This document shows positions 1 through 42,806 of a stretch of 42,806 bases of DNA, one piece after another. The first letter of the stretch is position 1. The number at the start of each line of letters is the position of its first letter. Source of the DNA: a virus; the IMG/VR virus record IMGVR_UViG_3300028831_000036, positions 1 to 42,806 of that record; one strand, written 5' to 3'. A program made the position numbers and the translations under genes. The notes under the pieces were generated by a model. That model searched no databases. It was not told the DNA's origin and saw nothing but the letters and a program-made list of their open reading frames with translations.

Positions 1-16
1 TGTGCTCTTCCGATCT
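1..16. other. Illumina adapter remnant
   Basis: The first 16 bases, TGTGCTCTTCCGATCT, are the 3' end of the standard Illumina read-2 adapter, not genomic DNA. With the read-1 adapter at the other end, this shows untrimmed reads at both contig ends. The adapter creates a false stop codon for the first minus-strand gene. Confidence 0.97.
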
Positions 17-185
17 ACGGGTCAATCGTGGCGTTGGGGTAGATTTGCTGCACACGACCAGCCAGTGCGTTGCGGTACACCGCAAGATCACGGGCTGGTG
101 CCATCTTGGCGTCGTTCATGGCTCGCACGATGTCGGTGGCGTCCTCGCCCTCGACCTCGGAGCCGTCCATCAGTAGGTACTTCAT
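17..185 (-). CDS. small hypothetical protein, 3' end missing
   Basis: Fifty-six residues are readable, beginning MKYLLMDGSEVEGEDATD. The apparent TAG stop is a hybrid of one genomic base and two adapter bases, so the gene really continues off the contig. The ATG has the extended ribosome binding site ACTACCGGGAGG and a promoter just upstream. Product not recognised. The N-terminus resembles small actinophage proteins I have seen without a known function. It is probably a soluble cytoplasmic accessory protein, but that is inference. Confidence 0.8.
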
Positions 186-215
186 GTCAGCGTCCTCCCG
201 GTAGTTGGTCCCACC

Positions 216-244
216 ATTGTTGCCAACTTATCAACAGATGTCAA
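216..244 (-). promoter_or_regulatory. promoter of the first minus-strand gene
   Basis: On the minus strand TTGACA (244-239), a 17-base spacer and AACAAT (221-216) lie before the extended ribosome binding site. The -35 region TTGACATCTGTTGA is also found at the promoter near 7638. Unlike most promoters of this class in the window, no palindromic site is visible upstream of its -35 box. Confidence 0.65.
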
Positions 245-552
245 AGTGGCAGATTGGGGAGGATCGGCATGTTGTAGCCCATGCTAGCCATCATCTTGCG
301 GGCTTCAGTCTGGCCTAACTGTACCGCGAGCAACTTGTACGCTTCGATCGGTTCCATGCGGTTGACCAGAGTGCAAAGGCAACCAGTAACGGCGATCTTG
401 CACGATGAGCAGTGCAACATGACCGGACGCTTGCACACAGGGCAGCGTTCCTTGGTCAGCGCCCGAGGACCATTGCACTCGCGGTCAGCATCGGCTACAT
501 CGTCGGCCCACTCAAAGCCGCCGCTGCGGATTGCTTCGTGTACCTGTCCCAT
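241..552 (-). CDS. zinc-binding small protein
   Basis: A 103-residue protein. Cysteines are arranged as CPVC, eight residues, CSSC, then a CLC further on (about residues 38-60), which suggests a small zinc ribbon. The start has no Shine-Dalgarno; instead TAAGAT lies six bases before the ATG, so it is probably translated from a leaderless mRNA. A strong hairpin terminator lies just upstream, which isolates it from the previous gene. Function unknown; nucleic-acid binding is possible. Confidence 0.75.
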   Translation of the reverse strand: MGQVHEAIRSGGFEWADDVADADRECNGPRALTKERCPVCKRPVMLHCSSCKIAVTGCLCTLVNRMEPIEAYKLLAVQLGQTEARKMMASMGYNMPILPNLPL

Positions 553-571
553 CGTCCTATCTTACGACACG

Positions 572-603
572 GCGATGCCCCGCCGGATTTGACGGGGCAT
601 CGC
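572..603 (-). terminator. hairpin terminator
   Basis: An 11-bp perfect stem, GCGATGCCCCG paired with CGGGGCATCGC, closes a 10-base loop. It lies after the run of small basic genes and before the leaderless start at 552. There is no clear U-tract. Confidence 0.7.
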
Positions 604-631
604 AGGTGCTTCAGCAAACAGTTGGTACGAA

Positions 632-694
632 CTAGGAGCCGGTGTAGCCTTCCGCACACCGTGTTGCGTCAAGTGGCATTGCCCACGCGGCCAT
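632..694 (-). CDS. possible 20-residue peptide
   Basis: A very short reading frame, MAAWAMPLDATRCAEGYTGS. An almost perfect Shine-Dalgarno, AGGAGGT, is positioned six to seven bases before the ATG. It sits between the 39-residue basic gene and the terminator, so it would be the last gene of that transcript. The strong ribosome site is the main reason to list it. It could instead be a remnant of a longer gene. Confidence 0.35.
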   Translation of the reverse strand: MAAWAMPLDATRCAEGYTGS

Positions 695-732
695 CGTCCC
701 ACCTCCTGCACTTGGCGTCTTGGCAGACAAAG

Positions 733-852
733 TCACATCATACGACTGTTGCCTGCCTGCCGCAACTTTCGCGCTGGGTTAGCCTTCTTGCCCTTGCGCA
801 CAGATGTCTTGCGCCGACCCTTGCGCCGCTTAGGATTCGCACTGCGGCCCAC
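733..852 (-). CDS. 39-residue basic protein
   Basis: A GTG-started gene with the Shine-Dalgarno GGGGGAGG. It encodes 39 residues, very rich in Lys and Arg (starts VGRSANPKRRKGRRKTS). Its start overlaps the TAG stop of the upstream gene by one base (TAGTG), which suggests translational coupling. A nucleic-acid-binding or charge-neutralising role is likely from composition only. It is too short for most gene finders. Confidence 0.65.
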   Translation of the reverse strand: MGRSANPKRRKGRRKTSVRKGKKANPARKLRQAGNSRMM

Positions 853-1082
853 TATCGCCTCCCCCGCCTAGTGCGAGTGCGGGCAGCCTTCTTACCAGCC
901 GCCACACGCTTGGGTGATTTACGTCCAGTTGCACGCTTCTTGGCAGGTAAAGCCGCATATGCTTTCTTGCCACGCTTGGTTCCGCGAGCAGTCGTGCCAG
1001 TGGTCTGATGTGCCCACTTCTTAGCCCACGGCTGGCCGGTAGCAAATGCGAACTTCCACTGCCGCTTGGATTGGAATGGCAT
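852..1082 (-). CDS. small basic protein, MPFQSK-type
   Basis: A 76-residue basic protein that starts MPFQSKRQWKFAFATG. Similar short openings (MPFxSxxQxxxxxA) recur in small phage proteins of unknown function. I chose the ATG at 1082 because TACAAT lies exactly six bases upstream, matching the leaderless pattern seen across this genome; an in-frame ATG at 1118 has no ribosome site. The C-terminal half is Lys/Arg/Ala-rich and probably disordered, as in histone-like tails. Confidence 0.65.
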   Translation of the reverse strand: MPFQSKRQWKFAFATGQPWAKKWAHQTTGTTARGTKRGKKAYAALPAKKRATGRKSPKRVAAGKKAARTRTRRGRR

Positions 1083-1132
1083 GCATCCATTGTACCCTGC
1101 GGGCTGGGGAATAAACATGTGACAAACGGAAA

Positions 1133-1456
1133 CTAGTGGAGTGCAAACCGATCCACCTTTGCTAACACATAGGGTAACTTATCGTACACCTGTTTGTTGG
1201 TAAATCTGATCACCCTGACTCCACTTTGAATCAGGTCGCACGTCCTTGGCTCATCCTTCTCAAAGGTGTGACCGTTGCCATCCACTTCTATGACTAGGCG
1301 TGCCGAAGCAACATAAAAGTCAACGATGTATTTGTGCAGCATCGGGTGTTGTCTGCGAACCTTGTATCCTCTACGCCTTGCGCGGAACTCTTGCCAGAGT
1401 ATGTGCTCGGCTGGGGTAGGGTGTTTTCGCATTCTGATGGCTTTGAGGTTTACCAT
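1133..1456 (-). CDS. DUF559 / Vsr-like endonuclease
   Basis: 107 residues that fit the whole DUF559 family (PD-(D/E)XK nuclease fold, related to Vsr). They run from RMRKHPTPAEHILWQEFRAR through RRQHP and YIVDFYVASARLVIEVDG to the C-terminal VIRFTNKQVYDKL. The Asp of VDFY and the Glu and Asp of EVDG are the expected metal ligands. Such genes are often free-standing nicking or homing-type nucleases. TATCAT lies six bases before the ATG, so the gene is probably leaderless. It diverges from the plus-strand genes to its right. Confidence 0.85.
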   Translation of the reverse strand: MVNLKAIRMRKHPTPAEHILWQEFRARRRGYKVRRQHPMLHKYIVDFYVASARLVIEVDGNGHTFEKDEPRTCDLIQSGVRVIRFTNKQVYDKLPYVLAKVDRFALH

Positions 1457-1546
1457 GTATACATGATACGCCTTTCGCGAGCGCGAGCGCGCATAGCTAC
1501 CTTTAACCGCTACCTAAGGTCGGCGAACAAAGCGTGCTAGAAGGAT

Positions 1547-1579
1547 TAGGAGCCTAACGTTTGAAACGTTCAACTCCTA
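1547..1579. repeat. two-part perfect hairpin in divergent spacer
   Basis: TAGGAG, three bases, AACGTT, TGA, AACGTT, three bases, CTCCTA. Outer and inner stems are each six perfect pairs with a symmetric 3-by-3 internal loop. It lies in the 187-bp gap between the DUF559 gene and the plus-strand genes. It may be an operator or a structured leader. Two weak copies of the CCCTAGGGT-type site (near 1586 and 1629) lie just downstream. Confidence 0.6.
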
Positions 1580-1643
1580 CATCTTCACCCTAGAGTTAGC
1601 GTATAAGGCTTCAATCGACCTAAGCAACCTTAGGGAGTCTACG

Positions 1644-1859
1644 TTGGCACAGATAGTCACTGCACACGTCCAAGAGATGATCACTGAGGCTGCCATGCTA
1701 GCAGTCTTGCTGGATGAAACACCAACGAACGATCCGGTGGAATACCAAGGCCACGATGTTCCACCAGCCATGCTGCTATCTCTGGCCATTAACCGATTGC
1801 GACACGCCGCTGAGGAGTTGGAGGCATCGCGGCTTACTTGCTTCGGTCTGCCAGCCTAG
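1644..1859 (+). CDS. hypothetical alpha-helical protein
   Basis: 71 residues from a TTG start preceded by TAGGGAG at good spacing. The sequence (MAQIVTAHVQEMITEAAM...) looks wholly helical and acidic. It is the first gene of the plus-strand run that leads to the HNH and small terminase genes. Product not recognised. Confidence 0.65.
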   Translation: MAQIVTAHVQEMITEAAMLAVLLDETPTNDPVEYQGHDVPPAMLLSLAINRLRHAAEELEASRLTCFGLPA

Positions 1860-1872
1860 GCACAATGCCGGT

Positions 1873-2025
1873 GTGCCAGAGCCGAAGCCACCGCACCGCT
1901 TTCGACGCGGACGCAAGTGTGAAGTATGCGGTGCACTGCTGTCGGTCTACAACCCTGGCAAGCGTTGCAACAGTCATGACGATCCCAGGGACGATAGGCT
2001 AGTAAGCCAGCATCGGAAGAAGTGA
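1873..2025 (+). CDS. small zinc-finger-like protein
   Basis: A 50-residue protein from GTG. The core CEVCGALLSVYNPGKRCNSH has the CxxC...CxxH arrangement of a single zinc knuckle. The YNPG element recurs in small actinophage zinc proteins I recall without known function. The ribosome site is weak, so the exact start is uncertain. It lies just after the previous stop codon. Confidence 0.6.
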   Translation: MPEPKPPHRFRRGRKCEVCGALLSVYNPGKRCNSHDDPRDDRLVSQHRKK

Positions 2026-2037
2026 GACCCTAGGGTG

Positions 2038-2157
2038 ATGGATGACAAACCTCCCGCTAAGCATCCGCTGCTATGGCTGATTGGATGGCTTGCGTTCTGC
2101 CTCGGAGTGGCACTGCTGGTTGCATACTTCTTCGTGGCGGCTAACGTCTTAGGATGA
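2038..2157 (+). CDS. 39-residue single-span membrane protein
   Basis: A short frame MDDKPPAKHPLLWLIGWLAF... with one strongly hydrophobic stretch (residues 10-36). It is predicted to be a small inner-membrane protein with its N-terminus inside. It starts immediately after the palindrome ACCCTAGGGT, whose AGGG may double as ribosome site. Its TGA overlaps an ATG just before the HNH gene. Function unknown; a small membrane modulator is possible. Confidence 0.55.
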   Translation: MDDKPPAKHPLLWLIGWLAFCLGVALLVAYFFVAANVLG

Positions 2158-2204
2158 TGCGCGTAGGATTGCTGCGTGGATGATGCGCCGACCAGGGCAA
2201 ACCG

Positions 2205-2819
2205 ATGCGTGGAGATAGTGCAGTCAGGCATTCCGGCTCCGGCAACGTACCGCTGCTGGTTTCCCCGCCCGTGCCCGCATCACGAGCCGCCCGCCGTAAC
2301 CGCCCAGATTGTCCCTGGCGTGAGTTTGCCGCCGACAAGCACGTCTGCGACTATTGTGGCGGGAGGCTACCTAAGTACCATCGCAACTGGTGTGACCTCG
2401 AATGTGCTCTCTCCTATGCTTACAACCATCAGTGGGTCTTAGCCAAGCAGTGTGTATGGCAACGTGAGAGCGGAGCGTGCTGCCATTGTGGCCAGTTCGT
2501 CTTGCGCGGTGTGTCTGACTTTTGGCACCCAGAGTGGCCGCAGTTTGAGCGCGATCCAGGTGTGTGGGGACGCGGAGATGCCATCAAGGCGTTCTACGAC
2601 GCACATAGCATGGCTCTAGGCGAAGTTGACCACATAGTGCCGTGTGGCGGCAACTATAACAGCGGGTGCCACAACCACACCGACAATCTGCGATTGCTGT
2701 GCAGAGGGTGCCACCGCAGTCGTGATCAGTGGTCACTAGATTCTATCGTAATGCCGCTGGTGATTCCTGGACATCCTGCCGCAGCATGGTCGTATCGGTT
2801 GCCGCAATCCAGTCTCTAA
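2205..2819 (+). CDS. HNH endonuclease with zinc ribbons
   Basis: 204 residues. The C-terminal part holds the HNH signature: GEVDHIVPCGGN, then DNLRLLCRGCHRSRD, where DH, N and H form the metal-binding catalytic centre and the CxxC/CH pair braces the fold. Two further Cys pairs upstream (CDYCGG, CDLEC, and CCHCGQ near residue 97) form one or two zinc ribbons. HNH proteins next to terminase genes assist DNA packaging in many cos-type phages, and this one lies 80 bases before a probable small terminase. Alternatively it is a homing endonuclease. Confidence 0.85.
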   Translation: MRGDSAVRHSGSGNVPLLVSPPVPASRAARRNRPDCPWREFAADKHVCDYCGGRLPKYHRNWCDLECALSYAYNHQWVLAKQCVWQRESGACCHCGQFVLRGVSDFWHPEWPQFERDPGVWGRGDAIKAFYDAHSMALGEVDHIVPCGGNYNSGCHNHTDNLRLLCRGCHRSRDQWSLDSIVMPLVIPGHPAAAWSYRLPQSSL

Positions 2820-2899
2820 ATCACCCTAGAGGGTAGGTGTGCAAGTACGAAGTTAAGGTTTATTTGCGAATCGTGACGGGGGTGGTGCAGTCTTGAGGT

Positions 2900-3451
2900 A
2901 TGCCTTCGCGTACACCGAACCCCAACCGTATTCGTGGCATCCGCCAACGTAAGGAGCAGGCAGGCATCTACTTCCGGCGTGGTTGGACGAACGCTGAGGT
3001 AGCGCGCTCGCTTGGTGTTACACCCGAGACGGTCAAGCGGTACAAGGACGAGTACGACGAGCAGATCAGAAACGAGGCAGCAACCAATCCTGGCCTGATG
3101 CGAGATGTCATCAAGAACGCCGTTGAGGCGCTGCGTGCCATTGATGACCTGCGGGCGGAGGCTTGGAATTCTGCGATGGCAGAGGGTGTGTTGCCAGCAG
3201 TCAAGGCTACGTTCCTCGGCATCGCGCTCAAGGCTGAGCGCCAGCGCGCCGACATCCTAGGTTTGCTTGGCGTTAAGTCGGATACAACGGCTCTATACGC
3301 CCGCATCAAGTCCCAACAGGAGCGGCTGATCGACTTCATGTCGAACCATCTGTGTGAGGACGACCGCAGGATGTTGGAGTCGTTCTTGGTCGAGTCCTTC
3401 GCATCGGACCTGGAAGACATCACCGATCTTGCGGGGCTTGCATCAACCTAG
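2900..3451 (+). CDS. terS: terminase small subunit (probable)
   Basis: 183 residues. An N-terminal helix-turn-helix (WTNAEVARSLGVTPETVKRY, about residues 30-49) is followed by long acidic helices. One segment, KAERQRADILGLLGVKS, resembles the conserved C-terminal part of many small terminases. Small terminases recognise packaging sites on phage DNA and regulate the large subunit. The HNH gene directly upstream supports this. The large subunit lies 21 kb away, which is unusual. It could instead be another HTH regulator. Confidence 0.65.
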   Translation: MPSRTPNPNRIRGIRQRKEQAGIYFRRGWTNAEVARSLGVTPETVKRYKDEYDEQIRNEAATNPGLMRDVIKNAVEALRAIDDLRAEAWNSAMAEGVLPAVKATFLGIALKAERQRADILGLLGVKSDTTALYARIKSQQERLIDFMSNHLCEDDRRMLESFLVESFASDLEDITDLAGLAST

Positions 3452-3460
3452 GAGGCCGCA

Positions 3461-3592
3461 ATTCGCCTCGACTGGAAGTTCGTCCTTTGTATCGGTCTAT
3501 TCGTCGCTACCATCCTGTTGCTGTGGTTCGGCCATAGCGCACAGGCGCTCGTGACGGCGGTCCTGTTCGCAGGCTCAGCGATTCTCGCTTGA
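3461..3592 (+). CDS. two-span membrane peptide, ATT start or read-through
   Basis: A 43-residue frame (IRLDWKFVLCIGLFVATILL...) with two hydrophobic segments, like a tiny holin-type or accessory membrane protein. It has no ATG, GTG or TTG start. An ATT sits five bases after the strong ribosome site GGAGG, which overlaps the stop of the small terminase gene (TAGGAGG). It is in the same frame as that gene, so amber read-through would add a membrane tail to the terminase. Either reading is inference. Confidence 0.45.
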   Translation: MRLDWKFVLCIGLFVATILLLWFGHSAQALVTAVLFAGSAILA

Positions 3593-3647
3593 CTTCTTTG
3601 CAGCCATGCGTCAACCTAATGTTATGACGACTCGGGAGGTGAGCAAT

Positions 3648-3758
3648 ATGGACAAGCAGCGCGTACTCAAGCGCGACAAGGCAGCCAAGCAGGCGGCTAA
3701 GCAGGTACAGGCGACCATCGCGGCTCGCCTCGCTACCGTGCGTCCCAAGGCAGCCTAA
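3648..3758 (+). CDS. 36-residue basic helical peptide
   Basis: The sequence begins MDKQRVLKRDKAAKQAAKQV and is all helix-forming, with Lys, Gln and Ala dominant. CGGGAGGTGAGCAAT gives a good ribosome site for this ATG; an in-frame ATG 24 bases upstream lacks one. It is the last gene of the plus-strand run and is followed by a bidirectional terminator. Possibly nucleic-acid-binding; product not recognised. Confidence 0.6.
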   Translation: MDKQRVLKRDKAAKQAAKQVQATIAARLATVRPKAA

Positions 3759-3762
3759 GCAG

Positions 3763-3800
3763 CCCCACCCGAACGAGTGTCGCGGCCTCGGCGGGTGGGG
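3763..3800. terminator. bidirectional hairpin terminator
   Basis: A nine-pair stem, CCCCACCCG with CGGGTGGGG, lies exactly between the stop of the plus-strand gene at 3758 and the stop of the minus-strand gene at 3801. It would serve both converging transcripts. Confidence 0.8.
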
Positions 3801-4097
3801 TTATGCTTGCTCTATCCAAGTAAGGTAGTAATCACCCTCGCGTGATGGTGGCTCGTCCATGACAATCATGCCGCCCTGTGTGACGCCGTACGAGCGCCCA
3901 CACTCCGTGCAATCTCCACCTTGAACGGTGCTTGACACCACCTGTAGCAGCGGCCTGATACACCATGCGCATAGTCCAGCAGCCAGGCATTCGCGTAGAT
4001 GCTGGCCCCAGTGGCGCTCGGCGTCACGCTGCGAGTCGAATGGCTCGCTGACGTACCGTGCTGGCCCGTACTCGGGCACACGTACGTACCACTTCAT
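3801..4097 (-). CDS. hypothetical zinc-ribbon protein
   Basis: 98 residues. Two Cys pairs, CAWC (about 43-46) and CTEC (about 63-66), could form a zinc ribbon. Aromatic, acidic flanks suggest a globular protein. Its ATG overlaps the stop of the upstream gene by four bases, so it is translationally coupled. It is the last gene of the unit starting at 4744. Product not recognised. Confidence 0.7.
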   Translation of the reverse strand: MKWYVRVPEYGPARYVSEPFDSQRDAERHWGQHLRECLAAGLCAWCIRPLLQVVSSTVQGGDCTECGRSYGVTQGGMIVMDEPPSREGDYYLTWIEQA

Positions 4098-4261
4098 CGG
4101 TTCGTGAACTTACAGCGGTCCCTGTGGACGTACACCTTAATATCCCTCCCCGTGAGAACAGTGAAGTAGCCGTTGCCATCATAGGACAGAACGCGGCAGC
4201 GGCCTCTGCCCTTGATTATGGCAAACTTGGGCAGCGGCTTCGGTTCATCCGAGTCGGACAA
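4094..4261 (-). CDS. small hypothetical protein, beta-rich
   Basis: From a TTG at 4261, preceded by GGGAAAG, the protein has 55 residues. It contains a likely small beta-barrel stretch (CRVLSYDGNGYFTVLTGRD). An alternative TTG at 4291 would overlap the upstream gene by 47 bases, so I prefer the shorter form. It overlaps the next gene by four bases (ATGA). Function unknown. Confidence 0.55.
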   Translation of the reverse strand: MSDSDEPKPLPKFAIIKGRGRCRVLSYDGNGYFTVLTGRDIKVYVHRDRCKFTNR

Positions 4262-4394
4262 CGGACTTTCCCATGTGGCTCGCACATACAAACGCAGACA
4301 TGACGGCCCAGCGCTTGCCTTTGCGCTGTTCTCGGGTGATGCAGCCGCACTTGAGAGTGGTGATGCGCTTGTTGCCCTTCGTCACGCGCTTCAT
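4245..4394 (-). CDS. small basic protein
   Basis: A 49-residue basic protein beginning MKRVTKGNKRITTLKCGCIT. Its ATG overlaps the stop of the upstream membrane protein gene (ATGA), which fixes the start. It has a CGC motif and another Cys, perhaps binding a metal. Product not recognised; the tight overlaps on both sides indicate a real gene in the 4744-3801 unit. Confidence 0.6.
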   Translation of the reverse strand: MKRVTKGNKRITTLKCGCITREQRKGKRWAVMSAFVCASHMGKSVVRLG

Positions 4395-4744
4395 CCGTGG
4401 TGGCCCCTGTTGTGACCGCCCATCGTCATTGGCTCGTGCAACTCCTCATGAGCAGCCTTGTTGGCAGCCTTGCACTCTGCTACGTACTTGGCATGTAGAC
4501 CGGCTCGCTTGGCAGCATCGGAGTGCTGTAGCCATTCGCGCGGGTACATGTCCGTGACACGCGGTGGATGGCTGTGGGCAGCCTCCCAGCGGCGGTACTT
4601 GCGTCGTAACCAGCGATACGTCAAGTAGATCACTGGCACAAGCCATACCAGTTGGATGGGGTTGCCTGCTATCAGCGCACCGAACAGCATGAACATGACA
4701 AATGCGCCGATCCAACAAGCAATCCCGATGATGCCTCCGAACAT
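4391..4744 (-). CDS. membrane protein
   Basis: 117 residues. Two hydrophobic helices (about residues 2-25 and 29-44) are followed by a basic cytoplasmic patch (RWLRRKYRRWE) and a His-rich end (GGHNRGHHG). The ATG has the extended ribosome site ACTACCGGAAGG, which lies across the end of the DUF6011 gene, so it is probably co-transcribed with it. It may act in the host membrane, but the function is not recognisable. Confidence 0.75.
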   Translation of the reverse strand: MFGGIIGIACWIGAFVMFMLFGALIAGNPIQLVWLVPVIYLTYRWLRRKYRRWEAAHSHPPRVTDMYPREWLQHSDAAKRAGLHAKYVAECKAANKAAHEELHEPMTMGGHNRGHHG

Positions 4745-4762
4745 TGGTGCTCCTTCCGGTAG

Positions 4763-5884
4763 TTATTGTGCCCAGACCGAACCGCCGATGCGCGTGCCAA
4801 GCGCAGACAGGTTCGGTGCTGGGATGGGTCGTTGTGCCCGCGCTGTTGTGGGTGGCCGGTACGGCTGACCAGATGGCCCACCCATCGTGCGTAACTCGTC
4901 AACGCGTGCAGCATGGCGCTCAAGCAGCGTGCGGTTGCCGTTGCGTCGGCGGCATGCCGAGATGTGACGACCACGGCCTTGCGGTTGCATGAAGTCGTCG
5001 CGGCCACAGTAGTCACAAGCCTCAAGCCGGTACTCATTGCGTGTGTGGCGGATCAGCGCCAGCAGCCGACGGTCCAGGTTTGGGTTGTGTACGACCGGCG
5101 CAGGGATGTCTGGCTCGTCAAAGTCGCCATAGTCCTCAGGAGTTGGCCGTCGTGGGTCGGCGGTCGTGATTGACGGCTCAGTGACGACCTCAGGCTCTTC
5201 CAGGACGACACGCTCACGGCGGCAGTCAGGTCCGATGCCAAGCCGGATGCTAGTTGGGTCTGTCAACTCGCGGTTACACACCCGGCACAACGTAGATGCC
5301 TGGATGGTGTATGTTACACCCTGGTACTGATGGTTGATCTCAAACGATGTGTTGGCAAGACCGCTTTGTACTTCAGCAATCTCTACGCACTGGTCGATGG
5401 CACGCAGTAGCATTCGTGCCATGTGGATATAAGATGCACCAGCCGCTTCGTCTTCGTAGTAGGAACGCCACACACGTAGACTGCCGTCACGAGTGAGGAA
5501 TCCAAATGCTTTGAAAATCGCACCGTCTATCTGGCGCTTAATCACTCGCTTGTCTTGCAGTACGCCGTGACGCACAGTGTGAACCTTGAACGTCTCGGTA
5601 CGCCCAGCAGCATCGCTAACGGTGAAGGTGCCATTGGGTACAGATGGGCACTCGTGACCCAGTGCAGCCTCATCAGAGCCGCGCTCAGAGCGGCCCATCT
5701 CGTTCATGATGTTGCGCGTAGCAGTTGTCTGAGGTGCGGTAAGCGAACCCCACTGGATGTATGACCCGCGCATGCTGTTGATGAACCGTGAGCGTTGACA
5801 GTTGGTGTTGTTTGAGATGAACGCAATGAGGTCAGCGTTCTGCTCACGCCATGCGGCGCGCTCCTCATCAGTGATTGCTGGCAC
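4763..5884 (-). CDS. DUF6011-domain protein
   Basis: 373 residues from a GTG start with CTACCGGAGG. About residues 200-220 carry CRVCNRELTDPTSIRLGIGP followed by DC. This is the zinc-binding signature I associate with DUF6011, seen in many phage and actinobacterial proteins of unknown role. A second Cys cluster (CDYCGRDDF, then HISAC) lies in the C-terminal third and the end is Pro/Arg-rich. The N-terminal half is globular and acidic. It has its own promoter and upstream site. It may recognise nucleic acid through its zinc ribbons. Confidence 0.75.
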   Translation of the reverse strand: MPAITDEERAAWREQNADLIAFISNNTNCQRSRFINSMRGSYIQWGSLTAPQTTATRNIMNEMGRSERGSDEAALGHECPSVPNGTFTVSDAAGRTETFKVHTVRHGVLQDKRVIKRQIDGAIFKAFGFLTRDGSLRVWRSYYEDEAAGASYIHMARMLLRAIDQCVEIAEVQSGLANTSFEINHQYQGVTYTIQASTLCRVCNRELTDPTSIRLGIGPDCRRERVVLEEPEVVTEPSITTADPRRPTPEDYGDFDEPDIPAPVVHNPNLDRRLLALIRHTRNEYRLEACDYCGRDDFMQPQGRGRHISACRRRNGNRTLLERHAARVDELRTMGGPSGQPYRPPTTARAQRPIPAPNLSALGTRIGGSVWAQ

Positions 5885-5911
5885 GATTACCTCCGGTAGT
5901 TGGTTATAACC

Positions 5912-5955
5912 ATTGTTACCAACACCGCACCGAATGTCAACACTAACCCTGGGGT
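5912..5955 (-). promoter_or_regulatory. promoter with ACCCTGGGGT site
   Basis: Minus strand: TTGACA (5940-5935), 17 bases, AACAAT (5917-5912). The palindrome-like ACCCTGGGGT (5946-5955) is centred 10.5 bp upstream of the -35 box, the same distance as at four other promoters. The site lies within the last codons of the upstream gene. Confidence 0.7.
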
Positions 5956-6155
5956 GAACGCAAGTGATTGGCAGCAGCCTCGATGGACTTCTCTAGCGCC
6001 ACCCTAGCGTTCTCACAAGCCCTACGGTGATCGGCAGCCCACGTGAAGTTGTCTGCATCTCGGCGGTGTTGCTCGGCTTCGACACGAGCCACAGCGGCAT
6101 CTTGGATGGACTTGGTGAGTGCGGCGGTAGCCTTCGCAACGGCTTCTTCGCTCAT
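5943..6155 (-). CDS. coiled-coil protein
   Basis: 70 residues, nearly all helix with heptad-like Ala/Leu spacing (MSEEAVAKATAALTKSIQDA...), so probably a short coiled coil. TACAAT lies six bases before the ATG and there is no ribosome site, so it is likely leaderless. Its 3' end contains the regulatory site for the next gene. Product not recognised. Confidence 0.65.
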   Translation of the reverse strand: MSEEAVAKATAALTKSIQDAAVARVEAEQHRRDADNFTWAADHRRACENARVALEKSIEAAANHLRSPQG

Positions 6156-6473
6156 GGTTCGATTGTACGCTTACATACCAAAGCCGCCGTTGAACCCCTA
6201 CCCGCGTTGCGAACGCTGACTAGATGCTAGTCAACAGATAGATACCTTACCAGCGTTGCGGCTCTCCACCTGCCAGGTATGCATCCCCGGCAACTCGGCC
6301 AAGTATTCAGTGGAGGTACTGCTAGGGGTGCGGCGACTTTGGTATTGTGGCTCTCCCGCTAGGAACTTGCCTAGGGTATGCCAGCGGGAAGTAGGTGGCC
6401 CGTCCTGTCGGCCCTTGCAGGCTTGCAGCACAACGGCGATCTGATCACCTACCCAACGAGATTATACGACGAA
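6156..6473 (-). other. non-coding region, possible RNA gene
   Basis: No convincing gene. On the minus strand, TATAAT (6466-6461) follows the terminator of the HTH operon. Downstream are a hairpin TCCCGCT/AGCGGGA (6354-6389) with CCTAGGG in its loop, a perfect palindrome TGACTAG-ATG-CTAGTCA (6217-6233), and two near-copies of CGCAACGCNGGTARGG flanking that palindrome. A 66-residue open frame (6231-6431, GTG) has no good ribosome site. A small structured RNA or operator region is possible. Confidence 0.35.
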
Positions 6474-6538
6474 GCGGCCCGCCAGCGGGTGGTATGAGCA
6501 CCTACTGACGGGCCGCGTCTCCCGCTACCGGACGGGAG
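6474..6538 (-). terminator. double hairpin terminator
   Basis: Two hairpins follow the stop of the HTH gene at 6540. The first is CTCCCG/CGGGAG (6519-6538). The second is a longer stem GCGGCCCG/CGGGCCGC (6474-6516) extended by CAG/CTG after one mismatch. They probably end the 7566-6540 transcript. Confidence 0.7.
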
Positions 6539-6539
6539 T

Positions 6540-6812
6540 CTATGTGGTGATGCGAACCAGAGTGTTGCCTCGACCGCCTGAGGTGTCGGCTTTCAGTGTG
6601 CCTGACTTGATTCGGTTTCTCACCGTTGTCGCAGACACGCCCAGGATGTCGGCAGCCTCGTTCACAGTCACCCAGCGAGTGACTGGCTCAGCCAGAGGTC
6701 TGGCACTGCGCTTGGTAGCCTTGCGAGCCTTGGCGGCGCGAGCCTTGTTCTTGCGTGAGCCAGCAGCCGCCCCCATCGTGGCTACGAATGTAGCCGGGAA
6801 CGCGCTATTCAT
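6540..6812 (-). CDS. helix-turn-helix DNA-binding protein
   Basis: 90 residues. The N-terminal 40 are Ala/Lys/Arg-rich and probably disordered. The C-terminal half is an excisionase/MerR-type HTH: WVTVNEAADILGVSATTVRN followed by the wing-like RIKSGTLKADTSGGRGNTLVRI. It overlaps the previous HTH gene by eight bases and is transcribed with it. Two HTH proteins in one operon may co-regulate or form a heterodimer. It could be an excisionase, but no integrase is visible. Confidence 0.8.
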   Translation of the reverse strand: MNSAFPATFVATMGAAAGSRKNKARAAKARKATKRSARPLAEPVTRWVTVNEAADILGVSATTVRNRIKSGTLKADTSGGRGNTLVRITT

Positions 6813-7566
6813 CAGAACCGCCCTGCGAAGCCAGCAGTGCGTTGATGCTGTCCTCGGACACGAGCCGCTTGCGCCCGACCATCGTGCAGGACAGTCGCCC
6901 GTCGTTGCACATGTTGCGGATGGTGGAGGTGGACACGCTCAGCCGCGTAGCGGCCACCTCAGTGGGCACAAGCGAAGGCGTGTCGTCGGAGGCAGCCTGC
7001 TCGTCGGTCATCTCATCCGGCAGACCGTCCGCAGCCTCGTCCTCAAGGTCGTCGATCTCGTCCTGTGAGTATGACTCGCCCATGATTCCAGCAAACGCCT
7101 CGTCGATCTCGTCCTGGCGAGCAGCGAGAGTGGCAGAGGTGAGCAGGTCATTGGGGTACACACCCATGACGCCACCAGCACGAACCGCCTTGCGGAACGG
7201 GATGGGCCGAAGTGTGTAAAACAGAGAACACGCCCAGGCTTGCGCATCGCGCTTGTTCGGAAACTCGACATCGACGGCACCCGTGTACTGCAAGTGCTGA
7301 CGGAACGAGTTGAACAGACTGACCACGCTGTACTTCGTGATCACGATGGTGTTGGGCGCGACCAGGCCGTTGACTTCGACCTCAGGTGCGACAGCTAGTG
7401 TCGGCGTCGGCACTCCGTATGCCGCGCTCGCTTCGTTGAGGAAGCGCTCGAACTTGGACTGCTTCTCCTCATCGGAGCCAACCCAGGGCTTGGCGACAAA
7501 CAGGCGCTCACCGGCAGCCTTCGCACCCTTGTGAATGTTGCGGAACCTCAAGTGCAAACGAGCCAT
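6805..7566 (-). CDS. DNA-binding protein with C-terminal excisionase-type HTH
   Basis: 253 residues. I chose the ATG at 7566 because it follows CCGGAAGGAGAACAAC. The N-terminal 150 residues form a basic, globular domain I cannot name. An acidic linker (about 165-195, e.g. DEIDDLEDEAADGLPDEMTD) follows. The last 55 residues are an HTH_17-like domain (PTEVAATRLSVSTSTIRNMC...GRKRLV). It is a candidate regulator for the palindromic sites spread over this region. Its own promoter carries one such site. Confidence 0.75.
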   Translation of the reverse strand: MARLHLRFRNIHKGAKAAGERLFVAKPWVGSDEEKQSKFERFLNEASAAYGVPTPTLAVAPEVEVNGLVAPNTIVITKYSVVSLFNSFRQHLQYTGAVDVEFPNKRDAQAWACSLFYTLRPIPFRKAVRAGGVMGVYPNDLLTSATLAARQDEIDEAFAGIMGESYSQDEIDDLEDEAADGLPDEMTDEQAASDDTPSLVPTEVAATRLSVSTSTIRNMCNDGRLSCTMVGRKRLVSEDSINALLASQGGSDE

Positions 7567-7608
7567 GTTGTTCTCCTTCCGGTAGTGGTCGGTCAAGCCG
7601 ACATGAGA

Positions 7609-7666
7609 ATCATACGCATACTTGTCAACAGATGTCAAGTGATCTTGCGTTACTCACCTGAGGTGA
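7609..7666 (-). promoter_or_regulatory. promoter with TCACCTGAGGTGA site
   Basis: Minus strand: TTGACA (7638-7633), 18 bases, TATGAT (7614-7609). The perfect palindrome TCACCTGAGGTGA (7654-7666) is centred 22 bp upstream of the -35 box and overlaps the last codons of the upstream gene. If the HTH protein below binds it, this would be autoregulation (inference). Confidence 0.75.
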
Positions 7667-7997
7667 TGCGCTCGCGGTACTCGCTGACAACTACAGCATG
7701 TGCGGTGCGGCAGTCGTCGCACGTCTCAAGGCCAGCAGCCAACTCGGCCCGATACCCGGCTTCGGAGCCGTGCTGGATTCCGTCGTAGGCCGTAGGCAGC
7801 GACTCAAGAGGTCGAACGATCTGGCGTGCCACGCGTGCGGTCGCAACACCGCTGTTGGGGTCGGCCACGATGACGTGTACCTGTTGCCGTGAGATGCCAT
7901 ACCGCTTAGCAATGGCACCAGGCATCTCGCCACGGTTGTACCGCCGACGGATGTTGCGATTACGCCGTGCCACTTCCTCTGAACGTCCACTGGCCAT
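7650..7997 (-). CDS. helix-turn-helix protein with HG-x-AGY-CDDC motif
   Basis: 115 residues. An N-terminal HTH (RGEMPGAIAKRYGISRQQVH, about residues 22-41) is followed by HGSEAGYRAELAAGLETCDDC. This resembles a short motif common in small actinophage DNA-binding proteins (HGTxxGYxxHxxxGexPCxxC). The two Cys with the His may hold zinc. TACAAT lies five bases before the ATG, so it is probably leaderless. CCTAGGG-type sites lie upstream (8028-8051). A regulator is likely. Confidence 0.75.
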   Translation of the reverse strand: MASGRSEEVARRNRNIRRRYNRGEMPGAIAKRYGISRQQVHVIVADPNSGVATARVARQIVRPLESLPTAYDGIQHGSEAGYRAELAAGLETCDDCRTAHAVVVSEYRERITSGE

Positions 7998-8027
7998 GAC
8001 ACATTGTACGCTATCGTTGTCAAGACT

Positions 8028-8051
8028 CTAGGGTTGTACCCACCTAGGGTG
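8028..8051. promoter_or_regulatory. pair of CTAGGGT-type sites
   Basis: ACTCTAGGGT and CACCTAGGGTG lie in the short gap between the terminator at 8055 and the start of the HTH gene at 7997. They match the palindrome family found upstream of many promoters here and may let a regulator control this HTH gene. Confidence 0.5.
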
Positions 8052-8054
8052 TGT

Positions 8055-8068
8055 CCCGCCGAAGCGGG
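8055..8068 (-). terminator. UUCG-loop terminator of the amidoligase operon
   Basis: On the minus strand CCCGC-TTCG-GCGGG lies directly after the last stop codon of the operon. It is a short stable tetraloop hairpin of the same design as those at 12741, 17192 and 17666. Confidence 0.65.
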
Positions 8069-8069
8069 C

Positions 8070-8279
8070 CTAGTGGCGGTCGTCCTCTTTGTTGGCATCC
8101 GTGATATAGCCACGAGCGATCTTGGCTGTTTCGATCTGTGCCTTCCACTTGGCGATGTCAGCGTCGATCAGCGTCAGCGCGTTGCGGCGTACGTCCTTGC
8201 CGCCCTTGAGAGCGCCGATGACCACAGTTGACCACCGACCAGTCTCTTCCATGATCTGCATGGTCTCGGTGCGGCTCAA
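8070..8279 (-). CDS. hypothetical helical protein
   Basis: 69 residues from a TTG one base after the previous stop; later ATG codons are also in frame. The sequence (MSRTETMQIMEETGRWSTVV...) is helical and charged. It is the last gene of the amidoligase operon, so its role may be tied to that pathway or to the small membrane protein before it. Product not recognised. Confidence 0.6.
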   Translation of the reverse strand: MSRTETMQIMEETGRWSTVVIGALKGGKDVRRNALTLIDADIAKWKAQIETAKIARGYITDANKEDDRH

Positions 8280-8280
8280 C

Positions 8281-8418
8281 TCACGGGGCAAGCAAAACCA
8301 CCACCCCGATGACCAGCAGAGCACAGCCGACGAACGCGAGTGTCACCGCGATGACATCCATCCACGACTCATCTTCCTGCTCATGCAGCAGTTCCCCTTG
8401 CTTGTCCCACTGGATCAC
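8281..8418 (-). CDS. 45-residue membrane protein
   Basis: GTG start overlapping the stop of the glutamine amidotransferase gene (GTGA), with ribosome site GGAGG six bases before it. The first 19 residues are charged and soluble. Residues 20-45 form one membrane helix (MDVIAVTLAFVGCALLVIGV...). It could tether the amidoligase/amidotransferase complex to the membrane (inference from operon position). Confidence 0.7.
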   Translation of the reverse strand: MIQWDKQGELLHEQEDESWMDVIAVTLAFVGCALLVIGVVVLLAP

Positions 8419-9575
8419 TGCAAACCTCCGTCCCGTTCCATGACGGCGAGGTACTGCTCTATCTGCTCTTGCTCTTGTGCTTCGAGCGTGGAGCGGTAGT
8501 CAGCCTCGGCGTCTATCTCTGCCATATGCTCACGACGTGCCATCTCCTGATCAACCTGCCAGGTGATGTATTCCTCAATCGTCATCACTCGTCCGCTAGC
8601 AGCGCGATACCAGCCAGCGCCGAGATAGGTGCCGCCCCACTTGTCCACCAGACCAGGCGCAGTGCCCTTGAGCGGGTCAAGGGACGTTCCGCCACTCGCC
8701 GGAGGCTCAACTAGACCGCGCACCGTTCCTCGTCCGTCCTTGCCGCCTCTGGGCGATACGCGACGGCGTGGCTTGGTGCGTCCACGGTCGAAGTAGTCCG
8801 TGATGCCACTGAACGGGATGCCACCGCGTTCTGCCGCTGCGGGAGTGCGCGCCGGAATGGTAGTGCGGTGCGTTGTGTCTGCCTTGTACTGCTCACGTGC
8901 GGTGATCTTGCCACCACGCACAGTCAGGTGACGGTACTTCGAGCCTTCCATGGTCTGGAAGCCAGACAACTTCCAACCCAGTGCATCCAGCACCTTGCGC
9001 TCGGAAGCGAACACCATCGAGCCGTTCGGCGTGAACGCGTAGATCAGTGGACGGCCATATGACCGTGCGATGTGCAGCAGTTGCGGGTGCTTCGTTTCGG
9101 TGAACACTGACACCATGTTGCCCTTGATCTTGGCTAGGCCATCCTTGATGCCCCACTTGTTCACGGCTGCAAAGATCGCCTCGGAGTCCACCAGCGCTGT
9201 GTCGTCCTCACGTCCTGTTTCGTCCAGAATCGGCTGCCAGTCATTCAGCACGCCGTTGTGGACACCAACCACCCCACCATGCATCAGCGGGTGATTGTTC
9301 ACGTTGTCCTCGGGATCGCCATTTGTAGCCCAGCGGACATGGCCGACGAACCACTGGCACTCGTCGTCAACCTGCACATCTTGTAGGTGCTCGGTGACCT
9401 TGCCAGGTGCCTTCTCGACAGTGATGCCCGTGGCGTCGTTAAACGACATCCAACCAAACGCGTGCGGGCCTCGATGCACGATGGCCGCAAACATCAGTTG
9501 CGATGCGTCAGTCGGTCCCCACTCCTCACCCGCTGGACCAAGCGGGCCATAACTCACTCCGAAGATGCCGCAGAT
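8415..9575 (-). CDS. class II glutamine amidotransferase, non-AUG (ATC) start
   Basis: 386 residues with an N-terminal class II glutamine amidotransferase domain: catalytic Cys2 in CGIFG, HRGPHAFGW (34-42), HVRWATNGD (79-87), NNHPL (93-97) and HNGVLND (106-112). It releases ammonia from glutamine for a partner enzyme. The family's Cys nucleophile must follow the initiator, and the codon there is ATC with GGAAAGGAAG well placed upstream; a GTG at 9557 would lose the Cys. The C-terminal third is a charged coiled coil. The amidoligase two genes upstream is the likely ammonia user. Confidence 0.85.
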   Translation of the reverse strand: MCGIFGVSYGPLGPAGEEWGPTDASQLMFAAIVHRGPHAFGWMSFNDATGITVEKAPGKVTEHLQDVQVDDECQWFVGHVRWATNGDPEDNVNNHPLMHGGVVGVHNGVLNDWQPILDETGREDDTALVDSEAIFAAVNKWGIKDGLAKIKGNMVSVFTETKHPQLLHIARSYGRPLIYAFTPNGSMVFASERKVLDALGWKLSGFQTMEGSKYRHLTVRGGKITAREQYKADTTHRTTIPARTPAAAERGGIPFSGITDYFDRGRTKPRRRVSPRGGKDGRGTVRGLVEPPASGGTSLDPLKGTAPGLVDKWGGTYLGAGWYRAASGRVMTIEEYITWQVDQEMARREHMAEIDAEADYRSTLEAQEQEQIEQYLAVMERDGGLQ

Positions 9576-9718
9576 GATGTCACTTCCTTTCCGGTAGATG
9601 TTACGGTGCTGCGCTTATCACATGAGGTGGTGTGTTGACCCCACCTCGGACACTGCACACAGCACCAGTGATGACTGCCATAGGCCGGATTGGCTACCCG
9701 CCCACAGTCACACGTCAT
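9554..9718 (-). CDS. small zinc protein
   Basis: 54 residues, MTCDCGRVANPAYGSHHWCC then VQC and a later Cys: two or more Cys/His pairs, likely one zinc site. The ATG overlaps the amidoligase stop (ATGA), and its 3' end overlaps the start of the amidotransferase by 22 bases. This links translation of the three genes. Possibly a small adaptor within the amidoligase system; no known function. Confidence 0.7.
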   Translation of the reverse strand: MTCDCGRVANPAYGSHHWCCVQCPRWGQHTTSCDKRSTVTSTGKEVTSSAASSE

Positions 9719-10608
9719 GCTCCACATGCCGCTCTCGTTTGCGGACGTGAGTCCTTCCAAATCTTGGTCAACCGCTCCATGTCCTCCAAGGCCATTCCAC
9801 CGTCGTAACGCAGGACTTGCAGAAAGCGGTGACGTGCGTTGGCCTCGTTGGTGGTGCCATCAGCCATACCGCCGAGTGCGTACCGGCGGTTGATCGAGCG
9901 AGTCCGACCGTTGCGCGCGTCCTGCACCATTGCCATGCACATGCCGATGTAGCCTTGCACGCGCTCGGGGTTCAGCGACGAGTTGAACACGCGAAACTCG
10001 ATGGTCTGCCGGTAGAACCAGGAGTGCAGGTTGATGCCGCAGTAACGCGCGTGGTCATGGTGCGATTGCCCACGCTGCATGCCGTGTCCACGATTCGTGC
10101 CGTAGTAGGCATCCGCGACCTGCTCAAGTGTCTTGGCCTTGGCGATCTTCTGTGCGACAGCGTACTCAAGCGGTCGGCAGTACCGTGAACCACCACTGCG
10201 CATCCGCTCCCAACCTGAGGTTGCTACACGGTAGATGCAGTCCTCGAACTTCGTGAAGATGCGCGCCACAGCGGCAACCTGCTTGGCGTCCATGCCAGAG
10301 CCGTCGATGTGAACGTGGATACCTGCTGACTCGTCCGTGACAGCGCCAGCGCTCTTGAGCACTGCGATAGCCTTGGTGACCTGCTCGCGGTGCTCGGGAT
10401 TGTCGATGTCCAGCACAGGCGACACGCACTCGCCACCAGCCACAGAGCCATCGGTCTTGATCGTCCACAGGCCACCGCTGGCGTTACGGTTGTACGGGTA
10501 GATGCGACCGTCTCCAAGCCCAGCGGCTGCAAACGCGTCGGCAACACCCTGGAGATTGAAGCCGGGAGCAAGCCCGTGTTCAATCTCAATGCCGAATTTC
10601 CGTGCCAT
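9715..10608 (-). CDS. amidoligase (COOH-NH2 ligase fold)
   Basis: 297 residues matching the amidoligase_2 family, related to glutamine synthetase and gamma-glutamylcysteine ligase. Motifs in order: GIEIEHG (6-12), KTDGS...GGECVSP (51-64), GIHVHID (96-102) and IEFRVFNSSLN (203-213). These hold the metal and ATP ligands. Such enzymes use ATP to form amide or peptide bonds on small molecules or peptides. It leads an operon with a glutamine amidotransferase and diverges from a cyclotransferase-like gene, a combination predicted from comparative genomics to modify peptides. Extended ribosome site and own promoter are present. Confidence 0.85.
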   Translation of the reverse strand: MARKFGIEIEHGLAPGFNLQGVADAFAAAGLGDGRIYPYNRNASGGLWTIKTDGSVAGGECVSPVLDIDNPEHREQVTKAIAVLKSAGAVTDESAGIHVHIDGSGMDAKQVAAVARIFTKFEDCIYRVATSGWERMRSGGSRYCRPLEYAVAQKIAKAKTLEQVADAYYGTNRGHGMQRGQSHHDHARYCGINLHSWFYRQTIEFRVFNSSLNPERVQGYIGMCMAMVQDARNGRTRSINRRYALGGMADGTTNEANARHRFLQVLRYDGGMALEDMERLTKIWKDSRPQTRAACGA

Positions 10609-10645
10609 GTGTCGTCCTTCCGGTAGTCAGAACGGGTATGTGGAT

Positions 10646-10703
10646 ATCTTGCCCATCGTTCGGACTGATGTCAATGAGAATCACACAACTTCACCTGAGG
10701 TCA
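10646..10703 (-). promoter_or_regulatory. promoter of the amidoligase operon
   Basis: Minus strand: TTGACA (10674-10669), 17 bases, CAAGAT (10651-10646). The site TCACCTGAGGTCA (10691-10703) is centred 23 bp upstream of the -35 box. It shares the spacer with the divergent promoter at 10739. Confidence 0.75.
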
Positions 10704-10723
10704 TTTTACGCAACTGCGTATTA

Positions 10724-10768
10724 ACCCTAGGGCAGCACTTGACATGACAACATCTGCTGACGTATGAT
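10724..10768 (+). promoter_or_regulatory. promoter of the divergent cyclotransferase unit
   Basis: TTGACA (10739-10744), 18 bases, TATGAT (10763-10768). ACCCTAGGGC is centred 10.5 bp upstream of the -35 box. About 105 bases of leader follow before the extended ribosome site CTACCGGGAGG. Confidence 0.75.
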
Positions 10769-10883
10769 GCTGGTGTCGGGTTGGCTGCTATGACCATCTC
10801 TGTCACTTTCGACGGCAATCGCTAGTGCGAGACGCATTGGCCAGCGGTCAGTCCGACACACCTACTACTACCGGGAGGCTACA

Positions 10884-11075
10884 TTGGCACGGACACCGAA
10901 GCCGAAGGACTTTCGTGAGCGCCCCAAGCGCATGACTGCATCGCGGTCTGTCGCATGGCCCGACGACATGTTGACTCCGTGGGAGCGAGCCAAGAAACAG
11001 CGGTTGCTGCGCCGTGAGGCTGACCCTGCGGTCGCCAAGCGAGTGCTTGACCGTGAGCAGTCAACCCGTGGCTGA
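10884..11075 (+). CDS. small basic protein
   Basis: 63 residues from a TTG start with ACTACCGGGAGG in good position. Highly basic (MARTPKPKDFRERPKRMT...), with a conserved-looking WPDDMLTPWERAKKQ patch. It is the first gene of the unit and overlaps the cyclotransferase-like gene by eight bases. It may bind nucleic acid or act with the next gene. Not recognised. Confidence 0.7.
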   Translation: MARTPKPKDFRERPKRMTASRSVAWPDDMLTPWERAKKQRLLRREADPAVAKRVLDREQSTRG

Positions 11076-11475
11076 ACGGTACATGTTTGTGTATGGAACG
11101 CTCATGCACAAGAGCCATTGTTGCGGTTGGGGGCATGAGGCAGAGATTGCACCTGCACAAGATGCCACTGTTCCCGGTACGCTACTTGACTACGGCCCAT
11201 TCCCGTACGCTGACTTTGATGGCCCTGGGGTCATACATGGCCAAGTGCTGACCGTTGATGACGACACGGTGGAGTTTCACTACATCTGTCGCGTCGAACG
11301 TGGTGCTGGCTACGTCGCGCGTGAGGTTGAGGCTACACTGTGGGATGGCAGCAAGGTCACATGTCTCGGCTGGCATGTGCGGCACGAATGGATGCGCGGC
11401 CTACCTGTGATCGAATCAGGCGACTGGAATGCGCACGAGATGCTCAGATATGGCGCGGAGGCATCTCTCACATAG
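11068..11475 (+). CDS. gamma-glutamylcyclotransferase-like (AIG2/BtrG fold) protein
   Basis: 135 residues from GTG (VAERYMFVYGTLMHKS). FVYGTLM near the N-terminus, then VPGTLLDYGPFPYADFDG, VIHGQVLTVDD and YVAREVEATLWDG, follow the GGCT/AIG2 pattern. These enzymes cleave gamma-glutamyl amides by cyclisation, releasing 5-oxoproline; BtrG removes a gamma-glutamyl group in butirosin synthesis. The first catalytic element YGTL is present; I could not place the acidic catalytic Glu with certainty. Its gene diverges from the amidoligase operon, so a shared pathway is likely. Confidence 0.75.
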   Translation: MAERYMFVYGTLMHKSHCCGWGHEAEIAPAQDATVPGTLLDYGPFPYADFDGPGVIHGQVLTVDDDTVEFHYICRVERGAGYVAREVEATLWDGSKVTCLGWHVRHEWMRGLPVIESGDWNAHEMLRYGAEASLT

Positions 11476-11476
11476 A

Positions 11477-11490
11477 AGTGCTTCGGCATT
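11477..11490 (+). terminator. weak UUCG hairpin after the cyclotransferase gene
   Basis: A five-pair stem, AGTGC-TTCG-GCATT with one G-T pair, starts two bases after the stop codon. It resembles the other UUCG hairpins at unit ends but is weaker. Confidence 0.4.
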
Positions 11491-11555
11491 CTACTTGCGC
11501 CACCCTCAACACCCTAGGCGTAGATGCAAGTTTCAACACACTAGGGGCATCTGGG

Positions 11556-11613
11556 TCACCTAAGGTTGAACTCCGCAGAATCGCTTGACATTGACACATC
11601 ACAGGTCGATGAT
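11556..11613 (+). promoter_or_regulatory. promoter with TCACCTAAGGTT site
   Basis: TTGACA (11585-11590), 17 bases, GATGAT (11608-11613). The imperfect palindrome TCACCTAAGGTTGA is centred 23 bp upstream of the -35 box. Two further related sites (ACCCTAGGCG near 11510, CACTAGGGG near 11540) lie upstream in the same gap. Confidence 0.7.
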
Positions 11614-11650
11614 TGTCACTGTCAACAGCGAACAGGAAGGAGAACGCCAG

Positions 11651-11875
11651 ATGCTGGTCTACGGCTACACCGACTACGATGGTGTGTTGCACATCTTCGC
11701 CACGTATGAGGAAGCGGTTAGTGAGTGGGCTGCTGATGGCAATGCCGGTGTTACTGCTTCGCCTAGTACAGACGGTATGCGGATCGAAGATCATCGGTCC
11801 ATGCCGATGCCTGTGCTTGGCTCTACGGCACCTGCTCCTGGATCGTTCGCACACTTTCAGTCTCTTGGACAGTGA
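11651..11875 (+). CDS. hypothetical protein
   Basis: 74 residues beginning MLVYGYTDYDGVLHIFATYE. The start is set by GGAAGGAGAACGCCAG. The N-terminus looks like a short alpha/beta fold and the C-terminus is Ser/Pro/Gly-rich and probably flexible. It is the first of six small genes in one unit (11651-12736), most of them with touching or overlapping ends. Function unknown. Confidence 0.7.
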   Translation: MLVYGYTDYDGVLHIFATYEEAVSEWAADGNAGVTASPSTDGMRIEDHRSMPMPVLGSTAPAPGSFAHFQSLGQ

Positions 11876-11885
11876 GGAGGTAACC

Positions 11886-12053
11886 ATGCCTGTTGGAGTG
11901 CTCAAGAATCGGGTGGCTCAGTGCCACACCTGTTCGGTAAAAGACGTGCCGGTGACGATCAACGGCAACCTGCGTAGGCACAAGAACGCACGCGGTTTCA
12001 TCTGCAAGGCCAGCAACACGCTCAAGCAGAATCGCACCAAGGTCAAGCGGTGA
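11886..12053 (+). CDS. small basic zinc-finger-like protein
   Basis: 55 residues with strong ribosome site GAGGAGGTAACC. CHTC near residue 14, a HK pair and a later Cys could bind one zinc; the C-terminus is basic (KQNRTKVKR). Overlap of four bases with the next gene (GTGA). Nucleic-acid binding is plausible. Not recognised. Confidence 0.65.
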   Translation: MPVGVLKNRVAQCHTCSVKDVPVTINGNLRRHKNARGFICKASNTLKQNRTKVKR

Positions 12054-12259
12054 GCCGCTACATTCTGTTCAGGGTCGATGACTCTGAGGAGAGGTCATCT
12101 ACTGATGCCGGAGGCGATCTGATCCACGGCCTACACATCCTAGCCACTGGCAAGGTGAACGGTGTTGTGGATGCAGAGGCCGATGGCATCGGTGCCACAT
12201 TTGTCAAGCGGTCAGCACCTCAGGTGTCTCTCGTGGCGTCCGGTATCTGGGACACGTGA
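12050..12259 (+). CDS. hypothetical protein
   Basis: 69 residues from a GTG that overlaps the previous stop. The sequence MSRYILFRVDDSEERSSTD... suggests a small beta-rich fold with acidic loops. It is translationally coupled to both neighbours (one-base overlap with the next ATG). Function unknown. Confidence 0.65.
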   Translation: MSRYILFRVDDSEERSSTDAGGDLIHGLHILATGKVNGVVDAEADGIGATFVKRSAPQVSLVASGIWDT

Positions 12260-12426
12260 TGCCTCAGGTGGTAGTAGTCATCGAACCAAACTCTGACTCT
12301 AACTTGGCAGCGTCACGAGAGGTGTACCTCTGTGATGACTGGAAGTGTGCGCTGGATGTGGTGCAGATGACCGCACAAGCGGACGATCCTGGCAAGGTGA
12401 TGATGTTTACCGTGACTCATGCCTAA
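12259..12426 (+). CDS. hypothetical protein
   Basis: 55 residues, MPQVVVVIEPNSDSNLAASR..., with a central CDDWKC. The two Cys five apart may matter but one pair alone does not define a zinc site. Its ATG shares a base with the previous TGA and its end overlaps the next gene by eight bases, so it sits in a tight unit. Function unknown. Confidence 0.6.
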   Translation: MPQVVVVIEPNSDSNLAASREVYLCDDWKCALDVVQMTAQADDPGKVMMFTVTHA

Positions 12427-12586
12427 GAAGGCCAAGCGGCATGATCAACGTGGGGTGTCGCTTGGCATCTGTCCGAAGTGCCTCAAGGACATGTGGAAGG
12501 GCGAGGGCACAGTAGTCACGCCCGTACGTCTCGATGGCAAACTCGTGGCGGTGCTGTCACACACATACTGCAAGGAGGTGATGTAG
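12419..12586 (+). CDS. small zinc-ribbon-like protein
   Basis: 55 residues. A basic N-terminus (MPKKAKRHDQRG) precedes CPKC (18-21) and a final HTYC, so a CxxC...HxxC zinc ribbon is likely. It lies inside the unit starting at 11651 with short overlaps. Probably nucleic-acid or protein binding. Function unknown. Confidence 0.6.
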   Translation: MPKKAKRHDQRGVSLGICPKCLKDMWKGEGTVVTPVRLDGKLVAVLSHTYCKEVM

Positions 12587-12736
12587 ATGGAGATTCGACT
12601 GACCCTGTCAGTAGATGACGACGAGATGGTAGATGCCGGTGACTCTACCGGACTGACCAACGAGGCTTTTGAGCAGTTGACAGATGCCTTGTCTAGCCTA
12701 GGCTACTCGTTCGTCAATGGCCCGACAGCCGTCTAG
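12587..12736 (+). CDS. small acidic protein
   Basis: 49 residues, MEIRLTLSVDDDEMVDAGDS..., acidic, with a beta strand then a helix (EAFEQLTDALSSLG). The ribosome site AAGGAGG is eight bases upstream, inside the previous gene's end. Last gene of the unit, followed by a UUCG hairpin. Function unknown. Confidence 0.6.
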   Translation: MEIRLTLSVDDDEMVDAGDSTGLTNEAFEQLTDALSSLGYSFVNGPTAV

Positions 12737-12740
12737 TTTG

Positions 12741-12752
12741 CCGCTTCGGCGG
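12741..12752 (+). terminator. UUCG-loop hairpin
   Basis: CCGC-TTCG-GCGG four bases after the stop codon, followed by a T-rich stretch some 15 bases further on. Same design as other unit ends in this genome. Confidence 0.5.
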
Positions 12753-12790
12753 TGCACATCCTAGTGTGATTTTAATTACCTAGGGTGATT

Positions 12791-13072
12791 GTGGCAGAAA
12801 TCCTTGACATGTTCGGCTACGGAATCCAGAATGTTCACATCGCTACTCAACCGAGTGGTGCTGAGTACGGACTACCGGAGGCAACCTTGTTCTCAGTACA
12901 GAACAGCACAGGCAGAGTGGAGTTAGAGCCAGTAGGCACTGACCCCGCAACCCTTACCGTGCGTGCATCTCGCAACATCCTGAACGATTCTTCGGACGTT
13001 CGGGTGGATGCTGATGAAGCGCTGGTACTCGCTGCGGCGCTGACCGCGTGGGCACATCGGCAGGGGTCATGA
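12791..13072 (+). CDS. hypothetical protein
   Basis: 93 residues from GTG with AGGG five bases upstream, inside the palindrome ACCTAGGGTGA. An earlier in-frame GTG at 12785 is possible. The sequence is a mix of strands and helices with an acidic surface. Its stop overlaps the next ATG (ATGA). No sigma70-like promoter of the main class is visible in the 48-base gap before it. Function unknown. Confidence 0.65.
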   Translation: MAEILDMFGYGIQNVHIATQPSGAEYGLPEATLFSVQNSTGRVELEPVGTDPATLTVRASRNILNDSSDVRVDADEALVLAAALTAWAHRQGS

Positions 13073-13575
13073 AGCGCGTCGTGCGGTTTGCCGAGGATGC
13101 CGAGTCATACGTGGCCGGTGACTTTGGTGACGATGGCGAGGCCACCCAAGCCAAGATCACATCAGGTGAGTACGCGGTCCTGACCATGCTTGTCTACGAC
13201 GAGGACAAGATCACCGACCTCACCACAGATGATGACTTGTTCACCTCAGATGCCTTCCTGGACAGTCTGTCGTGCATCGTAGTCGAGTCCACAGGGTTCA
13301 CCACTTGCATGGACTACACCCCTGTCAACGTGGATACGATCAGCAACGAGTACCTGCGTAGTCTCGCGCACGAAGCGCTGCGGTGTGCTGGTTGCGCCAT
13401 CGCCTATGGTCACAGGCATGACTACAAGGCACCCACTACCGTGCGCGACTGCATCATGCAGTTGCTCGACTTCCCGATGGGCGCGCCAGTGTTCGGCTTC
13501 ACCTCAGGCATGCCGCCACAGTTTGCCATGTCGGGTGATGACGGAAACGTCTATGTCAGTAGCAGTGACAACTAG
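13069..13575 (+). CDS. hypothetical acidic protein
   Basis: 168 residues from the ATG overlapping the previous stop, with CAGGGG upstream. Strongly acidic through residues 1-75 (GDFGDDGEATQAK, DEDKITDLTTDDD), with several Cys and a CAGC motif near residue 113. It is probably a soluble globular protein. I do not recognise the family. DNA-mimic behaviour is possible from charge only. Confidence 0.7.
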   Translation: MKRVVRFAEDAESYVAGDFGDDGEATQAKITSGEYAVLTMLVYDEDKITDLTTDDDLFTSDAFLDSLSCIVVESTGFTTCMDYTPVNVDTISNEYLRSLAHEALRCAGCAIAYGHRHDYKAPTTVRDCIMQLLDFPMGAPVFGFTSGMPPQFAMSGDDGNVYVSSSDN

Positions 13576-13655
13576 TAGATGGAGCCTCAGGTGACGCCTG
13601 AGCGCTGGTAATCCTAGTGTGATGATGCCCTTAGGGTGAGCAACCGCGGATTACA

Positions 13656-13712
13656 TCACCTCGGGTGATTGCACCCGAATCGCTTGCCATCCTGGTCATC
13701 ACATGCAACGAT
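13656..13712 (+). promoter_or_regulatory. promoter with TCACCTCGGGTGA site
   Basis: TTGCCA (13684-13689), 17 bases, AACGAT (13707-13712). TCACCTCGGGTGA is centred 22 bp upstream of the -35 box. Two more CCTAGTGTGA/CTTAGGGTGA elements lie just upstream (13613-13638). Confidence 0.7.
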
Positions 13713-13751
13713 GTTCACATCACACCGACATCCACTACCGGGAGGTACGAC

Positions 13752-14156
13752 ATGATCAGCAAGGCTGAGCAAGGCAAGATCGAGGACGTGTTTCGTCGCG
13801 AGGCAGCGATGGTTGCCGCGCTCAGTGACAGCGACATCTTCCGTTCGGCACAGACCAGGCTGGTTAACGTGGCATCTGGCGTGGCCGGTGTGCTGGCCGG
13901 ATCAAGGACCACGTTCGACCGTGACTCGTTCATGCAGCGCTGCGGTTTCCATTTCGAGTCTGTCGGCGGCTGGCTCATCGAACGTGCCGAAGCACGTCAG
14001 GTGAGGCACGTCATGTCGGGTGAGGTCATCACCTGTCGGCAGTGCAACAACGACACGTTCTACTACCTCACCCGATCCACCGACTACCAAAACCTCAAGT
14101 GTGCGTCGTGCGGGCACACCTGCCAGACCTTGACCGAGACGGGAGCGTGCCGATGA
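13752..14156 (+). CDS. hypothetical protein with C-terminal zinc ribbon
   Basis: 134 residues. The start follows CTACCGGGAGG. The first 90 residues are helical; the end carries CRQC ... CASCGHTC, a classic zinc ribbon of about 27 residues. Its stop overlaps the next ATG. Might be a small transcription or DNA-binding factor. Not recognised as a named family. Confidence 0.7.
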   Translation: MISKAEQGKIEDVFRREAAMVAALSDSDIFRSAQTRLVNVASGVAGVLAGSRTTFDRDSFMQRCGFHFESVGGWLIERAEARQVRHVMSGEVITCRQCNNDTFYYLTRSTDYQNLKCASCGHTCQTLTETGACR

Positions 14157-14404
14157 CCTGGGCCGTGGCTATCGACTATCCTGTGCTGACGGATGACCGT
14201 GGGGTGGAGTACGTCGAGATGCCTTTCGTTGACTTCCGTACACTTCCTGCGGGTTGGGCACAGTGCATGACCCCATCTTGTGGGCGATCCTGGAACGATG
14301 ACAAGAGCACATCCGTCACCCCTGTGCCTGCGGGTAGGTGTCCGTTCGAGCATGACCACGATGACGACTCGCTGTGGGGTTACGACGAAGGTGGCGAAGC
14401 GTAG
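14153..14404 (+). CDS. hypothetical acidic Cys/His protein
   Basis: 83 residues. Contains CMTPSC and CPFEHDHDDD, so Cys and His could bind a metal; the end is very acidic. GGGAGCGTGCCG precedes the ATG, which overlaps the previous stop (ATGA). Function unknown. Confidence 0.65.
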   Translation: MTWAVAIDYPVLTDDRGVEYVEMPFVDFRTLPAGWAQCMTPSCGRSWNDDKSTSVTPVPAGRCPFEHDHDDDSLWGYDEGGEA

Positions 14405-14406
14405 AA

Positions 14407-14565
14407 CTCACCTCAGGTGAGCCGCATCCAGCGGCCATGACCCTAGATGCATGACGCAGTAGACGTAAACCTAGGGTCAATATTCATACTAGGGTGTGCA
14501 AGGCTATTTCACCTCAGGTGAAATGCGCGCAACCTATTGACATCACCTACGCCACATGCAACGAT
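14407..14565 (+). promoter_or_regulatory. promoter with multiple palindromic sites
   Basis: Intergenic region. TCACCTCAGGTGA occurs twice (14407-14419 and 14509-14521), with CCCTAGA, CCTAGGGT and ACTAGGGT elements between. TTGACA (14537-14542), 17 bases, AACGAT (14560-14565) form the promoter; the nearer palindrome is centred 22 bp above the -35 box. Confidence 0.75.
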
Positions 14566-14602
14566 TCTGTTGTCAACACGACACCGACTACCGGAGGTAC
14601 TC

Positions 14603-14878
14603 ATGTACGCAGTGTTCACCATCCCCACAGAGGTGTTCGATCCCGAGGACTGGGACATGGACACTGAGGTCACCGTGGCTTCATCACCTGACGGGAAGCA
14701 TGTCCTGGTTGCGGAGCAGGTTGACTTCATCCGTCACACCCCAGGTGAGCCGACACGGATCAAGTACAAGTACGGTCACGACGTGCGCGACGAGTGGCTG
14801 GCCAAGTTGGAGGACATCAAGTTGCCGGTGACCTTCCAGGCAGACCGTCCCCTCGGGTCACGTCGGGTGAGAGCCTGA
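14603..14878 (+). CDS. hypothetical protein
   Basis: 91 residues with extended ribosome site GACTACCGGAGG. The sequence (MYAVFTIPTEVFDPEDWDMD...) looks beta-rich at first and helical later (DEWLAKLEDIKLP). One-base overlap with the next gene (TGATG). Function unknown. Confidence 0.7.
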   Translation: MYAVFTIPTEVFDPEDWDMDTEVTVASSPDGKHVLVAEQVDFIRHTPGEPTRIKYKYGHDVRDEWLAKLEDIKLPVTFQADRPLGSRRVRA

Positions 14879-15228
14879 TGCCGACACAGACCGACGCCAT
14901 CACTGCGGCTCTCACCCGAGCACATGCATCGTACGAGTCGGCTCGTCGTCACCTGATCGAACGCATCGGCTTAGGTGATGATCACCGGAGCCTAGCCGAT
15001 GCGCTGGTCAACCTCGCGGAGCGCGAAGGTGCGTACCATGCCTGGGAGAACATCGCTCAGGTATTCCCATCACTTGATGGTGACCGTGTGCCTCGCTACC
15101 TGTTGATGCTGGCGACTGCTCACCCTGACGACACCTACAGCGGACGTACCAACGACGCCAGACGTGCCTACGCAGATGGCAAGCGTAGTGCGGTCCAGGA
15201 TGCTCGCGGTCTGCTCAACCTGACGTAG
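14878..15228 (+). CDS. hypothetical helical protein
   Basis: 116 residues, nearly all helix (MPTQTDAITAALTRAHASYE...), with a conserved-looking tail (RRAYADGKRSAVQDARGLL). It ends the two-gene unit and is followed by a terminator built from the regulatory half-sites. Function unknown. Confidence 0.7.
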   Translation: MPTQTDAITAALTRAHASYESARRHLIERIGLGDDHRSLADALVNLAEREGAYHAWENIAQVFPSLDGDRVPRYLLMLATAHPDDTYSGRTNDARRAYADGKRSAVQDARGLLNLT

Positions 15229-15234
15229 ATCGAA

Positions 15235-15262
15235 CCCTGAGGTGACTTCCCTCACCTCAGGG
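15235..15262 (+). terminator. terminator made of CCCTGAGGTGA half-sites
   Basis: An 11-pair perfect stem CCCTGAGGTGA / TCACCTCAGGG with a six-base loop, directly after the stop at 15228. Each arm contains most of the TCACCTCAGGTGA palindrome, so it may be both a terminator and a protein-binding site. Confidence 0.65.
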
Positions 15263-15309
15263 CAATCGTGCCCCTAGGATTACATCATGCTAAGGTCACG
15301 CCCGATCTG

Positions 15310-15366
15310 TCACCTCGGGTGATCTCGTGCAAACCTCTTGACTTGACCATGCAGGCATGCGACGAT
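15310..15366 (+). promoter_or_regulatory. promoter with TCACCTCGGGTGA site
   Basis: TTGACT (15338-15343), 17 bases, GACGAT (15361-15366). TCACCTCGGGTGA is centred 22 bp upstream of the -35 box. CCCCTAGGA and GCTAAGGTCA elements lie further up. Confidence 0.7.
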
Positions 15367-15403
15367 TGTTACATCGAACAGCAGCCTACTACCGGAGGTC
15401 ATC

Positions 15404-15721
15404 ATGGACAACGAACCACGCGAGGTGCCTGACTCGTTCACAGCACTGCCGATGGTCGGTACTGATGTGCGGTCTGTCATCGACCGCTCGATCACCGGAC
15501 AAGTCAGCGGTCACACCTTCACGCACTCACGCGGGGTGATGTATCCCTGCTTGGTTGTCCAACTAGACAAGGGCCAGCACATCGGCGGCATGTTCGTTAC
15601 CGTGCTCGTCATGGACCCATCTGCGGTCGAGGTGCGGCCTTGGGGTGACACCGTGAACACGAAGAACGCGGACTACTGGCTGGCAGTCGCACGCCACGAG
15701 CGCATGCTGGAGATGACCTGA
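15404..15721 (+). CDS. hypothetical protein
   Basis: 105 residues with extended ribosome site CTACCGGAGG. Central beta-rich segment (MYPCLVVQLDKG...MFVTVLVMDPSAVEV) and a helical end. First gene of a two-gene unit. Function unknown. Confidence 0.7.
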   Translation: MDNEPREVPDSFTALPMVGTDVRSVIDRSITGQVSGHTFTHSRGVMYPCLVVQLDKGQHIGGMFVTVLVMDPSAVEVRPWGDTVNTKNADYWLAVARHERMLEMT

Positions 15722-15722
15722 G

Positions 15723-15962
15723 ATGAATGAATCGTTAGAGGCCATTCGGCGACTCTTGTCCGAACGTGACAGTGCGGTCGTAACACCTGGTCAGGCCCGC
15801 GACATAGCAGACCAGGACTTCATTGATGGCGTACGTGCCATCATTGTTGCCGATTCCAACTATCGGCAGGCAACCGAGGACGAGGTTTCAGGTTGGCTCA
15901 GCGGTGCCCTTGCTATTGATGGTGCAGTCGAAACCGAGCACGGCCTATTGGTCCCCGAGTAG
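15723..15962 (+). CDS. hypothetical acidic protein
   Basis: 79 residues, MNESLEAIRRLLSERDSAVV..., acidic and mostly helical. It begins two bases after the previous stop with GAGATGACCTGAG upstream, so probably coupled. Function unknown. Confidence 0.65.
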   Translation: MNESLEAIRRLLSERDSAVVTPGQARDIADQDFIDGVRAIIVADSNYRQATEDEVSGWLSGALAIDGAVETEHGLLVPE

Positions 15963-15964
15963 AT

Positions 15965-16200
15965 CGTCACCTCAGGTCATCCAGACCTGAGCCAGATATG
16001 ACCTTAGGGTCAAGATTCCGCGCACCTACCCTACTAGGGTGCCCGTTATCGCCCTAGGTTCAAGTGTTGATCTGCGGCACTTCACTCTAAGGTGAAAGCC
16101 TAGTAGTAGACCACTATTACGCCACCCTAGTACGCCTTACTCCCAGCCGTAGAGTATCGTACTGGGGTTATGACATCTGTTCATTACAACCATGAACCCC
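15965..16200. repeat. dense array of palindromic regulatory sites
   Basis: A gene-free stretch (the whole gap is 15963-16441) packed with related elements: TCACCTCAGGTCA, AGACCTGAGC, TGACCTTAGGGTCA, ACCCTACTAGGGT, GCCCTAGGTTCA, CACTCTAAGGTGA and ACCCTAGT. No promoter of the main class sits directly beside most of them, so they may act as spread operators or stoperator-like sites. Confidence 0.55.
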
Positions 16201-16264
16201 CATTTTGACCCTAGTCCTACACAACGCCACCCTCCCCGCTCCGAGGCAGTTAAGGAGGGACGCC

Positions 16265-16393
16265 ATTACCCTAGGATTTGAAACTTACAACGTAGATTGG
16301 TATTCTGCGTGTGTCAATTTAGGTTGTCATTCATACTTATCATTACAAGATGTCATAACCACCCTAGGGTACTATTTGACTTCACGCTTGTAA
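16265..16393 (+). CDS. doubtful 42-residue frame with ATT start
   Basis: AAGGAGGGACGCC precedes ATT, which opens a frame ITLGFETYNVDWYSACVNLG... of 42 codons. A strong ribosome site without an ATG is otherwise unexplained. Against it, the frame is more AT-rich than its neighbours and contains the next gene's palindromic site and -35 box. Confidence 0.2.
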   Translation: MTLGFETYNVDWYSACVNLGCHSYLSLQDVITTLGYYLTSRL

Positions 16394-16404
16394 TGACCAA
16401 TGAT
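16361..16404 (+). promoter_or_regulatory. promoter with ACCCTAGGGT site
   Basis: TTGACT (16376-16381), 17 bases, AATGAT (16399-16404). The perfect palindrome ACCCTAGGGT (16361-16370) is centred 10.5 bp upstream of the -35 box. Confidence 0.75.
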
Positions 16405-16441
16405 CAAGTTACAGCAAGCACCTATCTCAAGGGAGGCAATC

Positions 16442-16813
16442 ATGGGTACAGCAGCATATAGGCAGATCAGTGGGCCGGAAGGGCACCTAGCGCACTTGCG
16501 GCCATTTGAAGGACACTCGTTGCGGGGACTGACCGCTAGTAAGTGGTCTGCGTATTGGACCGGACGTTTGAACAGCGATGAAGCCGCACTGCTTCAGGAC
16601 GCATACCGCGATGGCACGGTGCGCTACGTTGTGGTGTCGTACAACACGCCCATTGCATGGGTGCTGAACGATGGCACAGTCTACTGTGTTAAGCAGTCGT
16701 TCTCGGTCACCACGTCCAAGCAGCAGAACTACGTTCGAGCGTGGCTTGGCGCAGCCGTACCTGGCACCACTACGAACCTTGCCCACATCGAACGCGGCTA
16801 CCGCGTAGCGTAG
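16442..16813 (+). CDS. conserved small protein, YxTPIAWV type
   Basis: 123 residues, start set by AAGGGAGGCAATC. The core VVVSYNTPIAWVLNDGTVYC followed by SFSVTTSKQQNYVR is a pattern I recall from a widespread family of uncharacterised phage and archaeal proteins (possibly DUF8033; not certain). It is a small alpha/beta fold. It stands alone in its unit, with its own promoter and a strong terminator. Function unknown. Confidence 0.75.
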   Translation: MGTAAYRQISGPEGHLAHLRPFEGHSLRGLTASKWSAYWTGRLNSDEAALLQDAYRDGTVRYVVVSYNTPIAWVLNDGTVYCVKQSFSVTTSKQQNYVRAWLGAAVPGTTTNLAHIERGYRVA

Positions 16814-16823
16814 GAGGTGATCA

Positions 16824-16852
16824 ATCTATGCGCTGCATCCAGCAGCGTAGAT
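16824..16852 (+). terminator. hairpin terminator
   Basis: ATCTATGCGCTGC with GCAGCGTAGAT, two-base bulge, five-base loop, eleven bases after the stop codon. Confidence 0.6.
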
Positions 16853-16854
16853 GC

Positions 16855-16999
16855 CACCCTAGATTGACAAGTTTCACTGCTAGCGTAGATGGCATCCTAG
16901 GGTAATCACCCTAGGCAACACACTTGTCATCACCATAGCACGATTGGCAGCAACCACCCTAGGTTACACATTGACATGAACAGCACATAGGCCGATACT
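16855..16999 (+). promoter_or_regulatory. promoter preceded by a row of CCCTAGG sites
   Basis: TTGACA (16971-16976), 17 bases, GATACT (16994-16999). ACCCTAGGTT (16956-16965) is centred 10.5 bp above the -35 box. Upstream are ACCCTAGAT, ATCCTAGGGTAA and CACCCTAGGC, spaced along the gap. Confidence 0.7.
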
Positions 17000-17030
17000 A
17001 ATGACATCAGACCTACTACCGGAGGCAGTC

Positions 17031-17186
17031 ATGATCGACACACAGACCAAGTGGATTCGCAAGGTAAGGCGCAACCACATGGACAGCACAACGCAGGAGT
17101 GGATCGACCGCTCGTTCGTGGACATGACAGCCCACCTTGGCGATGTGTTCGTTGTCTCGCAGCAGATCATTACGCTGAACGAGTAG
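17031..17186 (+). CDS. 51-residue hypothetical protein
   Basis: Starts MIDTQTKWIRKVRRNHMDST after CTACCGGAGG. Amphipathic helices with a basic patch near residue 12. A single-gene unit between promoter and UUCG hairpin. Function unknown. Confidence 0.65.
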   Translation: MIDTQTKWIRKVRRNHMDSTTQEWIDRSFVDMTAHLGDVFVVSQQIITLNE

Positions 17187-17191
17187 ATTTG

Positions 17192-17203
17192 CGGCTTCGG
17201 CCG
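17192..17203 (+). terminator. UUCG-loop hairpin
   Basis: CGGC-TTCG-GCCG, five bases after the stop, followed by an AT-rich stretch (TATATTC). Confidence 0.55.
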
Positions 17204-17299
17204 TATATTCACACTAGGTTGAGACCAGACGTAGATGATCATACTAGGGTTATCATGCGTTTGCATCACTCTAGGGGTATATCTCGGCATTTTAACATC

Positions 17300-17343
17300 A
17301 CCTTAGGGCATCTATTGACATCGCAGCGGGCACTAGCGATGAT
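17300..17343 (+). promoter_or_regulatory. promoter with ACCTTAGGGC site
   Basis: TTGACA (17315-17320), 17 bases, GATGAT (17338-17343). ACCTTAGGGC is centred 10.5 bp upstream of the -35 box. CACTAGGTT, ACTAGGGTT and CTCTAGGGGT lie further upstream (17210-17280). Confidence 0.7.
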
Positions 17344-17380
17344 GTTCACATCAGCACCACAACCACTACCGGAGGACATC

Positions 17381-17572
17381 ATGGCCCGCAAGAACCGCAC
17401 CAAGTCCACCCCGCAGCGGATCAAGCACAACATCGAGGACCGCGTTGCACGTCGCGCACTTGCCCGCGAGGTTGACGCGTCTTACCGCGATGAGCAGCAC
17501 GGCGTACGGTATGAGCCGACTGGCGACACCGTGCTGATCTTCACGGACCCATCGTTCGCTTTGGGGAGGTGA
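17381..17572 (+). CDS. small basic protein
   Basis: 63 residues with ribosome site CACTACCGGAGG. A very basic first half (MARKNRTKSTPQRIKHNIED) is followed by a beta-like end (GVRYEPTGDTVLIFTDPS). Possibly nucleic-acid binding. Ends inside the ribosome site of the next small gene. Not recognised. Confidence 0.65.
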   Translation: MARKNRTKSTPQRIKHNIEDRVARRALAREVDASYRDEQHGVRYEPTGDTVLIFTDPSFALGR

Positions 17573-17574
17573 AC

Positions 17575-17658
17575 ATGGACGCAGCCATCGACATCATTCG
17601 AGCGCTGGCGTGGCCGCTTGCTACTGCGGCATCAGTGTACTTCGCCGCTAAGCGCTGA
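17575..17658 (+). CDS. 27-residue hydrophobic peptide
   Basis: MDAAIDIIRALAWPLATAAS then VYFAAKR: one short membrane-type helix with a basic end. Strong ribosome site GGGGAGGTGAAC, which overlaps the previous stop. A UUCG terminator follows. Small membrane peptide of unknown role. Confidence 0.6.
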   Translation: MDAAIDIIRALAWPLATAASVYFAAKR

Positions 17659-17665
17659 ATGTCTC

Positions 17666-17681
17666 GCCTACTTCGGTAGGC
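17666..17681 (+). terminator. UUCG-loop terminator
   Basis: GCCTAC-TTCG-GTAGGC, six perfect pairs, seven bases after the stop codon. Confidence 0.65.
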
Positions 17682-17691
17682 GTAGAGCGAC

Positions 17692-17800
17692 AACCTAGGG
17701 TGACCACCCCTCATCGCGGCCTGGCGGCGGCTGACGTAGAACACCACCCTAGGGTCATGCTGGGCCGACCCCCTAGGGTGGGGTCGCCACCCTAGGGCTA
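17692..17800. repeat. array of CCCTAGGG palindromes
   Basis: Four copies in about 110 bases: ACCTAGGGTGA, ACCCTAGGGTCA, CCCCTAGGGTGGGG and ACCCTAGGGCT. They are the densest cluster in the window and lie upstream of the gene for a LuxR-type HTH protein, but not at the fixed distance from its -35 box seen elsewhere. Confidence 0.65.
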
Positions 17801-17847
17801 GGTGTCGGGGGTGTGACACACATCACACACTGGGTATGTCTCAGGCA

Positions 17848-17876
17848 TTGACACCCCGTCACCTCACCCCCATACT
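17848..17876 (+). promoter_or_regulatory. promoter of the LuxR-type HTH gene
   Basis: TTGACA (17848-17853), 17 bases, CATACT (17871-17876), followed by a leader and CACTACCGGAAGG. No palindromic site stands at the usual distance from this -35 box, one of two such exceptions. Confidence 0.6.
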
Positions 17877-17922
17877 TGAGACATGGCCGCAACCGAGCGG
17901 CCCACTACCGGAAGGCCAGACC

Positions 17923-18399
17923 ATGCCAGCACACACACACCCCGTCACCTCGGCGTCACACTGTGGCCGGTATGACTGTGGGCACATCCTGCGCAGCGAT
18001 GACCAAGCGCTCAAGCGCGCTGCATTCCTGCACCTACGCCGTGAGGCAGGCCACACCTTCACCACTCGGGGCGAGACTGGCGACGTACTGGCAGCGCTCA
18101 CCCTCATGCGGCAGGGTCGCCCGTGCTCTGAGGTCCGCAACTACCGTACCCCCGGTGTCCGTGCGGCAGACGTGCCCACTACCCCCGCCACTGTGACAGA
18201 CGTACGCGTGTCGCCTCAGGTCGTTGAGGTGATGACCCTGGCAGCACAGGGGTACGACATCCCCGAGATTGCCGAGCAGACCTACCGAGCCGTTGAGACG
18301 GTGCGCTCACTGATGGCCGTGGCCCGCAAGGCTACGGGTGCACACTCCACGATGGCCGCAGCGGTCGCGCTACAGGGACTCGGCATCATCGACGCGTGA
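17923..18399 (+). CDS. LuxR/GerE-type helix-turn-helix protein
   Basis: 158 residues from the ATG after CACTACCGGAAGG. The N-terminal 60 residues contain HCGRYDCGH, a possible metal site. The C-terminal 60 (VSPQVVEVMTLAAQGYDIPE ... AVETVRSLMAVARKATGAHS) follow the GerE/LuxR DNA-binding pattern of four helices. It lacks a recognisable response-regulator domain. Being inside the regulated region it is a candidate regulator of the palindromic sites. A role as sigma-like factor is less likely. Confidence 0.7.
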   Translation: MPAHTHPVTSASHCGRYDCGHILRSDDQALKRAAFLHLRREAGHTFTTRGETGDVLAALTLMRQGRPCSEVRNYRTPGVRAADVPTTPATVTDVRVSPQVVEVMTLAAQGYDIPEIAEQTYRAVETVRSLMAVARKATGAHSTMAAAVALQGLGIIDA

Positions 18400-18403
18400 G
18401 GCT

Positions 18404-18450
18404 TGGAGCATGGCCTAGGGTCCGACACCCCCTAGGCCGTGTGCTAGGTC
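18404..18450. promoter_or_regulatory. CCTAGG sites before 18482
   Basis: GCCTAGGGTCC and CCCCTAGGCC lie in the 82-base gap before the next gene, which has the ribosome site CTACCGGAGC but only a TTGACA almost touching it. The gene may therefore be co-transcribed from upstream. Confidence 0.4.
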
Positions 18451-18481
18451 CCACCCCTTGACACCTACCGGAGCACATCCC

Positions 18482-18820
18482 ATGACCACTACCGACACAC
18501 TCGCCACTGTCTACCTCGGCACGTCCGATGACACGGAAGGTGGAGCACCGGCTACCGTCCTGCTCTATGAGTCCGATGCGGCAGTGTTCTACGCCGATGC
18601 CCCATCCCACACCTACGCCGTGACGTGTGACGCGTGCATGTCTGCGCTCTACGTTGTCGAGCATGGCACCGCGGCCTACTTCGCACCCCATCTGTCTACC
18701 GATGGCTTTACCGGGTGCCTGCCTTGCATGGTGGGTGCGGTCGCGCATGGTGGCGGGTACATTGCGGACGCCGACATGGCGCAACCGAGCACCTACACGC
18801 CCCGCCACCGGGGGGAGTGA
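18482..18820 (+). CDS. hypothetical Cys-containing protein
   Basis: 112 residues. Central CDACMSALYVVEHGTAAYF and later CLPC give two CxxC pairs, about 40 apart, which suggests a zinc-bound core. CTACCGGAGCACATCCC precedes the ATG. Function unknown. Confidence 0.65.
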   Translation: MTTTDTLATVYLGTSDDTEGGAPATVLLYESDAAVFYADAPSHTYAVTCDACMSALYVVEHGTAAYFAPHLSTDGFTGCLPCMVGAVAHGGGYIADADMAQPSTYTPRHRGE

Positions 18821-19180
18821 GCCTCACGACACCACCGACACCCCAGTGTGTCGGCACCTAGGCCATACGCGCGTGAGCCTCACACGGTCGCCACTGCGGC
18901 ATCCACTGGTGAGGCTCAACGCATCACCCCTACCCCCATGCCGCGCGCCAGCGCAACGCAGACGGGCAAACAAGACCGCCACCCCTACCCCTGCCTAGCG
19001 GACCATCACCCTAGTGTGTGGCCTGTCTCGCGTATGTAGGCCGAGCGCGCGATACGACGCGCGTCCGATAGACACCCCCCGACCTGACAGGGGCTACGCC
19101 CCAGCGGCTGCGCCGTTCATGGCTTCCCAACTTGAGGGTTTTCACTACAAAATCCATAACTGACAACTTGACACTGACAC
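18821..19180. other. gene-free region with inverted repeats
   Basis: No gene supported. GTGAGCCTCAC occurs at 18817-18827 and 18873-18883 and as GTGAGGCTCAA at 18909-18919. A hairpin GGGGC-TAC-GCCCC (19090-19102) may be the terminator of the accessory region. CACCCTAGTGTG lies near 19010. The DNA is locally C-rich, unlike the genes around it. The next transcript starts at 19181. Confidence 0.45.
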
Positions 19181-19209
19181 TTGACAATCTATACGTCTAC
19201 ACGTACAAT
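19181..19209 (+). promoter_or_regulatory. leaderless promoter
   Basis: TTGACA (19181-19186), exactly 17 bases, TACAAT (19204-19209), then six bases to the ATG. This near-consensus promoter would start transcription at or beside the start codon. It drives the 19216-20253 gene and probably those after it. Confidence 0.8.
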
Positions 19210-19215
19210 GTTCCT

Positions 19216-20253
19216 ATGCGAGCGGAGCAGGCACTAGACGAGATGGCGTTACTTCGTATGAAGTTGACGCAGCCCTTCGTGCGACGTGTGATGGATGGCT
19301 GGTTCTCCTCATTCACAGGCAAGGTCTATGAGCGGGGACGTTCGGTTCATCTCGCTGACGCTGAGATGTCACGCCTTGCTCGCGCAGATGCATACTTCGT
19401 TTCACGCGAGATGTCGCAGGTCATTGAGTTCGCGGCGAAGGGGCTTGATGACAGCGATATGTTCGTCGGTGACCTGTGGCCATGCGACACAGGCTTCGTG
19501 TGGATTGACGGTGGCTATCAACTGCATGATCACAACGACGACAACGCTGTGATCAAGGCGATGCTGTGGTCACGCACGATAGACAACGGTGTGCCTACGA
19601 TGTTCGTGACGATGTACGCTGCACTGGACGACGACAGGGACGCGGTGACCAAGTGGGTACGCGAGACGTATCCTGATCACCTGCACGAGATGGGTCACGT
19701 TCAGTTGGCGCATCTTGGCATGATCCCTGACGGTGCGACTGTTGGGCCTCCCCTGTTGGATTCAGCGGTTGTCGATGAGCACTCATTCACGCTGTCGCAC
19801 GGCGACGGCTCACCTGTGACCGGCGCGGCTGACAACCACATGCGTTACATCCTGGCCATGCTGATGATGTTTGAGCAGTCCATCACCGCCAAGACACAAA
19901 CGACGCCAGATCGCGCCAGCGCTAAGAGGTGGCGGCGGGCTATGGTTCCAGACCGGGTGACGGTGATCGCGCTGCGTCGTACGGCTCACGCGCACGCCGG
20001 AGAGTCTGAGGTCGAGTGGCACCATCGCTGGGTCGTGCGCGGCCACTGGCGGTGGCAGCCGTATGGGACGCGGTCAACTGCGTGCGAACATGTCCTGGGA
20101 TCACCCGTGGTGGAGAACGGCAAGCGTGTGGCGTTCTGTGTGAAGGAAGGTTGCGACCGCAGAGTCGAACGCATCTGGATCGTTCCTTACATCAAGGGAC
20201 CGGACGACGCGCCATTCAAGGTCACTGACAAGATCAACGCACTCGTACGATAG
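19216..20253 (+). CDS. conserved hypothetical protein
   Basis: 345 residues from the leaderless ATG; an earlier ATG at 19132 lies upstream of the promoter. Several helical segments lead to a C-terminal region (VTVIALRR ... WVVRGHWRWQPYG ... RIWIVPYIKGPDDAPF) that I recall from actinobacterial and actinophage proteins without assigned function. The RRxxH and VRGHWR elements suggest nucleic-acid or host-factor binding, but this is a guess. It heads the 19.2-24.1 kb gene run. Confidence 0.75.
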   Translation: MRAEQALDEMALLRMKLTQPFVRRVMDGWFSSFTGKVYERGRSVHLADAEMSRLARADAYFVSREMSQVIEFAAKGLDDSDMFVGDLWPCDTGFVWIDGGYQLHDHNDDNAVIKAMLWSRTIDNGVPTMFVTMYAALDDDRDAVTKWVRETYPDHLHEMGHVQLAHLGMIPDGATVGPPLLDSAVVDEHSFTLSHGDGSPVTGAADNHMRYILAMLMMFEQSITAKTQTTPDRASAKRWRRAMVPDRVTVIALRRTAHAHAGESEVEWHHRWVVRGHWRWQPYGTRSTACEHVLGSPVVENGKRVAFCVKEGCDRRVERIWIVPYIKGPDDAPFKVTDKINALVR

Positions 20254-20257
20254 AGGC

Positions 20258-20443
20258 ATGATCGTCAAGATCGGGAGATACCTCGTCAACACGGACCAGA
20301 TCAACTTTGTGCATCTGGATCACACGTGGTCAGACCATGATCCGCTGCGGCGCATGAAGTCTACCATTCACTTCGTCAACGGGCGCAGGTTGACTTTCTT
20401 CACCGAGGACTTACTGCCTGCGCTGGGGTGGCAAGTCTCGTGA
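20258..20443 (+). CDS. hypothetical protein
   Basis: 61 residues, MIVKIGRYLVNTDQINFVHL..., a compact beta-rich fold. TACGAT lies six bases before the ATG and overlaps the previous stop. AGAGG is too close to serve as ribosome site, so leaderless translation is likely. The stop overlaps the next GTG. Function unknown. Confidence 0.7.
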   Translation: MIVKIGRYLVNTDQINFVHLDHTWSDHDPLRRMKSTIHFVNGRRLTFFTEDLLPALGWQVS

Positions 20444-20622
20444 CTCACCTGAGTGACCATACAGACACTTGCCTGACGTGCGGCAAACTAGTGGGCAAGA
20501 CCAAGAGCGGTAACGTTCGCTCTCACCGCAAGAACGGTCAGAAGTGTCCTGGAAGCGGACAGCCTCGTCCTATCCCCAGGTGGGTTCGTATTCACGTGAG
20601 CCACAGGCGCAGCAAGGTATAG
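20440..20622 (+). CDS. small zinc-finger protein
   Basis: 60 residues from a GTG overlapping the previous stop (GTGA). CLTCGKLVG ... SHRKNGQKCPGSG has the CxxC ... HxxxxxxC arrangement of one zinc finger, and the C-terminus is basic. Likely nucleic-acid binding. Not a named family. Confidence 0.65.
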   Translation: MTHLSDHTDTCLTCGKLVGKTKSGNVRSHRKNGQKCPGSGQPRPIPRWVRIHVSHRRSKV

Positions 20623-20676
20623 CAAAGCGCAGAGCGAGACGCGCATCGGCGACGGCCTACGGCGTAGAATAGCAAC

Positions 20677-20868
20677 ATGGCACTCATCAGGCGTCACACA
20701 GCAGTCGAGCACATCCGCGTCGAGGAAGTGGAAGGTATTGCTGACCAGATGCGTGAGCGCGGTTTCGATAGCCTTGACCACGTTCAGATGCAAGTGGTCA
20801 ACCCGTATCAGAACGGGACGCGGCTACTGTTGATCTTCTCCGGTGAGTTTGACGATGCCCACAACTGA
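20677..20868 (+). CDS. hypothetical protein
   Basis: 63 residues, MALIRRHTAVEHIRVEEVEG.... TAGAAT lies six bases before the ATG, fitting the leaderless class. Looks alpha/beta with a hydrophobic strand (RLLLIFSGE). Overlaps the next gene by 14 bases. Function unknown. Confidence 0.7.
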   Translation: MALIRRHTAVEHIRVEEVEGIADQMRERGFDSLDHVQMQVVNPYQNGTRLLLIFSGEFDDAHN

Positions 20869-21136
20869 CTACCGTGGTTGGCTGAACAGCGCGGGGGCAC
20901 TGGAACCCAAGCATGTTCGCACAATCAACAAAGTCGCATCCATCGTCTCGGGTGATGTATCAGAGTTGCAGCGACGTAGTGGTGGTGACCCTGGCAACAT
21001 CAATGACACTGTTGATGCGCTTCTTGATGAGTTCATCGCATCCTGTCGAGGTGATGCGCGGCTGGCGCTGTTCAGTGCGCTGTGCGCATACGGTACAACG
21101 ATGCGGATGCACTTCGGCCCGGTAAGCGGCGCATGA
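20855..21136 (+). CDS. hypothetical helical protein
   Basis: 93 residues beginning MPTTDYRGWLNSAGALEPKH. Mostly helical with a charged middle. CTCCGGTGAG lies upstream of the ATG inside the previous gene. Stop overlaps the next ATG (ATGA). Function unknown. Confidence 0.65.
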   Translation: MPTTDYRGWLNSAGALEPKHVRTINKVASIVSGDVSELQRRSGGDPGNINDTVDALLDEFIASCRGDARLALFSALCAYGTTMRMHFGPVSGA

Positions 21137-21579
21137 GCGAGTTGCCAGACTTCACAGGTGATCCCGAAGGATACCTCGCCTGGCGCGAAGCCAACCCTCA
21201 GCCATTCAACTGGATGTGGTGTGTACGCCACTGGATGCCATGCCCGGTTGAAGGACGCAGTGGCATCCTGGCCTCTGTGTTACTAGCAGGCGAGTCGTAC
21301 GCCTTCTTGCCTGACGATGTCACTTTGCCGTCTGCGATTCAGTCGTGGTGGGAGAACCAGACCGAGTCCGCGTGCTGTAAGTTTGGCGACGACAAGATGA
21401 ACCACCTGTGGGCCATGATCAAGGCCATCGAGGAAGAGCGCACTTGCGGATCGCTACCTTGGGCCGGTGACAAGAAGGCGAAAGGTCGTCACGCCTGCTT
21501 CTATCCCAAGGACCACCGTGGGGTGCATGACTGGCAAGAGAAGATCAAGTCCATCTTCAACTACGAGGTGCCTGAGTAA
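21133..21579 (+). CDS. hypothetical protein, Trp/Cys-rich
   Basis: 148 residues from the ATG that overlaps the previous stop. Rich in Trp (WREANPQPFNWMWCVRHWMP) and with several Cys and His (CC, CGS, HACFYPKDHRGVHDW) that could bind a metal. Shares one base with the next ATG. Family not recognised. Confidence 0.7.
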   Translation: MSELPDFTGDPEGYLAWREANPQPFNWMWCVRHWMPCPVEGRSGILASVLLAGESYAFLPDDVTLPSAIQSWWENQTESACCKFGDDKMNHLWAMIKAIEEERTCGSLPWAGDKKAKGRHACFYPKDHRGVHDWQEKIKSIFNYEVPE

Positions 21580-21995
21580 TGTTGCCGCCACATGTTGCGG
21601 CGTTCGTGGAGCGCTTCGCTATGGAAGAGCACTACCTCGCTTGTCATGACGAGGCTGAGAACATGTGTGGCGTGATTACCTACACCTTCACGATGCAGGC
21701 CAAGATGTCGGGTATGACTGAGAAGTTGGCTTGGGCGCGGTGCTTCAGAGCCAAGGACATCACCCGTCCACACCGTGACGGCATCCTGTCGAACTTCCAC
21801 ACCTTCCCGGTCTGGGACGGTATTGCCATTGACTTCACAGCGCGTCAGTTTTGGCTAGACGCAGACTTCCCGGTGATCGAGCCGCTTGAGACATACCGCA
21901 CACGCTTCACGCGAGTCGATTTGCATGCGGTTGCTGACATGGGCTTTCCCGAGGGACGTGGTATCCAGGCTCACTTCTCATTCGGCGTGACGTAG
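21579..21995 (+). CDS. papain/transglutaminase-like fold protein (probable)
   Basis: 138 residues. A Cys near residue 30 (AENMCGVITYTFTMQAKMSG) is followed by FHTFPVWDGIAIDFTARQFW (about 73-92), then FPVIEPLETY. The Cys...His...Asp order with ID-FTARQF resembles actinobacterial papain-like or transglutaminase-like proteins whose typical strand reads HxVVxVGxxxVDxTARQF. Such enzymes cut or cross-link amide bonds. The active-site assignment is by pattern only. No signal peptide, so it would act in the host cytoplasm. Confidence 0.5.
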   Translation: MLPPHVAAFVERFAMEEHYLACHDEAENMCGVITYTFTMQAKMSGMTEKLAWARCFRAKDITRPHRDGILSNFHTFPVWDGIAIDFTARQFWLDADFPVIEPLETYRTRFTRVDLHAVADMGFPEGRGIQAHFSFGVT

Positions 21996-22004
21996 GATCA
22001 CCAC

Positions 22005-22334
22005 ATGACCCAACAGCGGCCAGCACCCAAGTTGAACCCTGAGGCGCTTGCTCTCTTTGCCAAGATTGGTATCAACGTCAAGGACATTGACTGGGATGCG
22101 ATCAACAAGACATTTGCCGACTTCGGCAAGGCTATGAGTCGCATTGCACAAGAGGCTGCAAGAGCAGTAGTACCTATAATCGAGGGTTTCAAGCAAGTCA
22201 TGGATCGCGTGATGGGTATACCTGCTCCCGCACCAAAGCACCTGTCACCGTTCGAGCGTTTGCTCACCGACTTGGAGATTGATCGCTGTCACAGGATTAA
22301 CACTTTACAAGATGCGCTTCTTCTCGTAGAATAA
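22005..22334 (+). CDS. hypothetical helical protein
   Basis: 109 residues beginning MTQQRPAPKLNPEALALFAK, with long amphipathic helices. TAGGAT, which includes the previous stop codon, lies six bases before the ATG, so it is probably leaderless. Function unknown. Confidence 0.7.
   Translation: MTQQRPAPKLNPEALALFAKIGINVKDIDWDAINKTFADFGKAMSRIAQEAARAVVPIIEGFKQVMDRVMGIPAPAPKHLSPFERLLTDLEIDRCHRINTLQDALLLVE
22304..22332 (+). promoter_or_regulatory. leaderless promoter inside the preceding gene
   Basis: TTTACA (22304-22309), 17 bases, TAGAAT (22327-22332), then six bases to the ATG at 22339. The -10 box overlaps the stop of the previous gene. Confidence 0.65.
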
Positions 22335-22338
22335 CGGC

Positions 22339-22416
22339 ATGAAGTTCTTTGCACTCATGGCAGCGACACTGACGTTCGCGTTGATGTTCGGTGTCGTGGC
22401 TGGGCTTATGCACTGA
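22339..22416 (+). CDS. 25-residue membrane peptide
   Basis: MKFFALMAATLTFALMFGVV then AGLMH: a single hydrophobic helix, or a signal-like peptide without a mature part. Leaderless promoter of good quality directly upstream. Too short to assign a function. Confidence 0.55.
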   Translation: MKFFALMAATLTFALMFGVVAGLMH

Positions 22417-22454
22417 CGTATAATGCCCATAACCAACCAGGAGGGAGAATCCCA

Positions 22455-22697
22455 ATGATCGGTCGCCTACTTTGTGCTTTCGGTCTACACCGCGTCCTCA
22501 CTACTCGTGAGGGCAAGACAACCACTCCGTCAACTTCGCACTCGCGAAGCGCCCCACGCACGACGGGTGCCGCCACCCACATCCATGCGTTCTGCTATCG
22601 ACCGGGTTGCCAGTTCCACGTGATCATCGACACGCACAGCGGCAACAAGGTTCTGCACGTCGATGGCAGCGGCAAGACTGTCGTCGGCGGCGAGTGA
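22455..22697 (+). CDS. hypothetical Cys/His protein
   Basis: 80 residues, start set by AGGAGGGAGAATCCC. MIGRLLCAFGLHRV at the N-terminus and CYRPGCQFH later give Cys/His pairs for one zinc. TATAAT (22420-22425) lies 30 bases before the ATG and may be its -10 box. Function unknown. Confidence 0.65.
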   Translation: MIGRLLCAFGLHRVLTTREGKTTTPSTSHSRSAPRTTGAATHIHAFCYRPGCQFHVIIDTHSGNKVLHVDGSGKTVVGGE

Positions 22698-22911
22698 AGT
22701 AGTCCCGGCCTTCTGCCACTGCGGCAGTAGGTCGGGCTTCTTCCGCTCAACTCGTACCGGCTTCTGGAACTGCACACGTTGCGGTCATCCGACCGAGGCA
22801 TGGTGGCGTGGACAGAAAGCCCTCATAGACAGGCTGGCTAGCAAAGGTCTGTGCTCCAAAGGTGCTGGAGCACAGATAGGCCGCAAGCCGAGGAGATGCG
22901 ATGGATACTAG
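22663..22911 (+). CDS. zinc-ribbon protein
   Basis: 82 residues if started at the ATG at 22663, which overlaps the previous gene by 35 bases; no better start is visible. CHCG and CTRCGHPTEAWWRG (about residues 18-49) make a clear zinc ribbon. The C-terminus is basic. Likely nucleic-acid binding. The exact start is uncertain. Confidence 0.6.
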   Translation: MAAARLSSAASEVVPAFCHCGSRSGFFRSTRTGFWNCTRCGHPTEAWWRGQKALIDRLASKGLCSKGAGAQIGRKPRRCDGY

Positions 22912-23194
22912 ACGAGAGCAGACTGCTCAGATCGTTCTTACATCCTTAGCGCTCGTTTTGTTCGTGGGCATTATCATAGTGCTTGTCAGTTGGGCTACAG
23001 CCACCGCTACCCATCACACACCTGTGACTCCTACGCACACCACCTCTGCGCACCCATGCCATCCTCGGCTCGTACGATACGACCTGGACGTGTCGAAGCA
23101 CGCTTATGACCTGGACCGTGCGGGCCATCGTCGTCAAGCGTTCAACTATCTCGGCACGCACTACAAGGCGATTGCGAAGGACGAATGTCGATGA
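22901..23194 (+). CDS. membrane-anchored protein
   Basis: 97 residues. One strong membrane helix (about residues 11-34, VLTSLALVLFVGIIIVLVSW) is followed by a Thr/Pro/His-rich linker and a helical domain (DLDVSKHAYDLDRAGHRRQA), probably outside the membrane. GAGGAGATGCG precedes the ATG. Function unknown; host envelope interaction is possible. Confidence 0.7.
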   Translation: MDTRREQTAQIVLTSLALVLFVGIIIVLVSWATATATHHTPVTPTHTTSAHPCHPRLVRYDLDVSKHAYDLDRAGHRRQAFNYLGTHYKAIAKDECR

Positions 23195-23379
23195 CTGAGC
23201 GCCGAACGGCCCAGGAGCACCTTGACTACTGGTTGCACGTCATGGCTACGGACCCAGAGACAGACAGCGGTTACACTAGCGCACAACTTCACGCCGAAGC
23301 CAAGCGAGAAGTAAGATACTGGCGTCGGCAAGTGCGGATGGAGTACCGCGCATCGCTCAAGGCAAGAAGTCGTGAGTGA
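23191..23379 (+). CDS. hypothetical helical protein
   Basis: 62 residues from the ATG overlapping the previous stop (ATGA). MTERRTAQEHLDYWLHVMAT... is helical and basic at the end. Overlaps the next gene by eight bases. Function unknown. Confidence 0.65.
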   Translation: MTERRTAQEHLDYWLHVMATDPETDSGYTSAQLHAEAKREVRYWRRQVRMEYRASLKARSRE

Positions 23380-23617
23380 TACCGTGAAGTTGACAGGCGA
23401 CTCTAAGACAGATTTGGCAGCGGTCGCAAACTCGCTTCGCTCCGGCGCTGAGAACATGTTTCCGCTGTTGCCGCTGTTCAATACGTTAACTTCCCAGTGG
23501 GCAGAGGGTTTTCTGGACGGCATGAAGTTTTGCTCTGTCGTCATTGACCTATTTGCCACCGATGGTATGACACAGGAGCAGTTCCTCAAGGCACTAGACG
23601 AGGCGATGAAGAAGTGA
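23372..23617 (+). CDS. hypothetical protein
   Basis: 81 residues from GTG (MSDTVKLTGDSKTDLAAVAN...), helical with one hydrophobic segment. Stop overlaps the next GTG by four bases. Function unknown; no motif recognised. Confidence 0.65.
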   Translation: MSDTVKLTGDSKTDLAAVANSLRSGAENMFPLLPLFNTLTSQWAEGFLDGMKFCSVVIDLFATDGMTQEQFLKALDEAMKK

Positions 23618-23886
23618 AGAAGGTTCCTGCTTACGCGCGGGTATCCAAGGATGAGTACCGAGCGCTCCGTAAGTCAGTCGAAAACGTGTGCAACATCTTC
23701 GGCTTCGAGTTTCACGAGGCATGGGACTTGATGATAGAGACGATGGAAGTACGTCATGAGAAGTTCCTGACTGGCAAGGTCAAGTTCGACATGACGTTGG
23801 CTCAGGCTGTGAAAGGCATCGAGCAGCAACTCGCCAAGGAGCGTGCACGCCGAGACGCCATCACCAAGACAGAAGCAATCGCATGA
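23614..23886 (+). CDS. hypothetical helical protein
   Basis: 90 residues from GTG overlapping the previous stop. Charged helices throughout (MKKVPAYARVSKDEYRALRK...AVKGIEQQLAKERARRDA), probably a coiled coil. Coupled to the next membrane protein by ATGA. Function unknown. Confidence 0.65.
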   Translation: MKKVPAYARVSKDEYRALRKSVENVCNIFGFEFHEAWDLMIETMEVRHEKFLTGKVKFDMTLAQAVKGIEQQLAKERARRDAITKTEAIA

Positions 23887-24146
23887 GGTGGAAGTCTTGG
23901 ACATTGACGCTATGGCGGTTCACCAAGCCAATGCCGCCCATCGTGCGGTGGTTCGTGCGCCTGGCCTACACCGTGCCGCTGTTCACCTTCTTGCTGTTGC
24001 TATGGCTGACGCCTGATCCCGAGTGGTTTGTGATTGGTGCGTTTGTCGGCACAGTTATGGTGATCGTACGTCTTGCCATCCAGTCGTGGCTGCGCCGGTA
24101 CTCTGTGGCACTTGTACACAAGCGAATGGGTAAGCGAGCACCTTAG
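23883..24146 (+). CDS. two-span membrane protein
   Basis: 87 residues. Two hydrophobic helices (about 21-42 and 46-66: FVRLAYTVPLFTFLLLLWL and EWFVIGAFVGTVMVIVRLA) with a basic C-terminus. It is the last gene before the large terminase. A holin is possible from size and topology but lysis genes are not otherwise seen here. Confidence 0.65.
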   Translation: MRWKSWTLTLWRFTKPMPPIVRWFVRLAYTVPLFTFLLLLWLTPDPEWFVIGAFVGTVMVIVRLAIQSWLRRYSVALVHKRMGKRAP

Positions 24147-24179
24147 ACGCATTACCCCAGCCGTGGCAAACTGTCCGGC

Positions 24180-25931
24180 ATGCCTCGTTCGCCATCTGCC
24201 ACGCAACTCCCAGGTGCGCAGGAGATGCTGCGTGCGGTTCGTAACGAGGGTAGCCGCATCCGCGAGCGCTACGGCGATGATCCCATTTCGTTTGCAGAGT
24301 CTCTAGGCATCCAACTTCCACGCAAGCCTGTGTTCGTGATGATTGAGTTGGGTGTCATCACCGAGGAAGAGGCCAAGGAGCGGTTTGGCGACGATGAGGG
24401 CCAACTGCTGCCTGGTATCCGTGAGTTGGTTGAGGATGTCTGCACACTACAGGTTCGATCCGCTGTAGCGGTCGCCAACCGTGGTGGCGGCAAGAGTCTT
24501 GGCGTTGCATTCATCGAGATGTACCTAACGTTCATTAAGGACTTCGATGCACTCAACCTAGGTGGATCACAGTTGCAGGCAGATGCGGTGTATTCGTACA
24601 TCGAAGGGTTCGTTGAGGCTACCCGCGAGTTGAATGCAATGGTCAAGGGCGAGATGCTGGCTTCTGAGACCAAGACCAACCAGGGCGCGTGGATTCGAGT
24701 CCTTACTGCGTCATCCAAGTCGGTGCGCTCACCGCACGCAGGCGGTCGTCGTCGCATTCCAGGCACCAATCCGCCACGCTACCGTGATGCCGGTGGTGTG
24801 TTGGTCATTGACGAGGAAGCAGAGGCAGACCCTGCAATCGTCAATGCGGCATTGCCGACCATTAATACTGCTCGTCCTAGTGTGAATGTACGGTGTTCTA
24901 CCTTCCATAACATTGCAGGTACGTTCGCTGACGTTGTGGACAATGCCGATGACATGGGCTATACTAAGTACGGCTGGAACATCTTCGATGTGTGTGAGCA
25001 GTGTGACTGCGGGCCTGAGGGCTGTGAGTCTGCTGAGAAGTGCTTCCGTGAAGATCACTGGGAGGACTACACAGACCCTGACACCCACATGGTCAACAAG
25101 CGACTTGTCCATCGCGCATACTGTGGTGGCCGAGCGCGGTATGCCAACGGCTGGATTCCACTAGCCGAGATTGAGGCACTGTGGAAGCGTGGTAAGCGGA
25201 ATCACGCTTCGTTCGAGGTCGAGGCGATGGGTTCGCGGCCCACTGCCGCTGGTTTTGTCATCAAGGACAAGAAGGCTTACAAGGCAAACCGCACCACCAC
25301 ACCGGCAGAGCGGCTGTATCGCCCTGGCTGGCCAATCACCATCTGCGTGGACTGGGGTACGATTGCTGCGGGTGTAACGGTGTGGCAAGAGTGGAGCCGT
25401 GATAGGCACGTGTTGCTGCGTGCCGATCTGATCGAGGAAGCAGGCACGTCGCAAATCCTCGGCGTAGTGATGGGTTATGTCACAACCTACAGACTTGAGT
25501 TCAAGGAAGTTGCCGCTGACATCGGCGGTGGTGGCAACTACCTCAACAAGTCGCTGCGCGAGGAATATGGCATCGCCACACGTGATGTCAACTTTGGTGA
25601 GGAGAAAGAAGCAGCAGTGGCGGCTTGGAACATCCTCAATGAAGCGAATAAGTGCATATACCCGACGGAGTTCACAGACTTCCATCAGCAGGCGTTGCAC
25701 TGGAAGCGTAAGAACGGTCGCATCGAGAAGAAGAATGACCACTTGTGTGACTCGTCGGTTTGCTATTTTGCCAGTTTCATCGAGCGCCTTGGCACCTCAC
25801 ATCTGCGTGCGATGCCAGTATCCTTCATTGCTGTTGCTGGCCAGAACAAGATAGAAGAACACCGTGCTGAAGCAGCAGCCGGTCGAGCAGACTTCCGCGC
25901 TCCAATCCTGCGTTCATTTGGATCACGCTAG
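24180..25931 (+). CDS. terL: terminase large subunit
   Basis: 583 residues. ATPase domain: Walker A NRGGGKS (100-106) and Walker B VLVIDEE (207-213). A Cys-rich insert CEQCDCGPEGC lies after it. Nuclease domain: ITICVDWG with the first acidic ligand, then DIGGGGNYLN and NDHLCDS near the end. The protein pumps DNA into the prohead using ATP and cuts the concatemer. No good ribosome site; CAAACT seven bases before the ATG suggests leaderless translation. The probable small subunit is 21 kb away. The portal follows directly. Confidence 0.92.
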   Translation: MPRSPSATQLPGAQEMLRAVRNEGSRIRERYGDDPISFAESLGIQLPRKPVFVMIELGVITEEEAKERFGDDEGQLLPGIRELVEDVCTLQVRSAVAVANRGGGKSLGVAFIEMYLTFIKDFDALNLGGSQLQADAVYSYIEGFVEATRELNAMVKGEMLASETKTNQGAWIRVLTASSKSVRSPHAGGRRRIPGTNPPRYRDAGGVLVIDEEAEADPAIVNAALPTINTARPSVNVRCSTFHNIAGTFADVVDNADDMGYTKYGWNIFDVCEQCDCGPEGCESAEKCFREDHWEDYTDPDTHMVNKRLVHRAYCGGRARYANGWIPLAEIEALWKRGKRNHASFEVEAMGSRPTAAGFVIKDKKAYKANRTTTPAERLYRPGWPITICVDWGTIAAGVTVWQEWSRDRHVLLRADLIEEAGTSQILGVVMGYVTTYRLEFKEVAADIGGGGNYLNKSLREEYGIATRDVNFGEEKEAAVAAWNILNEANKCIYPTEFTDFHQQALHWKRKNGRIEKKNDHLCDSSVCYFASFIERLGTSHLRAMPVSFIAVAGQNKIEEHRAEAAAGRADFRAPILRSFGSR

Positions 25932-25966
25932 GATGATGCGCCATCATAGACGGCTGAGGAGGGTCG

Positions 25967-28306
25967 ATGACCGAGGCTGAGGTTTCACACCTACCGCAGC
26001 GAACAGACTCAGACGCACCGGGAACCGCCGAGCAATACCAGGCCGGTCATCCCGGTGCTGCGTTTGCCACCAAGGCTCCCGTTGGCTCTGCCATCCTTGG
26101 TCCAGCGGCCCAGGGCCAAGTGCCCGCGATCATCGACCGTGTCTTCCAGGCATACGCACCGCTGGCTTACCAACTGCCGTGGGTCACACTCGATTACATC
26201 GAGATGCTGGCTACCTACAATGCAGACTACAGCCAGGCCGTTGAGAATATTAAGACGCTTGCCAACTCAGGTCACAACGTCTTTGTGCGAGCAAGTTCAG
26301 ACTTGCAACAGCGTAAGGTTAGCGCGCTGATCGAGTCCAAGGCCAAGTCCATTCAGTCGCGAGACGGTGGCATCGACGGACTCATCGACAAGTTGCTTGA
26401 CCAGGCCGCAACGTTTGGTGCGATGTGCGGTGAGTGGTTGCTGTCCGAGGACTTGACCGAGGTCGTTGACTTCGCAGATATCAACCCCAAGTTCATCAGG
26501 TTCTTCTGGGACATCCAGCAACAGCGATACATGCCTTACCAGAAGGTTTCCAACATGCAGTTGTCGGAAGCCCGCAAGAACGGCCAGACCGTTCTCAATG
26601 GCTGTGTGCAGTTGAACGAGGCCACGTTCCACTACTTTGCATTTGATGCAGCGCCGGGGTCACCCTATGGCACGCCACCGTTTCTGGCAGCGCTCGAACC
26701 CATTGGCATCCAGCGCGACATGATCCAGAACATGAGTCAGATCGTTAAGAAGATCGGCCTGCTGGGTTTGGTTGACGTTGTTGTGAAGTCAATGCCACCC
26801 AAGCCGGGTGAGTCCGCTGAGGATTACATGACTCGCGCTACTGGCTATCTTGACAAGTACGCCGAGGCTGTCCAGAACATGGTGCGCGACGGTGGCCTCA
26901 TTCACTTCGATGATGTTGAGGTGAAACCAACTAGCCTTGCTGGCAACGCAGCCGGTGCCACTGCGATCTTCAAGCAGAACGAGGAACTAGTGTTCTCTGG
27001 CTTGAAGTCGATGCCGTCAGTACAGGGGCGTTCGTACTGTGTCGTGCCATCAACCAAGGTGTTAACCGCCGATCTTGAGTGGGTACCTGCTGGTCAGTTG
27101 CAACTCGGTGATGAGGTTATCGGGTTCGATGAGGATTTGGGCAAAGGCCGAGGGCGCGGTGCAACCACTCGCATGAAGCGCTCCACGGTCGAAGTCAACC
27201 GTCGCATCTGGCTTGACTGCGTGAAGGTTGTAACCGACAAGGGTGAGATCACCGTCAGCAAGCAACACCCGCTCGTGGCGCTCAGTCGTTCCGCCGGTCG
27301 TGTGTGGCGTGAGGCAGCGGACCTCAAGATCGGCGACACGCTCGCCTGGTTCGGTTCTTCTTGGGATGAGGATCGTTCGTATGACGCGGGTTACTTAGCG
27401 GGCGTTCTCGACGGTGAGGGCTGTGTCGGTCGTGCTGGTTCGGGCCAGAACGGACAGATCACAATGGGTCAAAAGCCTGGTGTGGTGCTGGACGAGACGG
27501 TTCTGGCCATGAAGCGTTGCGGATTTGATACTTATGTAGGCGAGCCAAACAGTGGCGACTACAAGAACGTGTCAACGCTTCGTGTCCTTGGCGGTCAGTA
27601 CATGACGATGCGCCTGCTAGGCAGCATTCGTCCACACCGCTTGTTGGCAAAGGCTCACCAGGTATGGGAAGGCGCGACGATGCGCCGAGGTGGTTCAACC
27701 AACAAGACTGCCAAGCAGGATGCTCACGCCACGGTAACGGCGATCATCGACATGGGTGAGTTGGAAGTTGTGGCATTGCAGACTTCGTCTCGCACGTTCA
27801 TTGCTGAGGGACTACTAAACCACAACTCAACCACCGAGACTTATGCAGGAGTTGCCTACGACATTATTATTCGCAACACCTTGTCATACCAGCGTGGCTG
27901 CAAGCGAATGATCGAGGCTGGCTATTGGCTGATGTGCACACTGGCAGGCTTGCAGCCAACCAGCATCGAGTTGCAGTTTGAGGAGAACAAGACTCTCAAC
28001 CGCTTGCAGCAGGCACAGGCGCATGCGATTGAGATTCGTAACTGCATTACCAAGTGGCTCATCGGTGTGATCAATCAGGTGGAAGCGGCACAGGAGTTGG
28101 GCTACACCGAGGTTGCTAAGCCGATGGCCGAGCCGCCACCTGAGGCTCTGGGTGAGAAGCCCACTGGTGGTCCGACTACAGGTGTTGACCCGCGTGCTGG
28201 CAGTGGTGATAACAGTTCGGGTGGCAATGGAAACACCAATGCGTCCGCTCGCCGTGACCCGTTCGGCGACCTGGATGATGACGAGGCGTACGAGGAGTTT
28301 GGATGA
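25967..28306 (+). CDS. portal protein interrupted by an intein
   Basis: 779 residues as translated; about 516 after splicing. The exteins are a portal of HK97-like phages: helical wing regions, PPFLAALEPIGIQRDMI, then GRSY joined to STTETYAGVAYDIII, and a Gly/Pro-rich, acidic C-terminus. The portal forms the dodecameric channel at one capsid vertex and docks the terminase. The intein (residues 358-620) splits the region just before the conserved STTETYAG. GAGGAGGGTCG is the ribosome site. Next gene overlaps by four bases. Confidence 0.92.
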   Translation: MTEAEVSHLPQRTDSDAPGTAEQYQAGHPGAAFATKAPVGSAILGPAAQGQVPAIIDRVFQAYAPLAYQLPWVTLDYIEMLATYNADYSQAVENIKTLANSGHNVFVRASSDLQQRKVSALIESKAKSIQSRDGGIDGLIDKLLDQAATFGAMCGEWLLSEDLTEVVDFADINPKFIRFFWDIQQQRYMPYQKVSNMQLSEARKNGQTVLNGCVQLNEATFHYFAFDAAPGSPYGTPPFLAALEPIGIQRDMIQNMSQIVKKIGLLGLVDVVVKSMPPKPGESAEDYMTRATGYLDKYAEAVQNMVRDGGLIHFDDVEVKPTSLAGNAAGATAIFKQNEELVFSGLKSMPSVQGRSYCVVPSTKVLTADLEWVPAGQLQLGDEVIGFDEDLGKGRGRGATTRMKRSTVEVNRRIWLDCVKVVTDKGEITVSKQHPLVALSRSAGRVWREAADLKIGDTLAWFGSSWDEDRSYDAGYLAGVLDGEGCVGRAGSGQNGQITMGQKPGVVLDETVLAMKRCGFDTYVGEPNSGDYKNVSTLRVLGGQYMTMRLLGSIRPHRLLAKAHQVWEGATMRRGGSTNKTAKQDAHATVTAIIDMGELEVVALQTSSRTFIAEGLLNHNSTTETYAGVAYDIIIRNTLSYQRGCKRMIEAGYWLMCTLAGLQPTSIELQFEENKTLNRLQQAQAHAIEIRNCITKWLIGVINQVEAAQELGYTEVAKPMAEPPPEALGEKPTGGPTTGVDPRAGSGDNSSGGNGNTNASARRDPFGDLDDDEAYEEFG
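27038..27826 (+). other. intein with LAGLIDADG endonuclease domain
   Basis: 263 residues. Block A starts at Cys1 (CVVPSTKVLTADLEWVPAGQ), block B is ITVSKQHPL, block F/G ends VVALQTSSRTFIAEGLL then NHN before the +1 Ser. These are the splicing residues Cys1, His of block B, terminal His-Asn and Ser+1. Between them GYLAGVLDGEGCV is a LAGLIDADG motif of a homing endonuclease; only one clear copy is seen. All splicing residues are intact, so it should be active. Confidence 0.93.
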
Positions 28307-28437
28307 GCGACGACAAGAAGGCTGAGCAGGACAGTTCTGCGAAGGAGCAGGACAGCAGCAAGACTGAATCTCAGCCAAAGCAGCCTGCCAATCGCGGGCG
28401 CACGTTTTCCGGCACGGGTGTAGAGAAGAAGGGCTGA
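28303..28437 (+). CDS. 44-residue charged protein
   Basis: MSDDKKAEQDSSAKEQDSSK then Lys/Gln/Pro-rich, no hydrophobic core, surely disordered. The ATG overlaps the portal stop (ATGA) and one base separates its stop from the next ATG. It lies between portal and protease genes, so it may be a small morphogenesis factor. Not recognised. Confidence 0.6.
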   Translation: MSDDKKAEQDSSAKEQDSSKTESQPKQPANRGRTFSGTGVEKKG

Positions 28438-28438
28438 A

Positions 28439-30370
28439 ATGAGCGCAGCACTCAAGGACAAGTTTCGCAACTTGTCAGATGCCAACGCCCATGCCAAGGA
28501 AACCAAGGCGGGCGTAGACATTCGCAAGCGCATGACCACTCTCAAGGGTAGTGGTGATGGCGGCGGTGAAGGTGGAGGCGGTGAAGGCAGTGGCACAGGT
28601 GCAGTTGACACCTCTCCCATGCCGCCGACCGCAGAGCAGTTGGCTAAGATCAACCAGTTCACGCGGTCGGAGAAGACAGCGCAGGATGTTGTTGCGTTCA
28701 GCACCCTAGCGTGCAACGATCTGTACGACCGCGATGATGAGCGCTTCATGCCAGACACGGTCAGTGGCTTTGCTGACCTGGCGGGAGCGCTTTCGCCTGT
28801 TGGCAAGGCATACATGGTGTCGCATGACTACACCAAGTTGCCCATTGGTCGCATCTTCGATGTGGGCACAAAGGATATCTCTGTCCAGAACCCATCGGGC
28901 CACACGATGACCAAGACATCGCGGTTCCTTACTGCCGAGGTCTACATCCCCAACACCGATGCCAACAAGGCGTTCATCGAGAACCTTGACTTCGGCATCA
29001 ACTGGGCCGTATCGGTCGGGGTGATGCTGGAGTCTGCCAAGTGCTCACTTCCTTGGTGCGGCGCTCCGATGTACTCATCTCGCTTTTTCGGCTCGTGGTG
29101 TGCTGAGGGCCACGACAAGGGCCAGTACTACACCGCAGACGCCGAGGTCAACTCGTGGGGCGAGGCGATTCCTTGTCCCTCGACAACTGAAGGTGCGCAG
29201 AAGTGCCGCACTGACCTCGTGGGGGCCAAGGACTTCTACGAGTTGTCACAGTGCTTCCTCGGAGCACAGTACTTCGCGGCCCTCGATGGGCAGAAGGCAG
29301 TGTCGGCCCGCAATCTGATCAAGGCAGCGGGTGCTGCCAATGTCCCGGTCCTCGGCTTGTCACGTCAGGAGACGCATGAACTCCTGGATGACAGCATGAT
29401 GGACCCACGCGTTCGCCAAGCCGTTCGTCAGTTCGGTGCTGCACCGGATGATGACGGGCTTCTGACGTGGACCGACGATCAGAAGTTGGTTTGGCAGTTC
29501 GATCCAGAGTCCGGGGTAGTGTGCCTCGGCAGTTCCAGTGAAGGAGATGAAAGTGGCGAAGCAGCGGCGGAGCAGTCCGCAGAGGGCACACACGGTGCCT
29601 CTGACTCGGAGCACGAACAAGACGCCTCGCAGTCTTCAGCAGACGAACGTGTCGGAGAGAGTGCTGAAGACGGGCGGGCCGTCGGGTCCGGCTCCGATGA
29701 GGAAGGACCCAGGGAAGACGGGAGCGTAACTGCTGCGGCAGGAAGCCACTCGCATTCTCACCAGCATGCCGATGGGGTGATTCACAGTCACGCTCACTCG
29801 CATGGAAGTCCCAACGACTATGCGCACTCGTCGAGCGACTCTGTGAATCACACCCACGGCCACAACGACGACAAGGAGGCAACCGTGTCCAAGGCGGCTG
29901 TGGTCAAGGCGCTTCGTGGCCTTGGCAACGTTCCCGATGCGGTCTTGCGAGCAGTGGAGGACGCAGAGGGTGACGCATTGGATGCGGCTCTGTCCCCGCT
30001 GATCGGTAAGATCGTTGCTCAGGGTGATGAGATCACTGCTCTGAGCCCGAAGGCAGTCCTTGGTGACCAGTTCATCGAGGCAAAGCGCGCCGAAGCCATT
30101 TCTTGGTATGTGAAGGCAAACCAGGTCGATGGCAGGGGCGTGAACACCGACAACTTCCAGAAGTTGTTGGAGACGTGCGGTGACAACATCGCTCTGCTCG
30201 ACGAACTGATCAACAGCAACAAGTCCGTCGCGCAGGCTAAGTTCCCATCGGCAGTGCGTCGCAGTTCGTTCCCTACCGATCCGAATAACCCGCAGCGGGA
30301 GTCGGCGGATGAGGACGACGGTGATGACGTGGGTAGCGGGTCCAACACAGTGACTCGTATCCACGGCTGA
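28439..30370 (+). CDS. prohead protease-scaffold fusion
   Basis: 643 residues. A Gly-rich stretch (38-54) precedes a prohead serine protease-like domain: ACNDLYDRDDERF (91-103), YMVSHD with likely catalytic His129, and GINWAVSVGVM with likely Ser192. C202, C207, C221 and H225 may bind zinc, an unusual insertion. Residues about 395-480 are low-complexity, acidic, ending in a His-rich stretch (HSHSHQHADG, HSHAHSH, HTHGH). The last 160 residues are helical and probably act as scaffold. The protease matures the capsid and removes scaffold. Portal and capsid genes flank it. Confidence 0.8.
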   Translation: MSAALKDKFRNLSDANAHAKETKAGVDIRKRMTTLKGSGDGGGEGGGGEGSGTGAVDTSPMPPTAEQLAKINQFTRSEKTAQDVVAFSTLACNDLYDRDDERFMPDTVSGFADLAGALSPVGKAYMVSHDYTKLPIGRIFDVGTKDISVQNPSGHTMTKTSRFLTAEVYIPNTDANKAFIENLDFGINWAVSVGVMLESAKCSLPWCGAPMYSSRFFGSWCAEGHDKGQYYTADAEVNSWGEAIPCPSTTEGAQKCRTDLVGAKDFYELSQCFLGAQYFAALDGQKAVSARNLIKAAGAANVPVLGLSRQETHELLDDSMMDPRVRQAVRQFGAAPDDDGLLTWTDDQKLVWQFDPESGVVCLGSSSEGDESGEAAAEQSAEGTHGASDSEHEQDASQSSADERVGESAEDGRAVGSGSDEEGPREDGSVTAAAGSHSHSHQHADGVIHSHAHSHGSPNDYAHSSSDSVNHTHGHNDDKEATVSKAAVVKALRGLGNVPDAVLRAVEDAEGDALDAALSPLIGKIVAQGDEITALSPKAVLGDQFIEAKRAEAISWYVKANQVDGRGVNTDNFQKLLETCGDNIALLDELINSNKSVAQAKFPSAVRRSSFPTDPNNPQRESADEDDGDDVGSGSNTVTRIHG

Positions 30371-30407
30371 CCAACCGCAAGACAGTCAGATCAACCAAGG
30401 AGGAAGC

Positions 30408-30827
30408 ATGACCACTCAGGTTGCGGGAGGTCGCATCACCGGGCACCTTGCCCTCACGGTGATCGCCACTGCGGCATTGCAGGAGGGTGACCCGGTAATG
30501 CTCACGGGCGATTACCAGGTTGGCCTCTCGGACGGCACCAAGCCGTCCATCGGCTACGTGTCTGTGCGCAACGTCAAGCGCGTTGTCACAGATGTCTCGT
30601 CCACCTTCCCGGTGGGCAACCCAGGCGGTGACGTGACGGTTGAGGCTCGTGGCCTCAACGTTGGTTGCTTCGCCTCCAAGGGTGCCATCACCGCAGGGAA
30701 CTTCGTCAAGGTGGACGGCACGGGTGCATACGTTGATGGTGGTGTCGTCTGGGACGTTGCCAACGTCGGCATTGCGCTCACCTCAACCACGGCTGACGGG
30801 CAGTTGTTCGACTGCCTCACGATCTGA
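30408..30827 (+). CDS. capsid decoration protein (probable)
   Basis: 139 residues, beta-rich and Gly/Thr/Val-rich (GHLALTVIATAALQEGDPVM...FVKVDGTGAYVDGGVVWDVA). It has the size, composition and position (just before the major capsid gene) of small head decoration proteins, which coat the capsid surface. AAGGAGGAAGC is the ribosome site. The match is by pattern and context. Confidence 0.7.
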   Translation: MTTQVAGGRITGHLALTVIATAALQEGDPVMLTGDYQVGLSDGTKPSIGYVSVRNVKRVVTDVSSTFPVGNPGGDVTVEARGLNVGCFASKGAITAGNFVKVDGTGAYVDGGVVWDVANVGIALTSTTADGQLFDCLTI

Positions 30828-30845
30828 GGAAAGGGGCAGTCAGAC

Positions 30846-31976
30846 ATGGCTCGCAGCCTGAAGGAGAAGTTCTCCGGTGTCGCTGTCAACAAGGACTTCA
30901 ACACCGAGCAGTTCCACAAGGAGATGCAGCGTCTCCGCAACAACCGCAAGGAAGTCACTCTGAAGTCGGCGCTTTCCGAGGCGTACGGCGAGGACATGAC
31001 GCCCGAGCGGTTCTACCGCGACCTCGGCATCGACATGTCGGGTATGACCGTCGAGAAGATGCTCAACACTGGTGAGTTGACTCGCTGGCTGTTCCCGGAG
31101 TTGTTCAGAGATGCGATTCTTCGCGGTCTGACCTATACGCCGTTCTACGGCACCCTTGTCGCCGCTGAGGAGACCATCAACAGTACCGGCATCACGATGC
31201 CAGCGATGGACTTCACCAAGGTCGATCCCAATGAGTTGCGCCTGCGTGATCTGAACGAGGGCGCGACCATCACCGAGAGCCAGATCATCGCGTGGTCCGA
31301 GAAGCAGGTGACCATCAAGAAGAAGGCTCGCGGACTCCGGCAGACGTACGAGTCGATCATGTTCACTCCGATCGACCTCGCTGCGATCTACTTTGAAGAA
31401 CTTGGCACTCAGTTGGGTGCTGACCTCGATGCGGAGTTGGTGGACGTTGCTCTCAACGGTGACCAGGCAGATGGGTCCGCTGCGGCTCCTGTCATCGGCA
31501 TTACGACCGCGAACACGCTGACTTACGCCGACCTTGCAAGGGCGTGGATCAGGTTCCGCAAGATCGGTCGTAACTCTACGGTGATGCTGATGGCCGAGGA
31601 CGAGGCGCTGACGATCCTGGGTCTGCCAGAGTACCAGCGGACGTTCAACGCCATCGGTGCCATTCCGTTGGTGCAGGGCTTCCAGCCGCCCACGCTGAAC
31701 ATCGCCAACCCGCTGCCGACCTCGCAGGACATCCTCATCCACGACAGCATGGCAGAGGGCAAGATCGTCCTCATCGACGTGCAGAGGGCGTTCATTCAAC
31801 TGACGGCGATGCCGCTTCTCATCGAGAGCGACAAGATCGTGAGCCGTCAGTTGAACGGCGAGTACGTGTCCATCATCACCGGCTTTGCCAACATCTTCAA
31901 CGATGGCCGCATGGTGATCGACACGACCACCAACCTCACCACCAACCCAGGACCGGCTGTCCCGATCCGCTCCTAG
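30846..31976 (+). CDS. major capsid protein
   Basis: 376 residues, HK97-type. The N-terminal 80 residues are helical (delta-domain-like, ending near PERFYRDLGIDMSGMT). E-loop region and spine helix follow (NELRLRDLNEGATITESQII, then IYFEELGTQLGADLDAELVD). P-domain ends with REL-like LLIESDKIVSRQLNGEYVSI and ITGFANIFNDGRMV. Located after the protease and decoration genes as expected. Builds the icosahedral shell. Confidence 0.88.
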   Translation: MARSLKEKFSGVAVNKDFNTEQFHKEMQRLRNNRKEVTLKSALSEAYGEDMTPERFYRDLGIDMSGMTVEKMLNTGELTRWLFPELFRDAILRGLTYTPFYGTLVAAEETINSTGITMPAMDFTKVDPNELRLRDLNEGATITESQIIAWSEKQVTIKKKARGLRQTYESIMFTPIDLAAIYFEELGTQLGADLDAELVDVALNGDQADGSAAAPVIGITTANTLTYADLARAWIRFRKIGRNSTVMLMAEDEALTILGLPEYQRTFNAIGAIPLVQGFQPPTLNIANPLPTSQDILIHDSMAEGKIVLIDVQRAFIQLTAMPLLIESDKIVSRQLNGEYVSIITGFANIFNDGRMVIDTTTNLTTNPGPAVPIRS

Positions 31977-31997
31977 TCCCGAAGGAGGACGAGCAAC

Positions 31998-32615
31998 ATG
32001 GCGAGCGACCCGAAGTACGTCAGGCTCCGTACCGGCCTCAACGGTCGGTACGACCTGAACAGCGGATGGGGCATCTCTGGTCTGGATGTCAAGGAGATGC
32101 CCGACAAGGAGGTTCGTCCGAGGGCTTATGCCTTCGTCAAGGGCGAACTGAATGCGGGACGCCTGGAAGGCGCTTCCAAGGCTGAGTTTGACGAGACGCA
32201 GGTCGAGTTGGTCTCACCCGAGGATGGTCTTTACCAGGAGCGGGCGATCCAGGAGCGTGCGCAGGCTCAGCACGCCAAGATCATGGCCCGCAGGGCAGGT
32301 CGCACCGAGACGGATGCTGCCAGTGCTGACGAGGCTCGCCGTAAGGCGATTCTCAAGCAGCAGAAGGCATCTGCCAAGGGCAAGGCGGTCGCCGAGGACG
32401 ACGACGAGGGTGATGACTACGACGCGATGGGCAAGGCTGCACTTGTCGCTGCGGCCAACGAGCGTGGTCTTGACTCGTCTGGTTCTGCCGATGCGCTTCG
32501 TGACCGGCTGCGTGCCGCTGACGAGGACGCTGATGATGACGAGGATGACGAGTCCGAGGACGATGGCGACGGCTCGGAGGACGACTCCGAGGGCGACGAC
32601 AACGGCCAGTCCTAG
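31998..32615 (+). CDS. acidic protein with SAP-like motif, head-associated
   Basis: 205 residues. The N-terminal 75 may form a small fold (YVRLRTGLNGRYDLNSGWG). A Lys/Ala-rich helix follows, then YDAMGKAALVAAANERGLDS ... ALRDRLRAADED, which resembles a SAP/Rho-N helix-extended-helix motif. The last 30 residues are almost pure Asp/Glu/Ser. GAAGGAGGACG gives a strong start. It may bind DNA or a head protein. A strong terminator follows. Confidence 0.65.
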   Translation: MASDPKYVRLRTGLNGRYDLNSGWGISGLDVKEMPDKEVRPRAYAFVKGELNAGRLEGASKAEFDETQVELVSPEDGLYQERAIQERAQAQHAKIMARRAGRTETDAASADEARRKAILKQQKASAKGKAVAEDDDEGDDYDAMGKAALVAAANERGLDSSGSADALRDRLRAADEDADDDEDDESEDDGDGSEDDSEGDDNGQS

Positions 32616-32626
32616 TCAACATCATG

Positions 32627-32663
32627 CAGGCCGGGTGACACCTAAGCCGTGTCACCCGGCCTG
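32627..32663 (+). terminator. strong hairpin terminator
   Basis: CAGGCCGGGTGACAC paired with GTGTCACCCGGCCTG: fifteen perfect pairs around a seven-base loop. It separates the capsid genes from the connector genes and probably lowers expression of the latter. Confidence 0.85.
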
Positions 32664-32682
32664 TGGCCGGTAGGAGGCCCAA

Positions 32683-32931
32683 ATGTCAGCAAGTAAGCAG
32701 TGGGCAACAAAGTTGCCCTCGGAGATGTCGGAAGAGGAACTGCGGGCAGCCAAAACTGCCATCACAGATGACCTTGAGCCGATGCAGGCGAAGATGAACG
32801 TGCTGGCCCAGGCCAATCAGCACATCGACGCCGAAATTAGCACGCGCTTCCGGCTTGGTCGTGCGCCTTCCATCGGCCTGGGTGATTACCCGCTCGATGG
32901 CGTCAAGGCAGAGTACGGCCCGAAGGACTAG
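32683..32931 (+). CDS. hypothetical helical protein
   Basis: 82 residues, MSASKQWATKLPSEMSEEEL..., helical and charged, ending in a short flexible tail. GTAGGAGGCCCAA precedes the ATG. Placed just before the head-tail adaptor. Function unknown. Confidence 0.65.
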   Translation: MSASKQWATKLPSEMSEEELRAAKTAITDDLEPMQAKMNVLAQANQHIDAEISTRFRLGRAPSIGLGDYPLDGVKAEYGPKD

Positions 32932-32933
32932 AC

Positions 32934-33620
32934 GTGAATCAGGTCTACCAGGGCGGTCAGTACACCGTGAGGGCAGTCTTTGAGACTTCCGACGGTGCGC
33001 TGACCGACCCTGTAGACCCACTGGTGTCGATCTACGATCCAACTGGCGCAGCATTCGCTACGGCACAAGACCTCATCCGTGATGCTATCGGTCAGTACCA
33101 CTTTTCATTCGTATTGCCAAGCAACGCTACTCTCGGCACGTGGTCAAGTTCATGCACTGGCGTTATCAACGGCGACACTGTGCAGACTGTTGAAGAGTTT
33201 GGCGTTCTTGACAGTGGCGTTGTGACCCAGATGGCTTCTACCGTCACTCGATTGCGGCTCCTTCTTGGCGAGCGCATCCCCGTCGGTGGCGATGAGACCA
33301 GCACTCGCTTTTCAGATGCCGAAATCACCAACGCTTATCTGTTCAACGCTCAGGACATCAACAAGACGATGGCTGAGTTGTGGCTTGCTAAGGCTGGCAT
33401 GTGGGCTGAGTTGTTTGACATCTCAGAGTCCGGCACACAGCGGCAGTTCTCCCAGATGCAGCGCGCCGCTATCGGGCAGGCAAAGGTGTACATCGACAAG
33501 GTCTCAGCAGACGATGTGCTGTGGACATCAACCTACCGTGTGGTTGGTGAGTCGTTTGACGCGTTCGGCTGTCTGCCCCGCCCACGCTGGATGTGGGAGC
33601 CGGTGGCAGTGAGATGGTAG
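32934..33620 (+). CDS. head-tail adaptor with N-terminal beta domain
   Basis: 228 residues from GTG. Residues 1-90 look like an immunoglobulin-like beta sandwich (YTVRAVFETSDGALTDPVDP...SCTGVINGDTVQTVEEFGV). Residues 100-190 (TRLRLLLGERIPVGGDETST...FSDAEITNAY ... AKAGMWAELFDIS) follow the gp6/gp15-like adaptor pattern of four helices. Adaptors form a ring below the portal. The extra beta domain is less common and could display at the neck. Confidence 0.75.
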   Translation: MNQVYQGGQYTVRAVFETSDGALTDPVDPLVSIYDPTGAAFATAQDLIRDAIGQYHFSFVLPSNATLGTWSSSCTGVINGDTVQTVEEFGVLDSGVVTQMASTVTRLRLLLGERIPVGGDETSTRFSDAEITNAYLFNAQDINKTMAELWLAKAGMWAELFDISESGTQRQFSQMQRAAIGQAKVYIDKVSADDVLWTSTYRVVGESFDAFGCLPRPRWMWEPVAVRW

Positions 33621-34000
33621 GGACCGCGCTCGACTACGAGCAGTTGCGAGCGACCACCAACCTGATCGCCTCAGCACCCACCACCATCGCGCTTCAACGC
33701 CGCCAAAACCGCACCAGGACTGCCGCAGGCGGGTTTTCGGGTGGCGACGAGTGGGAGGCGGCAGGGCAGCCGTTCTCGGCGTTCTTCGGAGCCAAGATTC
33801 AAGATGATCTGCCGATTCAACAAAACGATGGTGAACGGGTTATCTCTTACTACACCCTGGTTGCACTTCCTGGAACTGACATTCAGGAAGGTGACCAGTT
33901 TGTGATCGAAGGCATCACCTACACGGTAGTGTCCGTTCACCGTCACCTAGACTACGAGGTCAAGGCGGATGTTGAGACCTATTACGGAGGGCACCATTGA
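33614..34000 (+). CDS. head-tail stopper/connector (probable)
   Basis: 128 residues from the ATG overlapping the adaptor stop. The C-terminal half is a beta barrel-like stretch (GERVISYYTLVALPGTDIQE ... ITYTVVSVHRHLDYEV), as in head-closure stoppers. Its position after the adaptor fits. Stop overlaps the next TTG start. Assignment by order and fold impression. Confidence 0.65.
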   Translation: MVGTALDYEQLRATTNLIASAPTTIALQRRQNRTRTAAGGFSGGDEWEAAGQPFSAFFGAKIQDDLPIQQNDGERVISYYTLVALPGTDIQEGDQFVIEGITYTVVSVHRHLDYEVKADVETYYGGHH

Positions 34001-35787
34001 CAACCTATACATGGTACGTGGGCCTTTCCACTGTTCGCACCATCAAGGCGGCAGACTGGACGTTCCTAGGTATTGCCAACACAGGTGATACCACCTGGAA
34101 TCCTACAAACCAGTGGTCCATTGATCAAGCCACTCTGTCGGCTGGTCAGATTGCGTGGCTTGCCACCCAGACCGAGTTTCTTACCGGCCAGGCAACCGCT
34201 CGCCCCGGCAATGCAGTGGTTAGTAATCCAGATGGCTTTGTGACTAATGCCGCGTTGCTAGCGGCAGTGCAGGCGGCTAAGTCATCTGCCATTGCAGGCA
34301 CATGGGCTAGCGCATCACCCATTGGTGCCAGTCGCGTTGCCACAGACCTGCAAATGTCACAGTTCGATGGCAACCCTGCCACTACTGATCATAGCGCTGC
34401 CTTTGCTGCTGTTTTTGCAGCGGCACTCGCGCTGATCCAGGGCGGGGCGGCTCATGTGCGCATTATCCTGGATACGCGCCAGAAGTACACAATTGGCGCG
34501 CCACCTGCGGTTGGCGCGCATGGTGAGTTTGCTCAGGTGGCGCTTCCCTACAGTGACGACGTCAGCGGCTGCATCGAGTTTGTAGGTATTCCGATTGGTA
34601 ATGACTACGCTTACCTAGGTGGGACCAGCAGCGGGACCGTTATTGAGTCCACTGTTGGTCAGGTAGGTGGGCCAGCGATTCCTGCTTACAATGCAGCGGT
34701 TGGGATTGCATCAACCTTTGGTGGTCCTGCGTCGTACTGTAGCACCAGAACCCCCACCTCGATGATCACCACGCGCAACTTCCTGCGATTTAAACTAACA
34801 AACGTCACGATGCGCTCTGTGTCGCCAGCGATTGTTGGCTTCGATGCCGGTTGGTGTGGCGGGCTTAGCGGTGAAGGTCTTGTGCAGTTTGACCGTGATG
34901 ACTTTGCTGCTCAGTCACCGGCCATGTGGCGAGTGAACGGAATGAGCAACCTGAATCCATCCTGCGTCGCAAGGCAGGCTATTCCGATCATCTTCCCGTT
35001 TGCACTTGACTGGTACGGCAGTATCGCATTTGATACTCTTGTGGTTGCAGGCTGGATGAGTGGACCGCTGTTCGGCGAGTACGCACACGTCAAGGACTTG
35101 GTTGTGATCCTGTGCTCCAAGTTCGGTGGCCCAGCCATAGGTGTTGATAGTTCCAACCAGGTGACTCACATTGATAGATTCACTGACTGGAACAATGCCG
35201 TTGGTATATCGGCTATCGCCAATCCTACAGTTGGCGCATCGGGTGGCACTTCTGCTGTCTCGCCAACCAGTCCGGCTGTCGCATCAGGGGGCGCTGGTCC
35301 TGCCACTCCATTACAAATCGACAACTGGGGTGGCCAGTGGTCACAGGGTGGTAGTGCTGACGGTTTCGGTGGGGGCAGTCATAATACTGATCGTCTGTTC
35401 GACGTGATCGACACCAACGACCTCATATTCCTAGACTGCCCTAACTACTGGATGACCGATGATGGTGGCAACTATTACACAGTGCCAGCCCTCTTCGTTA
35501 GCGGCGGTCCCACAGGTGTTACGATGCGGAAGCGAATCAAGGGCAAGAACCAACTATCTGGGCCTTTGACCAATCCGTTCGTGCCCGTGCCTGCTAGCGG
35601 TACGATCTTTCGCAATCCGCTGGGCCGAGACGCAATTCTTGTGATTGTAGCAACACCCGGCCTAACCTTATCTATTAACGGCATTGGATATGGTATTGGC
35701 ACTGGGGTGCCTGTCCCAGCCAATGCCGTTATGCAACTTACTTACCCGGCGGGAGCAACTGTGTCTTGGGAATGGGTGGTGTTCTGA
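33997..35787 (+). CDS. spike-like protein with N-terminal attachment module
   Basis: 596 residues from TTG (GGAGGGCACCA upstream). Residues 1-68 are a module also found in the protein at 36594-37376 (YVGLSTVRTIKAADWTFLGI ... WSIDQATLSAGQIAWLATQ). After it, TTDHSAAFAAVFAAALALIQ and RQKYTIG look like the entry to a right-handed beta-helix of the pectate-lyase type, followed by many Gly/Val/Ile turns. Such proteins form trimeric spikes that bind or cut host surface sugars. No catalytic residues identified. Confidence 0.7.
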   Translation: MTTYTWYVGLSTVRTIKAADWTFLGIANTGDTTWNPTNQWSIDQATLSAGQIAWLATQTEFLTGQATARPGNAVVSNPDGFVTNAALLAAVQAAKSSAIAGTWASASPIGASRVATDLQMSQFDGNPATTDHSAAFAAVFAAALALIQGGAAHVRIILDTRQKYTIGAPPAVGAHGEFAQVALPYSDDVSGCIEFVGIPIGNDYAYLGGTSSGTVIESTVGQVGGPAIPAYNAAVGIASTFGGPASYCSTRTPTSMITTRNFLRFKLTNVTMRSVSPAIVGFDAGWCGGLSGEGLVQFDRDDFAAQSPAMWRVNGMSNLNPSCVARQAIPIIFPFALDWYGSIAFDTLVVAGWMSGPLFGEYAHVKDLVVILCSKFGGPAIGVDSSNQVTHIDRFTDWNNAVGISAIANPTVGASGGTSAVSPTSPAVASGGAGPATPLQIDNWGGQWSQGGSADGFGGGSHNTDRLFDVIDTNDLIFLDCPNYWMTDDGGNYYTVPALFVSGGPTGVTMRKRIKGKNQLSGPLTNPFVPVPASGTIFRNPLGRDAILVIVATPGLTLSINGIGYGIGTGVPVPANAVMQLTYPAGATVSWEWVVF

Positions 35788-36260
35788 TGGCTCTTGCTGG
35801 TGTTGTAGGGATAAGAACGTCTCGTAACGTAGGCGTTTCTATATGGAACACCGTGCCAAAGGCTACGCCCCAAGGAACCTGGGTATCTGGCTTCCAGACC
35901 ACCACCTTTGAGAATGGCATTGTTTACAACTCAACCGCAGCACAAAACGATGCCATTGAGTTTGATGCTGACCTGGAAAGTGGCACATACTCACTAGCAG
36001 TTGCGGCCCTAGGTTGGTCTGGAGGTGCCATCGCAACCATTTCATACAGTCTCGATGGGGGTGTGACTTACACCACAATCGGGACGATGGACACTTATTT
36101 TGGTTCCGGCAACGTGGGCATACGTTCGGTGTTTGCAGGCATTGCAGTTGCCACACCCACTGCCGTGCGCATACGGTTCACCGCTGCGACACGAAATGCC
36201 TCAAATACCCTTGGTTATTATCTCGAACTGACGCGCATGGACTGGACAAGGACGGCATGA
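35787..36260 (+). CDS. jelly-roll-like virion protein
   Basis: 157 residues starting MALAGVVGIRTSRNVGVSIW. Pattern of alternating strands (TYSLAVAALGWSGGAIATIS, VRIRFTAATRNASNTLGYYL) suggests a carbohydrate-binding jelly roll. ATG shares a base with the previous stop (TGATG). Probably an appendage subunit or accessory of the spike. Confidence 0.6.
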   Translation: MALAGVVGIRTSRNVGVSIWNTVPKATPQGTWVSGFQTTTFENGIVYNSTAAQNDAIEFDADLESGTYSLAVAALGWSGGAIATISYSLDGGVTYTTIGTMDTYFGSGNVGIRSVFAGIAVATPTAVRIRFTAATRNASNTLGYYLELTRMDWTRTA

Positions 36261-36604
36261 TGGGCGACCTACTTCACACCAAGACAGGTGAAGTGCGCGA
36301 GGATGCTGACATTCCTCAGGGCAGCACTATCAACGAGGTCTTTGTTGTCGATCCTGACGGTGGAGAGTCGACGCTTATTGAGCGCATGGTCTTTCACCCT
36401 GGCGACGGACCTGGTGACCACCAGGTTCTCGATCACTGGCGGCACAAGGATCACGATGATCTGTTGGCCGACAGCCACGACAGGTTAGTTGAAGAGCCTG
36501 CCGCCGCCAGCCTCCCAGAGCCACCCGAAGGTGGATGGCCCGACTGGACCGAAACAGAATCACACCTACTAGAAGGCGCACCGGAGGCACACAGTGACCT
36601 ATAG
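36257..36604 (+). CDS. small acidic protein of the appendage cassette
   Basis: 115 residues. Begins MMGDLLHTKTGEVREDADIP, later HWRHKDHDDLLADSHDR, then Pro/Glu/Trp-rich. Overlaps both neighbours by a few bases. Unknown; may link or chaperone appendage proteins. Confidence 0.55.
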   Translation: MMGDLLHTKTGEVREDADIPQGSTINEVFVVDPDGGESTLIERMVFHPGDGPGDHQVLDHWRHKDHDDLLADSHDRLVEEPAAASLPEPPEGGWPDWTETESHLLEGAPEAHSDL

Positions 36605-37376
36605 CATTTACATTGGACTGTCTGCTGTCCGGACGATCAAGGCAACGGACTGGACTTTCCTTGGCATTGCAAATGGTGGCGATACTGTTTGGAGCAGCGC
36701 CAACTCGTGGTCCATTGACGAGACAACGCTGACGGCAGGGCAGATCGCCTATTTGGCGACACAGTCGGACTTCCGCACGGCTCAGCCTGCACCTAGGGTT
36801 GTGGCAGGTGCTGTTGATAATCCGTTCGGCTATGTCACCCATGCTGAGTTGGCACAGTATTTCAAGGCTCCACCGGGGCTGGCTGATGGTCAACTCGTGG
36901 CGTACAGCGCATTGCTTGGTCAGTTGGTCGGCACCAACCCAGCAGGCACAGCGGAGTTGGCATACGCCGAGAACAACACTGGTGTCATGAACGGTCCATT
37001 CGCAGGCGCTTTCGCCTTCCATGACATTACGGGCTGTTCTATTGTGGTCCCGGCTTCGGTACGCCCAGTGTACATCTGGGCGGCTTGCACCGTAGGCACC
37101 ACAACTGGCGCTTCTGGCACCACACCGCTGTATGTGTTCCCGAACATCGTGGAAGTTTCCAATGGAGTTGACACTCCAATCACTTGGCAAGGTGATGCTT
37201 CGACCAACACGAACAACTCTGCATTTCCGGTCATTTACGCACTAAGAAGGCTAGGCCCCACTGCGAGAGCGCGAACCTTCAAGTTGCAGTTCTCCAACGC
37301 CTCCACAGGATCGTGGAGCGCCTGGAATGGTAACAGCGGCACTGAGCCTTCTCGCATCGGCGCATTGGCGGCATAA
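36594..37376 (+). CDS. appendage protein sharing the attachment module
   Basis: 260 residues from GTG with ribosome site ACCGGAGGCACA. Residues 1-64 (YIGLSAVRTIKATDWTFLGI ... WSIDETTLTAGQIAYLATQ) are a clear second copy of the N-terminal module of the 596-residue spike, about two-thirds identical by eye. The rest is beta-rich with no named domain. It probably docks to the same site on the virion and presents a different tip. Confidence 0.7.
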   Translation: MTYSIYIGLSAVRTIKATDWTFLGIANGGDTVWSSANSWSIDETTLTAGQIAYLATQSDFRTAQPAPRVVAGAVDNPFGYVTHAELAQYFKAPPGLADGQLVAYSALLGQLVGTNPAGTAELAYAENNTGVMNGPFAGAFAFHDITGCSIVVPASVRPVYIWAACTVGTTTGASGTTPLYVFPNIVEVSNGVDTPITWQGDASTNTNNSAFPVIYALRRLGPTARARTFKLQFSNASTGSWSAWNGNSGTEPSRIGALAA

Positions 37377-37377
37377 C

Positions 37378-38139
37378 ATGCCTGACGGTTACTCGGTGTC
37401 CTGCCTGACAGGACGCATTGCAGCGGGCGAACCTGACATGCTGTGGACGCCTCGCACTCCCAGGACTGGCAAGCGCGGAGTGATCCTGTGCCATGCCTAT
37501 ACCTTCATCTACACTTTTCTAGATGGCACTGTTTCTCCGCATGCTGTCCAGATTGCAGCGTATCTGGCACGCCACGGGATTTATTGCATATCTGGACAGA
37601 TGGGAAACGCTGACTCAGCAGGTGATAACTGGGGTAACGACCAGGCAATGGCTCGTGTGACTTCAGCCTGGTCTGTGCTGCAAAGCCTAGGATGCGCAAC
37701 AGACCAGGTAGCGCTAGTGGGTATCTCGATGGGTGGCGCCACAGCATCTAGGTATGCAATGCTAAACCCCAACTCTGTGTCAGCAGTGTATGGTATCATG
37801 CCAGTGAGTGACCTGAACGACACTTACAACAATAATCGTGTCAATAACGCTCAGGCATCACTTAGTGCGGCATGGGGAGTTGTGGCTCCTGCGGCACTGC
37901 CAGCAGGTGCTGATCTCATTGGCCAGGCACCGCTGGCTGCCCAGGTACCGTGCAGGCTAGACTATGGTTCGGCTGACACCACGGTGATTCCATCCACAGT
38001 AGCGGCTCTTGCGGCTGCGTGGGGCAAGAACTGTGTGGCAACTGTAACCGATACCACCAACAACCACGGCGACAATCTCATCGCCTCGACGAGCCCCAAG
38101 GACATCCTTGGGTTCCTGATGCAGTACGGAGGATGCTAA
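37378..38139 (+). CDS. alpha/beta hydrolase (serine esterase-like)
   Basis: 253 residues. GISMGG is the nucleophile elbow (Ser of GxSxG), YGSADTTV supplies the likely Asp, and NNHGD the likely His, in normal alpha/beta hydrolase order. The early GVILCHAYTF fits the oxyanion strand. No signal peptide. Placed among appendage genes, it may remove acyl groups from host cell-surface glycans or lipids during adsorption. Alternatively it acts in the cytoplasm. Confidence 0.8.
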   Translation: MPDGYSVSCLTGRIAAGEPDMLWTPRTPRTGKRGVILCHAYTFIYTFLDGTVSPHAVQIAAYLARHGIYCISGQMGNADSAGDNWGNDQAMARVTSAWSVLQSLGCATDQVALVGISMGGATASRYAMLNPNSVSAVYGIMPVSDLNDTYNNNRVNNAQASLSAAWGVVAPAALPAGADLIGQAPLAAQVPCRLDYGSADTTVIPSTVAALAAAWGKNCVATVTDTTNNHGDNLIASTSPKDILGFLMQYGGC

Positions 38140-38537
38140 TGACCACACAGTCAGAATCTGACGAGGTTGTGCGACCTGAAGTCGTTAGGGCTGCTCCTTG
38201 TATTGCAGCGTTCTGTGCATCATGCGGCCATGCACATGATGGCGAGACATGCAATACTCACGTGGTGGTCGGTGTTGTGGATCACCCTGAGATTGGCCTT
38301 GCTCTTACTCACGAGGTCTCTGAGTGCGGGTGCGAGACGTTCGTCAAGATCGAGCCTACGCAGTGTGTATTCCACTGCGGCTGCAACAGCCCCAACTGTG
38401 ACTGCACAAGTGGGCATCAGGTCGGTCCCGTACACTGCGCCCTTCACGCAGCCGCCATCATGGATGCGCGCAACGATGACAGCGCTCCCGATGAGGTACG
38501 CAGGTTGGCTGCCCAGGCACATCATCCTCACGACTAA
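38139..38537 (+). CDS. Cys/His-rich protein
   Basis: 132 residues with about 16 Cys and many His (CASCGHAHDGETCNTH, CGCETF, CVFHCGCNSPNCDCTSGHQ). Two or more metal ions are likely bound. ATG overlaps the previous TAA (TAATG). No known family. It ends the appendage cassette, before tail completion genes. Confidence 0.65.
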   Translation: MTTQSESDEVVRPEVVRAAPCIAAFCASCGHAHDGETCNTHVVVGVVDHPEIGLALTHEVSECGCETFVKIEPTQCVFHCGCNSPNCDCTSGHQVGPVHCALHAAAIMDARNDDSAPDEVRRLAAQAHHPHD

Positions 38538-38568
38538 GGCGTTACCGGCATAAGTTATAAGGTAGGAA

Positions 38569-39087
38569 ATGGTTTCCATAGCGGGCAAGAACGATGACAT
38601 ACCAGGGAGTTCTGGTGCGTCGTTTGCTGCCGCGCCTGCCAATGTGCCATCGCTAGGTGACTTTCCTCCGCTGGTTTCATCGGGACTGATGCGGGACATC
38701 CGTGGACAGTTCGTCGGTGGCATGTCATCTTCTTGGCTTGGTTTCACCTCTCTTGGGCGGCTGCCCGAGGATGTTGGACAAGGTATGAGAGATGGCCTCG
38801 AACAGACTCTTGAAGCCATGCAAGAGCAGATGGTCGAATGGGCCAAGGCCAATGCGCCTTGGAAAGACCAGACTGGTGATGCCCGTCGCGAACTGAATAG
38901 TCCCCCCATTCGTACCGACCCGGATGGCAGCAAAACCCTTATCATCGCCCACGGAGTTGACTACGGCATCTTCCTGGAGACGATGAACGGCGGTGTATTT
39001 GGCATCATTCCTGCTACTGTGCGCCACTTCGCTGCGCTACTGCCGCAGATGCAGGCGTACTACGTCAGGACGAAGGTGTCGGTGTGA
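38569..39087 (+). CDS. HK97 gp10-like tail completion protein
   Basis: 172 residues. The C-terminal 80 (MVEWAKANAPWKDQTGDARR ... HGVDYGIFLETMNGGVFGII) fit the HK97 gp10 family, which helps join or close the tail. The first 60 residues are Gly/Ser/Pro-rich and flexible. GGTAGGA precedes the ATG; TATAAG (38554-38559) lies nearby. Overlaps the next gene by four bases. Confidence 0.78.
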   Translation: MVSIAGKNDDIPGSSGASFAAAPANVPSLGDFPPLVSSGLMRDIRGQFVGGMSSSWLGFTSLGRLPEDVGQGMRDGLEQTLEAMQEQMVEWAKANAPWKDQTGDARRELNSPPIRTDPDGSKTLIIAHGVDYGIFLETMNGGVFGIIPATVRHFAALLPQMQAYYVRTKVSV

Positions 39088-39527
39088 TTCGCGAAATGCT
39101 GATGAGTGCATGGGCAACAAATGAGCAGTTACAATCACTGATCGGGGTTGCGGATTCACAGGCCATTGATGATCTTCGCATGTACCCGGCAGGCTCGCTT
39201 GGTGTAGGCCCGATCCCTGCCGACCCAGAAACGCCGTACGCACAGTACGCAGTATCAAGTTCAACACCCTATCTTGAGGTGCGCGAGACGGGCAAAACTC
39301 AACGTCATCTTCTGACCGTTTACGTCTACGATGAGCGCGGTGACTTCACTCGGATTGATGCGATCCACAAGGTAGTGAAGGATACTGTAGAAGGACTCAC
39401 AGGACAGCAAGGAGATGATGGCTGGCAGTGTACCGATGCGCTGTTTACAACCATTGGCTCTGACCTGACTGACAATGTGAGAAACCTGGGTGTCAAGGTG
39501 GCATCCTTTCGGCTCGTTGGTAAGTGA
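39084..39527 (+). CDS. tail terminator protein
   Basis: 147 residues from GTG (MIREMLMSAWATNEQLQSLI...). Alpha/beta pattern (PYAQYAVSSSTPYLEVRETG, HLLTVYVYDERGDFTRIDAI, VKDTVEGLTGQQGDDGW) is that of tail terminators, which cap the tail tube and join it to the head. Position between gp10-like and tube genes fits. Confidence 0.7.
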   Translation: MIREMLMSAWATNEQLQSLIGVADSQAIDDLRMYPAGSLGVGPIPADPETPYAQYAVSSSTPYLEVRETGKTQRHLLTVYVYDERGDFTRIDAIHKVVKDTVEGLTGQQGDDGWQCTDALFTTIGSDLTDNVRNLGVKVASFRLVGK

Positions 39528-39537
39528 GGAGGTAGTA

Positions 39538-40257
39538 GTGGCAAGAACAGGGCACGCGGCCAGGAAGACAACGGCTGCACAGCACACGGACGACGCTGCC
39601 GAGGAAGCCACCGCCAGTAGCGGGCGACTCATCAAGTACATGGGTGCGTCGCACAACCGTGTGCTGGAAAAGGGTGAGACGTTCGGTGGTCGGTTGCCTG
39701 GTGGTCTGCCGCAGCGCGTCGAGTGGAATTTTGCCAACAACCACCTGGTCAACTCGGATGATGTCGGCTTGTCCAGCGCGGCTGTCGGGTTGCTCCTGGA
39801 AATCGAAGGCGAAGTGTTCAACTCCGGTCAGTGGGAGGACGCCGAGGAAGAGGGCTACGTCCAGCCGACTGAGGAGAACACGCTGCGGACGGTCAAGGAG
39901 TTTCAGGATGTCACTGGACAAGAGACGGTAGCACCGTCCCTTGCTCAGCAGATTTTCCTGGGCATGTCTGAGCACCAGACCTCCGACGATGCCATCCGTG
40001 CTATGGAGCGCAACATCGCTCCTGCAAACCCGGCAGCAACCTCGACGTTCTCACCTGCGGAGCAGACGTTTTCAGTTTCGCAGGATGCAAGCGAGGACGG
40101 CTTGCAAGAGGCGGCAGTTGCGGATGGAGCGCAGCAGTCCGGCTCACCGGGCGAAGGTGCCAACACCACCACCGTAGGTGGCTCGACTGGCGAAACCAGT
40201 TCGGGTCCAACTACGACGGTGGGAGGCTCCACCGACGGCGCTGGCACAGGCCAGTAG
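39538..40257 (+). CDS. virion-associated protein with repetitive Thr/Gly tail
   Basis: 239 residues from GTG with GAGGAGGTAGTA. The middle (SGRLIKYMGASHNRVLEKGE ... LPQRVEWNFANNHLV) may be a small beta fold. The last 60 residues are low-complexity with the repeat TTTVGGSTG/TTTVGGSTDG. It could be a tail-tube accessory or decorated surface protein. Not recognised. Confidence 0.6.
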   Translation: MARTGHAARKTTAAQHTDDAAEEATASSGRLIKYMGASHNRVLEKGETFGGRLPGGLPQRVEWNFANNHLVNSDDVGLSSAAVGLLLEIEGEVFNSGQWEDAEEEGYVQPTEENTLRTVKEFQDVTGQETVAPSLAQQIFLGMSEHQTSDDAIRAMERNIAPANPAATSTFSPAEQTFSVSQDASEDGLQEAAVADGAQQSGSPGEGANTTTVGGSTGETSSGPTTTVGGSTDGAGTGQ

Positions 40258-40259
40258 CC

Positions 40260-40604
40260 GTGCAGTACCGCTGCACTTCGAGAGTGCACTTTATCAGAAC
40301 GGGTGATACCGTCGAGGTGAAGTGCCACTCGAAGCGCTGCGGAGCAAAGTCAGGGGTTGTGGTGCTTCACACGTTCAACCTTCGCACAGGCGAATTGGTT
40401 GACACCAAGAAGTTCCAAGACCCAGCGGCACTCATCACAGAAGGGAAGACAGGTGACACTGTCAACGATTCCTCTGCCGTTCGGCCTGCGGGACGTGAAG
40501 GTCACGCCACTGACCGGGGCGAGCGCAGGGACATCAGTCGATCTGCCGAACGCGCAGACGATGCAGTTCTCGGAGGCCGAGGATACCACGCAGTTGCGCG
40601 GTGA
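40260..40604 (+). CDS. small zinc-finger protein with long overlap
   Basis: 114 codons from GTG. The first 60 residues look real: YRCTS ... VKCHSKRCGAKSGVVVLHTF (zinc-finger-like, Com type) and FNLRTGELVDTKKF. From 40453 on it overlaps the major tail protein in another frame, and that part is Arg-rich shadow sequence. The frame therefore runs 150 bases into the next gene with no functional end visible. Confidence 0.5.
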   Translation: MQYRCTSRVHFIRTGDTVEVKCHSKRCGAKSGVVVLHTFNLRTGELVDTKKFQDPAALITEGKTGDTVNDSSAVRPAGREGHATDRGERRDISRSAERADDAVLGGRGYHAVAR

Positions 40605-41007
40605 CGATGGTCTGGTTGCCATCCATGGCAAGGGTCCGACCGTGGACTGGCAGTTGGCCAACGGCGGCATCTCGCTGGAGGCACTGGCCGTGATCAACGG
40701 CGGTACGGTGACGACATCGGGCGTGACGCCGAACCAGATCAAGACCTACAGCAAGAAGGGCACGGACAGCCGTCCGTACTTCCGCGCTGAAGGCCAGTCC
40801 ATTTCGGACAGCGGTGGCGACTTCCACGTCGTGCTCTACAAGTGCAAGTCTACCGGCAATGTCACTGGTGACCAGGCGGATGGTGCGTTCTGGGTCACTG
40901 GTGCATCCGGCACCGCACTGCCGACGACCGCTGACTCGAAGTTGTACGACTTCGTGCAGAACGAGACGGCGACTGCCATCCCTGCTAACGCAACGGTGGA
41001 CATCTAG
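40453..41007 (+). CDS. major tail (tube) protein
   Basis: 184 residues from GTG with AAGGGAAGACAG upstream (starts MTLSTIPLPFGLRDVKVTPL). Beta-rich (DLPNAQTMQFSEAEDTTQLR, GPTVDWQLANGGISLEALAV), as in siphovirus tube proteins, and placed immediately before the tail chaperones. No Ig-like extension. Forms stacked hexamers of the tail tube. Confidence 0.82.
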   Translation: MTLSTIPLPFGLRDVKVTPLTGASAGTSVDLPNAQTMQFSEAEDTTQLRGDDGLVAIHGKGPTVDWQLANGGISLEALAVINGGTVTTSGVTPNQIKTYSKKGTDSRPYFRAEGQSISDSGGDFHVVLYKCKSTGNVTGDQADGAFWVTGASGTALPTTADSKLYDFVQNETATAIPANATVDI

Positions 41008-41043
41008 TCATAGGCATCAACATCTGAGTCCGAGGAGACCGAG

Positions 41044-41682
41044 ATGTCAGAAACAGCAACAACGCGCAAGCGACCCGCGAAGAAGGCGGCTCCTAGCAAG
41101 CCTGGTCGCATCATCGAGGAACTACCTGAGGTTCCCAAGCCACTAGCCGTGCCAACCTACGGTGATGACAAGGTCACACCAGCCACTCAGTGGAACAGCA
41201 AGGTTGGTCCAGGTATGGTGATAGAGTTGCCGTCTGGTAACTTCGCCAAGGTGCGACGCACCATGAATCTGCCTACGCTACTTGCTAGCGGCCAGATTCC
41301 CAACCCGCTGGCCGACATCATCCGCGAGATGATCGAAAGCAAGTCGAGCCAACTCAACATTGCTGAGACAGACACCAAAGCCATGGAGCAGATGGTCATG
41401 TTGGTGGACTCTCAGATGCCAACCATCTTCGTCGAGCCGAAGGTCGAACGGTGTCCCGATGGGTGGGACACCGACAAGCAGGGCTTGTGGCAGCCGTCTG
41501 AGGGTGCGCTTAACGTCTTGGAGGTTGACTTCGAGGACAAGTTCTACCTGTTCGTATGGGCACAAGGAGCGGCCCTCGACGTTGCCCGATTTCGTGAGCG
41601 CGCGGCACAAGGTATGGCAAGTCTACAACATGGCGAAGGAGTGGCATCAGACTCCGGCGCAACTGATGGGGGTGACGGATGA
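41044..41682 (+). CDS. tail assembly chaperone, short form
   Basis: 212 residues. Lys/Ala/Pro-rich N-terminus, then a helical core (FAKVRRTMNLPTLLASGQIP ... ADIIREMIESKSS) and FEDKFYLFVWAQGAALDVAR near the end. It is expected to bind the tape measure protein during tail assembly. The short C-terminus ends in Gly/Asp just after GGGGG, a likely frameshift site joining it to the next frame. Confidence 0.82.
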   Translation: MSETATTRKRPAKKAAPSKPGRIIEELPEVPKPLAVPTYGDDKVTPATQWNSKVGPGMVIELPSGNFAKVRRTMNLPTLLASGQIPNPLADIIREMIESKSSQLNIAETDTKAMEQMVMLVDSQMPTIFVEPKVERCPDGWDTDKQGLWQPSEGALNVLEVDFEDKFYLFVWAQGAALDVARFRERAAQGMASLQHGEGVASDSGATDGGDG

Positions 41683-41887
41683 CCCTTGGGTGGCGTGGTG
41701 TCTGAACGAAGCAGTGTTCATGTTTGGGCGGCATGTGGAGTACGCTATGGATACAGCCGAGAAAGGCATGACAAAGGCAGAGCAACGCAGCGCTGCCCGT
41801 CAACGCGCACTCGATCATGCTCTCGGCACACAATCCGCCAAGGGAACCAAGGGTAGATTCCGCGATCCAGCGGACATGTTCAGGTAG
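41630..41887 (+). CDS. tail assembly chaperone, frameshifted C-terminal part
   Basis: The +1 frame is open from 41360 to 41887 and encodes QLMGVTDDPWVAWCLNEAVF ... QRSAARQRALDHAL, the pattern of the second part of siphovirus tail chaperones. The start given is an internal ATG (MAKEWHQTP); in vivo it is probably made mainly as a fusion with the first part through +1 slippage at 41668-41672. Ends before the tape measure start. Confidence 0.75.
   Translation: MAKEWHQTPAQLMGVTDDPWVAWCLNEAVFMFGRHVEYAMDTAEKGMTKAEQRSAARQRALDHALGTQSAKGTKGRFRDPADMFR
41668..41672 (+). promoter_or_regulatory. putative +1 frameshift site GGGGG
   Basis: In the short-form frame the codons are GAT GGG GGT GAC GGA TGA. A tRNA on GGG can slip one base forward onto GGG and then read GTG ACG GAT GAC, entering the second chaperone frame four codons before the stop. 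The required shift is +1 (or -2), not the more common -1. Confidence 0.5.
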
Positions 41888-41897
41888 GAGGTGAACA

Positions 41898-42779
41898 GTG
41901 GCAGACATTGTCGAACAGGCAATCGGTGAAATCACCGTCAAGGACAACACTGCCGCTGGCATTGCCTCCGCATCTGCCAACTTCCAGCGCCTCTACAACG
42001 TCGTCCGGTACAACTGGTGGGGCATCCAGAACCTAGGACGCGCCTTCGCAGCCGTTGGCGGCGTAATCGCGGCTGGTCTAGGTGAGGCGACCAAGGCTAC
42101 CATCGACTTCCAGCAGGGGCTCGCTCAGGCCCAGCGCACAGGGCAACTGACGGCAGAGCAGACCCAGCAGTTGGGTGATGCGCTGCGGAAGATGGCGCTC
42201 ACCAAGCCCATTGGTGTTGATCAACTGACGCAGATTGCAACTGCCGCAGGCCAGTTGGGTATCAACGGCGTCACCAACATCGAGAAGTTCACTGGTGTGA
42301 TCGCTGACATGATCAACACCACGGACCTTACTGCTCAGTCCGCTGAGCAACTGGCGAAGTTGGCAGGTCCGCTGGGTATTGCGGGTGACGATTGGTCTCG
42401 ACTTGGCTCAACCATCCTCACGATGGGTATTCACACTGCCGCAACCGAGACTGAGATCATCAAGGTTGCCCAGCAGTTGGCTGGTGTTGGGTCTGCTGCG
42501 AACATTAGCACACCGCAGATCATCGGCATGTCTGCGGTCATTGCCTCTATCGGTACACAGTCATCGTCGGCAGCAACAGGCATATCTCGGTTGGTCAGTC
42601 AGATTGCCACTGCTGCCACTGGCCAAACCCAAAAGGCCAAGGATCAGTTTGCTACCTTCGCACATGTGGCAGGCTATGACGGTCCTGCGGCTGTCAAGAG
42701 GTTCGCTGCGTCGTTTAACCAGGATGCTGGGCCTGCCATTGCCCAGTTCATTGCTGGCATCGGCACGTTGAAGGGCCAC
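41898..42779 (+). CDS. tape measure protein, 3' end missing
   Basis: 294 residues are visible from GTG (TAGGAGGTGAACA). The region YNVVRYNWWGIQNLGRAFAA and later FQQGLAQAQRTGQLTAEQTQ ... QLTQIATAAGQLGI follow the TP901-type tape measure N-terminal domain. The protein sets tail length and is injected with DNA. The frame is open to the contig end; the next codons are adapter. Typical lengths exceed 800 residues, so most of it is missing. Confidence 0.88.
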
Positions 42780-42806
42780 AGATCGGAAGAGCGTCGTGTA
42801 GGGAAA
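42780..42806. other. Illumina adapter
   Basis: AGATCGGAAGAGCGTCGTGT followed by AGGGAAA is the reverse complement of the Illumina read-1 adapter. It is not phage DNA and would add nine false residues to the tape measure protein. Confidence 0.98.

Follow-up and report, generated by a model that had tools for sequence, protein, structure and literature searches.

What does a phage gain from carrying an amidoligase, a glutamine amidotransferase and a gamma-glutamyl cyclotransferase at one locus? The DNA analysed here, called the window, is a 42.8-kb fragment of an uncultured, soil-type tailed phage whose host is probably an actinobacterium. It encodes an Amidoligase_2 protein, a class II glutamine amidotransferase and an AIG2-type gamma-glutamyl cyclotransferase (GGCT), which together could transfer ammonia or glutamate to a host molecule. 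The first-pass annotation had named these three enzymes, and the assignments are borne out by matches to PF12224, PF13522 and PF06094, respectively. Family scores are far above chance, homologues are present in independent phages, and alignments with these homologues show that the family-invariant residues, including the catalytic ones, are kept in all three proteins. The observation itself is confirmed. A known anti-phage defence system was considered and rejected, as PADLOC gave no match to the three enzymes and only a weak mad1 match, on the HTH tail of a neighbouring gene product.

The amidoligase (9715-10608, minus strand, 297 aa) starts at an ATG preceded by CTACCGGAAGGA. It matches PF12224 with an E-value of 2.9e-35 and 122.8 bits (curated Pfam cut-off 22) and keeps all 16 invariant columns of an alignment of 36 sequences, its own included; among these residues are E8, E10, D53, S55, E60, H98, H100, E204 and R206. 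The AlphaFold (AF2) model has a pLDDT of 88.7 and a pTM of 0.90, and Foldseek matches it to YbdK-type structures (1.8e-6), Dop (4.6e-6), PafA (1.8e-4) and glutamine synthetase (GS, 1e-3). As modelled, the protein has a GS/GCS-like fold, and we infer an ATP-dependent amide-forming ligase of the GS-like carboxylate-amine type. Identity to YbdK, Dop-PafA and glutamine synthetase is 10-14%, a likeness of predicted fold for which we do not claim the same substrate. With Dop and PafA among the top matches, the amidoligase might instead make a peptide-type protein tag, as PafA does with Pup, or modify a nucleotide or base and not a wall precursor. We consider this unlikely, since the fold is common to many GS-like ligases and no Pup-like tag or base-modification gene is found in the scanned parts of this incomplete genome. 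Bacterial chromosomal relatives are distant (22-32%) and come from Bacillota, Verrucomicrobiota, Bacteroidota and other groups; no actinobacterial relative is found among these matches.

The amidotransferase (8415-9575, minus strand) consists of a class II, Ntn-type domain and a variable C-terminal part. It matches PF13522 at 2.5e-15 and GlmS-domain structures at 6.4e-10. Residues C1, R80, T83, N106, G107 and D129 are invariant among homologues, and the glutamine-site arginine R80, the oxyanion residues N106-G107 and D129 align with the GlmS domain. In the profile ranking, the glmS (2.5e-13), purF and asparagine synthase models stand above EgtC (5.1e-6). The family search recognised no PRPP, SIS or synthetase domain in the protein, and lacking a synthetase domain it is expected to work with a separate acceptor enzyme.

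The start of this gene is unusual. The catalytic cysteine aligns at position 1 and is encoded by TGC, and the codon before it, with which the ORF opens in the contig, is ATC. No ATG, GTG or TTG lies in frame before the cysteine in the contig; the first one lies six codons past it. ATC is a very weak start codon, and the nearest relative, whose amidotransferase is 43% identical, has ATG at this place. The start codon may thus have been lost, so that the amidotransferase would be made poorly or not at all and the module would be decaying or down-tuned in this contig. This is very unlikely in our judgement: the frame is unbroken across 385 codons with the catalytic residues kept, the gene is preceded by a CTACCGG leader, typical of the phage, that includes a Shine-Dalgarno-like stretch, and a one-base sequencing error is just as possible.

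The GGCT gene (about 11053-11475, plus strand) diverges from the amidoligase operon, as had been described. The control region between the two units (10609-10883) is flanked on both sides by CTACCGG leaders and contains CACCTGAGGT at 10692, CCCTAGGG at 10725 and a sigma-70-type site with an 11/12 match (10739-10768), the latter on the plus strand only. The plus-strand unit begins with a 63-aa basic ORF with a TTG start (10884-11075), with the leader CTACCGGGAGG 16 nt upstream. This ORF overlaps the start region of GGCT, for which GTG 11053, GTG 11068 and ATG 11083 are candidate starts. GGCT matches PF06094 at 1.3e-13 with 52 bits (cut-off 22.8) and the YtfP structure 1xhs at 6.1e-7. It keeps the YG(S/T)L anion loop as YGTL and the catalytic glutamate, which is the E in RVERGAGY (motif R-V/M-E-x-G-A-G-Y). 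Its location on the opposite strand behind a separate leader would fit an unrelated neighbour, serving for example thiol or gamma-glutamyl turnover, with the pathway reduced to the amidoligase-amidotransferase pair. Such an arrangement is quite improbable given the wider distribution of GGCT. Of 43 phage and prophage lineages, 25 have GGCT close to the amidoligase, almost always with both genes on one strand, often overlapping, and with GGCT usually directly downstream; no GGCT match occurs in 164 kb from elsewhere in three uncultured relatives. The amidotransferase lies near the amidoligase in 6 of the 43 lineages. GGCT is the amidoligase's usual partner and the amidotransferase an occasional one.

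The cassette recurs in other phages. All three uncultured relatives carry amidoligase-amidotransferase pairs, and two of them carry GGCT as well. Scans for close relatives with single proteins gave no matches; an alignment including Arthrobacter phages was required. The two genes adjoin each other in the window, in G001, G002 and G003 (twice in the last), in L114 and L158, in Arthrobacter phages and in podophages. Across the amidoligase tree these pairs occur in three separate places, so that a single inherited neighbourhood is unlikely. Fused amidoligase-amidotransferase or amidoligase-GGCT proteins, as proof of a shared pathway, were not found. The Arthrobacter phages Salgado, Laroye and LiSara (Laroyevirus) and Ottawa and Kharcho contain the same three families as the window in the order GGCT-amidoligase-amidotransferase (genes 97-98-99 in Salgado and 64-65-66 in Ottawa), with 25-33% identity to the window's proteins. 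In contrast to the window, their GGCT, deposited merely as 'hypothetical', lies on the same strand, and their amidoligase has an additional N-terminal region. In clostridial and Bacillus phages and prophages (for example Terrisporobacter phage TPDSL_ph1 and Bacillus phage 031MP002) the amidoligase is close to GGCT, as in the window, but the amidotransferase was not found.

The idea of such a cassette is itself not new. In RIO-1/LUZ24-like phages, amidotransferase, amidoligase, GGCT and further ligases have been published as a peptidoglycan modification cassette (PMC5498523, PMC11945000). Podophages resembling RIO-1, LUZ24, PaP3 and phiEco32 have a single cluster in their early region that unites Amidoligase_2 with a class II amidotransferase and GGCT (PMC5498523, PMC3890496, PMC11945000), and the window likewise co-clusters all three. 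The podophages with the larger version are phages of Pseudomonas and Pseudoalteromonas. Their cassette also has a COOH-NH2 ligase (PF14395) and an ATP-grasp enzyme, neither of which we recognised in the window or the three relatives. For ATP-grasp (RimK family) the controls worked, in genomes that are incomplete, and an HMM built from phage seeds was negative across the loci searched. For PF14395 there was no match while the search controls were also silent, and the loci searched gave nothing with the seed HMM. Iyer et al. 2009 is cited in the podophage cassette papers. In that literature we found neither an experiment on the effect of the cassette on peptidoglycan or superinfection nor a demonstrated substrate of the module. 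The window's cassette is a new branch of this gene set, whose predicted role in other phages is a change of the host cell wall.

Further ORFs surround the enzymes on the minus strand. The first-pass annotation had included three small peptides in the operon, and their ORFs are present. A 54-aa Cys/His-rich, Zn-type ORF (9554-9718) overlaps both adjoining genes, the amidoligase at its stop (ATGA) and the amidotransferase at its start, a 45-aa peptide with one hydrophobic stretch (one-TM, 8281-8418) overlaps the amidotransferase stop via GTGA, and an 84-aa helical ORF (8070-8324) matches no family above cut-off. None has a significant homologue in any relative fetched, and we reject them as conserved parts of the cassette. 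Overlooked in that annotation was a conserved 253-aa fourth gene of this phage lineage (6805-7566). It is present in four of four phages, the window and the three relatives, and lies near the cassette in the relatives. No homologue occurs elsewhere in the fetched loci or in the stretches fetched from the Arthrobacter phages. The window version has a C-terminal excisionase-type HTH (HTH_17, 1.1e-8). A zincin-like metallopeptidase, prompted by the order of helices and strands, is unsupported: the AF2 model is poor (pLDDT 61) and Foldseek gave nothing at E<1.

Our leading explanation, which we hold tentatively, is a small glutamine-dependent amide-ligation module that acts on a host peptide or wall precursor. 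Judging from its family and intact residues, the amidotransferase would use its N-terminal cysteine to hydrolyse glutamine and release ammonia. The amidoligase, going by its modelled fold, would use ATP to phosphorylate the carboxylate of a putative small-peptide or cell-wall-precursor substrate and would link it to a nucleophile, presumably ammonia or another amine. GGCT, as a member of its family, may strip gamma-glutamyl groups as 5-oxoproline and thereby clear or edit gamma-glutamyl products of the ligase. A host envelope precursor or peptide would be altered early in infection to the benefit of the phage, for instance by excluding other phages, as the literature on related cassettes leads us to hypothesise. 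The family matches, intact residues, amidoligase fold, recurrent amidoligase-amidotransferase adjacency and podophage literature support amidation; so does the want of a recognised synthetase domain in the amidotransferase. The more constant partnership of GGCT and the missing standard start of the amidotransferase in the contig speak against it, as does the fact that the cassette contains no peptidoglycan-specific gene.

The enzyme assignments and the recurrent co-occurrence hold, and neither of the outcomes that the first-pass annotation had named as fatal, lost catalytic residues or no conserved co-occurrence, was observed. The suggestion that the three enzymes form one coherent chemistry is supported in part. 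It fits GGCT less well, both in the partner counts and because GGCT requires a gamma-glutamyl group whose alpha-amine is free, and ammonia-dependent amidation makes no such group. Since L-Ala N-acylates the D-Glu of the stem peptide, intact peptidoglycan stems cannot serve as GGCT substrates. GGCT chemistry points to gamma-glutamyl products over primary amides. The main rival to amidation is a gamma-glutamyl masking cycle, which is possible but doubtful. The amidoligase would place glutamate, via its gamma-carboxyl, on an amine in a molecule of the host or the phage, and GGCT would remove the group as 5-oxoproline. The amidotransferase would be a gamma-glutamyl hydrolase and thus not an ammonia donor. 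EgtC is such a hydrolase in ergothioneine synthesis, where EgtA/EgtC form a precedent, and BtrG removes gamma-glutamyl as 5-oxoproline in butirosin synthesis. The closest amidoligase fold, YbdK, is carboxylate-amine/gamma-glutamylcysteine-ligase-like, GGCT is the main partner across phages, and the stand-alone amidotransferase also matches EgtC. Nevertheless, the glmS, purF and asparagine synthase models fit the amidotransferase better, and with two different enzymes for gamma-glutamyl removal, one would be redundant. A masking cycle with both uncapping enzymes, Ntn hydrolase and GGCT, in which the AUC start keeps amidotransferase output low, appears about as unlikely as a protein tag.

Whichever product is made, the module recurs alongside differing partners in phages whose hosts differ greatly, and this speaks for real selection. 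The window's lineage and the Arthrobacter phages represent the smallest amidotransferase-containing version, with three enzymes. The Arthrobacter phages are cultured, and the chemistry of the cassette is therefore directly testable. The partner counts, with GGCT common and the amidotransferase occasional, suggest gamma-glutamyl products as the first thing to seek.

The window spans the full 42,806 bases of an uncultured virus record, and in it an Amidoligase_2 gene (9715-10608, minus strand; PF12224, E 2.9e-35) neighbours a gene for a class II glutamine amidotransferase (8415-9575, minus strand; PF13522, 2.5e-15). Further minus-strand ORFs here encode a Cys/His-rich protein of 54 aa, a one-TM peptide and an 84-aa protein. 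A plus-strand 63-aa ORF and a GGCT/AIG2 (gamma-glutamyl cyclotransferase) gene (11053-11475; PF06094, 1.3e-13) run divergently from this set. For the stretch 7000-13000, no close DNA relative was found among GenBank phages.

All three enzymes appear intact. An alignment of 36 amidoligases, window included, has 16 invariant columns (F5, G6, E8, E10, W48, D53, S55, E60, V62, P64, G96, H98, H100, N193, E204 and R206). The AlphaFold model built from this alignment is confident (pLDDT 88.7, pTM 0.90). Compared with solved structures, it is most similar to YbdK, to Dop and PafA (both Pup enzymes) and to glutamine synthetases. This similarity supports a predicted glutamine synthetase (GS)-like ligase fold without recourse to the family name. 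In the amidotransferase, Cys1, Arg80, Thr83, Asn106-Gly107 and Asp129 are all present, and the protein can be aligned with the GlmS glutaminase domain; a family profile search recognised no acceptor or synthetase domain in its remainder. The GGCT is similar to YtfP and retains the YGTL loop and the catalytic Glu. No family-invariant residue is lost in the alignments. The cassette is real, and the first-pass annotation had both located its genes and assigned its enzymes correctly.

Class II amidotransferases begin Met-Cys. In the window, the codon ahead of the Cys is ATC, itself preceded by another ATC, and the frame has no ATG, GTG or TTG from the preceding stop codon up to the Cys. A relative (locus L011) has ATG-TGT here, and the window ATC is either the true codon or a sequencing error. 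A CTACCGG-(A)AGG leader precedes this site, as one also does at 10626 for the amidoligase and at 7585 for the neighbour gene. Since the leader is strongly over-represented in this phage (15 near-matches versus 1.9 expected, a number reached in 0 of 100 shuffles) and most CTACCGG sites (21 on both strands, about 3.4 expected) lie 15-19 nt ahead of an early-gene start codon, translation probably begins at the ATC site. Between 200 and 18500, CTACCGG-(A/G)AGG stands 15-19 nt 5' of many early-gene start codons, with minus-strand examples of the leader at 4762, 5899, 7585 and 10626 and plus-strand examples at 13735, 14588, 15389, 17016 and 17366. The leader is alike in kind to a start-associated sequence that has reportedly been described in cluster K mycobacteriophages. 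The palindrome CCTAGG occurs 32 times between 1855 and 18857 (5.2 expected; for example at 8043, 10726, 12779, 16363, 17748 and 17791), often as CACCCTAGGGTG-like sites in intervals separating early genes, and CCTGAGG/CCTCAGG is likewise enriched. A phage regulator may bind at such sites.

Three uncultured phages, G001 (74 kb), G002 (90 kb) and G003 (81 kb), have the terminase, portal and capsid module in common with the window. All three carry the amidoligase-amidotransferase pair, with amidoligase identities to the window of 56%, 45% and 45%, respectively. A GGCT lies at most 3.5 kb downstream in G002 and G003; because the G001 contig starts about 400 bases ahead of its amidoligase, an upstream GGCT may be missing from it. 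Homologues of the 253-aa protein encoded at 6805-7566 (minus strand) lie close to the cassette in all four phages and were found in no other fetched locus; in G003, the stop of this gene overlaps the GGCT start. The WhiB protein of G003 (7e-16) points to an actinobacterial host, and a WhiB-like PHROG match at the C-terminus of 7650-7997 hints more weakly at the same for the window. 10-mers like CTTTCGGAAA / TTTCGGATTC, repeated 15-25 times in G002 (L167-L171) and G003 (L172-L175), are perhaps the counterpart of the window leader or operator motifs. The window portal gene (25967-28306, plus strand) encodes 779 aa versus ~510 aa in the relatives, and it gives a weak LAGLIDADG_3 match and a match to an intein-containing model at residues 356-621; the protein likely carries an intein. 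Near the left end lie a DUF559 gene (1133-1456, minus strand; 1.4e-23) and a weak HNH match (2205-2819, plus strand).

The enzymes grouped by the first-pass annotation co-occur in cultured phages as well as in the relatives. In Arthrobacter phage Salgado, the amidoligase and amidotransferase are genes 98-99, and gene 97 (L002 6198-6650), deposited as hypothetical, belongs to the GGCT family (2.1e-18). Genes 64-66 of Arthrobacter phage Ottawa share this arrangement; gene 64 (L003 5204-5671), also deposited as hypothetical, encodes a GGCT-family protein. In PaP3, Lyrsu01 and RIO-1 the cluster is larger and also includes a COOH-NH2 ligase and an ATP-grasp enzyme.

Clustering 104 loci at 80% identity gave 43 amidoligase lineages. 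GGCT is found near the amidoligase in 25 of them, nearly always directly downstream on the same strand, and the amidotransferase in 6. Four of these six also have GGCT; contig ends truncate the remaining two. As a control, 164 kb taken from elsewhere in the genomes of the three relatives contained no GGCT, and the sole cassette item there was a second, diverged amidoligase-amidotransferase pair in G003 (L173 9546-11301; contig 29546-31301). In the amidoligase tree (224 columns, midpoint root, deep branches tentative), amidotransferase-bearing lineages occupy three separate positions; the closest neighbours of the window group (support 0.999) are GGCT-bearing lineages, mainly clostridial ones (0.85). 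The natural reading of these distributions is a ligase-GGCT core, with the amidotransferase gained or lost several times.

GS-like ligases use ATP to activate a carboxylate, which is then joined to an amine. Class II amidotransferases use Cys1 to hydrolyse glutamine or, as EgtC does, another gamma-glutamyl amide, and GGCTs convert a gamma-glutamyl group whose alpha-amine is free into cyclic 5-oxoproline. In the favoured model, amidoligase and amidotransferase would amidate a host peptide or wall precursor in a glutamine-dependent manner, with GGCT as editor. The GGCT partner statistics and the amidoligase match to YbdK favour the main rival, in which a gamma-glutamyl cap would be added and later removed. 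That GGCT simply degrades peptidoglycan is unlikely: in the stem peptide, L-Ala acylates the amine of D-Glu, which bars GGCT from acting on intact stem peptides.

Function has already been proposed for related phages. The larger cluster was named a peptidoglycan modification cassette, with superinfection exclusion (PMC5498523) or lysis-aiding wall changes (PMC11945000) as suggested roles, and it is present, whole or in part, in UFV-P2 (PMC3890496) and OM43 phages (PMC10580990). We found no experimental test of its function in these papers. New here are the window lineage and its conserved fourth gene, the leader motif, the lack of a standard start codon in the window amidotransferase, the recognition of Arthrobacter genes 97 and 64 as GGCT, and the partner statistics.
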